Positions 1 to 44,393 of a stretch of DNA of 44,393 bases are shown here, piece after piece (the stretch's first letter is position 1; every line of letters begins with the position of its first letter). The translations under genes were made by a program, and so were the position numbers. Source of the DNA: Deltaproteobacteria bacterium PRO3 (lineage in GTDB: Bacteria > UBA10199 > DSSB01); assembly GCA_030263375.1 (NCBI GenBank), contig SZOV01000016.1, forward strand, positions 1 through 44,393, given 5' to 3'. The notes under the pieces were generated by a model that did no database searches, was not told where the DNA came from, and worked only from the letters and a program-made list of their open reading frames with translations.

Positions 1-10
1 TCGCCCCTAC
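1..10. repeat. Truncated REP-like palindrome half at window edge
   Basis: The first ten bases match the right arm (TTCGCCCCTAC) of the palindromic repeat family seen in full at 29768-29794 and 29893-29918. The left arm lies outside the window. The stop codon of the adjacent leftward gene falls inside the repeat. Confidence 0.4.
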
Positions 11-990
11 AATTTCTCGAGGAAAACCTTTCCGTGGCCTCCAGCTGCAAAGACCTTTTTGGGGTTCTCCCACGCGCTCAAGGCCACCGTCGCCAGGCCG
101 ATCCACCCGCCGTACCTCGGCGATTCCGCCGCCGAAGTCAACATCCCGACCTTTTTATCGCCTTGAAACACTTCTACGGGCAAGGGCCCGGAAAAAGCCT
201 GGTCGAGCCGCACCCGGGTCAGCTTGCGGTTGACGTGGCCGCGGCTCTGCACCCGGGCGGTGGTCTCTTGGCCGAGATAGCAGCCCTTGTTGAAGCTGGT
301 CGCCCGCTCGTCGAGGCCGACCTCGGCGACCAGGTTGTCCTCGCCCATGTCCACGCCCAACCTGGGGAGGCCCAGCTCGAGGCGCCGGAGCTCGAGCGCC
401 TCGGGAGCGGCCTCGTCCAACTCGTCCGCCGCGCGCCAGGCGGAGATCTGCTCGCGCAGCATCGAGGCCGTCGCGGCGGGGGCCAGGAGGTCCCAGCGCT
501 CCGGATCGTCGACGTGGGGAAAAAGCAAGACCTCGGCCTCGCCCCAGCGGGCGCGCGCGACGGTCCGGGCCTCGGGCGCGAGCGTCAGCCCGCAGCGGGA
601 CTCCAACAAGGCCCTGGTCTTGGGTCCCGCCAGGGCGAAATGGGCGAACTCCCCATCGATCCGCTTCAGGGTCGCGTTGGCGAACATCAAGTAGGTGGCC
701 AAATGGGCCTCGGTCTTTGCGCCGTAACCCCGTGGGAAGAGCAGGAGGATCCGCTCGGGCAGGTTGAGCGCTCGGACCGTGCTGACCAGTTTTCCTTTTT
801 GGGTGAGAAAGGCGGCGGCGGTCGTGCGGTCGACCGCCAAATTCTTGATGTCCTGGGTGACGTAGGCATTGAGGAAATTTTTGCGGTCGGCGCCGCTCAG
901 CTCGTAGAGCTCTTCCTGGTTTTCTTCCCAGGCGAGGGTCCGCGCCGTCGGCGAGGCCTCGATGGGGATCCTGGTTTCGGCGCTTGGCAT
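7..990 (-). CDS. ygfZ: YgfZ/GcvT-like folate-binding protein
   Basis: A 327-residue member of the YgfZ/COG0354 family, paralogues of the glycine-cleavage T protein that bind folate and support assembly or repair of certain Fe-S enzymes. The family signature K-G-C-Y-x-G-Q-E is present with its conserved Cys near residue 237. The C-terminal part resembles the GcvT barrel end. The start at 988-990 is chosen because family similarity begins there; upstream in-frame codons to 1386 give unrelated Arg/Pro-rich sequence that is antisense to the next gene. An AGGTG lies just upstream of the start. The gene appears monocistronic. Family assignment is strong; the molecular role is from family knowledge. 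Confidence 0.9.
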   Translation of the reverse strand: MPSAETRIPIEASPTARTLAWEENQEELYELSGADRKNFLNAYVTQDIKNLAVDRTTAAAFLTQKGKLVSTVRALNLPERILLLFPRGYGAKTEAHLATYLMFANATLKRIDGEFAHFALAGPKTRALLESRCGLTLAPEARTVARARWGEAEVLLFPHVDDPERWDLLAPAATASMLREQISAWRAADELDEAAPEALELRRLELGLPRLGVDMGEDNLVAEVGLDERATSFNKGCYLGQETTARVQSRGHVNRKLTRVRLDQAFSGPLPVEVFQGDKKVGMLTSAAESPRYGGWIGLATVALSAWENPKKVFAAGGHGKVFLEKL

Positions 991-1053
991 CGCGACACCT
1001 ATATAATGATCCCTGGGGCCGGTCAATCCGCGGACTGCAAGGGTGTTGGCGCG

Positions 1054-1083
1054 AAAAAAAAGGGCGCCTCCGGCGAGGCGCCC
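1054..1083 (-). terminator. Rho-independent terminator of beta-helix gene
   Basis: A perfect 9-bp stem (GGGCGCCTC 1062-1070 with GAGGCGCCC 1075-1083, loop of four) is followed on the minus strand by eight T (A run at 1054-1061). It sits 22 bases after the stop of the leftward beta-helix gene. Confidence 0.92.
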
Positions 1084-1105
1084 TAAGGATTTCCTAGAGG
1101 CGGAA

Positions 1106-3346
1106 TTATTCCGCGAATCGGCTCCGGCGCAGCCGCCAGGCTGCGACGAGCAAGGCCGCCGCACCCAAGGCCGTCCAGGCCCCGTATCGCGAGGGCGTCG
1201 CGGGGGATACCGCGCAACCGCCTCCGGAGAGATCGGGGTTGGCCGGTCCGACGCTGACGAGCACCGAGGAGGTGTTGTTGGCCGGGTCAGGATCCTGCTC
1301 CGAGCCCTGGACCGTGGCGGTGTTCTCGACGTCGCCTTCCTCGTTCGCCGCGACGATGATTTCCACGACGAAGGAATCCCCGGCATCGAGTTCGGCTAAG
1401 GTGCAGGTGACGGTGTTGCCGGCGGAGCTGCAGTCCGCCTGATCGGAGCCGACCGAGACCAAAGCGAGTTCCGCCGGGACGGCGTCCGAGACCTCGATGT
1501 CGAAGTTTTTGCCGGGGCCGTTGTTGGTGATCGTGAGCGTGTAGGAGAATTCGTCGCCCGTGTCGACTTGGGCGGCGCTGGCCGTCTTGACGATCTCGAG
1601 ATCCGACGAACCCAGCTCGAAAGCGCCGATGTCGCAGCGCGGGCCGCTGGGACGGATCTGGCCGCGCTGGTCGGTGGTGACCGCGGAGCCGTTGCCGTCG
1701 ACGCAACCTGCGGGGTCGCCGCCGTCGATCGCCGGGCTGCCGGCGAGCAGGGCGCGAGTTTGGGTGGGTCCGCCGTTGTCGGCTAGCGGGCCGAGCAGGG
1801 GATCAACGCCGTAGAGATCGGTCGAGGCCGGGTCGCCCTGCGGGGGCGTAATGGTGCAGTCCGCGTCGGAACCGATGATGTTGTAGCCGTCGGAGGTAAT
1901 GGGCCCACCGAAGCAATCCGGCCCCATCCCGGCGTTGGCCGTGTTTTGGGCGAGGATGCTGTTGCGGAGGGTGAGGGTGCCCGAATTGAAAAGACCGCCG
2001 CCGCTGCCGGATCCGTTGTTGTCGGAGTCGGCCTGGTTGTCGACGATCGTGACATTGCTGAATTGGGCATCGCTCGCGCCGACGTAGACGCCGCCGCCGT
2101 CGAAGAGGGCCAAATTTCCGCTCACGGTAATATTGGTGAAATCGACGTTGGTACCGCTCGCGAAAACTCCCGCCTGAACGTCGGCACTGTTCCCGTCGAC
2201 CACGGAGTTGAGGAGGACGACGTTGCTGGCGGAAAGGTAAAGGCCGCCGCCGGAACCGCCGCCCTGGATGGAGTTTCCGGAGGCGGTGGCGTCATTCACC
2301 GTGACGTTGCTGCCGCTGATAAAGGCACCGCCGCCGGAACCACCGCCGGGCATTTGATTTCCGGTGACCGTCAGGCCGGAAACGGTGATGTTGCTGCCGC
2401 TGAAAAAAACGCCGCCGCCGGTGCCGCCGTTGTCGACAGTGTTGGTATTGGCGGTCAGGTCGGTGGCGATGAGGGAGCTGGCGCCAAAAAACACCCCGCC
2501 GCCGGAGCCGCCGTTGGTGAGGGTGTTGTTGGAGGCCTCCACTTGGCTGAGCGCGATGGGGCTTCCGCCGCTGCAAAAGAGGCCGCCGCCGGAACCGCTG
2601 TCCATGGTGTTTCCGTTGAACTGCGACTCGGTCGCCTCCAGCGTTCCCCCCGCGGAGAAAAACAATCCCCCTCCGGTTCCGCTGTTGGTGACGGTGTTGC
2701 CGTTCACGGTGCTGTTGCGGATGTTCAGGCCGCCGCCGCTGCTGAAAAAAACGCCGCCGCCCGGACCATTATCCAGGGTGTTGCCGTCGATGTTGGAATT
2801 TTCGATCGTGGCGGGAGAAGAGAGGTAGAGGCCGCCCCCGCTGGTTACGGCTTGGTTGCCTGTGATCTCGCAATCGGAGACCGTGACCAGGTATCCGTTG
2901 CTGGGCACGTAGATCCCGCCGCCGTCGCCGGCGCTTCCGTTCTGGACGGTCAAGCCGCTGAAGGTGAGGACCCCGCCCGCCCCGCCGGCTTCGAGGATGC
3001 GGTCGTTGAGTGCCGGCTGGACCCCGTTAATGATGGTGACCCCGGGGCCTTGGCCTTGAAGGATCACGCCGAAATCCACGTCGAGGTCGCCGCTTTCGGG
3101 ATTGCCGGCCTCGGGGATGCTTAAGTCGTAGGTGCCGGCATCCAGTTGAATGGTGTCGAGATCGGGCAAGGCGTTGGCGGCCAGCACCGCCTCGCGCAGG
3201 GAGCAGGAGCCCCCGGTATTGCAGCCGTTGGGGGCCGGCAGGGGGGCCGGGTCATCGAATCGGTTGACCACGAAGGTCGCGGCCTGGGCCGCGCCGCCGA
3301 TCATCATAGGCAGTGCCAGTGCCGCTAGGGATAATTTCCACCGCAT
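1106..3346 (-). CDS. Secreted parallel beta-helix repeat protein with DUF11 domain and C-terminal sorting tail
   Basis: A 746-residue predicted surface or secreted protein. A signal peptide (residues 1-22, cut after AQA) precedes the N-terminal CSLREAV motif typical of right-handed beta-helix (choice-of-anchor Q) proteins. From about residue 130 to 440 run repeats of roughly 29 residues with Gly-Ser-Gly-Gly-Gly turns and Asn ladders. A DUF11 immunoglobulin-like domain follows at about 582-690 (SDLEIVKTAS start). The end (about 707-746) has SGGGC, a hydrophobic helix and an RLRRSR tail, resembling MYXO-CTERM or JDVT-CTERM sorting signals. An SD of GGAGG lies at 3352-3356. A strong terminator follows. 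The ligand or enzymatic role is unknown; an adhesin or envelope role is possible. Confidence 0.88.
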   Translation of the reverse strand: MRWKLSLAALALPMMIGGAAQAATFVVNRFDDPAPLPAPNGCNTGGSCSLREAVLAANALPDLDTIQLDAGTYDLSIPEAGNPESGDLDVDFGVILQGQGPGVTIINGVQPALNDRILEAGGAGGVLTFSGLTVQNGSAGDGGGIYVPSNGYLVTVSDCEITGNQAVTSGGGLYLSSPATIENSNIDGNTLDNGPGGGVFFSSGGGLNIRNSTVNGNTVTNSGTGGGLFFSAGGTLEATESQFNGNTMDSGSGGGLFCSGGSPIALSQVEASNNTLTNGGSGGGVFFGASSLIATDLTANTNTVDNGGTGGGVFFSGSNITVSGLTVTGNQMPGGGSGGGAFISGSNVTVNDATASGNSIQGGGSGGGLYLSASNVVLLNSVVDGNSADVQAGVFASGTNVDFTNITVSGNLALFDGGGVYVGASDAQFSNVTIVDNQADSDNNGSGSGGGLFNSGTLTLRNSILAQNTANAGMGPDCFGGPITSDGYNIIGSDADCTITPPQGDPASTDLYGVDPLLGPLADNGGPTQTRALLAGSPAIDGGDPAGCVDGNGSAVTTDQRGQIRPSGPRCDIGAFELGSSDLEIVKTASAAQVDTGDEFSYTLTITNNGPGKNFDIEVSDAVPAELALVSVGSDQADCSSAGNTVTCTLAELDAGDSFVVEIIVAANEEGDVENTATVQGSEQDPDPANNTSSVLVSVGPANPDLSGGGCAVSPATPSRYGAWTALGAAALLVAAWRLRRSRFAE

Positions 3347-3574
3347 GAGGAGCCTCCGAAATAAGGTTTTAGGTAGGGATCGGAACGAGCGGATATTAAG
3401 ACCGGGAAAGACCCGCGGTCAAAGGATTGTTGGAGAATTTTCTGGCCTTTTCAAGGGAGGGGAGAGATCCTTAAAATGGAAGCGATACGGGTTGATAAAG
3501 GTTGTAAAATCGTTGCCAGTGCCCGGATAAAATAGAATCACGTCGCTTTTCAAAACCTTGAGAGGAGCGCATTT

Positions 3575-4060
3575 ATGTCGGAACCCACTCCTAAAGACAA
3601 AATCGGCCAGGCCCTGGGACGCATCGCCAGCGGGGTCGCCGTCCTCACCACGCAAGACAAGGACATGCCCGGCGCCATGCTGGCCTCGTGGTTCCAGCAG
3701 GTGAGCTTCGAGCCTCCGATGGTCTCCTTCGCCGTGAAGCGGGGCCGTCCGGTGGCCGAGATGATCCAGCACTCCAAGAAGCTCGCCCTCAACATCCTGC
3801 ACACCGGGCAGAAGGACATGCTATCCCATTTCGGCCGCGGCTTCGAGCCGGGCCAGGATCCCTTCTCCGGCATCAAGACCGAGCGGCAATCGCTGGGCGT
3901 GCCCATCCTGAAAAACTGCCTCTGCTTCCTGGAATGCGAGCTGCGCCACCAGTACGACGCGGGCGACCACCAGATCTTCGTCGCCGAGGTGGTGAACGCC
4001 AGCAACGAGGAAGAGGGGCAGCCGATGGTGCACATCCGCCGCAGCGGTTTCAATTATTAG
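3575..4060 (+). CDS. Flavin reductase-like (FMN-binding split-barrel) protein
   Basis: A 161-residue protein of the flavin-reductase domain family (PF01613 type), which bind FMN and reduce flavins or act as small oxidoreductases. The segment after residue 15 (ASGVAVLTT), the MLASWFQQVSFEPP block and the VSFAVKRG segment are the usual FMN-pocket motifs. Length is typical. The start at 3575 is preceded by GAGAGGAG. It lies divergent from the beta-helix gene, with 228 bases between in which no clear promoter was identified. The partner monooxygenase, if any, is not adjacent, so substrate is unknown. Confidence 0.88.
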   Translation: MSEPTPKDKIGQALGRIASGVAVLTTQDKDMPGAMLASWFQQVSFEPPMVSFAVKRGRPVAEMIQHSKKLALNILHTGQKDMLSHFGRGFEPGQDPFSGIKTERQSLGVPILKNCLCFLECELRHQYDAGDHQIFVAEVVNASNEEEGQPMVHIRRSGFNY

Positions 4061-4072
4061 GCAATGGTTCGG

Positions 4073-4321
4073 CTAGGATTGCGGCCGAAACAGTTTGGAG
4101 AAGGCCGGACGCGGCGTTTCGGCCACCCGGCGCGCGGGGTCTTCGCCGGAAACGTAGCGGGAGCGGCCGTTTTCCGTCGCGGCGGCCTCGCCGGTAGCGG
4201 GGCCTGCGGAGTCATTCGAAAAAATCAGCGATTCAAAGGGAAGGCTCTCCGAACCCAGGACGGAACCCGGCCGGATCTCGGGATGGGCGGGATGGGGGAC
4301 TTTATGGGTCATAGACGACAC
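4073..4321 (-). CDS. Small hypothetical protein (doubtful)
   Basis: An 82-residue reading frame lying between flavin reductase and mutY, in the same direction as mutY and 110 bases after it. It has mixed, protein-like composition (Pro, Glu, Ser) and an AAGGTG about eight bases before the first ATG; a second ATG follows three codons later. No domain, signal or membrane segment is recognised. A frame on the opposite strand (4064-4435) is more Arg/Gly-rich and less convincing. If this is not a gene, 4061-4431 is a non-coding gap holding a short stem, GAGGCC/GGCCTC, near 4330-4360. Confidence 0.4.
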   Translation of the reverse strand: MSSMTHKVPHPAHPEIRPGSVLGSESLPFESLIFSNDSAGPATGEAAATENGRSRYVSGEDPARRVAETPRPAFSKLFRPQS

Positions 4322-4431
4322 ACCTTTGGAGGCCCTCGATTCGGGGGGAATCCCAGGCCTCTGTACTCATTTTCGGCCCTTTTCCCCACGAGAGTTGCGA
4401 CCCTGCCACAGCCCCGCCCGGAAAGTCCATC

Positions 4432-5505
4432 CTAGATTAGCTTTGCCGCCGCCAAGACCTTGCGGTCGAAATTGGGCAGGGCGGCCCCCGCCAGTTCCTT
4501 TTTCGTGAAAAATCGCGCCTCCTCGTAGGGACCCGCAGCCTTGAGGCGGCCCCGGGCCTCCCCGCTCCAGGCCCAGGTGGTGATGCGGTGCTGGGTGATC
4601 GCGTGGGTGGTGGCGGGCAGGGCTTGGGGCCGGAGGAGGGCCAGGCCCAGGTGGCTTCGCAGGCACTCGCCCAGCGCGGTCTCGGTGGCCGGCGCCTCGG
4701 CACAATACTCGTGGGGCAGGCCCCAGAGGCCCTGGAACCAGCGGGCGGCGCGGGGCTTGACCAGCAGGACCGACCCGCCCCGCAGGGCAACGGCCGCCGC
4801 GCGTTGCAGCCTCAGCGTCTTTTGCGGCGGGGGACTCTCGGGAAAGGCCTCGGGCTCGCCGTCGCCGCGGGCCGCGCAGAGGCCTTGGACGGGACAGCGC
4901 TCGCAGGAGGGCAGGGCGACGCGGCAGAGGGTCGCGCCCAGTTCCATCAGGGCCTGGTTGAAGTCGCCCGGGTGCTCGGGGTCGACCAGGTCGGCGGCGA
5001 GGGCCCAAATTTCCTTCTGCAGGCGTGCATCCTTCGCATGGCCCTTCCGCGCGAAGACCCGCGAGAGGACACGGACGACGTTGCCGTCGACCAAGGGGCT
5101 GGGCCGCTGGAAGGCGATGGAGGCGATGGCGCCCGCGGTGTAGGGCCCGATGCCGGGGAGTTCCCGCAGGGCCTCGGGGTCGTCGGGGAGCCTCCCGCCG
5201 TGGCGCTCGGCCACGGCCCGCGCGCCGCGCTGCAAGAGCTTGGCGCGTCGGTAGTAGCCCAGGCCGGCCCATAGGGCCAAGACATCCTCTTCCTCGGCGC
5301 GGGCGAGGGCGGCGATCGTCGGGAACTTTTTCAAGAATCGTTCGTAGTAGGGAATGACGGTGGCGACCTGGGTCTGCTGCAGCATGATCTCGCTCACCCA
5401 GATGGCGTAGGGGTCGCGGCTGCGGCGCCAGGGGAGATCGCGCTTGTATTTTTGGTACCAATCGAGGAGTTTTTTGCGGAAGTTTTTTTGAAACGTAGCG
5501 TCCAT
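4432..5505 (-). CDS. mutY: A/G-specific adenine DNA glycosylase MutY
   Basis: A 357-residue base-excision repair enzyme removing adenine mispaired with 8-oxoguanine or guanine. The catalytic Glu39 lies in SEIMLQQT. A helix-hairpin-helix (LPGIGPYTAGA, 116-126) is followed by VDGNVVR with catalytic Asp140. The four Fe-S cysteines (194, 201, 204, 210) have the exact C-x6-C-x2-C-x5-C spacing. The C-terminal third is the Nudix-like domain that recognises 8-oxoG. The start at 5505 (MDATF) is chosen because family similarity begins there. An upstream in-frame extension to 5649 would read through a REP palindrome and is antisense to the next gene. Confidence 0.96.
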   Translation of the reverse strand: MDATFQKNFRKKLLDWYQKYKRDLPWRRSRDPYAIWVSEIMLQQTQVATVIPYYERFLKKFPTIAALARAEEEDVLALWAGLGYYRRAKLLQRGARAVAERHGGRLPDDPEALRELPGIGPYTAGAIASIAFQRPSPLVDGNVVRVLSRVFARKGHAKDARLQKEIWALAADLVDPEHPGDFNQALMELGATLCRVALPSCERCPVQGLCAARGDGEPEAFPESPPPQKTLRLQRAAAVALRGGSVLLVKPRAARWFQGLWGLPHEYCAEAPATETALGECLRSHLGLALLRPQALPATTHAITQHRITTWAWSGEARGRLKAAGPYEEARFFTKKELAGAALPNFDRKVLAAAKLI

Positions 5506-5519
5506 CTCGGGCGACCCCT

Positions 5520-5547
5520 GTAGGGGCCGTTCGCGAACGGCCCCTAC
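5520..5547. repeat. REP-like 28-bp palindrome, copy 1
   Basis: A perfect 28-bp palindrome starting GTAGGGGCCG and ending CGGCCCCTAC. Identical copies lie at 26859-26886 and 29818-29845. It sits between the divergent starts of mutY and the amidotransferase gene. A GTAG head followed by a palindrome is the hallmark of REP elements mobilised by RAYT transposases. Confidence 0.85.
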
Positions 5548-5559
5548 GGACTTGGCTCT

Positions 5560-6273
5560 ATGCCAAAGCTCCTGATCTTTCAACACGTCCCTCATGAAGG
5601 CCTCGGCGCCTTCGAGGCGGCCTTCCGCGAGGCGGGCCTCGAGCTGCAAACGATCGAATCCTGGCGCGAGGACCTAAGCCGCCTCCAAATTGCCCCCGGC
5701 GCCTACGACGGCGTCGTCGTGATGGGCGGACCGATGAGCGCCAACGACGCGGGACGGCTTCCCTTCATCCGTGAGGAGCTTCGCTTGATCGAGGAGACGC
5801 TCCAGGCGGATCTGCCCTTTCTGGGCGTCTGCCTGGGCTCCCAGCTCTTGGCGAAGGCCTTAGGCATGCGGGTCTATCCCGGGGCGCAAAAAGAGATCGG
5901 CTGGTATCCCCTCTGGACGCGCCCCGAGGCCCGGGGCGACCCGCTCTTCGGCGATTTTCCGCCGCGCCTTGAGATGTTCCAGTGGCACGGCGAGACCTTC
6001 GAGCTGCCCTCGGGCGCCCAGCTCCTGGCCTCCTCCGAGCTCTTCCTCCACCAGGCCTTTCGCTACGGGGACAAGGCCTACGGCCTGCAATTCCACGCCG
6101 AGATGACGCCCGCGATGATCGCGGAGTGGCATCGCGAGGGCCGCGCCGAGATCGCCGCCGCGGGCCTGGAGGAGAAGTGGCGCGATATCGAGGCCTTGAC
6201 GGCGCGGCATATCGGTGTTTTGAATCGCTGCGCCCGACAAACGGCGCGGGGCTTTGCCTCGCTCGTGAAATAG
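5560..6273 (+). CDS. Class I glutamine amidotransferase domain protein
   Basis: A 237-residue single-domain amidotransferase of the GMP-synthase-like (GATase1) family. The nucleophile Cys91 is in GVCLGSQLLA. The other triad residues are His179 and Glu181 in LQFHAEMTP. An oxyanion-type VVMGGPMS is at 53-60. No synthetase domain is fused, and no purine, carbamoyl-phosphate or anthranilate gene is adjacent, so the acceptor is unknown. Many such stand-alone proteins act on small amines or gamma-glutamyl compounds. The start lies 12 bases after the REP palindrome. Confidence 0.9.
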   Translation: MPKLLIFQHVPHEGLGAFEAAFREAGLELQTIESWREDLSRLQIAPGAYDGVVVMGGPMSANDAGRLPFIREELRLIEETLQADLPFLGVCLGSQLLAKALGMRVYPGAQKEIGWYPLWTRPEARGDPLFGDFPPRLEMFQWHGETFELPSGAQLLASSELFLHQAFRYGDKAYGLQFHAEMTPAMIAEWHREGRAEIAAAGLEEKWRDIEALTARHIGVLNRCARQTARGFASLVK

Positions 6274-6319
6274 CTTAACCTTTCGCCCGGCGCTCCGCGC
6301 GAAACAAATTGAGGTAATT

Positions 6320-7570
6320 ATGCGCAATCGATGGAAATACGTCGCGACCTGTCTTCTGACCGCGGGCTCGCTCGCCCTGGGGGCCTGCGGCTCCGGCGGC
6401 ACCGCCGACAACGGTGGCGGGGGTGGCGGAGGGGGTGGTGGGGGCGGAGGCGGTGGCGGCGGCGGGGGCGGCACCACGACGCAGGTGGTTTTCACCGAGG
6501 TGGGCGTGCCCTTGGCCTTCGATTTGATCGACCTGGAATTCCTGCCGGGGCGGGGCGGCGAGGCGATTATCATCACCTGGGGCAACGACGGCACGGGCAC
6601 GGTCTACTATCTCCGCTCCGACCTGACGCCGCTCTCGCAGACCGTCTCGATCAGCGTCGGGACGGGCAACGAACAGGGCCTACTCAACGTGGCGGCGGAT
6701 CCGGACTACGCGCAAAACGGCTATGTCTATTTTTACTACACCCTCCCCGATGGCAGCGGAAACCGCGTCGTCCGCCGGCAGGTGAACGTCAATGTCGCCG
6801 GCGATACTTTTTCCCTGGGCGCTGAGGATGTTCTCGCTACCTTCCTGAAGAGTGAGGTCAGCAATCCCGGAGAAAACCATAACGGCGGCAGCATGGTCTT
6901 CGGCGAATCCAAAAACCTCTTCGTCGGGGTTGGAGATGGGGCCGGCGATCTTAACGAGGCCGTTAGTCAGGATCCCGGCAATCCCCTCGGCAAGATCCAC
7001 AGGATTCGCTTCGACCGCAGCAACCCGTCGGCGCCGACTCCGATCGCCGAAGACACGGTCTACGCCCTGGGACTCCGCAATCCCTTTACCTTGGTGGTGG
7101 ATGACGAAGGCGACTTGTTCATGGGGGACGTCGGGGCCGGAGGTTTCGAGGAGATCAACTGCCTCTACTTCGCCGGCGAAAACTACGGCTGGCCGAACTG
7201 TGAGGGTCCCTGCGTGCCCAATAACCCGAGCTTCGTCAACCCCATCCACGGCTATCGCCACGGCGACAACACCTTCAACGACCAAGATCCCGAAGACAAC
7301 AGCTCGGGCGGCGAGTCCATCATGGTCGCGGCCTACTACACCGGGGATCAGTACGGCGGGGTTTTTACCAACAAGCTGATCTACAACGAATTCTTCAAGG
7401 GCTGGGTTCGCCTGCTGACCCTGAACATCTTCGACCAGGTCACGGCGGACGAGCACATCGGCCACATCGAGGGCCTGACCGGGTTGCAGGAGAATCCCGC
7501 GGACGGCCTGCTCTACGGCGTCACGCTGTTCGGCGGCAACCGGATCGTGCGCATGGATTTGGCGCAGTAA
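6320..7570 (+). CDS. PQQ-dependent glucose/sorbosone dehydrogenase-like lipoprotein
   Basis: A 416-residue predicted lipoprotein: the signal peptide ends in LALGAC with lipid-modified Cys23. A run of 20 glycines (bases 6413-6472) forms a spacer. A six-bladed beta-propeller of the GSDH family follows, with NHNGGSMVFG, GNPLGKIHRI, YALGLRNPF, a blade containing GDVGAGGFEEIN, and ENYGWPNCEG. The family oxidises sugars or related compounds with PQQ in the periplasm; several members have unknown substrates. The Gly run uses mixed GGN codons, so slippage is unlikely. A terminator follows 21 bases after the stop. Confidence 0.9.
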   Translation: MRNRWKYVATCLLTAGSLALGACGSGGTADNGGGGGGGGGGGGGGGGGGGGTTTQVVFTEVGVPLAFDLIDLEFLPGRGGEAIIITWGNDGTGTVYYLRSDLTPLSQTVSISVGTGNEQGLLNVAADPDYAQNGYVYFYYTLPDGSGNRVVRRQVNVNVAGDTFSLGAEDVLATFLKSEVSNPGENHNGGSMVFGESKNLFVGVGDGAGDLNEAVSQDPGNPLGKIHRIRFDRSNPSAPTPIAEDTVYALGLRNPFTLVVDDEGDLFMGDVGAGGFEEINCLYFAGENYGWPNCEGPCVPNNPSFVNPIHGYRHGDNTFNDQDPEDNSSGGESIMVAAYYTGDQYGGVFTNKLIYNEFFKGWVRLLTLNIFDQVTADEHIGHIEGLTGLQENPADGLLYGVTLFGGNRIVRMDLAQ

Positions 7571-7591
7571 TCCCTCGACCAGACCGTGATT

Positions 7592-7627
7592 AAAAAGGCC
7601 GCTGCCATCAAGGGCAGCGGCCTTTTT
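7592..7627 (+). terminator. Rho-independent terminator of GSDH-like gene
   Basis: Stem GGCCGCTGCC (7597-7606) pairs with GGCAGCGGCC (7613-7622), flanked by an A run and a T run, so the structure may work in both directions. It follows the stop at 7570. Confidence 0.92.
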
Positions 7628-7645
7628 CTTGACGTCGCAGTAGCG

Positions 7646-7686
7646 GAAAATAATAAGGGCCGCCCCCTTCCACGCGGGAGCGGCCC
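7646..7686 (-). terminator. Rho-independent terminator of slipin gene
   Basis: On the minus strand an 11-bp stem (GGGCCGCTCCC with GGGGGCGGCCC, one G-T pair) is followed by TTATTATTTT. It lies about 20 bases after the slipin stop. Confidence 0.85.
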
Positions 7687-7706
7687 GAGATGACTTGCTT
7701 TTCGAA

Positions 7707-8564
7707 TTATCCGGCCTGCTTCTTGAAAGCCTGCCCGGCGAACTTGGCCAGCTCCATGAGCTCGATGGGCACCGCCAAGACCACCGTGTTGGACGCGGTC
7801 GGCCCCAGGCCATCGATGGTCTGAAGGGTGCGCAGCTGCATGGCGCCGGGGCTGGTGGCCATCGTCGTGGCGGCGGCGGCCAGGTTGAGCGCAGCCTCCT
7901 TGTCGCCTTCGGCCTTGGTGATCGTCGCGCGCTTCTCGCGCTCGGCGCTGGCCTGACGGCTCATCATCTTCTTCAATTCTTCCGGCATGTCGATGTCCTG
8001 CAGCTTGATCGTGTCGACGTCCAGGCCCCAGGCCGCGGCCTGGGACTCGACCGCCTTGCCGATCTGGTCGCTGATTCGCTGGCGCTCGGAGAGCAGCTCG
8101 TCCAGGGTCATCTCGCCGATGATGTCGCGGAGCACGGTGAGGGCGTACTGCATCATGGCGACGCGGTAGTTCTGTACCTTGATGATGGCGTCCTCGACCT
8201 TGCTGACCTTGAAGTAGACGACGCCGTTGATCGAGACCGGCACGTTGTCGCGGGTGATGACCTGTTGCGCCGGGATGTCCATGGTCAGGATGCGGGTGTC
8301 GACGAAGATGGCGGTGTCGAGGATGGGCACGATGAAGAAAAGGCCGGGCCCCTTGGTGCTGGAGTATTTGCCCAGGCGCAGGATGACGGCCCGCTCCCAC
8401 TGGTAGGCGATCTTGATGGCGATGGCCAGGAAGAGGGCGATGAAGAAGGCCCCGACGCCCAGTAGGCCGCCCAGGGCGGGATGCACCGCGGCGCCCACCG
8501 CCACGGCGATCAGTTCGCCGATGACCAAAAAGATGATGAAAAATAGGAAATTGACGGCCTTCAT
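7707..8564 (-). CDS. Slipin (stomatin-like SPFH/Band 7 membrane protein)
   Basis: A 285-residue membrane-anchored SPFH protein. Two hydrophobic segments (about 5-25 and 33-50) precede the Band 7 domain with the conserved YQWERAVILRLGKY and GPGLFFIVP motifs. A charged coiled-coil (about 190-235) and a C-terminal hydrophobic segment support oligomerisation in membrane microdomains. Prokaryotic slipins are usually paired with an NfeD partner; no NfeD gene is adjacent. The start at 8564 has GGAGGT upstream. The 54 codons of in-frame sequence further upstream cross a REP-like repeat and are rejected. Confidence 0.93.
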   Translation of the reverse strand: MKAVNFLFFIIFLVIGELIAVAVGAAVHPALGGLLGVGAFFIALFLAIAIKIAYQWERAVILRLGKYSSTKGPGLFFIVPILDTAIFVDTRILTMDIPAQQVITRDNVPVSINGVVYFKVSKVEDAIIKVQNYRVAMMQYALTVLRDIIGEMTLDELLSERQRISDQIGKAVESQAAAWGLDVDTIKLQDIDMPEELKKMMSRQASAEREKRATITKAEGDKEAALNLAAAATTMATSPGAMQLRTLQTIDGLGPTASNTVVLAVPIELMELAKFAGQAFKKQAG

Positions 8565-8648
8565 GAGGACCTCCGCCTGAATTGAATGTGAAGAGCCCGG
8601 ATCGGCGCGAAAAATATCAGCAGGCGGCGTCGAGACCAAGGGAAATCT

Positions 8649-8671
8649 GCGAACCTGGTGTTCGCCCCTAC
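8649..8671. repeat. REP-like palindrome, partial copy
   Basis: GCGAAC, a five-base centre and GTTCGC followed by CCCTAC match the right two thirds of the variant copies at 29768 and 29893. The left GTAGGG arm has decayed. It lies in the divergent gap between slipin and the exported protein. Confidence 0.6.
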
Positions 8672-8746
8672 AGCCTAACATTTCAGGTTTTTCCCAAGTC
8701 CCAAGGCGTAGTAAGATAAGCCCCAACCTAAGACAGGGAGCCCCCC

Positions 8747-9391
8747 ATGAAGACCTCTTGCCTCCGATTTCTCTCGTTTTTTTCGATCCTGCTCGCCGCT
8801 TCAGCGCTTCACGCCGAGACTCTGCGCGGGATCGTCCGCAACGTCAATTACGGCAGCCACAGCTTCGGGCTGGACGTCCCGCCCGTCACCCGGGTCTACG
8901 TCACCGGAGGCACCCGCTTCAGCACCCTGCAGGGGAAGGCGACCTTCCAGGACATCAAGGAGGGCGACAGCGTGGAGGTCGAAGGACGCTCGGGAGGCCC
9001 CGGCGTCTTCACCGCCACCAGCGTCAAGGCGACCGGCAACCTGGCGCCGGTCAAGGACCTCGCCAGCAACGAAATCAATATCGAGCTCAACCAAAGCTTC
9101 TTGATCGGAGTGAACCAGACTGCCGTGGTGAGAGACACCTCGAAGCCCCTCAAGCTCCAGACCACCGAGTTCATCAACACGCTGTGCAAGGGCGGCTACG
9201 ACTGCGGCGGCGAAGGCGAGGTCGGCATGCGCATCAAGGTCAGTCAGGCGGGCGAGGAGAACGAGATCATCCTCACCAGCAAAAACCACCGCAAGCCGAC
9301 CAGCCCGGTCAAAGTCCAGCTCTTCGGCTACGAGATCCAGCTGATCGAGGCGGGCGAAGACGTGGTCATGTTGGTCGTGCGGCGCGGTTGA
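8747..9391 (+). CDS. Exported protein of unknown function (DUF5666-like N-terminal part)
   Basis: A 214-residue protein with a clear signal peptide (cut after LHA near residue 23). The first half (ETLRGIVRNVNYGSHSF, VYVTGGTRF, FQDIKEGDSVEVEGR) looks like a small OB-like beta-barrel of the DUF5666 type. The second half, with C-x5-C at residues 146-152, is not recognised. The start is preceded by AGGGAG. The 3' end overlaps the 3' end of the convergent czcA-like gene by 26 bases, the last codons of both being used on both strands. A link to metal efflux is possible only from position. Confidence 0.8.
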   Translation: MKTSCLRFLSFFSILLAASALHAETLRGIVRNVNYGSHSFGLDVPPVTRVYVTGGTRFSTLQGKATFQDIKEGDSVEVEGRSGGPGVFTATSVKATGNLAPVKDLASNEINIELNQSFLIGVNQTAVVRDTSKPLKLQTTEFINTLCKGGYDCGGEGEVGMRIKVSQAGEENEIILTSKNHRKPTSPVKVQLFGYEIQLIEAGEDVVMLVVRRG

Positions 9392-12300
9392 GCTTGCCGC
9401 GATCCAACAACGAGTAGGCCGCCGGCAGGAGCAGCAGGGTGAGCAGCGTCGACGAGATCACCCCGCCGATCACCACCGTCGCCAAGGGTCTTTGCACCTC
9501 CGCCCCGATGCCCCGCGAGAGCATCATCGGCAAAAACCCGAAGACATCCACGAGGGCCGTCATCAAGACCGGCCGCAGTCGCAGCAGGGCCCCCTGCCGC
9601 GCCAACTCCTTTCCGCCGAGACCTCCGCCGCCCAGCTGATGGTAGGTGCTGATCAGCACCACTCCGTTCAGGATCGCGATGCCGGAGAGGGCGATGAAGC
9701 CGACCCCCGCCGAGATGCTGAAGGGCATGTCGCGCAGGTAAAGCGCCAAGACGCCGCCGACCAAGGCGAAGGGCACTCCGGTGAAGATGAGGAGGGTCTG
9801 CGTCGCGCTGCGAAACACCACGTAGATCATGACGAAGATGAGGGCCAGGACGATGGGGCTCAAGACCATGAGGCGGTTGCGGGCCTGCTGCAGGTTTTTG
9901 AAATTTCCGCCCCACTCGAAATACATCCCCTCCGGCAAGGGGAGCCGCTCGCGCAGGACCCGCTGGGCCTCCAGGACGAAGCCCTCCGTGTCCCGGTCGC
10001 GGGGGTTGACCAGGATGGCGGTGCGCCGCCGACCGTTTTCGCGAAAGATGGTAGCGAAGCCCTCCACTTCGGCGACTTCGGCCAGCTCGTCCAGGCGAAG
10101 CGTGAGGTTGGGGCCCACCTCGACGGGGATGCGCTTCAAGGTCGCGACGTCGGAGCGGCTCGCCTCATCCAGGCGCAGGACGATCGGGAAGCGCCGCACC
10201 CCCTCGAAGAAATATCCCAGCTCCTTGCCGCCCAAGGCCGTCTCCACCGCCTCCAGGACCACGCCGGTGGAAAGCCCCATCGCCTCGAGCGTCGCGCGCC
10301 GCGGTCGGATCTGCAGGACCGGCGAGGTGTCGGACATCTCCGCCTCGACGTCGCCGGCGCCCGGGATCTCCTTGAGCAGTTCCTCCGCCTTCGCGGAGAG
10401 CTCCAGGAGCTGATTTAAGTCGTCACCGAAGAGCTTCACCGCCACGTCGGAGCGGGTCCCTTCGAGCAGCTCGTTGAAGCGCATCTGGATGGGTTGGGTG
10501 AGGATCGCGTCCTGCCCGGGGATCTCCGTCTGGAGCTTGGCGACGACGGCCTCGGCCAGCTCGTCCTTGGTCCGGCGCCTGCCGTCGACTTTGGGCCATT
10601 CCTTCGACTCCTTCAGCATGAGGAAGGTGTCGGCCAGGTAGATCCCCATCGGGTCGGTGGCCGCCTCGGCGGTGCCGATCCGCGAGAAGACGCGTTTCAC
10701 CTCCGGAAATTCGCGGATGATCTTTTCGGAACGAGCCTGCATTTCCACCGCGGCGTCCACGCCGATGTTGGCGTCGCGGTGGAGCATGATCACGATCGAG
10801 CCCTCGTTGAGCTGCGGGACGAATTCGGAGCCCATCCGCAGGAAGAGCCACAGGGCCAGTCCGACCAGGATCGCGCCGAACGCCAGGACGGGGCCGCGAA
10901 AGCGCAGCGAGAAGTCCAGCAGCGGACGGTACAGCGCCTGGAAGCCGCGCATCAGCCAAGGTTGGCGCTCGTGGGGCGAGCCCTTCAGCAGGAGGCTCGC
11001 CAGGGCGGGGGCGGTGGTGAAGGAGAAGATCAGGGCCCCCAGGATGGCGAAGGCGAAGGCGGCGGCCATCGGTTGGAACATCTTCCCCTCGATCCCGCCC
11101 AGGGCGAAGATCGGGATGAAGACGACCAGGATGACCAGCTCGCCGAAGCCGGCGGAGCGGCGCGTCTCGACGGTGGCGGTAAGCACGGTGTCGCGGACCT
11201 CGGCCCGGGTCAGCGCCGCGCCTTTCTCGAGGGCGCGCGCGTGGGTGCGGCGCACGCAGTTCTCCAGCACGATCACCGCGCCGTCGACGATGATGCCGAA
11301 GTCGAGGGCCCCGAGGCTCATGAGGTTTCCGGAGATCCCGAAGTAGTTCATCAGGATGAAGGTGAATAACAACGACAACGGGATCATGGCGGCGGTGATG
11401 AGGGCCGCGCGCAGGTTGCCGACCATCAGCAAGAGCACGGCGACTACCAAGAGCGCCCCGGAACCGAGATTTTTCAGGACGGTCCTAAGCGTGGCGTCGA
11501 CCAGCTCGGAGCGGTCGTACAGCGTTTCGATCCGGATGCCGGGAGGGAGGACCTTGCGGATTTCCTCGACCTGTGCGTCGACCGCGCGGGCCACCTTGCG
11601 GCTGTTGTCCCCCGCCATCAAATAGACCATTCCCAGGATCGCCTCGCGGCCGTCCACCAGGGCCGCCCCGACCCGCAGCGGGTAGCCCAGCTCGACCTTG
11701 GCGATGTCGCCTAGCTTCACGGTTTTGAGATTGCTCAGCGTGAGGACCGGCACCTGCGCGATGTCCTCGGGGCTCTGGAAGAGGCCCAGGGCTTGAATGA
11801 TCAGCTGCCGCCCGTCTTGCTGGATGTAGCCGCCGCCGGCGTTGCGGTTGGCGGCGGCGAGGGCCTTTTCGATCTCGTCGAAACCGATACCCAGCTCGGA
11901 CATCCTCTGGATGTCGGGTTGGACGTGGAATTGCTTTTCGTAGCCGCCCGTCGTGTCGACGCCGGCCACTCCCTTGACCGTCAGCAGCCGCGGTCGGATC
12001 AGCCATTCCTGCAGGGCGCGCAGCTCCATCAGCTGGCGGCGCCGGGCTTCGCCGGTTTCGACTTTTTCGGCCTCCACCGTGTAGAAGTAGATCTCGCCCA
12101 GTCCCGTCGTGATCGGGCCCAGGCGGGGCTGGAGTCCGGGAGGCAGGCCGGGCAGGACCGTTTGCAGGCGTTCGGCCACCTGCTGCCGCGCCTGGTAGAT
12201 GTCGGTGCCGTCTTCAAAATTCACGGTCACCTGGGAGAGGCCGAATTTGGTGAGCGAGCGGAGGTGCGTCACGCTGGAGATGCCGTTCATCGCCGCCTCG

Positions 12301-12506
12301 ATCGGCGCGGTGACGTAGCGCTCGCTCTCCTCGGGCGCGAGGCCTTCCACCATGGTGTTGACCGTGACCTGGACGTTTGTGATGTCCGGCAGGGCGTCCA
12401 CCGAGAGGCGTGTGTAAGCCAGACCGCCGGCGGCGAGGAAGATCGCGGTCAGTACCAGGACGACGACCTGGTTTTTGACGGAAAATTTGACGATGCCTTC
12501 GATCAT
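9366..12506 (-). CDS. czcA: CzcA/CusA-family heavy-metal RND efflux pump
   Basis: A 1046-residue inner-membrane proton antiporter of the HME-RND group, exporting divalent (or monovalent) metal ions. The N-terminal helix (MIEGIVKFSVKNQ) and the SVDALPDITNVQV loop are diagnostic. TM4 carries ALDFGIIVDGAVIVLEN, the divalent-metal CzcA-type pattern with two acidic residues. Twelve TM helices and two large periplasmic loops are implied by hydropathy. The start at 12506 has GGAG upstream and follows the TolC-type gene by 12 bases, so the two are co-transcribed. The adaptor (CzcB) normally encoded between them is absent. Exact metal cannot be read from sequence; zinc, cobalt or cadmium is more likely than copper. 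Confidence 0.94.
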   Translation of the reverse strand: MIEGIVKFSVKNQVVVLVLTAIFLAAGGLAYTRLSVDALPDITNVQVTVNTMVEGLAPEESERYVTAPIEAAMNGISSVTHLRSLTKFGLSQVTVNFEDGTDIYQARQQVAERLQTVLPGLPPGLQPRLGPITTGLGEIYFYTVEAEKVETGEARRRQLMELRALQEWLIRPRLLTVKGVAGVDTTGGYEKQFHVQPDIQRMSELGIGFDEIEKALAAANRNAGGGYIQQDGRQLIIQALGLFQSPEDIAQVPVLTLSNLKTVKLGDIAKVELGYPLRVGAALVDGREAILGMVYLMAGDNSRKVARAVDAQVEEIRKVLPPGIRIETLYDRSELVDATLRTVLKNLGSGALLVVAVLLLMVGNLRAALITAAMIPLSLLFTFILMNYFGISGNLMSLGALDFGIIVDGAVIVLENCVRRTHARALEKGAALTRAEVRDTVLTATVETRRSAGFGELVILVVFIPIFALGGIEGKMFQPMAAAFAFAILGALIFSFTTAPALASLLLKGSPHERQPWLMRGFQALYRPLLDFSLRFRGPVLAFGAILVGLALWLFLRMGSEFVPQLNEGSIVIMLHRDANIGVDAAVEMQARSEKIIREFPEVKRVFSRIGTAEAATDPMGIYLADTFLMLKESKEWPKVDGRRRTKDELAEAVVAKLQTEIPGQDAILTQPIQMRFNELLEGTRSDVAVKLFGDDLNQLLELSAKAEELLKEIPGAGDVEAEMSDTSPVLQIRPRRATLEAMGLSTGVVLEAVETALGGKELGYFFEGVRRFPIVLRLDEASRSDVATLKRIPVEVGPNLTLRLDELAEVAEVEGFATIFRENGRRRTAILVNPRDRDTEGFVLEAQRVLRERLPLPEGMYFEWGGNFKNLQQARNRLMVLSPIVLALIFVMIYVVFRSATQTLLIFTGVPFALVGGVLALYLRDMPFSISAGVGFIALSGIAILNGVVLISTYHQLGGGGLGGKELARQGALLRLRPVLMTALVDVFGFLPMMLSRGIGAEVQRPLATVVIGGVISSTLLTLLLLPAAYSLLDRGKLNRAARPT

Positions 12507-12518
12507 GTTTCGCTCCGT

Positions 12519-13784
12519 TCAGATTTTTTCCGCGAAGGCGCGGCCTTCGAGGATGTAGAGCCGCCACAGCGCCTCGAGGGCGGCAAGCTCCTGCTCGTGA
12601 TAGGTTTGGGCGACGTCGTTGATCTGGCGGTGGATCTCGATCACCAGCGTGCTCGGCACCAGGCCCTTTTCGAAAAAGGCCTCGACCTGGGCGTGCCGCG
12701 GGCCCAGCGCCGCGGGCGAGGGCGTCTGCGCGAGGGCCTTGCGGGCCGCGCGGTAGCGCGAGAGCCAGCTTTCGCGGTCGACGGCCTGCCTGCCGCGCTC
12801 CGCGGCCAAGGCGCTTTCGGCGCGGATTTTTTCGGCCTGAGCGTAGGCTTGGCCCCCGGCGTTGCGGTTGAGGACGGGGAGGGGTAGGGCGAAATGCAGG
12901 CCGCCCGTGGTCTTGGTCGCGTGGGAGAGGGATTCGGTCTCGAGGGTGGGGCCGAGGCGCAGGTCCGGCCAGGCCTCGGATCGGGCGAGGCGGGCCTTCG
13001 CCTCCGCTTCCTCCCGCGCGGCCTCGGCCTTCTCCAGCGCCGCGTTGCTCGGCGGCCCGCCGGCCGCGGGTCCGTCGAAGGCGGTCCAGCGCCGCGGAGC
13101 GGGCGGCAAGAACCTTTCGACATCTTCCAAGGGATGCCTCGTGGCGATCCGAAGGGCGCCCAGCAGGTTGAATTTATCTTGAGTCAGCCGGCTTCTCCTC
13201 AGCTTGTAGTCTTCGCCGGCCAGTTCGAAGGAGGCCAGCGAGACCTCTTGCTCCGGCGTGAGGAAGGGCCGCCCCCGATAGAGCCGGAGGATCTTGCCGA
13301 AGACGGCGAGGGTTTCCTCGATGTGGGCGAGCTCGGAGCGAATCTGCCGCAGCCGATGCAGCGCCAATACCGTCTCGAGCAGGACGCGCTCGCGCACGGC
13401 CAAGGTCTCGGCCCGGGCGGCGCGGCCCTGCGCCTGGGCGGCGGCGACGCGGGAGCGGCGCTTCCCGCCCAGCTCCCAAACGGTGAAGAGGGTGGTCTCG
13501 GTGGTGACGAGCGAATCGTCGGCGCTCTTGCCGCCCAGGATCCGGCTGTCGAGCTCGGGGTTGGGTCGCTGCCGCGCGATGTCCGGCAAAGTCCGGTCGC
13601 GCGCCTCGGCCTGGGCCGCGACGGCGAGGTCGGGGTGTCGTTCCAGGGCGCAAGCGACCAGCTCTTGGGCGCTGTGAATCGCGCAGGCGGTTTCACTCGC
13701 GGCGCGTTGGGGTAGGGCGGCGAGGGCGACGGCCAGGACAAGGGCCCAGGCCCCTGCCGAGCGTCGCCATGTGCGGGCAAACAT
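12519..13784 (-). CDS. czcC: TolC-family outer-membrane efflux protein (CzcC-like)
   Basis: A 421-residue outer-membrane factor with signal peptide (cut near ASA/ASE, residue 30). It has two OEP repeats rich in coiled-coil helix, a NPELDSRILG strand and TLFTVWELGGKRR typical of CzcC proteins. A second repeat contains WPDLRLGPTLE and FALPLPVLNRNAG. GGAGGT precedes the start. It is expected to form the exit channel for the RND pump encoded 12 bases downstream. It follows a small Cys/His-rich gene by 65 bases. Confidence 0.92.
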   Translation of the reverse strand: MFARTWRRSAGAWALVLAVALAALPQRAASETACAIHSAQELVACALERHPDLAVAAQAEARDRTLPDIARQRPNPELDSRILGGKSADDSLVTTETTLFTVWELGGKRRSRVAAAQAQGRAARAETLAVRERVLLETVLALHRLRQIRSELAHIEETLAVFGKILRLYRGRPFLTPEQEVSLASFELAGEDYKLRRSRLTQDKFNLLGALRIATRHPLEDVERFLPPAPRRWTAFDGPAAGGPPSNAALEKAEAAREEAEAKARLARSEAWPDLRLGPTLETESLSHATKTTGGLHFALPLPVLNRNAGGQAYAQAEKIRAESALAAERGRQAVDRESWLSRYRAARKALAQTPSPAALGPRHAQVEAFFEKGLVPSTLVIEIHRQINDVAQTYHEQELAALEALWRLYILEGRAFAEKI

Positions 13785-13849
13785 AAGCGTACCTCCGCGG
13801 GAATTCCGCGATCGTTTTGTTTAAGGCTAAATGAAGAGGCGAAGCGGGG

Positions 13850-14128
13850 TCAGGCGATCGGAGGCCGGTCGACGCGCCGAGGATGGGTCTCGAGGTGCGG
13901 CAAGGGAGGATCGGGCGCCCGCCGATCCACCGGATCGGGATGGCTCAGGAGCAAGCGAGATGCCGCGACGGGCGCCAGGTGGTGCGAGGGGCAGCATTGC
14001 ACGCAGCACTCCTGGCAAGGGCCTTGGGCGGAGATTTCGTGGTCGCGGTGCCACTCGACGGAGGCGAGACAGAAGGCCGCAAGGAGGGCCAGCAGGCAGA
14101 GCTTGAATGGAAGGCTAAAGCGCCGCAC
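13850..14128 (-). CDS. Small exported Cys/His-rich protein upstream of czcCA
   Basis: A 92-residue predicted exported or anchored protein starting at GTG (14126-14128). A hydrophobic segment (residues 5-22) is followed by HRDHE and a cluster CQECCVQCCPSHH near 38-50, a plausible metal-binding motif. The C-terminal half is Pro/Arg-rich. Small Cys/His-rich proteins commonly open metal-efflux operons, so periplasmic metal sensing or buffering is likely but inferred. No named family is claimed. The start has only a weak SD, and overlapping frames exist on both strands. Confidence 0.62.
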   Translation of the reverse strand: MRRFSLPFKLCLLALLAAFCLASVEWHRDHEISAQGPCQECCVQCCPSHHLAPVAASRLLLSHPDPVDRRAPDPPLPHLETHPRRVDRPPIA

Positions 14129-14229
14129 GGTCGCAGCCTGAGCAATTTCGAAATTTTCTGCAAGCCCTTTCTGGGCGATTTTCCGAATGGCTTGACAGCC
14201 CTTCCTTCGGTCGCGTAAGGCCCGGATCG

Positions 14230-14778
14230 ATGGGTCTTTTGCGTCACAAGTGGTTTGTCGTCCTCTTTTTCTTCCTGATCAGCTTCGGGCAGGCCTATCC
14301 CTATTCCTACGCCTTGGCCCTAGGACAACATGAAGCCTGCGGCTGCAACCTCTCGGGGCGCCGGTGCATCCACGGCTGCGACTTGAAGAAGCGACCCAGA
14401 GGACCAAGTTTTAAGGCCGAGGCCATGGATCACCGCCAACATGCTGGCCACGCGGGACACGAAGTTTCTCATGCGCAGCCGGGCGCGGGACATGAGGCCC
14501 ACGGCGCGACGGCCGAGGCGGGTCCTGCGCACCATGAGGGTCCGGCCCACAACCACGCCCTCGAGGCTCGCGTTGCCGACGAGGAAGTCCCCGTCTGGGT
14601 GAATCCCGACTGCTCGCGCCAGCAGCGCCGCGAGGTCTTGAGCTTTCGCGGCGAGCCCTTCCTTCCTCAGGAGTCCTTGGTTGTATTCCAGCCCCGCTCC
14701 CTCTGTTTCGAGCTGGGCGATGTCTTCGCCTTGGTCGGCGTCCCCGCCGGCCTCGATCCGCCCCCCCCCAAGGCTTAA
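14230..14778 (+). CDS. Exported His-rich, Cys-containing putative metal-binding protein
   Basis: A 182-residue protein with an N-terminal hydrophobic signal segment (7-30). A tight Cys cluster follows at 37, 39, 46 and 50 (CGCNLSGRRCIHGC). A His-rich stretch (about 67-109) has repeated GHAGH, GHEAH and HHEGPAHNH. The C-terminal third is ordinary and holds two more Cys. The layout suggests a periplasmic metal chaperone or sponge. It is divergent from the czcCA group with 101 bases between, and is followed after 88 bases by an outer-membrane protein and a His-rich lipoprotein. No named family is recognised. Confidence 0.78.
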   Translation: MGLLRHKWFVVLFFFLISFGQAYPYSYALALGQHEACGCNLSGRRCIHGCDLKKRPRGPSFKAEAMDHRQHAGHAGHEVSHAQPGAGHEAHGATAEAGPAHHEGPAHNHALEARVADEEVPVWVNPDCSRQQRREVLSFRGEPFLPQESLVVFQPRSLCFELGDVFALVGVPAGLDPPPPKA

Positions 14779-14866
14779 TCCCCTCTTTCTAATTTTATTT
14801 TCGAACATGATGCATCGCCGAGGCGCGCGCCCATGCGCCCGCGTCCTCGGCCCCAAAGGAATAGTT

Positions 14867-15715
14867 ATGCAACGCCTTGTCGCGCTGCTCTGCGCCGCGC
14901 TCGTCGTCACGACGGGACTCGGCCAGGCGGCGGCGCACCACGTGTCCGGCCACGGCGGCGGGGGATCGAATTTCTACAACCCCTTCTCCACGCAATCGCG
15001 GCCGCCGCGAACCTTCTTGTCCTTTACCTTCAACGTCGACGCCCTGGACGATGGCTTGGGGGAGGTCCTGCGCTACCAGCTGGCGGGGGAATATGCCGTG
15101 CACCGGCGCTTCAGCGTCGGGATGCGGCTGCCCTTCCTCTCGATCCGGGAGAAATTTCTCCCGCGCTCGGACGGGATCGGGGATATCTCCCTGAGCTTTA
15201 AGGGCCTGCTGTGGTCGCAACCGAGCTCGCGGATGAACCTCACCCTCGGCGGCGGCTTCTCCTTCCCCACTGGCGACGAGGCCAAGGGGCTGGGCGCCGG
15301 CGACGTGCTGGTCTCCCCCTTCCTCAACTACACGGCGGGTTTGGGCCCGGTGGATTTCTACACCACCGTGGGCACGACGCTGGCGGCCGCGGACCAGGTG
15401 AGTCCCACGCTCGACTACCAGGTGGGCGCCAACATCCCGGTGATCAAGGGCAAGATCCCCCTGCATCTGTTCGTGGCCTTCCAGGGCTCGACCAGCATTC
15501 GCGACGATGTGTTCGCGAGCGGCTCGACCAAGGCCTACGTCACTCCCGGCCTCATCCTCTACCTGCGCGACGACCTGATCACCACCTTCGGTGCCCGGGT
15601 CTCCGTGCTGGATACCCTCGAAGTGAAGCCGGGCGTGGCCCTGTCCAAAACCTCGACCTCGCTGCTCAGCGACGTGCTGGCGGGGTTCAACTTCAACGTC
15701 GATTACTTCTTTTAA
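14867..15715 (+). CDS. Outer-membrane beta-barrel protein (MetA-pathway/transporter-like)
   Basis: A 282-residue exported protein. A signal peptide (MQRL to AAAHH) is followed by HHVSGHGGGG and then alternating amphipathic beta strands ending in aromatic FNFNVDYFF, the usual C-terminal signature of outer-membrane barrels. Strand pattern and GGGFSFPTGDEAKGLGAGD resemble the phenol_MetA_deg (PF13557) type. The start at 14867 is chosen for AAAGGA upstream and the signal peptide directly behind it. Longer in-frame starts to 14681 read through the previous gene. It lies in one direction with the two His-rich proteins, so a role in metal handling is inferred. Confidence 0.83.
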   Translation: MQRLVALLCAALVVTTGLGQAAAHHVSGHGGGGSNFYNPFSTQSRPPRTFLSFTFNVDALDDGLGEVLRYQLAGEYAVHRRFSVGMRLPFLSIREKFLPRSDGIGDISLSFKGLLWSQPSSRMNLTLGGGFSFPTGDEAKGLGAGDVLVSPFLNYTAGLGPVDFYTTVGTTLAAADQVSPTLDYQVGANIPVIKGKIPLHLFVAFQGSTSIRDDVFASGSTKAYVTPGLILYLRDDLITTFGARVSVLDTLEVKPGVALSKTSTSLLSDVLAGFNFNVDYFF

Positions 15716-15719
15716 CCGA

Positions 15720-15736
15720 GGGGCGAAATTCGCCCC
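15720..15736. other. Intergenic stem-loop
   Basis: GGGGCGAA and TTCGCCCC flank a single base between the barrel gene and the lipoprotein gene. The arms equal the core of the REP-like repeats, so this may be a degenerate copy. There is no T run, so it is unlikely to terminate transcription; mRNA processing or stability is an alternative. Confidence 0.5.
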
Positions 15737-15754
15737 GTTTGAAACGGAGCCTTT

Positions 15755-16564
15755 ATGAACCTGAAACGGAAAACCTTTACGTTACTTTCCTGCGCCGTGC
15801 TTCTCGCGGGCTGCAGCGGCAACAGCCTGATCGACGACGCCAACCCCGGCGCCTCGGCCGAGATCGGCGAGCTGCAATTCTCCGTCGTCCAACACCTGCA
15901 CGATGGCAGCGAGTTGGCCGCCGACGTGGATGGCAGCAAGAGCTTCGTCAACGACTTGGGTTACACCGTGAAGCTGAAGGAGGCGAAGGTGAACTGGAAG
16001 TCTTTCAAGCTGATCTCGGACGGCGAGGACCCCGAGTGCCAACCGGGCCTCGATCAGACCCTTGAGATCAACTCCAGCCAGGACTACCTGGGTGAGGACC
16101 TGATCAGTCACCTGCTGGGCGAGCACGAGATCCCGAAGGTCGCCTATTGCGCCTATGAGCTGACCCTGGCCCCCGGCGCGGAGGGCGCGGCGATCAAGAA
16201 TCACGAGGGCGAGGACCACGGCGGCGGCAGCTCGTCCTTCCCGGAGAGCTTCCACCTGGCCGGCACCTGGACCAAGGACGCGGCGAGCGGCGACTTCCAC
16301 ATCGACACCGTCGAGCCGGTGGTCTTGAGCGGGGCCTTCCATTCGAGGCACGACGGCGAGACGGTCGAGCATCCCCTGCACTTCCACGAGGGTGAGGATT
16401 CGAAGCAGGTCCTGATCGGCACGAAGTACGACCTCCTGCTCACGGGCGTGGACTTCCTGGCCCAGAGCGAGGACGCGCAGCGGGCCCAGGTGATCGCCAA
16501 TTTCCCGAACGCGGTGCATCAGCATCTGGGCGCCACGCACGGCGGCGGCGGAGATTCGCACTGA
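15755..16564 (+). CDS. His-rich lipoprotein, putative metal-binding
   Basis: A 269-residue lipoprotein with lipobox LLAGC (Cys20). The mature part holds many His/Asp/Glu groups (VQHLHDGSEL, NHEGEDHGGG, HSRHDGETVEHPLHFHEGED) and ends HQHLGATHGGGGDSH. One Cys pair may form a disulfide. It follows the barrel gene by 39 bases and is followed by a terminator, so 14230-16564 looks like one transcription unit. Binding of zinc, copper or another cation in the periplasm is inferred from composition and context. Confidence 0.83.
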   Translation: MNLKRKTFTLLSCAVLLAGCSGNSLIDDANPGASAEIGELQFSVVQHLHDGSELAADVDGSKSFVNDLGYTVKLKEAKVNWKSFKLISDGEDPECQPGLDQTLEINSSQDYLGEDLISHLLGEHEIPKVAYCAYELTLAPGAEGAAIKNHEGEDHGGGSSSFPESFHLAGTWTKDAASGDFHIDTVEPVVLSGAFHSRHDGETVEHPLHFHEGEDSKQVLIGTKYDLLLTGVDFLAQSEDAQRAQVIANFPNAVHQHLGATHGGGGDSH

Positions 16565-16603
16565 GTTAGGTCAACACAAGGTCATGATTATCTCCGTGAC
16601 CAC

Positions 16604-16629
16604 GGGGGCCCCCGAGGCCCCCATTTTTT
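16604..16629 (+). terminator. Rho-independent terminator after His-rich lipoprotein gene
   Basis: GGGGGCC (16604-16610) pairs with GGCCCCC (16616-16622) around a five-base loop and is followed by A and six T. Confidence 0.9.
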
Positions 16630-16648
16630 CACGCCGGGAGCGGACAAA

Positions 16649-16675
16649 TTGACAGGCATACATTTTGGGTATAAC
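16649..16675 (+). promoter_or_regulatory. vapBC promoter with overlapping inverted repeat
   Basis: A perfect -35 TTGACA (16649-16654) and TATAAC (16670-16675) are 15 bases apart, slightly short. An inverted repeat ATAC-N7-GTAT (16658-16672) fills the spacer and is a good candidate operator for autorepression by the VapB or VapBC complex. GAGGTG precedes the vapB ATG at 16696. Confidence 0.6.
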
Positions 16676-16695
16676 AAGCATATCGAGGTGATCCC

Positions 16696-16896
16696 ATGAG
16701 AACTTCGATGAACCTGCCCGAAAAACTGCTCAAAGAAGCTGTCCGGTTGAGCGGGGCCCCCACACAGACCCAAGCGGTGGTCATGGGCCTCGAGGCCTTG
16801 ATCCGAAAAAAACGCGTGGAAGGTCTCCTGAAGTTCAAGGGTTCCAATGCCCTTAAATTGACCCAAAAAGATCTCAAGAAGATGCGCGGTCGATGA
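16696..16896 (+). CDS. vapB: VapB-type antitoxin
   Basis: A 66-residue protein of the DUF2191/VapB type (ribbon-helix-helix). The N-terminal RTSMNLPEKLLKEAVRLSG forms the DNA-binding strand and first helix, followed by TQTQAVVMGLEALIRKKR. The basic C-terminus would wrap the toxin. Its last codons overlap the vapC start by four bases (ATGA), a standard arrangement for type II toxin-antitoxin pairs. It is expected to bind its own promoter. Confidence 0.9.
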   Translation: MRTSMNLPEKLLKEAVRLSGAPTQTQAVVMGLEALIRKKRVEGLLKFKGSNALKLTQKDLKKMRGR

Positions 16897-17303
16897 GGGT
16901 CTTGGTCGATACCTCCGTGTGGATCGAATTTTTCGGCCCTAAAGATTCCGTTTCGCAACGAGCTCTCGAGTTCCTGATTCAAGAGGGATCCGTCGTCACT
17001 TGTCTCCCGGTTCGCGCGGAGGTTTTCTCCGGGAAAATCAACCCGAAACTTAGAGACCGCCTTCAAAAGTCTTTTGACGCGATGGACAGGGTCGATCCCG
17101 ATTGGAACCTAGTCGCTACCTGGGATGTGATCGCAAACTTCGCCGCTCGGGCGAGAAAGTCCGGAATTTCAGTTCCGGGCCTGGTGGACCGCATGATTTT
17201 GGCATCGGCCCTTCAAGGCGAGGCCCGCCTGTGGACCTTGGATCTCGGGCTGCAAAGGCTGGCCAAAGTCTTGGGTCTATCCCTCTTTTTTCCTGAAAAG
17301 TAA
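16893..17303 (+). CDS. vapC: VapC-type PIN-domain ribonuclease toxin
   Basis: A 136-residue PIN-domain endoribonuclease. The four acidic active-site residues are visible: Asp6 (LVDTSVW), Glu43 (VRAEVFSG), Asp99 (GLVDRMI) and Asp117 (TLDLGL). It is the partner of the overlapping antitoxin. VapC toxins typically cut tRNA or rRNA at specific sites when the antitoxin is lost. The two genes have somewhat lower GC than their surroundings, which fits acquisition. Confidence 0.93.
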   Translation: MRVLVDTSVWIEFFGPKDSVSQRALEFLIQEGSVVTCLPVRAEVFSGKINPKLRDRLQKSFDAMDRVDPDWNLVATWDVIANFAARARKSGISVPGLVDRMILASALQGEARLWTLDLGLQRLAKVLGLSLFFPEK

Positions 17304-17366
17304 AAATTCCCCCTTCTGTTCCTCCTTGCCGGAAGGTTAGAATCTCCGAAACGAAGGAGGTCTCCC

Positions 17367-17609
17367 ATGGTGAAGCTCTTCGAGAAGGACCGCGAACGAT
17401 TGGTGGCCGAGATCACCGAGGATCAATTCCGCTTCTTGGCGGATCACCTCGAGGAGGAAGCCGACTCGGACCGGGACTATTACCTCAATATCGATACCTT
17501 GGATTACCTGGAAGAGGAGGGCGCCGACCCCGAGTTGATGGGGGCCCTGCGTCGCGCCATGGAAGGCCGGGAGGAGATGGAGATTCGCTGGGTGCCCGCG
17601 CCGCAGTGA
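17367..17609 (+). CDS. Conserved small acidic protein of unknown function
   Basis: An 80-residue, highly acidic soluble protein. The pattern EITEDQFRFLADHLEEE, DYYLNIDTLDYLEEEGADPELMGALRRA and GREEMEIRW matches a short protein conserved in several phyla that databases sometimes misname galactosyldiacylglycerol synthase. No catalytic motif is visible. AAGGAGG precedes the start. It is convergent with glnB, with 10 bases between stops. Confidence 0.82.
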   Translation: MVKLFEKDRERLVAEITEDQFRFLADHLEEEADSDRDYYLNIDTLDYLEEEGADPELMGALRRAMEGREEMEIRWVPAPQ

Positions 17610-17619
17610 GCGGCTCGCG

Positions 17620-17979
<360 letters not shown>

Positions 17980-17984
17980 TTATA

Positions 17985-19220
17985 CTACTCCTCCATGAAC
18001 TCCTTCAACTGATTATGGTGCCGCTGGGCGTCCTCGTAGCCCAGGTCCAGGAGGTGCTTGAGGTAATCCGGCGTGAAGCTGATGTAGGAGAGAAAATCCA
18101 CGCCGCTCTCCGGGTCGACGTCGAGGAAGCGGATCAGGAACTTCTCGAAGGTGGAGAGGTGCTTGCGGTCCTTGTGCTTGAAGCAGTAACGAAACAGCTC
18201 GCCGATGTCCTGCGAGGGCCGGATGCGCAGGTAGCGGATTTTCTTCAGGCCCCGGTCGGCCACATCGCCCTTGATCTTCTTACGCCCCAGCATCTTGTTC
18301 AAGTCCGTCAGGTAATTCTTTCCGTAGAGGTCTTCGGTCCACTCGATGATCTTGTTGATCCGGTCGAGTTGCTCGATGTCGTACTGAATCTTATCGAGAA
18401 AGACCGAGTTCATGACGCGCCCCAGGACCTGCCCCAAGGCCGCTTGCCGCCCCAGCTCGCCGGAGAGCGGGATCTTCTCGCCGGGCAGGGCGCGGTGGTT
18501 GAGTCCGACCACCAGGATCTTGTCGGCGCCCAAATGGATGGCGGGGGAGAGCGGGGTGTTCAGGCGCAGCCCGCCGTCGGTGTATGGCACGCCGTTGATT
18601 AGCACCGTCGGGAAGATCACCGGGATCGCCGCCGAGGCGCGGGCGTGCTCGGGGCGGATCTTGACGTAGTTGACGACGTGCTCGCCGTTGTAGACGCACT
18701 CGGAATTCTTTTGCAGGAAGAGCTCCATGCGCCCGGTGAAGACGTTGGTCGCGACGATCGAGAGCGCCTGGATCAGGCCTGACTGGATGTTCTTGGTGAT
18801 CATCTTCCATGGGAACAGGTTGGCGATGAAGGGCAGGAAGGGCTCGGTGTCGAGGAATCCCGGGAAGTGCGGCGAGCCCGGGCCGCTGCCCCGGATGAAT
18901 TTCCAAACCACCCCCGCCGAGCTCTTGGTCATGAAGGAGAGCAGGGCCTTGAGATTGGTGCGGTAGATGTTCTCGTCGCGGACGTTCTCCCAGAGGCGCC
19001 GCATCTCGCGGGCCTGCATGTCGAGGTCGTGGGTGGTCGCGGCCATGAAACAGGTGTTGATCGCTCCCACGGAGGCGCCGCATTGGATGTCGAAGCGGCG
19101 GCCGCGCTGCGCCGTCGGCAGCCGGGTTCGGATGTAATTCAGTACCCCTGCCTCGTAGGCCCCGCGGGCGCCGCCGCCGGAGAGCACCAGGGCGAGCTTG
19201 GATCGTTTCGGTTCGGGCAT
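17985..19220 (-). CDS. Patatin-like phospholipase
   Basis: A 411-residue lipid acyl hydrolase. The oxyanion GGGARG is at 15-20. The nucleophile elbow G-A-S-V-G has Ser50. The dyad Asp215 is in DGG (215-217). No signal peptide is seen, so it is cytosolic or membrane-associated. The C-terminal 130 residues are helical and charged, beyond the patatin core. The start at 19220 (MPEPKRSK) is directly before the first core strand; the upstream frame to 19811 is antisense sequence. It ends 26 bases before glnB and could be transcribed with it. Confidence 0.92.
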   Translation of the reverse strand: MPEPKRSKLALVLSGGGARGAYEAGVLNYIRTRLPTAQRGRRFDIQCGASVGAINTCFMAATTHDLDMQAREMRRLWENVRDENIYRTNLKALLSFMTKSSAGVVWKFIRGSGPGSPHFPGFLDTEPFLPFIANLFPWKMITKNIQSGLIQALSIVATNVFTGRMELFLQKNSECVYNGEHVVNYVKIRPEHARASAAIPVIFPTVLINGVPYTDGGLRLNTPLSPAIHLGADKILVVGLNHRALPGEKIPLSGELGRQAALGQVLGRVMNSVFLDKIQYDIEQLDRINKIIEWTEDLYGKNYLTDLNKMLGRKKIKGDVADRGLKKIRYLRIRPSQDIGELFRYCFKHKDRKHLSTFEKFLIRFLDVDPESGVDFLSYISFTPDYLKHLLDLGYEDAQRHHNQLKEFMEE

Positions 19221-19336
19221 TCTTTGATTATAGCGTGATTTGCGGACCCCGTGGCGAGGAAGATCTTTAACGCGTCGCCCCATGTCGGTTTTTTTCGCGG
19301 CCCTTCGATCGCGCGGGAGGGAGCCGGGAATCCTCG

Positions 19337-20065
19337 CTAATCGCCGGAAAGCCGTCGAGCCAACTCCGTGAGCAGCTTTTCTCCGTCCCCCTTCCAGGCG
19401 CTCCCGTGCATGCAGGCCAGCGTCGTGGGCCGGGTCTGGGCCAGCGGGGCCATGAGCTGGGCAACGTTCTTCGCTTGGGAAAAATAGTCCAGCTGCTTGC
19501 GGTAGGCCTCGCTGGGTTCCAGGATGTCCGATTCCGTGACCGGGGGATGGTAGGCCCCTCCTTGGGTGAAGAGGTCCCCGCACAGAAGGGTCTTGGTCGC
19601 GTCTTCGAACAGATAGCCGCACTCCCAGGCATGGGGAAGATGGGGTGCGTCGAGCCATTGAACCCGATGCTTCCCCAAGGCAAGGGCTTCCCCGTGTCGC
19701 AGGGCCTTGGGGGGCCGGTCGAAGAGATCGCCGTTGATCATGGCGTTGATCTCCCCGCAAAGCGGAACGGCATGGGGACAAAGGGCCAGAAACTCGTTGA
19801 CCGAGCCGCATTCGTCGGATTCGCCATGGGAGAAGGAAAAATAGCGCATGCGCTCCAAGGGCAGGACCTTGGCGACGGCCTCGCGCACCAGGGGGAACAT
19901 CCGACGGGGACCGGAGTGGAAGAGGAGGGGCTCCTCGTCGACGATGAGGAATTGATTGAAGGAAAATCCCCCGCTTGTGGCGGAAGGGGGCACCGGCGTG
20001 TGGATCCGGAAAATACCTTCGGAGATCTCTTCGATATTGGTGCCCGATTCGGAATTGGTGATCAT
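19337..20065 (-). CDS. MBL-fold, ODP-like (diiron oxygen-binding type) protein
   Basis: A 242-residue metallo-beta-lactamase-fold protein. SHGESDECGS supplies the His80-x-Glu82-x-Asp84 pattern of the ODP (flavodiiron-type) branch instead of HxHxDH. Later ligands are in APHLPHAWECG (His142/His145) and CGDLF (Asp164). No flavodoxin domain follows, so it is not a full flavodiiron reductase. Related stand-alone proteins include chemotaxis oxygen sensors, but no chemotaxis gene is adjacent. The start at 20065 has GGAGG upstream. A much longer frame running to 22930 is antisense to real genes. Confidence 0.88.
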   Translation of the reverse strand: MITNSESGTNIEEISEGIFRIHTPVPPSATSGGFSFNQFLIVDEEPLLFHSGPRRMFPLVREAVAKVLPLERMRYFSFSHGESDECGSVNEFLALCPHAVPLCGEINAMINGDLFDRPPKALRHGEALALGKHRVQWLDAPHLPHAWECGYLFEDATKTLLCGDLFTQGGAYHPPVTESDILEPSEAYRKQLDYFSQAKNVAQLMAPLAQTRPTTLACMHGSAWKGDGEKLLTELARRLSGD

Positions 20066-20191
20066 ATGGCCTCCTTTCGGAAGAATTTTATGCGATGAGG
20101 CTGGAATTTTACAAGGAGGACGAGACCTCGGTCCGCCGGAAATTGGCAACCAATTTCGTTTGTTGCCGAAGAGGCCGGCAGGTGGGCACTC

Positions 20192-22123
20192 ATGGTCTTC
20201 TTTCTCCCTGTCATTGTCATTGCGGGCGCGGCCGGTCTCTCCTTGTTGGCCTCGGGGTGCGGCGGGCGCCCCACTCCGCCCCGCGCGCCGGCCAAGGGCG
20301 GCGGCGCGCCGCCTCCGCTCCCGCCGGGATTTCCAAAATCGGCCCTGGAGACGACCGGCGCCGACGGCTCCGCCGTCGATGGATACCAGGCCCTGCTGAC
20401 GGCCCTCGAGCGGAGCGCCTTGGGCAGCCCCAGCCGGCCGCTGTCGCTGGACGCCCTGCTCAAGGGCAAGGACCCCGAGGTGAAGCTCGCCTCGCTGTTT
20501 AAGGACTCGCGGCAGGTTCAGAAGGCTGAAGAATTCCTCGAGCACCTGGCGACCCACGACGAGAAGCCGGACGACGTCTCCCTCTACGATATTTATTTCG
20601 AGACCAAGCACCTCTACGGCGACGAATGGGGCGAGGATTGGCAGGCCAAGCTGCTCGGCAAGGGATTCCAGGCGCCGCTGCAGCGCCGCGTCCGAGCTTT
20701 GGGGGCGCCGCTCCTCGCGCCCTCCAGCCCCGCGACCCTGACCACGCCGGCGCGCGACCTCCTGCAGTCGCTGGCCGATTACGCGAAGCTCGCGCCGCCC
20801 TCGCGCCCCGAGGCCGCGCTCGTCGCGGGTTTGGATTTCTACCTGAGCACGCAGGAGCCCAAGGTCTTCACCGATTATCTCAAGGGCTCCTACGCCGATT
20901 TCGTCGGCATGGACGGGGCCGCGCAGTCGGAGCTGTTCCGGAAGGCCGTCGACGCGGCTTTCCCCGACTACGACACGGCGGACAAGCTGCTGCGCTACCT
21001 GAGCCGGGACGAAGGTCTGCGCTTCATCCGGGAGTGCCTGCGCAAGGACCCGGCGGCGGCTTTGAAGCTCTTCGAGGGCTTGCGCCTCCCGCCCTGGGAG
21101 GCCGATCCCGACGCCGTTTCCGGCGAATCCGAATTCTTTCCTAACCTCCCGCAGGACCTCTCGTACGCGAAGCGGCAGAAGAAGATCGACGCCTTCTTGG
21201 GCGAGCCGGAATTGACCTTGAAGCGCAAGTACACGGGTGCGGACGGAAAGAAGATCCGCACCACGGTCCAGAAATACCGCTGGGTCGGGGATACCGAGGT
21301 TTTTTCCGTGGAATCGGAGAAGCCCGGCCCCACCACCCTCGTCTTCGCCCCGCACTACCACGAGCAGAACCCCCGCAAGGTCTTCCACTGGATGAAGGAT
21401 CTTCCCCTCAAGAGCGGCCGCGTGATTTTCATCCCCGAGGCCAATCGGGCGATGGGCCGGGCCGACGGCGCGACCGTGCCGATGAACAGCCTCTTCAACA
21501 AGGCCTTCACCGACGACCGCGTCGATTACCTCGTGGTGCGGCGGACCGAATACCTGATGGGCCTGGTCGACGGCATGATCGGGCTGCACGACTGGAGCAG
21601 GCATCAGCCCTTCTTCATTTCGGACCTGGTCCTCGATGCCGAAGGGAAGAGCGCCGGCCCCGTGGCCTCGCCCTGGCTGCCCAAGAAGGTGACGGAGGTG
21701 GCGAAGTTCTCGCACGACGCGGAGCTCGAGTCGGACTCGCGCTCCAAGACCAAGGCCGACGCCTCGCTGCTGGACGAGAAGCCCCAGGCGCAGTGGCAGG
21801 TCGCCGAATATGCGGCCACCAAGCTCGCCACTTTGAGCGGCGGCAGCTTCTCCTTCACCTTGACGCCGCTGGATCCCAAGGCGCGGCGGATCGACCAGGC
21901 CACCGCCTACATGAATTATTTTTTGAAAAAACCGGCCATGACCTTCGAGGGAACGGCCGAAGAGGAGCAGGGCCAGCTTTTGGCCCGAGCGACCTATGCG
22001 ATGCTGCTCGGATTCGGCCATTCCATCGACACGAAATTCGAGAAAAATCTGGAAGACCCCGACCCGAAGCGGGAGCCGGAGCTCTACGAGGGCGTGCCGA
22101 CACGCGGATCGGTGGCGAAATAA
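20192..22123 (+). CDS. Large lipoprotein with AstE/AspA-like zinc-carboxypeptidase fold segment
   Basis: A 643-residue predicted lipoprotein. A hydrophobic N-terminus ends in LLASGC (Cys23; the -3 residue is Ala, which is atypical), followed by a Pro/Gly-rich linker. Residues 50-330 are helical and unrecognised. From about 380, LVFAPHYHEQNP supplies H-x-x-E (His388, Glu391), IPEANRAMG follows, and GLHDW carries His466. This order matches the M14-type fold of succinylglutamate desuccinylase/aspartoacylase proteins. Zinc binding is inferred. The substrate is unknown; a peptide or envelope amide is possible. Its 3' end overlaps the convergent pseudouridine synthase gene by 40 bases. Confidence 0.8.
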   Translation: MVFFLPVIVIAGAAGLSLLASGCGGRPTPPRAPAKGGGAPPPLPPGFPKSALETTGADGSAVDGYQALLTALERSALGSPSRPLSLDALLKGKDPEVKLASLFKDSRQVQKAEEFLEHLATHDEKPDDVSLYDIYFETKHLYGDEWGEDWQAKLLGKGFQAPLQRRVRALGAPLLAPSSPATLTTPARDLLQSLADYAKLAPPSRPEAALVAGLDFYLSTQEPKVFTDYLKGSYADFVGMDGAAQSELFRKAVDAAFPDYDTADKLLRYLSRDEGLRFIRECLRKDPAAALKLFEGLRLPPWEADPDAVSGESEFFPNLPQDLSYAKRQKKIDAFLGEPELTLKRKYTGADGKKIRTTVQKYRWVGDTEVFSVESEKPGPTTLVFAPHYHEQNPRKVFHWMKDLPLKSGRVIFIPEANRAMGRADGATVPMNSLFNKAFTDDRVDYLVVRRTEYLMGLVDGMIGLHDWSRHQPFFISDLVLDAEGKSAGPVASPWLPKKVTEVAKFSHDAELESDSRSKTKADASLLDEKPQAQWQVAEYAATKLATLSGGSFSFTLTPLDPKARRIDQATAYMNYFLKKPAMTFEGTAEEEQGQLLARATYAMLLGFGHSIDTKFEKNLEDPDPKREPELYEGVPTRGSVAK

Positions 22124-23022
22124 GCCCACTCCTTGGGCTGCGGCGCGGCGATGACCGTGGGCGTCCCGGTAAAGGGGTGCGCGAAGCGGATTTCGGCGGC
22201 GTGCAGGCAGTGGCGCCCCAACCCCGCGCGCGGGGCGGCCCCGTAGAGGACGTCGCCCACGATGGGATGCCCCAGCGCCGCCAGATGCGCGCGAATCTGG
22301 TGGCGGCGTCCCACCCGGATCGCGACGCGCAGCAGCGTTTGGCCTTGGAACTCGGCCAAGGGCTCGAAGACCGTCTCGGCGGGCTGTGCGGGCAGGCCCC
22401 GCGCCGGACCTTCCTGCGCCACGACCCGCATTTTTTTGCGGTTTTTCGGGTGATGGGCGATGGGCCGGCGCACGGTCCCGCCCGCGGCTAGGCTTCCTTC
22501 CACCAAGGCTAGGTAGATTTTCTCCATGGCCCCCGAGCGGCTGAGCTTGCGAAACGCCGCGAGGGCCTCGGGGTGGCGGGCGAAGAGCAGGACCCCGCTC
22601 GTGTCGTTGTCCAGGCGGTAGACCAGCCCAGCCTCCCGCGCCGGCCGCAGGGAGCGCTGCGCCGGGTAGCGCGCCGCCACGGCCTGGGCCAGGGTCCGGG
22701 ACTCCCCCGGGCGCAGGGGATAGCAAGGGAGCCCCGCCGGCTTGTCGACCGCCAGCAGGTGCGCGTCCTCGTAGAGCAGGGTCAAGGGCAGGTCGGGATC
22801 GGTGAGGATTTCGGCGTCGGCGGGCGGCGGCGTCTCGCTCAACTCGAGGGTCTCGCCTCCCGACAGCAAGCGGCCCTTCGCCGCCTTCTTTCCGTCCACG
22901 CGGACGGTGCCTTCCAGATATTTGCGCCAATAGCCGCGCCCACTCTCGGGGAATTGCCGAATCAGAAATTTATCGAGACGCTCGGGCGCGGGCAGGGGCG
23001 GGACTGTGAGGGTTCGCTTCAC
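22084..23022 (-). CDS. RluA-family pseudouridine synthase (S4 domain)
   Basis: A 312-residue RNA-modifying enzyme converting uridine to pseudouridine. An N-terminal S4-like RNA-binding domain (about 14-65) precedes the catalytic domain. The motif is YRLDNDTSG with catalytic Asp138; the usual His of HRLD is replaced by Tyr, which is seen in some family members. The late motif is RVGRRHQIRAHLAALGHPIVGD. It follows the SprT-like gene by three bases, so the two form an operon. The target (23S rRNA or tRNA) cannot be fixed from sequence. Confidence 0.92.
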   Translation of the reverse strand: MKRTLTVPPLPAPERLDKFLIRQFPESGRGYWRKYLEGTVRVDGKKAAKGRLLSGGETLELSETPPPADAEILTDPDLPLTLLYEDAHLLAVDKPAGLPCYPLRPGESRTLAQAVAARYPAQRSLRPAREAGLVYRLDNDTSGVLLFARHPEALAAFRKLSRSGAMEKIYLALVEGSLAAGGTVRRPIAHHPKNRKKMRVVAQEGPARGLPAQPAETVFEPLAEFQGQTLLRVAIRVGRRHQIRAHLAALGHPIVGDVLYGAAPRAGLGRHCLHAAEIRFAHPFTGTPTVIAAPQPKEWAYFATDPRVGTPS

Positions 23023-23025
23023 GCG

Positions 23026-23544
23026 CTAGGGTTTCCCCTCGAGCTGGACCTTGCCGGTGCCTTTGCAGTAGGGGCACCGCTCTTTCAGGCCGAAGGTCTT
23101 GAAGATCGAGCGGGTGAATTCTTCGTGTTCGTAGCCATGGTCGGCGTACTGGAAGTGGGCGATCTCGTGGGCGAGGGTGTCGAGGATCCGGGCCTTGGGG
23201 AGGCGGACGATGTTTTTTATCTTCAGCTCGCCCTTGCGGTTCATGTAGGTGGTCTGGGTGTGGGTCGCGATGACCACCGTGCGGTTGTCGAAGTAGGCGT
23301 TGCCCAGCACCCGCATGATCTTGGTCTTCGTCGGGCGGAAGGAGCGGATGCGCCGGGGCAGGACTAAATTGGGCATCTTGAGCTTGGCCTTGCGCAGGTA
23401 GGGGTACATCCAATGGAGCTGCGGGGACAATTCGGTCTTGAGAATGAGCTGGACCTTGCTGCGCTTCTTCCGCGTGCCGCCGCCCTTCTTCGCCCCCTGC
23501 CGGGCGGTGCTTTTTCGGGTCGTGTTTTTCTTCCGGGCGGTCAT
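23026..23544 (-). CDS. SprT-like zinc metalloprotease-fold protein
   Basis: A 172-residue protein with a Lys/Arg-rich N-terminal tail (1-30). HEIAH (126-130) plus His140 are the zinc ligands of the SprT-like fold. A C-terminal C-x2-C (157, 160) in CPYCKGTGK is a half zinc ribbon. SprT/Spartan relatives include DNA-protein crosslink proteases; the basic tail suggests nucleic-acid binding. It is the first gene of a two-gene unit with the downstream pseudouridine synthase. Function in bacteria is poorly known. Confidence 0.85.
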   Translation of the reverse strand: MTARKKNTTRKSTARQGAKKGGGTRKKRSKVQLILKTELSPQLHWMYPYLRKAKLKMPNLVLPRRIRSFRPTKTKIMRVLGNAYFDNRTVVIATHTQTTYMNRKGELKIKNIVRLPKARILDTLAHEIAHFQYADHGYEHEEFTRSIFKTFGLKERCPYCKGTGKVQLEGKP

Positions 23545-23692
23545 GAGATCCTTCGTCCTTTCGCAGACGGCGGGCGTGTATAGGGCAAGCCCTACAACGC
23601 GCGCAACCCTAAATTTAGCCTATCCGAAGGGGCTTTTGGAGGGCCTTATCGGGGAAATATTCGCGGGGCGTCAAAGGGGTGGGGCGGCGGGG

Positions 23693-24658
23693 CTATTGTA
23701 ATTTTTTCTCAATAAAATCAATAACTTTTCTTTGGCTGTGCGAGCCGCCGGTCGCGTTGATCTCGGCCAGTCCCATCGGCGAGGTGACATTGACCTCGGT
23801 GAGGTAGTTGCCGATCAGGTCCAGGCCCACGAAGTCGAGGCCCAGGCCCTGCAGGCTGGGGAGGAGGGCCGCGACGATTCGGCGATCCGAGGCCGTCAGG
23901 GGGCTGGGGTGGGCCGAGCCCCCGGAGTGCAGGTTGGCGCGGTGCTCGCCCTCGGCCGGCTTGCGGATGAAGGAGCCTAGGACCTCGGTGCCCAGCAGCA
24001 TGACGCGCTTGTCGCCCTTGCGGATCTCGGGGAGGAAGCGCTGGGCGATGACGTGGCGGCTGAAATCGTCGGTGGCGGTCTCGAGGACGACCTTGAAATT
24101 TTCGGTGCGGGTGTTGCGCAGGTAGAAGATCCCGCGCCCGCCGCTGCTGTTGATGGGCTTGATCACCGCGCCGTTCGGCTGGGCGCGGATGAACTCGCTC
24201 AAGGTCGCGAATTCGGCGCTGACGAGCGTCGGCGGGATCAGGTCTGGGAAGTGCAGGGGCAGGAGCTTTTCGTTGGCCTCGAGGACCCCGCGCGGGTGGT
24301 TCATCATGTAGACCTCGTCGGCCAAGAGCTCGAGGAGGTAGAGGTGGTGCAGGTAGTTCTGGTCGAAGGGCGGGTCCTTGCGCAGCAGGATGGCGTCGAA
24401 GCCGCGCAGCTCGCGGCGCCGGCCCTCGAGGACGCGGTGCCAGGGTCTTTTACCGATGCCGAGGATCTTGAGGCGCTCGACGTAGGCCTCGGGCTCGCGG
24501 CCCCGGCTGCTGAGGCGCTCGGGGGTGGTCGCGAAGACCTGATGGCCGTGGCGCTGGGCCTCGTGCATGAGGAAGAGCGTCGTCTCGCGCTCGGGGTGAA
24601 ACCCGGCCAAGGCGTCGGCGACGAAGAGCAACTTTAGGGATTTGCGGCGGCGCGGCAT
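23693..24658 (-). CDS. gshB: Glutathione synthetase-like ATP-grasp ligase
   Basis: A 321-residue GshB-type enzyme joining gamma-glutamylcysteine and glycine with ATP. The N-terminal pre-ATP-grasp part (LLFVADALAGFHPERETT) is followed by LLRKDPPFDQNYLHHL. The ATP-grasp core has VIKPINSSGGRGIF and late metal/phosphate motifs DFVGLDLIGNYLTEVNVTSP and GLAEIN. Length equals the E. coli enzyme. The start at 24658 (MPRRRK) has GGAAGG ten bases upstream; an in-frame ATG at 24667 is alternative. No gshA is adjacent. The start lies only 19 bases from that of the divergent gene. Confidence 0.93.
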   Translation of the reverse strand: MPRRRKSLKLLFVADALAGFHPERETTLFLMHEAQRHGHQVFATTPERLSSRGREPEAYVERLKILGIGKRPWHRVLEGRRRELRGFDAILLRKDPPFDQNYLHHLYLLELLADEVYMMNHPRGVLEANEKLLPLHFPDLIPPTLVSAEFATLSEFIRAQPNGAVIKPINSSGGRGIFYLRNTRTENFKVVLETATDDFSRHVIAQRFLPEIRKGDKRVMLLGTEVLGSFIRKPAEGEHRANLHSGGSAHPSPLTASDRRIVAALLPSLQGLGLDFVGLDLIGNYLTEVNVTSPMGLAEINATGGSHSQRKVIDFIEKKLQ

Positions 24659-24677
24659 CCGTGCCATACCTTCCGCC

Positions 24678-25637
24678 ATGGACAGCTTCAAGGTCAAGCC
24701 CGAACAGCATGAGATGCGCCTCGACCAATTCCTGGCCCAGGCGATGGGCGCCAGCCGCAAGAAGGCCAAGCAGCTCATCGACGAGGGCAAAGTCTTCCTG
24801 GGCGACCGCAAGGTGATCATCGGCTCCTGGCAGGTGCAGGCGGGCGAGACCTGGGCCCTGAAGGATCCGAACGAGGCGACTCTCCCGCGCCGCAAGCGCT
24901 ATCTCAAGGTCTACTACGAGGACCCGGACCTGCTCGTCGTGGAGAAGCCGCCCGGCGTGGCCTGCGAGCGCAGTGCCCAGACGCTGACCTCCACATTGGT
25001 CGACGACATCAACGACTACCTGCGCCGCGCCCATCCCGAGATCGAGCATCCCTACGTCGGCCTGATGCACCGCCTCGACCGCGAGACGAGCGGCTTGATG
25101 GTCTACACCCTGTCGCGCGCGGCCAACGCGCTCTCCGAGCAGTTCAAGCGGCACACGGTGGGGCGGCGCTATCTGGCCTTGGTCGAGGGGCAGCTCAAGA
25201 AGTCGGAGGGGACGATCGAGGCCGCCATCGTCAAGGACCTGGAGGCGAAGGCGAAGAAGATGAAGACCCTCGGCGGCCGCGGCGGCAAGGAGGGACGGGC
25301 GAAGACCCATTTCTTCGTCCTCGAGCGCTACCCCGGCGCGACGCTTGTCGAGGCCCGGCTCGAGACGGGGCGCACCCACCAGGTGCGCGTCCACTTCGCC
25401 AGCCAGGGCCACCCGGTGGTGGGCGACAGGCTCTACGGCAGCAAGCTCGCGGCGCCGCGCCAGGCGCTGCACGCGGCCTACCTTGAGTTCCGCCATCCGC
25501 TCACGAACAAGAAACTGGTGTTCCGTTCCAAGCCGCCGAAGGATTTTCTGAATTTGCAGGAAAGATTTCGCTCCGAGGCCCTGGGGACGCAGCGTCCCTC
25601 GCGGGCCAGGCCTTCGACCAAGGCCGGCCGTCGCTAA
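24678..25637 (+). CDS. RluA/RluD-family pseudouridine synthase (S4 domain)
   Basis: A 319-residue second member of the family in this window. S4 domain at about 12-60 (MRLDQFLAQAMGASRKKAKQLI). Catalytic HRLDRETSG has Asp134, and TGRTHQVRVHFASQGHPVVGD is the late motif. A Lys-rich insertion at about 185-205 is unusual. The chosen start at 24678 begins with the S4 domain; an in-frame ATG at 24642 lies inside gshB. No SD is visible. The stop overlaps that of the convergent Rsm22-like gene by four bases. Confidence 0.92.
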   Translation: MDSFKVKPEQHEMRLDQFLAQAMGASRKKAKQLIDEGKVFLGDRKVIIGSWQVQAGETWALKDPNEATLPRRKRYLKVYYEDPDLLVVEKPPGVACERSAQTLTSTLVDDINDYLRRAHPEIEHPYVGLMHRLDRETSGLMVYTLSRAANALSEQFKRHTVGRRYLALVEGQLKKSEGTIEAAIVKDLEAKAKKMKTLGGRGGKEGRAKTHFFVLERYPGATLVEARLETGRTHQVRVHFASQGHPVVGDRLYGSKLAAPRQALHAAYLEFRHPLTNKKLVFRSKPPKDFLNLQERFRSEALGTQRPSRARPSTKAGRR

Positions 25638-26815
25638 GGAATTCTTTTCACCGTCCATTTGGGGTCCAGGCGCAGGGTCCAGGACACCTTGAAGCCCTTG
25701 CCCTTCCAGCCCTGCAATCGCATCAGGTCGCCGCGGCGGATCTCGTCGAGGTCCCGATTTTCGGCGCGCCGCTCGCGGTCGAGGCGGTAGAGACTGAGGC
25801 GCCCGGGGGCGCCGCAGAGCACGACCTCGATCTTGCCGCGCGTCTGCATGCGGTTGCTGACCACTCGGAACAGATCGCGGTCTTGGGGGCGCGCCTCCTG
25901 CCAAGCTTTCTTCCGGCCCAGTAAGAGATAGGCGACCTTCAGGAAGCGGTTGTCGTTTTTCACCAGCCGGTCGAGCTCTCGCAAATATTCGGGCTCTTCA
26001 CAGTCCACGTAGAAGTGGCACCAGTCGCCGCGCGTGGCGGCCAGCATGGGGCAGACCTGGTCGTGCAAGCAGGGCGCCAGCACGCCGAGCTCGCCCGATT
26101 CGACCAGGTGGTCGCGCAGGGCCATCAGCTCGCGGGTCGGGCGCCGCAGCGCCGGCTCGAGAAGGGCGACCAAGCCGTCTTCGGCAAGATGTTCGTCCAG
26201 CCGAGGGGAGAGCCATTCGGCGCGATCCTGGGCCGAGAGTTGGACGAGCTCGTTCAAGACGTGGCTCATCAGGATCAGGTCGTATTTTCCCTGGAAGCGG
26301 AAGCCGTGCAGCCAGAGCGGGAAGGCGCGGACCTGGAGCTTGAGCCCGGGCGCGGCGGCCTCGAGGAGCCGCTGCGCGTCTTTCAGGATGTTGGCGTTTT
26401 GCTCGACTAGGACGAGCTCGAGCTCGGCGCCGGGATTTTTTTCCGACAGCATCCCCGCAAAGGCCAGCGAGGCCGAGCCGGGCCCGCAGCCCAGGTCGAG
26501 GACGCGGAATTTGTCGCGTCGCCAGAATTTTTCGGGGATCTTCTCCAGGACGTAGCGCGTCTTGGCGTAATTGATCGGCAGGAAATACAGCAGGTAGGCC
26601 GCGCGCAGCTGCGGCTGGTTCAGGTAGCCGGCCTGCAGGTTGGCGCGGTCGGAGGTGAAGAGCTCGGAGAGCTGCGCCACCCCCTTGGCGAAGAAGCGCA
26701 GGTCCTCGCCGCCGAAGGGTCGCTCGGCGAAGGAAGCACGGCGCGTGCCGCGGTAGAACTCGCGCTTGAGGAAGGGGAGGAGGAAGTCTTCGAGGGGTTT
26801 TGGAAAACGGATCAT
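25634..26815 (-). CDS. Rsm22/METTL17-like methyltransferase with Fe-S cysteines
   Basis: A 393-residue bacterial relative of mitochondrial Rsm22/METTL17, proteins that bind the small ribosomal subunit. The SAM-binding motif is LDLGCGPGS (107-115), followed by SHVLNEL. Cysteines 249 and 255 (PCLHDQVCP) and 266 (DWCHF), with 272 nearby, match the conserved cluster that binds a 4Fe-4S centre in METTL17. A C-terminal beta domain (about 300-393) contains GRLSLYRLDR. The gene is flanked by a REP palindrome on its upstream side. A role in small-subunit assembly is from family knowledge. Confidence 0.88.
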   Translation of the reverse strand: MIRFPKPLEDFLLPFLKREFYRGTRRASFAERPFGGEDLRFFAKGVAQLSELFTSDRANLQAGYLNQPQLRAAYLLYFLPINYAKTRYVLEKIPEKFWRRDKFRVLDLGCGPGSASLAFAGMLSEKNPGAELELVLVEQNANILKDAQRLLEAAAPGLKLQVRAFPLWLHGFRFQGKYDLILMSHVLNELVQLSAQDRAEWLSPRLDEHLAEDGLVALLEPALRRPTRELMALRDHLVESGELGVLAPCLHDQVCPMLAATRGDWCHFYVDCEEPEYLRELDRLVKNDNRFLKVAYLLLGRKKAWQEARPQDRDLFRVVSNRMQTRGKIEVVLCGAPGRLSLYRLDRERRAENRDLDEIRRGDLMRLQGWKGKGFKVSWTLRLDPKWTVKRIP

Positions 26816-26858
26816 GAGGATACCTAAAATCGGCGGCTTGGTCCTCGCCGCGGAATCC

Positions 26859-26886
26859 GTAGGGGCCGTTCGCGAACGGCCCCTAC
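26859..26886. repeat. REP-like 28-bp palindrome, copy 2
   Basis: Identical in all 28 bases to the copies at 5520-5547 and 29818-29845. It lies between the Rsm22-like start and the tonB stop. Confidence 0.85.
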
Positions 26887-26942
26887 AAGGGTCGCAAGGA
26901 TTCCATGCACAGGCTAAAAAAATTCCGTCGAAAAAAACGCAA

Positions 26943-27779
26943 TTACAAATTGTCCTTCAAGCTGAAGCGCAGGCTAAACCGGATCGGCCCCGCATAATAG
27001 GGAAAAGGCGCGGCGCGCCGCACCGTCGCGACGGCCTCCTCGTCCAGGATGCGATGCCCGCTGCTGCTGGTGAGGTTCACGTAGGCGACCGAGCCGTCGG
27101 GGTTGATCTCGAATTGCAGGCCCGCGACGCCCTCCAGTTCCTCGGAGCGCGCCTGGCGCGGGTAGCGCTTGGCCCGCGCGATCTTCTGCCGGATGCGCGC
27201 CAGGATCGCCGAAGCCTCGCCGCCGCTGCCGGACCCGCCGCTGCCCGGCGCGCCGACTCCGCCGGGGCCCTTGCCGCCGCCGCTGCCGGTACCTTCGCCG
27301 CCGCCCAGTCCCGCGCCCTCGCCGCCGCCCGGCCCCGTCTTCGCGCCGGAGACGTCCCCCTCGCCGGGACCCGGCAGGCCGGGAGGGAGGGAGGTCTTTT
27401 CGCTGGGGCGTTTCGCGCCTTCCTCGGCGACCGACGGCTTGGGGATGATCTTGAGCCGCGGCGGCTTCGCGGGTATCGCCTTGGCGGGCCGCTCCGTCAA
27501 GGCCTCGTCGGATTTTTTCGCCGGCTTCGGCGGCCTCGGCGCTTGCGCTTCGGATGTCGGCGCCGTGGCCTGGGGATCCGCGGCCTGCGGAGCGCCCAGC
27601 CCGCCCTCACCGCCGCTGCCTGCGCCGCCGGGGTTCAGGTTGTACCAAACCACCCCGCCGGCGTCGCTCAAGGTGGCAACGCGCCGCTGCGACCATTGGC
27701 TGACCCAAAAAAGAAAAGCGAGCAGGCCCAGGTGAAGCGCGATCGAGGCGCTCAGGGTGATGGCGAGGCGGCGGGACAT
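26943..27779 (-). CDS. tonB: TonB-like energy transducer with Gly-rich spacer
   Basis: A 278-residue inner-membrane protein. One N-terminal TM helix (about 7-26) leads to a long spacer, first Pro/Lys-rich (75-130) and then almost purely Gly/Ser/Glu (135-185). The C-terminal TonB domain (about 190-275) has RYPRQARSEELEG, INPDGSVAYVNLTSSSGHRILDEEAV and RRAAPFP. It should carry proton-motive energy to outer-membrane receptors. Neither exbB/exbD nor a TonB-dependent receptor is in the window. It is followed upstream, in the same direction, by an iron/B12-type ABC importer, so joint uptake is likely. Confidence 0.9.
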   Translation of the reverse strand: MSRRLAITLSASIALHLGLLAFLFWVSQWSQRRVATLSDAGGVVWYNLNPGGAGSGGEGGLGAPQAADPQATAPTSEAQAPRPPKPAKKSDEALTERPAKAIPAKPPRLKIIPKPSVAEEGAKRPSEKTSLPPGLPGPGEGDVSGAKTGPGGGEGAGLGGGEGTGSGGGKGPGGVGAPGSGGSGSGGEASAILARIRQKIARAKRYPRQARSEELEGVAGLQFEINPDGSVAYVNLTSSSGHRILDEEAVATVRRAAPFPYYAGPIRFSLRFSLKDNL

Positions 27780-27890
27780 CCGCTAAGAAATACCTCGCGC
27801 CGCGGCCCGCGGCAAGCGCGGCGACGGGCGCGCGGTCCCCGGAAGCCACCGCCAGCCCAACGACCGGTTGTTTTTCAGGAAACCGTTCTC

Positions 27891-28673
27891 TTAGGGAAGC
27901 TTGGGTAAAAAATAAGGCCTGCCGGTCTCGGGATGGGTGCCGCTCAAGACCTCGGTGCCGAAGACCTCCCGCAGGGTCTCGGGCCGCATCACGGCTTCCG
28001 GTTCTCCGTCGGCCTTGAGTCGACCTTCCGCAAAAAGCAGCAGGCGTCCGCAGGCCGTCGCGGCGAAGCTCAGGTCGTGGAGGACCACGACGAGGGTCAA
28101 GTCGCGCTCGGCGTGCAGGCGCTTCAGGAGGCGGTAGATCTCGGCTTGGTGCTGCAAGTCGAGGTGCGTCGTCGGCTCGTCCAGCAGCAAGACCTTCGGC
28201 TCCTGGGCGAGGGCCCGCGCCAGCAGGACCCGCTCGCGCTCGCCGCCGGAGAGCAGGCGGATATCGCGCTCGGCGAAGCCGAGGCAGTCGGTGAGCCGCA
28301 TCGCCTCGCGCGCGATCTGGAGGTCGCGGGGGCTTTCCCATTGGAAGCTTCCCAGATAGGGGGCGCGTCCCATCAGGACGACCTCGAGGGCGGTGAAGGG
28401 AAACTCGATGAAGGTCTCCTGCGGCAGGACCGAGATGATCCGCGCGGCCTCGCGGCGCGAGTAGGCGCGGAGCTCGCGCTCGTAGAGCCGGATCTCTCCC
28501 GCCGTAGGTTGCAAGACGCCGGCCAAGAGATTGAGCAGCGTGGTTTTGCCGCAGCCGTTGGGACCGAGGACGCCGACAAACTCGCGCTCGCGGATCGCGA
28601 AGCCCAGGTCCTTCAGCACCGGCAGGGCCTCGTAGGAGAGGGAGACGTTGTCCAGCGCGTAGACCGTCGTCAC
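27891..28673 (-). CDS. ABC importer ATPase, BtuD/FecE type
   Basis: A 260-residue ATPase of the iron-siderophore/vitamin B12 importer class. Walker A GPNGCGKT (37-44), Q-loop VLPQET, signature LSGGE (141-145) and Walker B VLLLDEPTTHLD (161-172) are intact; the H-loop is VVLHDLSF. It starts at GTG (28671-28673) overlapping the TGA of the permease gene in a GTGA, so translation is coupled. The substrate could be cobalamin, haem or ferric siderophore. Confidence 0.93.
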   Translation of the reverse strand: MTTVYALDNVSLSYEALPVLKDLGFAIREREFVGVLGPNGCGKTTLLNLLAGVLQPTAGEIRLYERELRAYSRREAARIISVLPQETFIEFPFTALEVVLMGRAPYLGSFQWESPRDLQIAREAMRLTDCLGFAERDIRLLSGGERERVLLARALAQEPKVLLLDEPTTHLDLQHQAEIYRLLKRLHAERDLTLVVVLHDLSFAATACGRLLLFAEGRLKADGEPEAVMRPETLREVFGTEVLSGTHPETGRPYFLPKLP

Positions 28674-29680
28674 CAGGCACCTCGGCTCGAGGGTTTTTTC
28701 ACGAGGTAGACGAAAAAGGGCCCACCGATCAGGGCGGTGAGGACGCCGACCGGGATCTGCGTCTGGTAATCGGAGCCGCTTAAGACCGTGCGCGCGGCCA
28801 AGTCGGCCAAGACGAGGAAGGCGGCGCCGAACAGGGCCGAGGCGGGCAGCAGCAGGCGGTGGTCGGAACCGAGCCTGAGCCGCACCATGTGTGGGATGAA
28901 GAGGCCGACGAAGCCGATCAGGCCCGAGAGGCTGACCGTCGCGCCGATCATGAGGGAGGCGGCGAAGAAGATGTGGCGGCGGAATTTCTCGACGTCGAGG
29001 CCCAGGTATTGGGCGCTGGAGTCGCCCAGGGCCATCAGGTTCATTTTTCCGGCGTGCAGGAAGAGAAGCAGGAATCCGGCCAGGACGAAGCCGCCCGTCA
29101 CCGCGATCTTCCCGTAGCTCTCGGCCTCGAGCGAGCCGACCATGAGGTACCAAATGCGGTGCGCCTGCTCGAAGCTGACCAGCGAGTTGATGAACATGAT
29201 GAGCGCGAAGCTGAAGGCGTTGAAGATGACGCCGGTGAGCAGCAGGGTGTAGACGGGCAGGCGGCCCTTGGTCTGGGCGATCCAGTAGATCAGCAGCAGC
29301 GAGGCGAGGGCGGAGACGAAGGCCACCGAGCTCACCCAGGTGAAGGCGAGCCCCAGCGAGACCGCGACCACGCTCCCGAGCGCGGCGCCGCCGGAGACGC
29401 CCAGGATGTAAGGGTCGGCCATCGGGTTGCGCAGCAGGCTCTGGAAGGCGACGCCGCCGCTGGAGAGGGCGAAGCCGACGATGAGGCCCAGCAGGACCCG
29501 CGGCAGCCGCGAGTAGAAGAGGATGTCGTGCTCGGGGCTCGCGGTATCGCCCCAGGCCGCCGCCAGATCGAGGCGCCCGCCGCCGAAGGCCAGGCTTAGG
29601 GCGACCGCCGCGGCGAGCAGGAGCACCAGGCCGGAGAGGACGACGGCGAAGCGGCGGAAGTTGAGGGGCGCGGCGTTCAT
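28670..29680 (-). CDS. ABC importer permease, BtuC/FecCD type
   Basis: A 336-residue integral membrane protein with about ten TM helices. RLPRVLLGLIVGFALSSGG and QSLLRNPMADPYILGVSGGA are hallmark motifs of FecCD/BtuC permeases; GFVGLFIPHMVRLRLGSDHR is the ATPase-contact region. The start at 29680 (MNAAPLNF) is used; the 13 upstream codons are less likely. The matching binding protein is not next to it but probably the gene at 40157. No cobalamin riboswitch was found in the 257-base leader, which instead holds three REP-like repeats. Confidence 0.93.
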   Translation of the reverse strand: MNAAPLNFRRFAVVLSGLVLLLAAAVALSLAFGGGRLDLAAAWGDTASPEHDILFYSRLPRVLLGLIVGFALSSGGVAFQSLLRNPMADPYILGVSGGAALGSVVAVSLGLAFTWVSSVAFVSALASLLLIYWIAQTKGRLPVYTLLLTGVIFNAFSFALIMFINSLVSFEQAHRIWYLMVGSLEAESYGKIAVTGGFVLAGFLLLFLHAGKMNLMALGDSSAQYLGLDVEKFRRHIFFAASLMIGATVSLSGLIGFVGLFIPHMVRLRLGSDHRLLLPASALFGAAFLVLADLAARTVLSGSDYQTQIPVGVLTALIGGPFFVYLVKKPSSRGAW

Positions 29681-29767
29681 GGGTGTAGAAGTCGTAGCAC
29701 CACCCTGGGTGCCGGGCAAATCGGAAGTTTTTCGGGAAGAATTCGATTATTTTAAGGTGAATCGATT

Positions 29768-29794
29768 GTAGGGGCGAACCTTGTGTTCGCCCTC
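29768..29794. repeat. REP-like palindrome, variant type, forward copy
   Basis: GTAGGGGCGAAC, a short centre and GTTCGCCCTC. Its reverse complement recurs at 29893-29918, so the two form a large inverted pair around the 28-bp palindrome. Confidence 0.75.
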
Positions 29795-29817
29795 CCCTGG
29801 GGTATGTCGCGGCAACT

Positions 29818-29845
29818 GTAGGGGCCGTTCGCGAACGGCCCCTAC
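29818..29845. repeat. REP-like 28-bp palindrome, copy 3
   Basis: Identical to copies 1 and 2. It is centred between the two oppositely oriented variant repeats, giving a BIME-like cluster of three elements in 150 bases. Confidence 0.85.
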
Positions 29846-29892
29846 GGCTTCCGCAAAGGCCCGAAATTCCGAATTCTAAACAACCGCCGCGA

Positions 29893-29918
29893 AGGGCGAA
29901 CACAAGGTTCGCCCCTAC
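29893..29918. repeat. REP-like palindrome, variant type, inverted copy
   Basis: AGGGCGAACACAAGG followed by TTCGCCCCTAC, the reverse complement of 29768-29794 apart from the outermost bases. It lies 19 bases after the stop of the ABC-F gene. Confidence 0.75.
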
Positions 29919-29937
29919 GGAGTAATCCCAAACGACC

Positions 29938-31761
29938 CTAAGCCTTGGCCTCCAGCTCCGCCCAACGCCGGTACAGGGCCTCGACCTCGCCCTCCGCCGC
30001 CGCGAGTTTTTCGCTCAACTCCAGTAACAGCGCCGCCTGGCTGGCGTTGGCGGGCGATTCGAGCTCGGCGCGCAGGGCGGCGGCCTTCGCCTCCGCCTCG
30101 TGGATCTTGGCCTCCATGCCGTCGAACTCCCGCTGTTCCAAGTAGCTCAATTTTTTCTTCTTCTCCGCTTCTTCGCGATTGGCGGCGGCCGCCTCGCCGC
30201 GCGGCGGCGGGGCCTCCCATTTCAGCGCCGCGTGCCAATCCTCCCACTGCTCCAACGAGGCGAAGGCGACGATCTGTCCCGCGGCCGAGCTGCCCGGAGG
30301 CCCGAAGGCGAGGATGCGGTTGGCGATCTCGTGCAGAAAGTAGCGATCGTGGCTCACCAACAGGACCGCCCCGGGGAATTCCGCGAGGCAGTTTCTCAGG
30401 ACCTCCAGCGTGGCGATGTCGAGATCGTTGGTCGGCTCGTCCAAAACCAGGACGTTCGCGGGGCGCAGCATCAGCTTGGCGATCAGCAGGCGGCTCTGCT
30501 CGCCGCCGCTCAAGCGCCCCACCGGCATCTCCATCTGCGCCGGGTTGAAGAGAAAGCGGTCGAGATAGCCGCGGACGTGGACCGGATTTTCGCGGTATTC
30601 GACGTGGTCGCCGGCCGGGCAGAGCGTCTTGATCAGGCTTAGGCCGGGATCGAGGGTCTCGCGGTTCTGCTCGAAGTAGGCGACGCGCAGCGCCTCGGCG
30701 TGTCGAACCGTCCCCGCGTCCGGCGGCTCTTGGCCCAACAGGACGCGCAGCAGCGTGGATTTTCCGCAGCCGTTGGGGCCGATCAGGCCGAGGCGGCTCT
30801 GCGGGGTGACCAGCAGGTCCAGTCCGGAGAACAAGGGCCGGCCGCCGAGGGACTTCGCCACGCCTTGCGCCTCGATCAACTTTTTCGGGCGTTTCTCTTC
30901 CGCGGCGAAGTCGATGGCGACGCCGCGCGTCCGGTTGCGCGCGCTGACCTGCTCCAATTCTTCGGCGATCTCTCCGGCGCGCTGGATGCGGGCCTGCTGC
31001 TTCGTCCCGCGGGCCTTGGGGCCGCGGCGCAGCCACTCGGTCTCGCGGCGCAGGGTGTTCTTCAGGACGAGCTCGCGGCGCTCCTGCGCGGCGCGCAGTT
31101 GCTCCTTGGCCTCCAAATAGCCGGCGTAGTCCCCGGGGACGCTCAGGATGCCTTCCGGCAAGGCGGGGTCCAGCTCGAGGATGCGGGTGGCGACCCGTTG
31201 GAGGAAGAGTCGGTCGTGGGTGATGGTCAGGCTGGCGAAGGGCGCCTTGGCGAGCAGTCCTTCCAGCCAGAGGATGCTCTCGACGTCGAGGTGGTTGGTC
31301 GGCTCGTCCAGCAGCAGGAGATCGGGGCGCTTGGCCAGCTCGCGGGCCAGCGCGACGCGTTTCTTCCAACCGCCGGAGAGCTCGGAAACCCGCGTGGCCG
31401 GACCGACGCCCTCCCGCCCGTCCAGCGAGAGCTTGGAGAGCCACTCCTGCAGCGTGGCCTGGAACTCCCAATCTTCGGGATCGGGATGCGCCTCGAGGAT
31501 CGCCGACTCGACGGTCGCCTCGGGGGCGAAGGCTGGCACTTGCTCCAGCCAGCCGACGCGTAGCCCGCGGCGCACGGAGATCTCGCCGGCGTCGGGCCGC
31601 TCGCGGCCCGCGAGCAGGCTCAGCAGGGTGCTCTTGCCCGCGCCGTTGGGGCCGATCAGGCCGACGTGCTCGCCTTCCTCGAGGGCGAAGCTCAAGTCCC
31701 GAAACAGCGGCCGGGCCCCGTAGGATTTGGCGATTTTTTGCGCGGCGATCAGTATCGGCAT
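29938..31761 (-). CDS. ABC-F family ATPase (Uup-like)
   Basis: A 607-residue soluble protein with two ABC domains and no membrane part. The first half has GPNGAGKST, LSGGWKKR and LLLLDEPTNHLD; the second has GPNGCGKST, LSGGEQSR and VLVLDEPTNDLD. The linker with WLRRGPKARGTKQQARIQ is the P-site tRNA-interaction motif. A C-terminal coiled coil (about 535-607) points to Uup rather than EttA. ABC-F proteins act on ribosomes or stalled translation. The start at 31761 (MPILIAAQ) is chosen over an upstream in-frame ATG that would overlap the riboswitch promoter. Confidence 0.94.
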   Translation of the reverse strand: MPILIAAQKIAKSYGARPLFRDLSFALEEGEHVGLIGPNGAGKSTLLSLLAGRERPDAGEISVRRGLRVGWLEQVPAFAPEATVESAILEAHPDPEDWEFQATLQEWLSKLSLDGREGVGPATRVSELSGGWKKRVALARELAKRPDLLLLDEPTNHLDVESILWLEGLLAKAPFASLTITHDRLFLQRVATRILELDPALPEGILSVPGDYAGYLEAKEQLRAAQERRELVLKNTLRRETEWLRRGPKARGTKQQARIQRAGEIAEELEQVSARNRTRGVAIDFAAEEKRPKKLIEAQGVAKSLGGRPLFSGLDLLVTPQSRLGLIGPNGCGKSTLLRVLLGQEPPDAGTVRHAEALRVAYFEQNRETLDPGLSLIKTLCPAGDHVEYRENPVHVRGYLDRFLFNPAQMEMPVGRLSGGEQSRLLIAKLMLRPANVLVLDEPTNDLDIATLEVLRNCLAEFPGAVLLVSHDRYFLHEIANRILAFGPPGSSAAGQIVAFASLEQWEDWHAALKWEAPPPRGEAAAANREEAEKKKKLSYLEQREFDGMEAKIHEAEAKAAALRAELESPANASQAALLLELSEKLAAAEGEVEALYRRWAELEAKA

Positions 31762-31835
31762 GGCGGGGGATCTCTCGCATGTCCTTGGGGTTTTTCCAAG
31801 CCCCGCGCGGCCTCGGAAAAACCCGGAAATGCATC

Positions 31836-31864
31836 TTGTCACTCGGCGGGGACGGCGCTACACT
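31836..31864 (+). promoter_or_regulatory. Promoter of the c-di-GMP aptamer RNA
   Basis: TTGTCA (31836-31841) and TACACT (31859-31864) are 17 bases apart, giving a predicted start near 31871, about 40 bases before the aptamer core. This rightward promoter lies in the gap between the ABC-F start and the carH stop. Confidence 0.65.
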
Positions 31865-31904
31865 TTTCAAGTCGGACGCCGTTGACGGGAGTCCGGACGT
31901 CCGG

Positions 31905-31980
31905 CCGAAAAAGGCAAACTCCGAGCAATCGGAGGACGCAAAGCCTCCGGTCCCTAGGGGATAGCGGGGCTGCCAAAAGC
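31905..31980 (+). ncRNA. Cyclic di-GMP-I (GEMM) riboswitch aptamer, free-standing
   Basis: All core elements of the c-di-GMP-I class occur in order: GGCAAAC (31913-31919), a P2 stem TCCGA/TCGGA closed by a GCAA tetraloop (GNRA, as needed for docking), GGACGCAAAGCC (31934-31945), TCCGG with the P3 loop, and TAGCGGGGCTGCC (31962-31974). The aptamer is followed by a short stem (31985-32001) and a strong terminator at 32008-32046. No rightward gene follows: the next gene, carH, is on the opposite strand, and the next rightward gene starts more than 1.1 kb away. The predicted RNA of about 175 bases resembles the merRNA of Bdellovibrio, an abundant stand-alone c-di-GMP-binding riboswitch RNA. Confidence 0.92.
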
Positions 31981-32007
31981 TTCCGCCTGGCTTTTTCAGG
32001 CCGACGC

Positions 32008-32046
32008 AACCCACCTACCGTAAGCGCTAGGTGGGTTTTGGTTTTT
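32008..32046 (+). terminator. Rho-independent terminator of the c-di-GMP aptamer RNA
   Basis: AACCCACCTA (32008-32017) pairs with TAGGTGGGTT (32028-32037), then TTG and TTTTT. The T run is only on the plus strand, so it serves the riboswitch RNA and not carH. Its last bases overlap the carH stop codon. Confidence 0.9.
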
Positions 32047-32980
32047 AGAGCTTTTCTCGCAAGTATTTCCGAAACAGGCCGAGATCGCCGATCACCCGTC
32101 CTCTTCCCGTCTCGACCGCCTCGCGAAAACGCTCCGCGGCGCGTCCCCCGCATACCCAAGCCGTATCTTTCGGCAAGAGACGCGACAGCCTTTGCAGTTC
32201 GGCTGCGAGTTCGGTCTCTTCCGCGGGAAAGACGATGCTGAGCGCCAACAGCCGCGCCCCGGCATTGCGGACCGCGGCCGCGATCTCTTCGGCGGGGAGA
32301 TTCGCGCCGAGGTAGATCACCTTCCATCCCTCGATGGCCGCCATCTTGGCGGCGAGCAAGGCACCCAGCTCGTGGATCTGGCCGGCCGGCGTTGCGACGA
32401 CCACGCTGGCTCCGGCTCCGGCCTCGGGATAGGCCGGTTTGAGACCGCCGACGAAGCTTCGCATCACCGAGGAGGCGAGGTGCTCCTGCGCGATGCGGAA
32501 ATCGCCGCGCTGCCAGCGCTCGCCGACCGCCTCGAGCAGGGGCGAGACGATCTCCTCGAGCAGGACCTGTTGGCTGAAGGCCAGTGAGGCGCGGTCGAGC
32601 AGGTCTTCCAACCCCTTGCCGTCCAATCCTTCGATCTTTTCCAGACAGCCTTCGAGATAGGGGAGCGGGTCTTCTCGGGAGGAGGGGGGCTTTTCGGTCG
32701 CGGCTTGGGGTTTGGTGGCCGACATCGTCGGGGGCAGGTTTGCCGCCAGGGCCGCAAGATCGGCATCCGGCAGTTGGGCGATCTGGCTGATGCTGTGCCC
32801 GAAGTCGGTGAGACGGGCGAGCCGCTCGAGCCGAGCGACCTCCGCCTCGCTGTACATCCTCCGATTGGTCGGGCTGCGGTCGGGGGTCAGGGCCCCGTAG
32901 CGACGCTCCCAAACCCGAATCACGTGCGGGCTTAGGCCCGTTCGCTTGACCACCCATTTCATCGGATACCGAGTTTCCAC
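32045..32980 (-). CDS. carH: CarH/LitR-type MerR regulator with adenosylcobalamin-binding domain
   Basis: A 311-residue transcription regulator. An N-terminal MerR helix-turn-helix (VVKRTGLSPHVIRVWERRYGAL, Arg-Arg-Tyr motif) is followed by a linker. A four-helix bundle has W156-x9-E166-H167, the same spacing as Trp131/Glu141/His142 in Thermus CarH. A B12-binding Rossmann domain has QIHELG (His203 as lower ligand) and YLGANLP. This residue set indicates light sensing through AdoCbl: a tetramer represses in the dark and light breaks it. It is divergent from the fasciclin gene, whose promoter carries matching operator repeats. Family evidence is strong; photoreception is inferred. Confidence 0.93.
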   Translation of the reverse strand: METRYPMKWVVKRTGLSPHVIRVWERRYGALTPDRSPTNRRMYSEAEVARLERLARLTDFGHSISQIAQLPDADLAALAANLPPTMSATKPQAATEKPPSSREDPLPYLEGCLEKIEGLDGKGLEDLLDRASLAFSQQVLLEEIVSPLLEAVGERWQRGDFRIAQEHLASSVMRSFVGGLKPAYPEAGAGASVVVATPAGQIHELGALLAAKMAAIEGWKVIYLGANLPAEEIAAAVRNAGARLLALSIVFPAEETELAAELQRLSRLLPKDTAWVCGGRAAERFREAVETGRGRVIGDLGLFRKYLREKL

Positions 32981-33020
32981 GCTCCTACCTTAGGCGAAAA
33001 AGCAAATCCTGACAATATTT

Positions 33021-33061
33021 TACACAAAATATAGAAATAATTTAGACAAAATATTGACAAA
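33021..33061 (+). promoter_or_regulatory. Candidate CarH operator: four 8-base motifs at 11-bp spacing
   Basis: TACACAAA (33021), TAGAAATA (33032), TAGACAAA (33043) and TTGACAAA (33054) start exactly 11 bp apart. The fourth covers the -35 box of the fasciclin promoter. Thermus CarH binds 11-bp direct repeats overlapping a -35 element, so the layout fits repression by the adjacent carH product. Confidence 0.75.
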
Positions 33062-33081
33062 TACTCGTAAGTGGGTAGGAT
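33054..33081 (+). promoter_or_regulatory. Fasciclin gene promoter
   Basis: TTGACA (33054-33059) and TAGGAT (33076-33081), 16 bases apart, predict a start near 33088 and a leader of about 110 bases. Confidence 0.75.
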
Positions 33082-33143
33082 GACCGAAGTAGAACCACCA
33101 AACTGCTCCATAGAACGATCGGGTAAACTCACGGAGCAGGGGC

Positions 33144-33174
33144 GCCTGCCGAGGTCGAAAGACCTTCGGCAGGC
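33144..33174 (+). other. Strong hairpin in fasciclin mRNA leader
   Basis: GCCTGCCGAGGTC and GACCTTCGGCAGGC pair with a single bulge around a GAAA tetraloop, just before the ribosome site (AAGGAG). A second pairing, CTGCTCC with GGAGCAG, lies upstream (about 33102-33140). No known riboswitch class was recognised. The T content after the stem is weak, so mRNA stabilisation or translational control fits better than termination. Confidence 0.65.
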
Positions 33175-33197
33175 CCATTTATAAAAAGGAGCACGTC

Positions 33198-33716
33198 ATG
33201 AAGATCCCGAAATTACTCATATTTTCTGCTTTTGCCCTAAGTCTGGCCGCCCTTCCCACCCCTCGAGCGGCCTGGGCCGGAGACGCGAAACCCGCGGCCT
33301 CCGCCGGCCCCGCCGACATCGTGGACACCGCGGTGGCGGCGGGCAATTTCAAGACCCTGGCCACCGCCCTGCAGGCCGCGGGCCTGATCGAAACCCTCAA
33401 GGGACCTGGCCCCTTCACCGTCTTTGCGCCGACCGATGAGGCCTTCGCAAAGCTGCCGGCGGGGGCCCTCGAGGGCCTGCTCAAGGACAAGGCGAAGCTG
33501 AGCGCCGTCCTGACCTATCATGTGGTTCCGGGTATGGTGACGGCCTCCGAGGTCGTCAAATTGAAAGAGGCCAAGACGGTCAACGGCCAGGCCGCCAAGA
33601 TCACCGTCCAGGGCAGCGAGGTGATGGTGGATGGAGCCAAGGTGGTCAAGACCGACATCAAGACCAAGAACGGCGTGATCCATGTGATTGACGCGGTGAT
33701 TTTGCCCAAGTCCTGA
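33198..33716 (+). CDS. Secreted fasciclin (FAS1)-domain protein
   Basis: A 172-residue exported protein: signal peptide (cut near AAWA, residue 27) then one FAS1 domain. Hallmarks are [48 protein letters not shown] and a C-terminal [16 protein letters not shown]1 proteins act in adhesion or cell-surface interactions. The gene has its own promoter under probable CarH control, a structured leader, and a strong terminator 34 bases after the stop, so it is a single-gene unit. Its role in a light response is unknown. Confidence 0.94.
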
Positions 33717-33750
33717 TTCTTCGCCTCCTTAAGCAAGACCGAGTACGCTC

Positions 33751-33784
33751 CGGCGCCCGTACCTAAAGACGGGCGCCGTTTTTT
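33751..33784 (+). terminator. Rho-independent terminator of fasciclin gene
   Basis: CGGCGCCCGT (33751-33760) pairs perfectly with ACGGGCGCCG (33769-33778), loop of eight, then six T. Confidence 0.95.
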
Positions 33785-34091
33785 ATTCTTGCGGGCAAGG
33801 GGAAATGGCTTCCCATTCGCATCTCCCTTGATTTAGATTGAAAGGACGCAGCTGGAACACGCGGGCGAGAAAGAGGTGGTTTTGGCCCGCCCGCGATGTC
33901 CAATGACCCAGGCGGCTTCGCATCGGGGTTCGCCCCACCCGCGGACATGGGGCGAGGTCGTCCTTACACCTCCCCTTCGCCGCAAGGCCAAGGGGATGTG
34001 GTGGGGTGGATATAAATAACCACCCAACACCAACCAATTTGTCGCTTGCAGGATGGCGGCGTTCCGGCGGCGTTCGCAGGCCAAGGCCGGG
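33785..34091 (+). other. Hairpin-rich leader before reverse transcriptase
   Basis: About 300 bases without a convincing gene. Visible stems: CGCGGGCG/CGCCCGCG (33860-33867 with 33888-33895), GGGG-TTCG-CCCC (33925-33936) in competition with CGCCCCA/TGGGGCG (33931-33954), CCCCTT/AAGGGG (33972-33995), and GGGTGG/CCACCC around an AT-rich loop (34004-34025). Such density is compatible with a non-coding RNA partner of the reverse transcriptase, but could also be a long structured 5' leader. TATAAA in the last loop is a weak -10 candidate. Confidence 0.45.
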
Positions 34092-35564
34092 ATGGGGAAA
34101 AGCTTTTCTATCCCGGCCTCACCACCCTTTAAGGTCTCCTTGGGTAAGCTCTTCGCTCAGATCGTCTCTCCCGAAAACATTCGCGAGGCCTACCGCCTGA
34201 TCCGCGAAAAGCACTACGACCCCTATCTTCAGTATTACAAGAAGTTCGCCTCGGGGATCGACGGCGTGGACCTGCGCGACTTCGACGACAACCTGGAAGC
34301 GCAGCTTAAGGCCTGCCGCGATTTTCTGCTTGCCGAAGACCGGCCCTTTTATCCCCAGATCCTGCGCAAGGTGCCCAAGGACACGCCGGGGAAGTTTCGC
34401 GAGATCTACCTCGTGGCCCTGCGCGACAAGGTGACGCAGAAGGCGATGGCCCTGCCCTTGGTCGAGCGCTTCGAGAAGCTTTACTACCCGAATCTTTTTT
34501 CCTATCGGAACGGGCGCTCCTACGGCACCATTGCCGCCGCGCGCCGCGTTCGCAAGCTGCTGCAGGCGCATGACGGAAGGCTCTTCGTCTACAAGACCGA
34601 CATTGCGGATTACTTCGACAATATCGACCAGGGCCGCTTGTTGGACATGCTGCGCGAGGCGCTGCCCGACGAGCCGGAAGTCCGGGGCCTGGTGCGGCAG
34701 TTCGTGCATCAGCGGAAGTTTTGGGACGGGCATCTGATCTCGCCCATTCGCGGCATCCCCGCCGGCTCGAGCCTGTCGACCGTCTTCGCCAACTTCTACC
34801 TCTGGCCCTTGGACCGCGAGATGTTCCGCGGCGACTACCATTACCTGCGTTACGGCGACGACATCCTATTGCTGGATCCGGATCCGGCGAGGATCGAGGC
34901 CGGGAGCCGCCGCATCGCCGAGGTCTTGGCCGGCCACGGGCTCAGCTCCTCGCCGCACAAGACCCTGCGCAAGGCCCCGGGCGAGGCCTTCGAGTACCTG
35001 GGCTACCGTTTCGCGGAGGGAAAGATCCACATTGGGAGCGTCGCGATGGGGCGCTTCAAGCAGTGGGCCTACGAGCAGCTGGTCGTCGACCGTTACCGCG
35101 ACTATTCCAACAAGACCGACGAGGAGCGCCGGGCCTTGCTGAAGAAGATCATCCTCGACATCAATACCGGCCTCGCCGCGACCTTGGGCCTGAGGCAGCT
35201 GCCCTGGGTGCGCGCCTTCCCGGTGGTCGACGACGACTCGAGCTTCCGCCGGATGGACGCCTTCATCAAGGACCGCATCCGCCTCACCATCCTGCGCCGA
35301 CCCTCGCCGCGCAACCGGCGGTTGATCCCCGAGGCCTGGTTCCGCGAGTTGGGCTACAAGAGCCTGACCGGCGCCTACCACCGCATCCTGCGCCGCCGCA
35401 GTCTGGCGCCCTACCGGGGCTGGCGGCGCTACTTCGGGACGAACTTCGAGATGTTCCTCCAGGGGCGGGAGAAGAAAGAGGGACTTGCGCGAAAATGGGC
35501 CAACTTGAAGGGCAAGTTGCGCTACGTTCGGCAGGCGCTGAACGGGGAGATCAAGTTCGACTGA
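34092..35564 (+). CDS. Stand-alone reverse transcriptase (group II-like, unassigned class)
   Basis: A 490-residue RNA-directed DNA polymerase. RT0-like N-terminus (SPENIREAYRLIREKHYDP, ASGIDGVDLRDF), RT2 (IYLVALRDKVTQKAM), RT3 (SYRNGRSYGT), motif A TDIADYFDNID (Asp170), motif B GIPAGSSLS (from 221), active site YGDD (254-257) and YLGYRF are all present. The C-terminal 200 residues are basic and thumb-like, with no HNH or integrase part. Motif B is not the SQ form of diversity-generating RTs, and the retron NAxxH and VTG motifs are absent. Start 34092 has AAGG upstream; ATG 34053 is an alternative. A domesticated or defence-type (DRT/UG) RT is the best guess. Confidence 0.9.
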   Translation: MGKSFSIPASPPFKVSLGKLFAQIVSPENIREAYRLIREKHYDPYLQYYKKFASGIDGVDLRDFDDNLEAQLKACRDFLLAEDRPFYPQILRKVPKDTPGKFREIYLVALRDKVTQKAMALPLVERFEKLYYPNLFSYRNGRSYGTIAAARRVRKLLQAHDGRLFVYKTDIADYFDNIDQGRLLDMLREALPDEPEVRGLVRQFVHQRKFWDGHLISPIRGIPAGSSLSTVFANFYLWPLDREMFRGDYHYLRYGDDILLLDPDPARIEAGSRRIAEVLAGHGLSSSPHKTLRKAPGEAFEYLGYRFAEGKIHIGSVAMGRFKQWAYEQLVVDRYRDYSNKTDEERRALLKKIILDINTGLAATLGLRQLPWVRAFPVVDDDSSFRRMDAFIKDRIRLTILRRPSPRNRRLIPEAWFRELGYKSLTGAYHRILRRRSLAPYRGWRRYFGTNFEMFLQGREKKEGLARKWANLKGKLRYVRQALNGEIKFD

Positions 35565-35583
35565 GGAAGGGACCTCCGTCCGC

Positions 35584-37455
35584 TCAGAGGGCGGGGACGG
35601 GGATAGGCTCTTCCCCGCCCTGCGCGAGCAGCTCGCGGTAATAGGCGGATCGGGCGATCAAGTCCTCGTGCCGGCCCTGGGCCTCCACGGTGCCCTTCTT
35701 TAAGACCACGACCCAATCGGGATGCAGCTGGGGCAGCGGACGGTGCGAGATGATCAGCACCGTCTTGTTTCGAAAATGTTCGGCGATGATCTTTAATACC
35801 CCGCGCTCGGAGCGGTGGTCCAGCGAGGCGGTCGGCTCGTCCATCAGGACGATCGGCGCGTCCTTGGCGGCGGCGCGCATCAGCGCCAGCTTCTGCAGCT
35901 CGCCGCGCGAGTAGCCCAGGCCCTCCGCGCCGACCTTCTGCCCGAACTTGCGCTCCAGCGAGGCGATGAAGCGATTGAGCTCCATCTGCCGCCCCAGGTC
36001 GAGGGCCTTCTCGAGCTGGGCCTCCATGTCGGGCCCCTTGTTCCCCATTTCGCCGAAGAAGACGTTGCCCAGGATCGTGTCCTCGACGTGGAGCTGGTCC
36101 TGGGCCACCACGCTGAAGTAGGCGCGTAGGTCGTCCAGGCGCATCTTGCGGATGTTCACCCCGTCGATCCGGATGCTTCCGCGGTTGCCGTCGTAGAGGC
36201 GCATCAATAAATTCAGCAGGGTGCTCTTGCCCGCGCCGCTCTGGCCGACGATCAGGACCTTCTGCCCCGGTTCGGCGCGGAAGCTGACGTTACGCAGCCC
36301 GCCGATCCCGCGGGCGTATTGGAACCAGACGCCGAGGAATTCGACCCTGCCCTCGCGGCGTTCCGGTACGACGGGGTGCTCGGGCTCGGCGATCGGGGTG
36401 GTGTTTTCGAAGATCGAAAAGACGGTCCGAATGCCGATCAAGCCCGCCTGCAGGTAAGCCGTCGCGCGGACGAACTGCGAGAGCGGCCGGAACAGCAGCC
36501 CCAGGCAGATCATGTAGGCCAGGACCTCGCCGTGACTCAGCTGCCCTTGGATGATCTGGCGCCCGCCGTACCACAGCGCCGCCAGCAGCACGGCGGAGGC
36601 GAGGAAGCCGATCAGGATGGCGTTGCCGGCGTAGACCATCGTGCGTTCGATGCGGAATTTCTTGTCTTGATTCAAGACCTCCTCGAAGCGGTCGCCCTCG
36701 CGCAGCCCGCCGCCGAAGATCTGGAAGAGCTTGGCGGAGTGGTAGGCGCGGTCCAGGATTTTCAGGATTTGGTCGTTCTTGGTCTGCAACTGGGAGGCGA
36801 CCTCGGCCATGTAGCGGTTGAGGCGGCGGATGTAGAGGACGACGAAGGGCACGAGGGCGGAGAGGATCAGCGTCAGCCGCCAGTCGATGACGGTGGCGGC
36901 GACGGTAAGTAAAAGGATGTTTACCGACTCGCGCAGACAGACATAGGCGAAGGTCTCGACCAAGACCTTGATCATCATGACGCTGTAGGTGAGCTTGGAG
37001 ACCAGCTTGCCGGCGGCGTTGTTTTCGAAATAGGTGAGCGGCAGGCGCATCTGGTAGCGGAACAGGTCGCGGCGGATCTCGGTGACCAGGTCCATCGAGA
37101 AGGTCGTGACCAGGCGCTGCTCGTAATAGCGGAGGACGGCGTGGAGCAGGTAGATCCCAAGTCCGCCCAGGATCACCCAGTTGAGCAGGGCGTAGTCCTG
37201 CTTGGGGACGATGTAATCCAAGACGAACCGCGACAGAAAGGGCAAGGCGAGGCCGAGGACGCCGCCGAGGACGATCAAGGCCGAGATGCCGAGGATCGTC
37301 TTCTTGTGGCGGCCGACGTAGCCCAAAAAACGCGCCCAGTAGATTTGGTCGCGCAGGGCCTTGAAGCGCTTGGCGCGGTCGCGGCGCTTGGTTTCGCGCG
37401 CGGCGCGATGACGTTCGCGGTGGGTCGGCTTTTTGAAAAAGGGGAGCGTGATCAA
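35584..37455 (-). CDS. ABC exporter, fused permease and ATPase (MsbA/MDR-like)
   Basis: A 623-residue half-transporter. A charged N-terminal tail (1-40, Arg/Lys-rich) leads to six TM helices (about 50-340) and one ABC domain. Walker A GQSGAGKST, Walker B IVLMDEPTASLD, D-loop and H-loop IISHR are intact. The signature is YSRGELQ instead of LSGGQ, a clear deviation. It likely acts as a homodimer exporting lipid, peptide or drug. It is convergent with the reverse transcriptase gene (19 bases between stops) and follows the SGNH gene by 33 bases. Confidence 0.93.
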   Translation of the reverse strand: MITLPFFKKPTHRERHRAARETKRRDRAKRFKALRDQIYWARFLGYVGRHKKTILGISALIVLGGVLGLALPFLSRFVLDYIVPKQDYALLNWVILGGLGIYLLHAVLRYYEQRLVTTFSMDLVTEIRRDLFRYQMRLPLTYFENNAAGKLVSKLTYSVMMIKVLVETFAYVCLRESVNILLLTVAATVIDWRLTLILSALVPFVVLYIRRLNRYMAEVASQLQTKNDQILKILDRAYHSAKLFQIFGGGLREGDRFEEVLNQDKKFRIERTMVYAGNAILIGFLASAVLLAALWYGGRQIIQGQLSHGEVLAYMICLGLLFRPLSQFVRATAYLQAGLIGIRTVFSIFENTTPIAEPEHPVVPERREGRVEFLGVWFQYARGIGGLRNVSFRAEPGQKVLIVGQSGAGKSTLLNLLMRLYDGNRGSIRIDGVNIRKMRLDDLRAYFSVVAQDQLHVEDTILGNVFFGEMGNKGPDMEAQLEKALDLGRQMELNRFIASLERKFGQKVGAEGLGYSRGELQKLALMRAAAKDAPIVLMDEPTASLDHRSERGVLKIIAEHFRNKTVLIISHRPLPQLHPDWVVVLKKGTVEAQGRHEDLIARSAYYRELLAQGGEEPIPVPAL

Positions 37456-37488
37456 TGCCGCGAAAACTCGCCCATCCCCGCGGGGGAG

Positions 37489-38853
37489 TCAAGGGGCGAT
37501 CGCCAGTGCCTTCATTTCCTGAATCGTCTCCGGCGTCCCGATAATCCCCACCCCGGGATCCGTATCGTCCGCGTCGCGGAATTGGAAGAGCAGCTGCACG
37601 ATGGGCCGGACGGGCTCGTAGCTCGGCCCGCGCGGGAAGCCGTCGCCGTCGGCGTCGACGTAGGGGTCGTTGAGGCGTACCTGCGAGACCTCGATCTCGG
37701 GGACCGAGGCGCCGAGGGCCTGGTTGATCGCGCGGATGAAGAGATTGGCCGTATAGGCGTGCCCGCTGTGCGAGAAGTGCACGCCGTCCAGGCAGAAGAA
37801 CCCGCCCGCGCCCCATTCGGCGGTGTAGGTCGTGCCCTCGACGGTCTGCGGCGCTCGCAGAGAGGCGTTCAGGTCGACGAGATGCAGGGAGTGCTTCGCC
37901 GTCAGCTCGGCGAGGATTTGGTTCAAGGCGGCAATCCGCGCCTGGATCGGTGCCGCTTCTTCGGCGGTCAGGACCGAGCTGTCCACCAGGTGCTCCGTCA
38001 GCGTCGCCTCCCACTCGCGGCCGGCGAGTAAATCGGTGTAGATACGCAGGGCGGCGGGGAGGCTCATCCGGGCGCCCTCCGGCAGACGGTCGGCGGGGAC
38101 CGTCAAGCCCGTCCAGCGTTTCACCGTCTCGCCCGAGACCAGGTAGGCGATCTGCGTGATGTCGGGGATGTTGCCGACGAAAACCTCTGCGCCGGTCGCG
38201 GCCAATTTCCCCAAGACAAAATCCATGTTCGCCCGGAATTCCTCCGGAGGCGTCATCGCCGCCGCGACGCCGGCGGACGTGTAATTCTCGTTGCCGATCT
38301 GGACCACCGAGCCCAGCACGTCGTTGTTGAGCCAAAGGGTCATGATCTTGGGCGTGGCGGGATTCGCGTCTTTCCATTTCTCTGCCAGCCAGAGCGCGGC
38401 ATCGAGCTGGCTGGTGGGCTCTCCGCGGTATTCGGAAAAGGCGATCGGCGCCAGGGTGCGGTCGCGGAGACTGCTCGCGGAGCTCAGCGCCTCGCCCGTG
38501 GCCTTGGTCTCGAAAATGCTCTTGGAGTCCTCGCCCGAGATGCCGAGGAGGGTGGGGATCTTGTCGGGGTTTTTGCGCGGCCCGTCGACCGCGAGCAGGG
38601 GCATGGTCAGCGTGCCGCCATAGGCCTTGGCGAGCTGCTTGGCGAGGATCGCCGCGTAGCTGTGCGGCTGGGTGTGCTCGTTGGTGGTGCCGTCTTGCAC
38701 CCCGGCGGCCAGGCTGTCGCCCAGGGCGACGTAGTTAAAGCTGGGCGAGGCCGGCGGCGCCGGGTTCTCCGGGGCGTTGGAGGCGCCTCCGCCGCAGGCC
38801 AGTAGAGACAAAGTGGCGAGGCCGGCGAGGGCCTTGGCGAAATTCCGTGACAT
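37489..38853 (-). CDS. SGNH/GDSL-hydrolase lipoprotein
   Basis: A 454-residue lipoprotein with lipobox LLAC (Cys20) and a Pro-rich linker. Block I GDSLAAG holds the nucleophile Ser47. TLWLNNDVLG supplies the Asn of block III, and DGVHFSHSGHA the catalytic Asp and His of block V. The C-terminal 110 residues (after IEVSQVRLND, with DADGDGFPRG, possibly calcium-binding) are an extension. The start at 38853 is chosen for the signal peptide; an upstream ATG at 38925 would bury it. The enzyme is probably an outer-membrane-facing esterase or lipase; substrate unknown. Confidence 0.92.
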   Translation of the reverse strand: MSRNFAKALAGLATLSLLACGGGASNAPENPAPPASPSFNYVALGDSLAAGVQDGTTNEHTQPHSYAAILAKQLAKAYGGTLTMPLLAVDGPRKNPDKIPTLLGISGEDSKSIFETKATGEALSSASSLRDRTLAPIAFSEYRGEPTSQLDAALWLAEKWKDANPATPKIMTLWLNNDVLGSVVQIGNENYTSAGVAAAMTPPEEFRANMDFVLGKLAATGAEVFVGNIPDITQIAYLVSGETVKRWTGLTVPADRLPEGARMSLPAALRIYTDLLAGREWEATLTEHLVDSSVLTAEEAAPIQARIAALNQILAELTAKHSLHLVDLNASLRAPQTVEGTTYTAEWGAGGFFCLDGVHFSHSGHAYTANLFIRAINQALGASVPEIEVSQVRLNDPYVDADGDGFPRGPSYEPVRPIVQLLFQFRDADDTDPGVGIIGTPETIQEMKALAIAP

Positions 38854-38987
38854 GGGATCCCCTCGAGAATTGCGGTGTCGTGGCGTGGGACGCTTATCGT
38901 CCGCGGGTCCACGGGATTGCGTCATTTCTTAGTTTTTGGAAGGATTCGGCAAGTACTACCTATGATTCCCTCGAACTTCCGTCGGGA

Positions 38988-39734
<747 letters not shown>

Positions 39735-39785
39735 GGCGGCTTCATAGCCGGAAGTCCCGATTCGTCAAATCAAAAATAACCGCGC

Positions 39786-40160
39786 TCAATCGCGGCCGTA
39801 ATAGGCCTTGGTCGGGGGTTGCAGCCAGTAGATCAGCAGCGGGACGCAGATCGGGATGAAGCAGGGGCTGCCCAGGCCCAGGCAGATCAGGATGATGTGG
39901 TAGATCCAGGCCCCCGGGGAACGCGGCAGGAAGAAGGTCGCGACGAAGACGCCGATCAGGGCCAGGCTCATCATGCCCAAAAAGACCAAGTAACCGGTCA
40001 TCAGCCAGGGAGGCGCGTCGGGCTCGACCATCCAATGCTTGGCGAAGACTAGCCCCAGGACGGAGAGGGCCAGCGTCAGGGTATAGATGAAGATCATGAC
40101 GGCGCAATAAAAGCGGTACCATTTGACGACGCCGGGCGTGGGGATGGCGGGAAGATTCAT
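39786..40160 (-). CDS. Small membrane protein of unknown function
   Basis: A 124-residue protein with four hydrophobic segments (about 13-38, 53-75, 82-95 and 98-112). The N-terminus PAIPTPGVVKWYRFYCAVM and the C-terminal YWLQPPTKAYYGRD are polar. No named family is recognised. Its start overlaps the stop of the binding-protein gene by four bases, so it is the last gene of the TPR-binding protein-membrane protein operon. Confidence 0.8.
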   Translation of the reverse strand: MNLPAIPTPGVVKWYRFYCAVMIFIYTLTLALSVLGLVFAKHWMVEPDAPPWLMTGYLVFLGMMSLALIGVFVATFFLPRSPGAWIYHIILICLGLGSPCFIPICVPLLIYWLQPPTKAYYGRD

Positions 40161-41071
40161 GGGGACCTCGGGTGCAGGAGCGTGAAGAGCCCGCGCAGCG
40201 TGGCCGGCAGGCTAGGCGCGGCGCGCATCGTCTCGATGTCGAGGGCGTGGATTTGGCCGTTCTTGACGGCGGGGATCGAAGGGAAATTTTTCCAAAAATC
40301 CGCCCTGCCCCGCTTCGCGGCCTCGCCGGCCTCCGAGCCCATCGCGAAGTCGAGGATAACGTCGGGCGCGGCGCGGATCAACAATTCCGTCGTGTAATAC
40401 GGGTATTTCAGGCGGCTCTCCCTGGCGACGTTCACCGCGCCGATATAGGCCCCCGCTTCGTCGAAGAAGTTGTTTCCCCCCGCCACGACCAGGGGCTGGT
40501 AGCCGACCACGTAGAGGACGCGTCGCTTCGGCACCGCCGCGGCCGCGGCCTTCAGGGCGGAGAGCTCCGCCCGCATCTTGGCGACGGTCGCCCGCGCCGC
40601 CTCGGCCTTGCCGAGCAAGGCGCCCAGGGCCTCGATCGAGCGCATCGTTTCTTCAAGGCCTGCGAAGCCCAGGGTGTCGACCTCGAAGCCCTGCGCCTGC
40701 AGCGCCGCGACCTCTTTGGGCGAGCTGTTCGCCGCGCTGCCCAGGGTCAGCACCGGCACGCCGCGCTCGAGGAGGAAGCGAATCTCCTTCTCCGATCCGT
40801 TTTCCTTCGTGCCGATCACCAGGTCGGGTTTTAGGCGCAGGATGGGCTCGGGAAAGGCCTTCAGGTAGTCCGCGACCTTGGGCAAGGCCTGCGCCGCCTC
40901 GGGGCGCCGGCACCATTGCGTGACGCCGACCACTTGGGCGCCGAGGCCCAGCTCGAAGAGGATTTCGGTCAAGTTGGGCTTGAGCGAGACGATGCGGGAA
41001 TAGGCGAAGGCGGGGAGGGCGGGCGCAAGCCAAAGCAGGACGGCGAGGGCCAAGCTGAGCGCCGCGCGCAT
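40157..41071 (-). CDS. Periplasmic cobalamin/iron-complex binding protein (BtuF-like)
   Basis: A 304-residue exported protein: signal peptide (cut near AFA, residue 22) and a class III binding-protein fold. RIVSLKPNLTEILFELGLGAQVVGVTQWC is the BtuF/FhuD-type start, with KPDLVIG and a long connecting helix (about 145-175). It probably delivers substrate to the BtuC/BtuD-type importer at 27891-29680, 11 kb away. The stop of the TPR gene lies one base before its start. An earlier ATG (41101) overlaps that gene and is rejected. Confidence 0.9.
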   Translation of the reverse strand: MRAALSLALAVLLWLAPALPAFAYSRIVSLKPNLTEILFELGLGAQVVGVTQWCRRPEAAQALPKVADYLKAFPEPILRLKPDLVIGTKENGSEKEIRFLLERGVPVLTLGSAANSSPKEVAALQAQGFEVDTLGFAGLEETMRSIEALGALLGKAEAARATVAKMRAELSALKAAAAAVPKRRVLYVVGYQPLVVAGGNNFFDEAGAYIGAVNVARESRLKYPYYTTELLIRAAPDVILDFAMGSEAGEAAKRGRADFWKNFPSIPAVKNGQIHALDIETMRAAPSLPATLRGLFTLLHPRSP

Positions 41072-41072
41072 G

Positions 41073-41858
41073 TCAGGCCGGGTTTTCCTCACTCGGGGCA
41101 CCCATTTCGTCGAGCCATTTTTCGAAAATCTTGTCCTGGGTCTCGAGGAAGAAGCTCATGCCCTGGATCTCGGCGCTGTTGTGGCCGCGGATGTCGCGCA
41201 TCAGGGCCTGGGTGCGCTGCCGCAGGCGGCGGATCTCGGAGATGCAGGACTCTTGGGGCAGGTCGCGGGTGAAGAGCTGATCGCGGTCCAGGTAGATTGC
41301 GACGAAGCGCTCGTAGATCGCCAAAATCTCGGAGAGGCGCTTGTGCTCGACGTTGCTCGCGCGCAGCCGGGCCTGGGCCGCGGCGAAGTGGGCCTGGGCC
41401 TGGGCGTAGTCGGCCCGGCTTAAGGCCAGTTTTCCGTACATGAAGTGCGGCTCGGGGGCGTCGGGGTGCTTGTCGGCCACGCGGTTCAGCAGGCGGGTCG
41501 CCTGGTCGGCCTGGCCGTATTGGCTTAAGGCCCGGGCCTTCATCATCAAGACCTCGCTGGAGCCGCTCAGGCGGAAGGCGAGGTCGTAGAAACGGATGGC
41601 CCCCGGCATCTGCTGGAGCTGCTCGAGCTTGTTGCCGATGCTCTTGAGATATTCGGCGACGCGCGACTCGCGGTCTTCGACGCGGACTTCCGAGACCGTC
41701 TTGTCTTCGAAGCTGTCGATGGGGGAGGCGAAGGAGATGCCCTCGAGGTTGTTGGGGAGGGCGGAGCGAAGCTGGGCGATGTCCTCTTCCGCGATGCGCG
41801 GCGTGCAGAGCTCGACGCATTTTCCGCGGGTCCGGTTGTAGATAAAGATGGAGGCCAT
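41073..41858 (-). CDS. TPR-containing protein of unknown function
   Basis: A 261-residue cytosolic protein. Residues 80-165 contain two to three degenerate tetratricopeptide repeats (AIRFYDLAFRLSG, ALSQYGQADQATRLLNRVA, GKLALSRADYAQAQAHFAAA). The first 60 residues (ASIFIYNRTRGKCVEL) form a separate small domain that is not recognised. The tail is helical and charged. It is first in the operon with the binding protein and a small membrane protein. A promoter is predicted at 41941-41968. Confidence 0.82.
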   Translation of the reverse strand: MASIFIYNRTRGKCVELCTPRIAEEDIAQLRSALPNNLEGISFASPIDSFEDKTVSEVRVEDRESRVAEYLKSIGNKLEQLQQMPGAIRFYDLAFRLSGSSEVLMMKARALSQYGQADQATRLLNRVADKHPDAPEPHFMYGKLALSRADYAQAQAHFAAAQARLRASNVEHKRLSEILAIYERFVAIYLDRDQLFTRDLPQESCISEIRRLRQRTQALMRDIRGHNSAEIQGMSFFLETQDKIFEKWLDEMGAPSEENPA

Positions 41859-41940
41859 GCTTAATGCCCGTTACACCCTGAGATTACAGCACACACCCAC
41901 CTGATCGTGACGCGTCCTGGAACCGCCCCGCGTGAGGGGC

Positions 41941-41968
41941 GGATAACCCTTCTGTACGTCCTTGTCAA
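41941..41968 (-). promoter_or_regulatory. Promoter of TPR-btuF-like operon
   Basis: On the minus strand TTGACA (41963-41968) and TTATCC (41941-41946) are 16 bases apart. A hairpin CCGCCCC/GGGGCGG (41923-41942) begins at the -10 region and would lie at the start of the transcript. Confidence 0.55.
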
Positions 41969-42206
41969 CCGGCCGCGTAACCGAAAGGTTACCGGTGGGC
42001 ACCCGTCTGACGCTGCATTGCGTCAAACGTCACAGGCGGCCAATTTCTATTATCGGCGAGCAGCGAAAATAGATTCGGGGCAATACCTTATGACCGACCT
42101 GCAGCGGGGTTTAAGGTTTTCGGCCGACCGCAACCGCAAAATCCTCTAAAGACAGGGCCGTCGCCTTTTTGTGAAGCGGGTATTTGTCATTCCCCGGATA
42201 CAAAAC
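41969..42206. other. Non-coding stretch with hairpins
   Basis: Together with the promoter region this makes a 401-base gap (41859-42259). Stems seen: GTAACC-GAAA-GGTTAC (41977-41992) and TGACGC/GCGTCA (42008-42025). The 80-codon frame at 41907-42149 has no credible start signal or domain. No known RNA family was recognised. Confidence 0.4.
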
Positions 42207-42247
42207 ATCCTTGAAAATTCAAATGGAATATTTGAATTTTCAAGGAT
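42207..42247. repeat. Perfect 18-bp AT-rich inverted repeat
   Basis: ATCCTTGAAAATTCAAAT (42207-42224) and its exact reverse complement (42230-42247) flank GGAAT. It lies 13 bases after the stop of the beta-propeller gene and contrasts with the GC-rich surroundings. It may act as that gene's terminator (GTTTTG follows on the minus strand) or as a binding site. Confidence 0.8.
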
Positions 42248-42259
42248 TCAATTCCTGCC

Positions 42260-43687
42260 TTATCGATCGGCTTGCAGCCGGAGCAGCCGCGGCCCCAGGC
42301 CGACAAAGTAATCCGCCCCTATCCTCAAGCCGTCGCTCAGGCCCTCGCCGTCGGCGGTGTCGCCGTCGATGGCCAGCGGCGGGGCGCTCAGGGTCCCGGA
42401 GGTCAGGTCGAGGGGATAGACCTTTCCGTCGTTGAAATTGGCCGCGATCCCGTAACGCCCGTCCTCGCCGACTTGCAGGCTGGGAAAGAAGATCCGCGCG
42501 CCGGAGACCCCGGCCGCGGTCATCGAGATCTCCCGCAAGGTGCCGTTGTTCAAGTTCACCGCCAGGATGCGCCCGCTGTTGTCCGCGGTCGGCAGGTAGG
42601 CGGTGCCGCCGTCCGGGCTGAGGCTGATCTCGCCGGAGACCCCGGCCCCGCGCTGCCCCAAGGGGATGCTGCGCACCAGGTCGTGACTCAGGGGATCGAA
42701 GACGTCCAAAAACCCGTCGGTCGTCGCCAGTCCGTTGCGGTCCACCGCGCCGCTGCTGACGACGAGGAGACGGCCGTCGGCCACGCCGACCGAGGTGGGG
42801 TTGTAGCCCGAGGTGCTCAGGACGCCGAAGTTCCCGGTCGCGCGCTGGAAGGCCAAGACGGTGCCGGGTTGGTAGTCGTCGTGGACCTCGTCGTAGTTGG
42901 AGGTGGCGATGAAAACCTGGCCCTCGATCTCGACTAAGCCCTTCGGATAGGCGGGCCGAATCGCCGCGAGCGCCCGGCCGCTGGAAGATGTGGCCGAAGT
43001 CGGGAGGGAGGCGGGGAAGGGGTGATGCGACTCCGAGCCCTCTTCCGGCCGGACGGCGGCCAGGCCGGGATTTTGGTGCGTCGTGATGAAGATCTCGCCG
43101 TCCGCGGCGCGCAGGACTTGGTCAGGGGCCCAGGTAAGCGGGATGATCGAGGCCGCGGCCCCGGGACGAGCGGGGTCCCAGGAGAAGAGGTGGTGGTCGT
43201 TCGTCGCGTAATTGGCGCAGACGCCCAGGCCCTCGTCCAGGTCGGTGACGAGACCGGCCGCGCCGCAGGGGGCCGTGTCGTGGGTCGTAAAGCCCGTGAG
43301 GCTCAAAGCAGGCGGCGTCTCGGCGTCGCCGCCGTCGAAGCCTCCCTCGGAGGAGTCGCCGCCCGCCTCGTTATGGAGCGGCGGGTGGCTGTCGCAGGCG
43401 GCGGGAAAGAGGGCCCAAAGGCTGTAGGCGACGGGGCTGTCCCAGTGCGGGGCCTCGTGTCGCGGCAGGGCGCCGAAGGCGTCGCGGAGCAGGGCGGCTC
43501 GGAAGGTCGCGGAGTCGCGGACGGCGAGGCGCGAGGCGGGCGGAGGGGGCGGCAGCGTCGACACGAAGGCATCGCCGGTCGGGGAATTGGCGGGCGAGGC
43601 CGAGGGCAGTGTCTCGAGGGGCGCTTCGCAGACCTGAGGCGTTTCCAGGTAGTAGGTTCTGGGGTCGATGCAGATTTCTTGGCTCAT
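42260..43687 (-). CDS. Beta-propeller (YncE/NHL-like) protein
   Basis: A 475-residue protein. After a Pro/Ala/Thr-rich N-terminal part (1-60) and a segment with two Cys, residues 170-470 form repeated propeller blades (GEIFITTHQNPGLAAV, GQVFIATSNYDEV, GGTAYLPTADNSGRILAVNLNNGTL, YGIAANFNDGKVYPLDLTSG). No signal peptide is obvious at MSQEICIDPRTYY, which is odd for this family; a start further upstream is blocked by the neighbouring gene. AAGGAG lies just before the ATG. It follows the partial surface-protein gene by 20 bases and is probably co-transcribed. Confidence 0.85.
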   Translation of the reverse strand: MSQEICIDPRTYYLETPQVCEAPLETLPSASPANSPTGDAFVSTLPPPPPASRLAVRDSATFRAALLRDAFGALPRHEAPHWDSPVAYSLWALFPAACDSHPPLHNEAGGDSSEGGFDGGDAETPPALSLTGFTTHDTAPCGAAGLVTDLDEGLGVCANYATNDHHLFSWDPARPGAAASIIPLTWAPDQVLRAADGEIFITTHQNPGLAAVRPEEGSESHHPFPASLPTSATSSSGRALAAIRPAYPKGLVEIEGQVFIATSNYDEVHDDYQPGTVLAFQRATGNFGVLSTSGYNPTSVGVADGRLLVVSSGAVDRNGLATTDGFLDVFDPLSHDLVRSIPLGQRGAGVSGEISLSPDGGTAYLPTADNSGRILAVNLNNGTLREISMTAAGVSGARIFFPSLQVGEDGRYGIAANFNDGKVYPLDLTSGTLSAPPLAIDGDTADGEGLSDGLRIGADYFVGLGPRLLRLQADR

Positions 43688-43707
43688 GGTTTTCTCCTTA
43701 AAAAAAA

Positions 43708-44393
43708 TTACCGATGCACGACGCTCAGCGCGTCGAGGTCGAATCCCGCGGAAGTCCCGGTGCCCTCCGAACTCAAGTCGCGGATGCGGATGAAGCGCGC
43801 CCAGGGCAGGCCGAGCTCGCCCAAGTCGAAGGTGTCGCCGCCGGCCGCCGCGGGATCGGTGGGGTCGACGGTGTTGAGCTCGGCGTTGGCGAGCACGGGG
43901 TGTACGCCCGCGCAGCCGGGGTAGAGTTCTTCGCGGTTGCCGCTGGCGCAGGGGAAGGCGAAGAACTGAATCCCGTCCTGGCTGACGGCCACCTCGCCGG
44001 GCTCGGCGAAGGGCGCGGCGGGGTTTCCGCCCGCGTAGAAGGCGTTCTCGAAGACGATGAAGTCGGGCCCGGGGCCGTCGAGGATGGCGGCGTCGGATTT
44101 CAAGACGATGCTGCCTCCGGCTCCCAGGGAAAGGACGTCGAAGCCGCCCTGCTGCAGCCCTCCGCCCTTGGGAGCTCCGAGGACGATGTCGGGCAGGCGG
44201 TCCGCGCCGAAGCCGGCGCCGGGCCCCGGCTGAAAGGAGACCACCGCGTCGGCGAAGGGGTCGGAGGCGACGGGCGTGGGGAGCGGCGTCGCGGTCGCCG
44301 CGGGGCTGGGGCTTGGGGTCGCGCTGGGCGAAGGCAGGGGACTCGGCGTAGCGACAGGTTCCGCGCTGGGCGTGGGGCCGGGCGAGGCGAGGG
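43708..44393 (-). CDS. Surface protein with PTPSPS-type linker, 5' end outside window
   Basis: The frame is open to the window edge, so the N-terminus is missing. The first visible 55 residues are Pro/Ser/Thr/Ala-rich (TPSPLPSPSATPSP pattern), a typical cell-surface or lipoprotein linker. The following 180 residues have GGSIVLKSDAAILDGPGPDFIVFENAF, EVAVSQDG, GGDTFDLGELGLPWARFIRIRDL and a C-terminal FDLDALSVVHR, the conserved core of a family of predicted bacterial cell-surface proteins. A candidate GTG at 44244 would be an internal start and is not favoured. Confidence 0.83.
   Translation of the reverse strand, partial: LASPGPTPSAEPVATPSPLPSPSATPSPSPAATATPLPTPVASDPFADAVVSFQPGPGAGFGADRLPDIVLGAPKGGGLQQGGFDVLSLGAGGSIVLKSDAAILDGPGPDFIVFENAFYAGGNPAAPFAEPGEVAVSQDGIQFFAFPCASGNREELYPGCAGVHPVLANAELNTVDPTDPAAAGGDTFDLGELGLPWARFIRIRDLSSEGTGTSAGFDLDALSVVHR

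Follow-up and report, generated by a model that had tools for sequence, protein, structure and literature searches.

The closest described counterpart of the RNA reported here is the merRNA of Bdellovibrio bacteriovorus, which was recognised by its massive abundance and for which massive expression is the defining trait. The merRNA is a non-coding RNA of 445 nt that contains a c-di-GMP riboswitch and lacks a conserved downstream reading frame; its level is approximately 5000-fold higher in the attack phase and it has been proposed to be a store of c-di-GMP (PMC3627812). Its authors saw no conservation outside Bdellovibrio (PMC3627812). Other c-di-GMP-I riboswitches act in antisense, with the aptamer convergent with a regulator gene (PMC9943018). 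The residues through which c-di-GMP-I aptamers contact their ligand have been named as G20, A47 and C92 (PMC4744006, PMC11218506).

In this study, a c-di-GMP-I aptamer was found at positions 31904-31978 on the plus strand of a 44,393-nt stretch of DNA (the window) from Deltaproteobacteria bacterium PRO3 (genome G000), where cmscan matched RF03167 with 68.4 bits (E 3.3e-14). A search of the whole genome (3.55 Mb) with RF01051 gave this locus, at 31903-31977 of contig C16, as its sole match, with 70.9 bits (E 9.2e-14), and both scores lie above the respective gathering cut-offs of 59 bits (RF03167) and 35 bits (RF01051). The RF01051 search gave no match in 14 control genomes. The original prediction, that the core motifs of a c-di-GMP-I aptamer are present on the plus strand, is borne out by both matches, including the covariance search with RF01051 that it had called for.

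The aptamer resembles other members of RF01051 and RF03167 in its fold, in its GNRA loop (GCAA) and in its ligand-contact residues. In the residue numbering of the Vc2 sequence, the G at 31913 is equivalent to G20 and the A at 31940 to A47, and the UGCC segment containing C92 is kept, C92 being assigned to the segment rather than to an exact column. It differs from those members in having no regulated gene in place and in its weak P1 helix, in which two of the three model pairs are non-standard in the alignment to the model. The gene-linked aptamers of genomes G003 and G006 share the weak P1 and the RF01051 model itself has no P1 pairs, and thus this weakness was not counted as disqualifying. 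The best Rfam label is the 'GGC' variant RF03167, the meaning of which was deduced from the consensus of the model. Position 47 is A instead of the G of the model, as it also is in other members from the class displayed in the alignment; the ligand site therefore appears to be that of an ordinary c-di-GMP-I aptamer, and the label is no sign of an altered site. Judged from its sequence and predicted fold, 31904-31978 is a confident c-di-GMP-I aptamer.

The predicted promoter and terminator of the aptamer were also recovered. A motif scan located a putative sigma-70-type promoter, TTGTCA-17-TACACT, upstream of the aptamer at 31836-31864 (+); this motif is expected 0.0 ± 0.1 times in shuffled sequences, and TTGTCA-17-TAGAAT is found at the matching place in a sister species of the same genus (genome G001). 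A 5′ hairpin at the predicted transcription start (31871-31905, −21.3 kcal/mol) is equalled by 1 % of shuffles. Between the aptamer and the terminator there is a linker hairpin (31985-32001, −8.0 kcal/mol), found in the same place in G001 (−6.4 kcal/mol). Folding placed the intrinsic terminator at 32009-32046 (+), with a stem at 32009-32036 (ACCCACCTA...TAGGTGGGT, −16.1 kcal/mol) followed by the U-tract TTTTGGTTTTT. It is absent from the listing of the automatic scan, probably because its loop is longer than the 8-nt limit of the scan. The RNA predicted from these elements is approximately 172 nt long and contains no ATG. Folding of the full 176-nt stretch is more favourable than that of its shuffles (z = −3.8).

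A terminator-type switch should offer the 5′ arm of its terminator an alternative upstream partner. This is the case for the two gene-linked terminators examined in the class (genomes G012 and G015), in which most arm positions pair upstream at 0.6-0.99. In contrast, no antiterminator was found in G000 by thermodynamic folding, as no position of the 5′ arm pairs upstream at more than 0.26. The free fold (−82.9 kcal/mol) and the fold with the aptamer enforced (−82.4 kcal/mol) are separated by a cost of 0.5 kcal/mol, and the terminator forms in both. According to these models, and arguing from few RNAs, c-di-GMP binding should therefore not control termination in G000. The terminator arm of G001 has scattered partners inside an insert of its P3 loop. 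The free fold of G000 also contained an anti-aptamer helix (GGCCGAAAAAG/CUUUUUCAGGCC), which was rejected because its complementarity is lost in G001. A closing helix between the aptamer end and the U-tract (CCAAAA/UUUUGG) reached 0.89-0.99 in the isolated 3′ domain of G001 and 0.02-0.15 in G000, and is a tentative element of the modelled fold.

As had been predicted, the next gene lies on the opposite strand and its stop codon (32045-32047) touches the terminator U-tract. Domain search identified it as a carH-like regulator with MerR_1, B12-binding_2 and B12-binding domains (32045-32980, −), a neighbour outside the unit. The claimed absence of an adjacent sense gene also held. The first rightward gene, which encodes a fasciclin-domain protein by domain search (33198-33716, +), is 1.2 kb off with the opposing gene between, and no convincing rightward gene was found between it and the unit. 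With a promoter-like site (TTGACA-16-TAGGAT, 33054-33081) in front and a strong terminator (33751-33778) immediately after it, this gene looks like a separate transcription unit. On the left, the unit is flanked by a minus-strand gene for an ABC-F ATPase (29938-31842; its likelier start is at 31761). A reverse transcriptase gene (34053-35564, +; domain search, best PADLOC model RT_UG26) follows further to the right, and beyond it there are an ABC transporter gene (−) and a lipase-like gene, both named by eye from the sequence.

The region of the reverse transcriptase (33825-35564; 3255-4972 of locus L037 in G001) scores 171 bits with RT_UG26, and the leader of approximately 230 bp before its start codon is conserved in G001, where the orthologue is 75 % identical and follows the aptamer unit. 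The conserved leader is possibly a leader RNA or reflects a different coding start. A second copy of the gene, 43 % identical, is located on contig C18 of G000, and a plasmid search with the reverse transcriptase gave only distant matches, mostly group II maturase-like. The aptamer was considered as a partner RNA of the enzyme and rejected, the C18 copy having no aptamer nearby and G000 having just one.

Aptamers were found in 7 of the 46 genomes examined from the class, 15 in total, and all 13 outside G000 and G001 have a same-strand reading frame within approximately 300 nt, which in most cases encodes a secreted or large surface-type protein. The weaker cases are G003, where a 63-aa frame precedes an aminopeptidase-like gene (+286), and G005a, where a frame of about 36 codons, read by eye, follows at +138. 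Among 11 loci from named genomes, a non-random choice found through the P2 stem that they have in common with this aptamer, ten have a same-strand frame starting at most approximately 210 nt from the motif; the eleventh (L061) has a frame that overlaps the motif, and its next gene is at +441. Riboswitches of the class such as those of G005, G006, G012 and G015 have the same aptamer as G000, and some have a terminator shortly downstream, but genes, in most cases for secreted proteins, follow them at a short distance. With its next rightward gene 1.2 kb away and an oppositely oriented gene in between, the orphan layout of G000 is exceptional.

Two of the gene-linked regions deserve mention. At 6821-8882 of L039 (G005:C111), three c-di-GMP-I aptamers share one orientation at spacings of 0.9-1.1 kb. 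Each precedes a short or secreted-protein gene, and these genes have the leader GAAAGGAAACGGCTATG in common; the set looks like duplicated riboswitch-gene cassettes. At 5909-8391 of L041 (G006:C1) and in L040, c-di-GMP-I aptamers precede genes for secreted proteins with D-rich calcium-binding-type repeats, which are typical surface targets of c-di-GMP.

Alignment showed that the sister species carries an orthologous unit, in which a promoter and a 5′ hairpin are followed by the aptamer, a linker hairpin and a terminator. Identity to G000 reaches 91 % over 45 nt in the 5′ half of the aptamer and 73 % in the 3′ half together with the terminator; in G001 the P3-loop insert of approximately 160 nt (L037 5104-5262) lies between the two halves. 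A high degree of structure is predicted for the insert, and the P3 stem below it is extended. In P3, two two-sided and two one-sided changes distinguish the species and no pair is broken, according to a pair list written by hand from the alignment. The 5′ hairpin of G001 has a different sequence but is strong too at the predicted start (−18.0 kcal/mol), and in the terminator the stem arms are kept while the U-tract is poorer.

The sequences immediately flanking the unit do not match between the two species on either side. A TPR gene takes the place of the ABC-F gene on the left of the G001 unit. On the right, the terminator leads nearly straight into the reverse transcriptase leader, and positions 33851-38799 of the window align with 11-4972 of the G001 contig; approximately 1.8 kb with carH and the fasciclin gene is therefore missing there. 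For carH, the nearest relative within the family shares only 37 % identity and is on another contig. A rightward gene at the corresponding site of related genomes had been named as refuting the original prediction, and G001 provides this in part, its reverse transcriptase gene starting approximately 280 nt past the terminator. This arrangement looks secondary, through loss of the carH-fasciclin segment. In G004, from another genus of the same family, an iron-transport-like cluster, a fasciclin gene and a lipase-like gene are on one contig, and no aptamer, carH or reverse transcriptase was found between them. It follows from this gene order, by parsimony over three genomes, that fasciclin beside the lipase-like gene is probably the older arrangement and that the adjacency of aptamer and reverse transcriptase in G001 is probably secondary. 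No remnants of the unit were found at the syntenic site of G004, and no aptamer match was obtained in G004 (99 % complete) or G002 (80 % complete). The known orthologues of the unit are two, both from draft metagenome-assembled genomes.

We consider the chances slightly better than even that the unit encodes a stand-alone, constitutively terminated RNA predicted to bind c-di-GMP, with buffering or storage as its most likely effect, given that a downstream sense gene and a visible antiterminator are both lacking. Transcription from its own promoter would produce a stable structured RNA of the predicted length, which the hairpins at both ends would protect. The canonical aptamer would bind c-di-GMP via the usual residues, the RNA would end at a ligand-independent terminator and c-di-GMP would be buffered or stored by it, following the proposal made for merRNA. 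G000 encodes four GGDEF domains, and c-di-GMP is therefore probably made in this bacterium. Buffering requires an RNA copy number comparable to the number of ligand molecules. The predicted RNA is like merRNA in being a stand-alone aptamer RNA without a downstream reading frame, but it is much shorter, and the likeness is one of layout. The layout claimed in the original prediction is upheld, and the unit is kept in the sister species despite changed neighbours, a pattern in keeping with a merRNA-type arrangement. By analogy, we describe the unit as merRNA-like in its layout and do not call it a merRNA, a name tied to massive expression.

The class uses the order aptamer, terminator and gene for secreted proteins, for example in G012 with a similar terminator, and the G000 unit might accordingly be a displaced or relict cis-riboswitch, which lost its gene by rearrangement or which controls the reverse transcriptase (in G001) or the fasciclin gene through occasional read-through. 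The reverse transcriptase is indeed the next co-directional gene in G001, and fasciclin is a secreted adhesion-type domain and a plausible c-di-GMP target. Decay would be expected of a relict, yet the promoter, aptamer, linker hairpin and terminator are kept in two species with compensatory changes. Furthermore, the reverse transcriptase of G000 is 2 kb off, behind the opposing gene, and the fasciclin gene is framed by a promoter-like site of its own and a strong terminator. No aptamer adjoins the fasciclin homologues of G004 and G001, on which ground fasciclin was rejected as the ancestral target. A displaced or relict switch, the main alternative, thus seems rather unlikely to us.

The original prediction had also suggested that, with the terminator bypassed, the transcript would run antisense into carH and couple c-di-GMP to light/B12 control. 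In such a reading, c-di-GMP would set the read-through into the 3′ end of carH. The unit and carH converge, as aptamer and regulator gene do in antisense-acting riboswitches, and the carH stop codon lies inside the U-tract; c-di-GMP riboswitches were ranked as the family most prone to antisense placement in a survey (PMC9943018). Unlike in those systems, the neighbour changes between species and switchable read-through was not detected: G001 keeps the unit with carH missing from the site, and folding gave no antiterminator for c-di-GMP-dependent read-through. The aptamer-carH arrangement, whose conservation in relatives was to be checked, was thus not found in G001, the link to carH was rejected as a general explanation, and antisense control is very improbable. 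The unit could also encode a trans-acting small RNA whose target pairing is gated by c-di-GMP, which would fit its free-standing promoter-aptamer-terminator organisation and its sRNA-like size. However, pairing is predicted along almost the entire RNA, and no obvious conserved single-stranded seed was seen in it, which makes such a role improbable.

The stand-alone c-di-GMP-binding RNA is therefore the reading we prefer. In the literature found, the idea that an aptamer RNA can store or buffer a second messenger is so far represented by one unvalidated case, merRNA. That the present unit is another RNA serving as a reservoir or buffer of c-di-GMP, from an uncultured lineage outside Bdellovibrio and kept by selection while its neighbours change, is a tentative and still doubtful proposal. 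The unit would offer a small RNA amenable to testing in a laboratory strain. If the proposal is true, such RNAs would become a recurring design and not a curiosity, with a further stand-alone unit kept across species whatever its neighbours.

Follow-up and report, generated by a model that had tools for sequence, protein, structure and literature searches.

A stand-alone reverse transcriptase with a structured leader RNA, co-inherited with a convergent ABC exporter in a deep-branching bacterial phylum

Bacterial reverse transcriptase (RT) systems are known that pair the enzyme with a nuclease, a nitrilase, a SLATT pore or a toxin. Among them, the Class 2 DRTs (the DRT2, DRT9 and DRT10 type) synthesize repetitive cDNA from an RNA template and are active in phage defence. 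In DRT9 (UG28) and DRT10 (UG17), a noncoding RNA located upstream is bound and copied by the RT, and a SLATT membrane protein is sometimes or always present (PMC12483538, PMC12632851). The locus described here resembles these two systems in having an RT with structured RNA upstream and a membrane protein partner. It differs in that the RT belongs to another clade and scores lower against their models, the partner is an ABC exporter encoded convergently, and the leader is a putative template. ABC transporters were not mentioned in the RT and DRT papers retrieved by full-text searches, a set that does not include the main UG-classification paper, and we regard the novelty of an RT–exporter pairing as provisional.

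The window is the whole stretch of DNA that was analyzed (44,393 nucleotides; contig SZOV01000016.1 of Deltaproteobacteria bacterium PRO3, assembly GCA_030263375.1). Coordinates refer to it unless another locus is named. The cassette and its flanks contain the following features.

33717–37488, both strands: whole cassette (leader RNA, RT, convergent exporter), 3,772 bases, bounded by the stop codons of the fasciclin and GDSL lipoprotein genes
33198–33716, forward: fasciclin-domain secreted protein, flanking, outside the cassette
33751–33784, forward: intrinsic terminator of the fasciclin gene (terminator scan; 10 bp stem plus T-run), the 5′ limit of the leader
33851–34091, forward: conserved part of the structured leader RNA, at least five helices
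34035–34058, forward: longest perfectly conserved leader block, CAATTTGTCGCTTGCAGGATGGCG
34086–34119, forward: stable hairpin holding ATG 34092, flanked by a Shine-Dalgarno-like AAGG and conserved in the orthologue
34092–35564, forward: reverse transcriptase RT1, alternative start TTG 34140
35584–37455, reverse: ABC exporter with a transmembrane and an ATPase domain
37489–38925, reverse: GDSL/SGNH lipoprotein, immediately upstream of the exporter on the same strand, flanking, outside the cassette

RT1 carries the motifs GIPAGSSLS (at 34752) and YGDD (34851–34862) and, judged from these, appears catalytically intact. RVT_1 is its sole Pfam match (8.7e-19). No endonuclease or maturase domain was found by the same search, which recovered the GIIM maturase domain in each of the four positive controls, all genuine group II RTs; GIIM is also absent from the paralogue RT2. 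The longest reading frame spans 34053–35564 on the forward strand. A start at 34053 is untenable because the orthologue has a 2-base, frame-changing gap and an in-frame stop at that place, and the true start is ATG 34092 or TTG 34140; strong protein conservation begins only at about 34140. RT1 is 76% identical to its sole orthologue, which is encoded by a metagenome-assembled genome (G001, 'Deltaproteobacteria bacterium' JAIOPF010000003). The dN/dS ratio of about 0.13 (dN 0.17, dS 1.33) is matched by about 0.15 for the exporter (dN 0.15, dS 0.96), values that indicate purifying selection on both genes alike. An earlier AlphaFold model of RT1 was set aside as too poor (pLDDT 53). The model used here has a usable core (palm pLDDT ∼90) and a poor C-terminal third. 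The solved folds nearest to this core are GsI-IIC (Z = 27.6), a DGR RT (27.5), G2L4 (26.2) and DRT9 (23.7).

The best PADLOC class model for RT1 is RT_UG26 (171 bits, 7.5e-51), with a match that runs from the thumb region almost to the model's end, and true UG26 members (in G136 and G138) score 499.6–510.6 bits. Only the G044 cousin described below and a fragment from G015 also preferred UG26 among 20 other RTs scanned, and no exporter lies beside the G015 RT within the 4.2 kb available. In a quick 45-sequence tree with several long branches, RT1 and RT2 fall together with UG26, the G044 tandem RT and an RT from Bdellovibrionales (SH-aLRT 81–89), and the group II RTs fall elsewhere. We take RT1 and RT2 to represent, with moderate support (SH-aLRT 81), a sister lineage of UG26 and not members of it; RT1 is 24–26% identical to UG26 proteins, and the UG26 loci examined, in two other genomes, have no exporter neighbour. 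The models for DRT9, DRT10 and DRT2 all scored below UG26 (80, 121 and 67 bits), and the NCBIfam Drt2 model gave 51.6 against a cut-off of 390, which places RT1 outside these three classes by sequence. Group II and group II-like RTs such as GsI-IIC and G2L4 are the nearest in fold, whereas RT1 has no maturase domain and no intron RNA and lies outside their clade. The initial annotation had described a stand-alone YGDD enzyme lacking the maturase-associated endonuclease and distinct from retron and diversity-generating RTs. All of this holds, and the tree placement it called for puts RT1 beside UG26 and outside the group II maturases.

Several other classes were considered and rejected. A group II intron remnant in the window was rejected: neither a GIIM domain nor an intron RNA or domain V in cis was found. 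Rfam intron families gave no match at the RT1 locus even at permissive thresholds, in a search that was positive at several group II RT loci, and only 19 bases separate the end of RT1 from the exporter stop codon (35584–35586), as had been noted from the sequence. Retrons share with the cassette a stand-alone RT, a noncoding RNA and a protein partner. The NAxxH and VTG motifs are absent from RT1, and the retron RT model scored 47 bits against 235. A repeat scan of 29000–41000 found no template/variable pair near the RT, as a diversity-generating retroelement would have; direct repeats of 39–79 bases sit in ABC-protein genes, and shorter ones in other genes. Nor does the locus fit a CRISPR-associated RT, as it lacks an adjacent cas1, cas2 or array. 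The neighbours are the fasciclin, exporter and GDSL genes, with no defence genes among them. Two scans of viral contigs for relatives of RT1 yielded none in the first and only distant RTs resembling other classes in the second; plasmids and phages likewise held no close relative, only distant RTs that were mostly of group II. As a separate observation, RT genes of Patescibacteria (L026–L033) have a (GA)n run between motifs A and B that encodes RERERE; the frame breaks there in several of them, possibly reflecting phase variation of the RT.

The leader sensibly starts at 33785 because it follows the fasciclin terminator, the stem part of which occupies 33751–33778 with the T-run after it. Conservation with the orthologue's leader (L022 4972–4733) begins at GCTGGAACACG and comes in blocks, with perfect runs of 16, 24 and 19 bases. 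The longest, CAATTTGTCGCTTGCAGGATGGCG, is predicted to be mostly unpaired over its first nine bases and is a candidate RT-binding or template segment. RNAalifold gave −100.7 kcal/mol for the two sequences compared (the window and its one orthologue), against −59.7 ± 4.4 kcal/mol for conservation-preserving column shuffles of the alignment (z = −9.2; 0/200). The leader by itself folds with z = −4.2 (100 shuffles) and the reverse strand of the alignment with z = −5.0. The controls, four windows from the coding part of the RT1 gene, gave −0.3 to +0.8. Doubly changed base pairs were no more frequent than in shuffles (5 versus 3.6 ± 1.9), so the case for structure rests on folding energy. The RT1 leader is a real structured RNA. 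The leader of RT2, compared with its G001 counterpart, is unlike it in sequence and gave z = −11.7, with 15 doubly changed pairs versus 7.7 ± 2.5. The initial annotation had counted at least four stems, which at least five helices bear out, and had held that lack of conservation in homologues would speak against it; the leader is conserved in the sole orthologue.

Structured RNA immediately upstream of the RT (z = −9.2 and −11.7) is thus a feature shared with Class 2 DRTs, and it could be either a separate noncoding RNA or a 5′ leader. No Rfam family matches the RT1 or the RT2 leader. A covariance model of the RT2 leader gave weak, non-significant hits on the RT1 leaders, and homology between the two was rejected, though the hits fall at the matching place just before the start codon. 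The 24-nt block was not found in the viral contigs searched, and short leader matches in contig C83 of the same genome (G000) and in G002 (C201) come down to a single 18-mer with one mismatch.

The initial annotation made no mention of a constant exporter partner, of a second cassette in the genome or of an empty site in a relative. The exporter is MsbA-like but scores below the cut-off of its nearest model (MsbA, 333.7 versus 602). Its ATPase signature reads YSRGE, and that of the second copy (L021 6960–8762) FSRGE, in place of the LSGGQ of ABC ATPases, a difference that may weaken or alter ATPase activity in both. Like RT1 and RT2 (43% identical), the exporters of the two cassettes in this genome are sister paralogues, with 54% identity along their full length; the next-best ABC protein of the genome matches the ATPase domain only, at 31%, and others match parts of it. 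Each RT copy has an exporter beside it in convergent orientation in four of four cases (G000 contigs C16 and C18, G001 contigs C28 and C95), the G001 RT2 gene being cut by contig ends so that its pair was read from two pieces. The 3′ ends in these pairs overlap or lie 19 bases apart; for RT2 (contig C18), also tail-to-tail with its exporter, the coding ends overlap by 92 bases. Because the orientation is convergent, RT and exporter do not share an operon.

The exporter subfamily occurs in two of 46 genomes of the phylum, two copies each, and these are precisely the genomes with this RT; the remaining 44 have neither. The two cassettes of G001 are close to each other and in inverted order (L022 3258–8940 and L023), which suggests an inverted duplication. 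An ABC-F gene lies beyond the second exporter there and near the first cassette in the window. This change of neighbour, with the inverted order, indicates that the cassettes moved yet stayed together. G004, a 99%-complete relative of the same family, has converging fasciclin and GDSL genes with 4 bases between their stops (L125 8337–8774 and 8779–10284). Nothing of the leader, RT or exporter was found in that genome, and the empty site corresponds exactly to 33717–37488. RT and exporter have thus been retained and duplicated as a pair, and a genome has either both or neither. Because only two genomes, of one genus, hold the close RT family, the pairings amount to about one duplication plus the case of G044.

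G044, from the same phylum, encodes an 812-residue protein with two RT domains (L041 4600–7038), the first with YSDN and the second degenerate. The next gene on the same strand is an ABC exporter, 25% identical to that of the window, which is suggestive support for an RT–exporter link but not proof. A complete ORF-less group II intron (domains I–VI; L041 3677–4350) lies between the upstream gene and the tandem RT. At the DNA level this intron is related to those of a different RT clade, and it is likely an insertion. The locus also adjoins RTX-repeat proteins.

Three further elements were noted. A c-di-GMP-I-GGC riboswitch at 31904–31978 (forward), on the strand of the RT and 1.9 kb upstream of it, faces no gene of its own; it may be a remnant of a former control region of the RT. 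In G001, a c-di-GMP-I riboswitch followed by a similar hairpin (L022 5245–5327, reverse) lies directly upstream of the RT1 leader on the same strand. An inverted repeat with 36-base arms, 89% complementary, occupies 29768–29918 in the window, between two ABC-type genes.

The reading we prefer, at about an even chance, is that the cassette is a three-component system of RT, leader RNA and ABC exporter working like Class 2 DRTs or retrons. The leader RNA folds into its conserved multi-helix structure, and the RT made from the same transcript would bind it. The RT would most likely copy part of the leader into short cDNA, in the manner of Class 2 DRTs and retrons. The dedicated exporter, encoded on the opposite strand, would be a partner in the membrane that either reacts to the RT–RNA(–cDNA) complex or is restrained by it. 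The system would probably act at the envelope as a stress or anti-phage switch, in a role like that of the SLATT protein in DRT10. That such a complex makes cDNA and acts through the exporter we infer from the anatomy of the cassette and from the published DRT9 and DRT10. As a more tentative idea, the RNA-templated cDNA, or a peptide it encodes, could be a signal, regulator or cargo of the exporter, in a system that in G001 follows a c-di-GMP riboswitch. The initial annotation had proposed an undescribed or defence-associated RT with an RNA partner. An RT of non-intron, non-retron and non-DGR type with a conserved leader RNA as partner or element stands; the defence association is more conjectural, with UG26, at 171 bits, as the nearest PADLOC model, no defence genes as neighbours and no close relative on a phage or plasmid.

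In group II introns, LtrA binds a hairpin of domain IVa, which the very stable hairpin around ATG 34092 recalls. The leader might accordingly be purely cis-regulatory, an RT-bound autoregulatory hairpin that hides the Shine-Dalgarno sequence and start codon, with the substrate of the RT elsewhere. Retention of this hairpin in the orthologue fits such a role, and in G001 at least, the riboswitch just upstream of the leader marks the 5′ region as regulatory. Against this, the structure extends over about 240 nt with several helices, its 24-nt invariant block lies apart from the start codon, and the RT2 leader is equally structured without a start-codon hairpin; we consider a purely regulatory leader somewhat unlikely. 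RT1 could instead be a decayed or trans-acting group II intron maturase with its intron RNA elsewhere. In favour, RT1 resembles group II RTs in fold and sequence, and the G044 cousin has an ORF-less intron directly upstream and a marginal maturase-domain match. Yet both RT1 and RT2 lack the GIIM domain seen in all controls, the NCBIfam maturase model gives 123.6 bits against a cut-off of 300, no intron RNA lies at the locus, and the G044 intron resembles those of another clade. This reading is very improbable.

RT and exporter could also be neighbours by history only, the RT having landed next to an exporter and both having been copied by a segmental duplication. Linkage without function could persist in a close family confined to one genus; the convergent orientation and the UG26 relatives without an exporter are compatible with this. 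Such an accident is harder to reconcile with the joint absence of both genes from 44 genomes, including the 99%-complete relative with its clean empty site, with the exporter beside the G044 cousin, and with the similar rates at which RT and exporter are conserved. We judge it improbable, though less so than a maturase.

If the three-component reading is true, reverse transcription would be tied, through a dedicated exporter partner, to membrane transport or to signalling, in a deep-branching phylum whose members are known from uncultured genomes. The locus allows a direct test of this claim, because it has a natural second copy, one orthologue, and a relative in which the site is empty.
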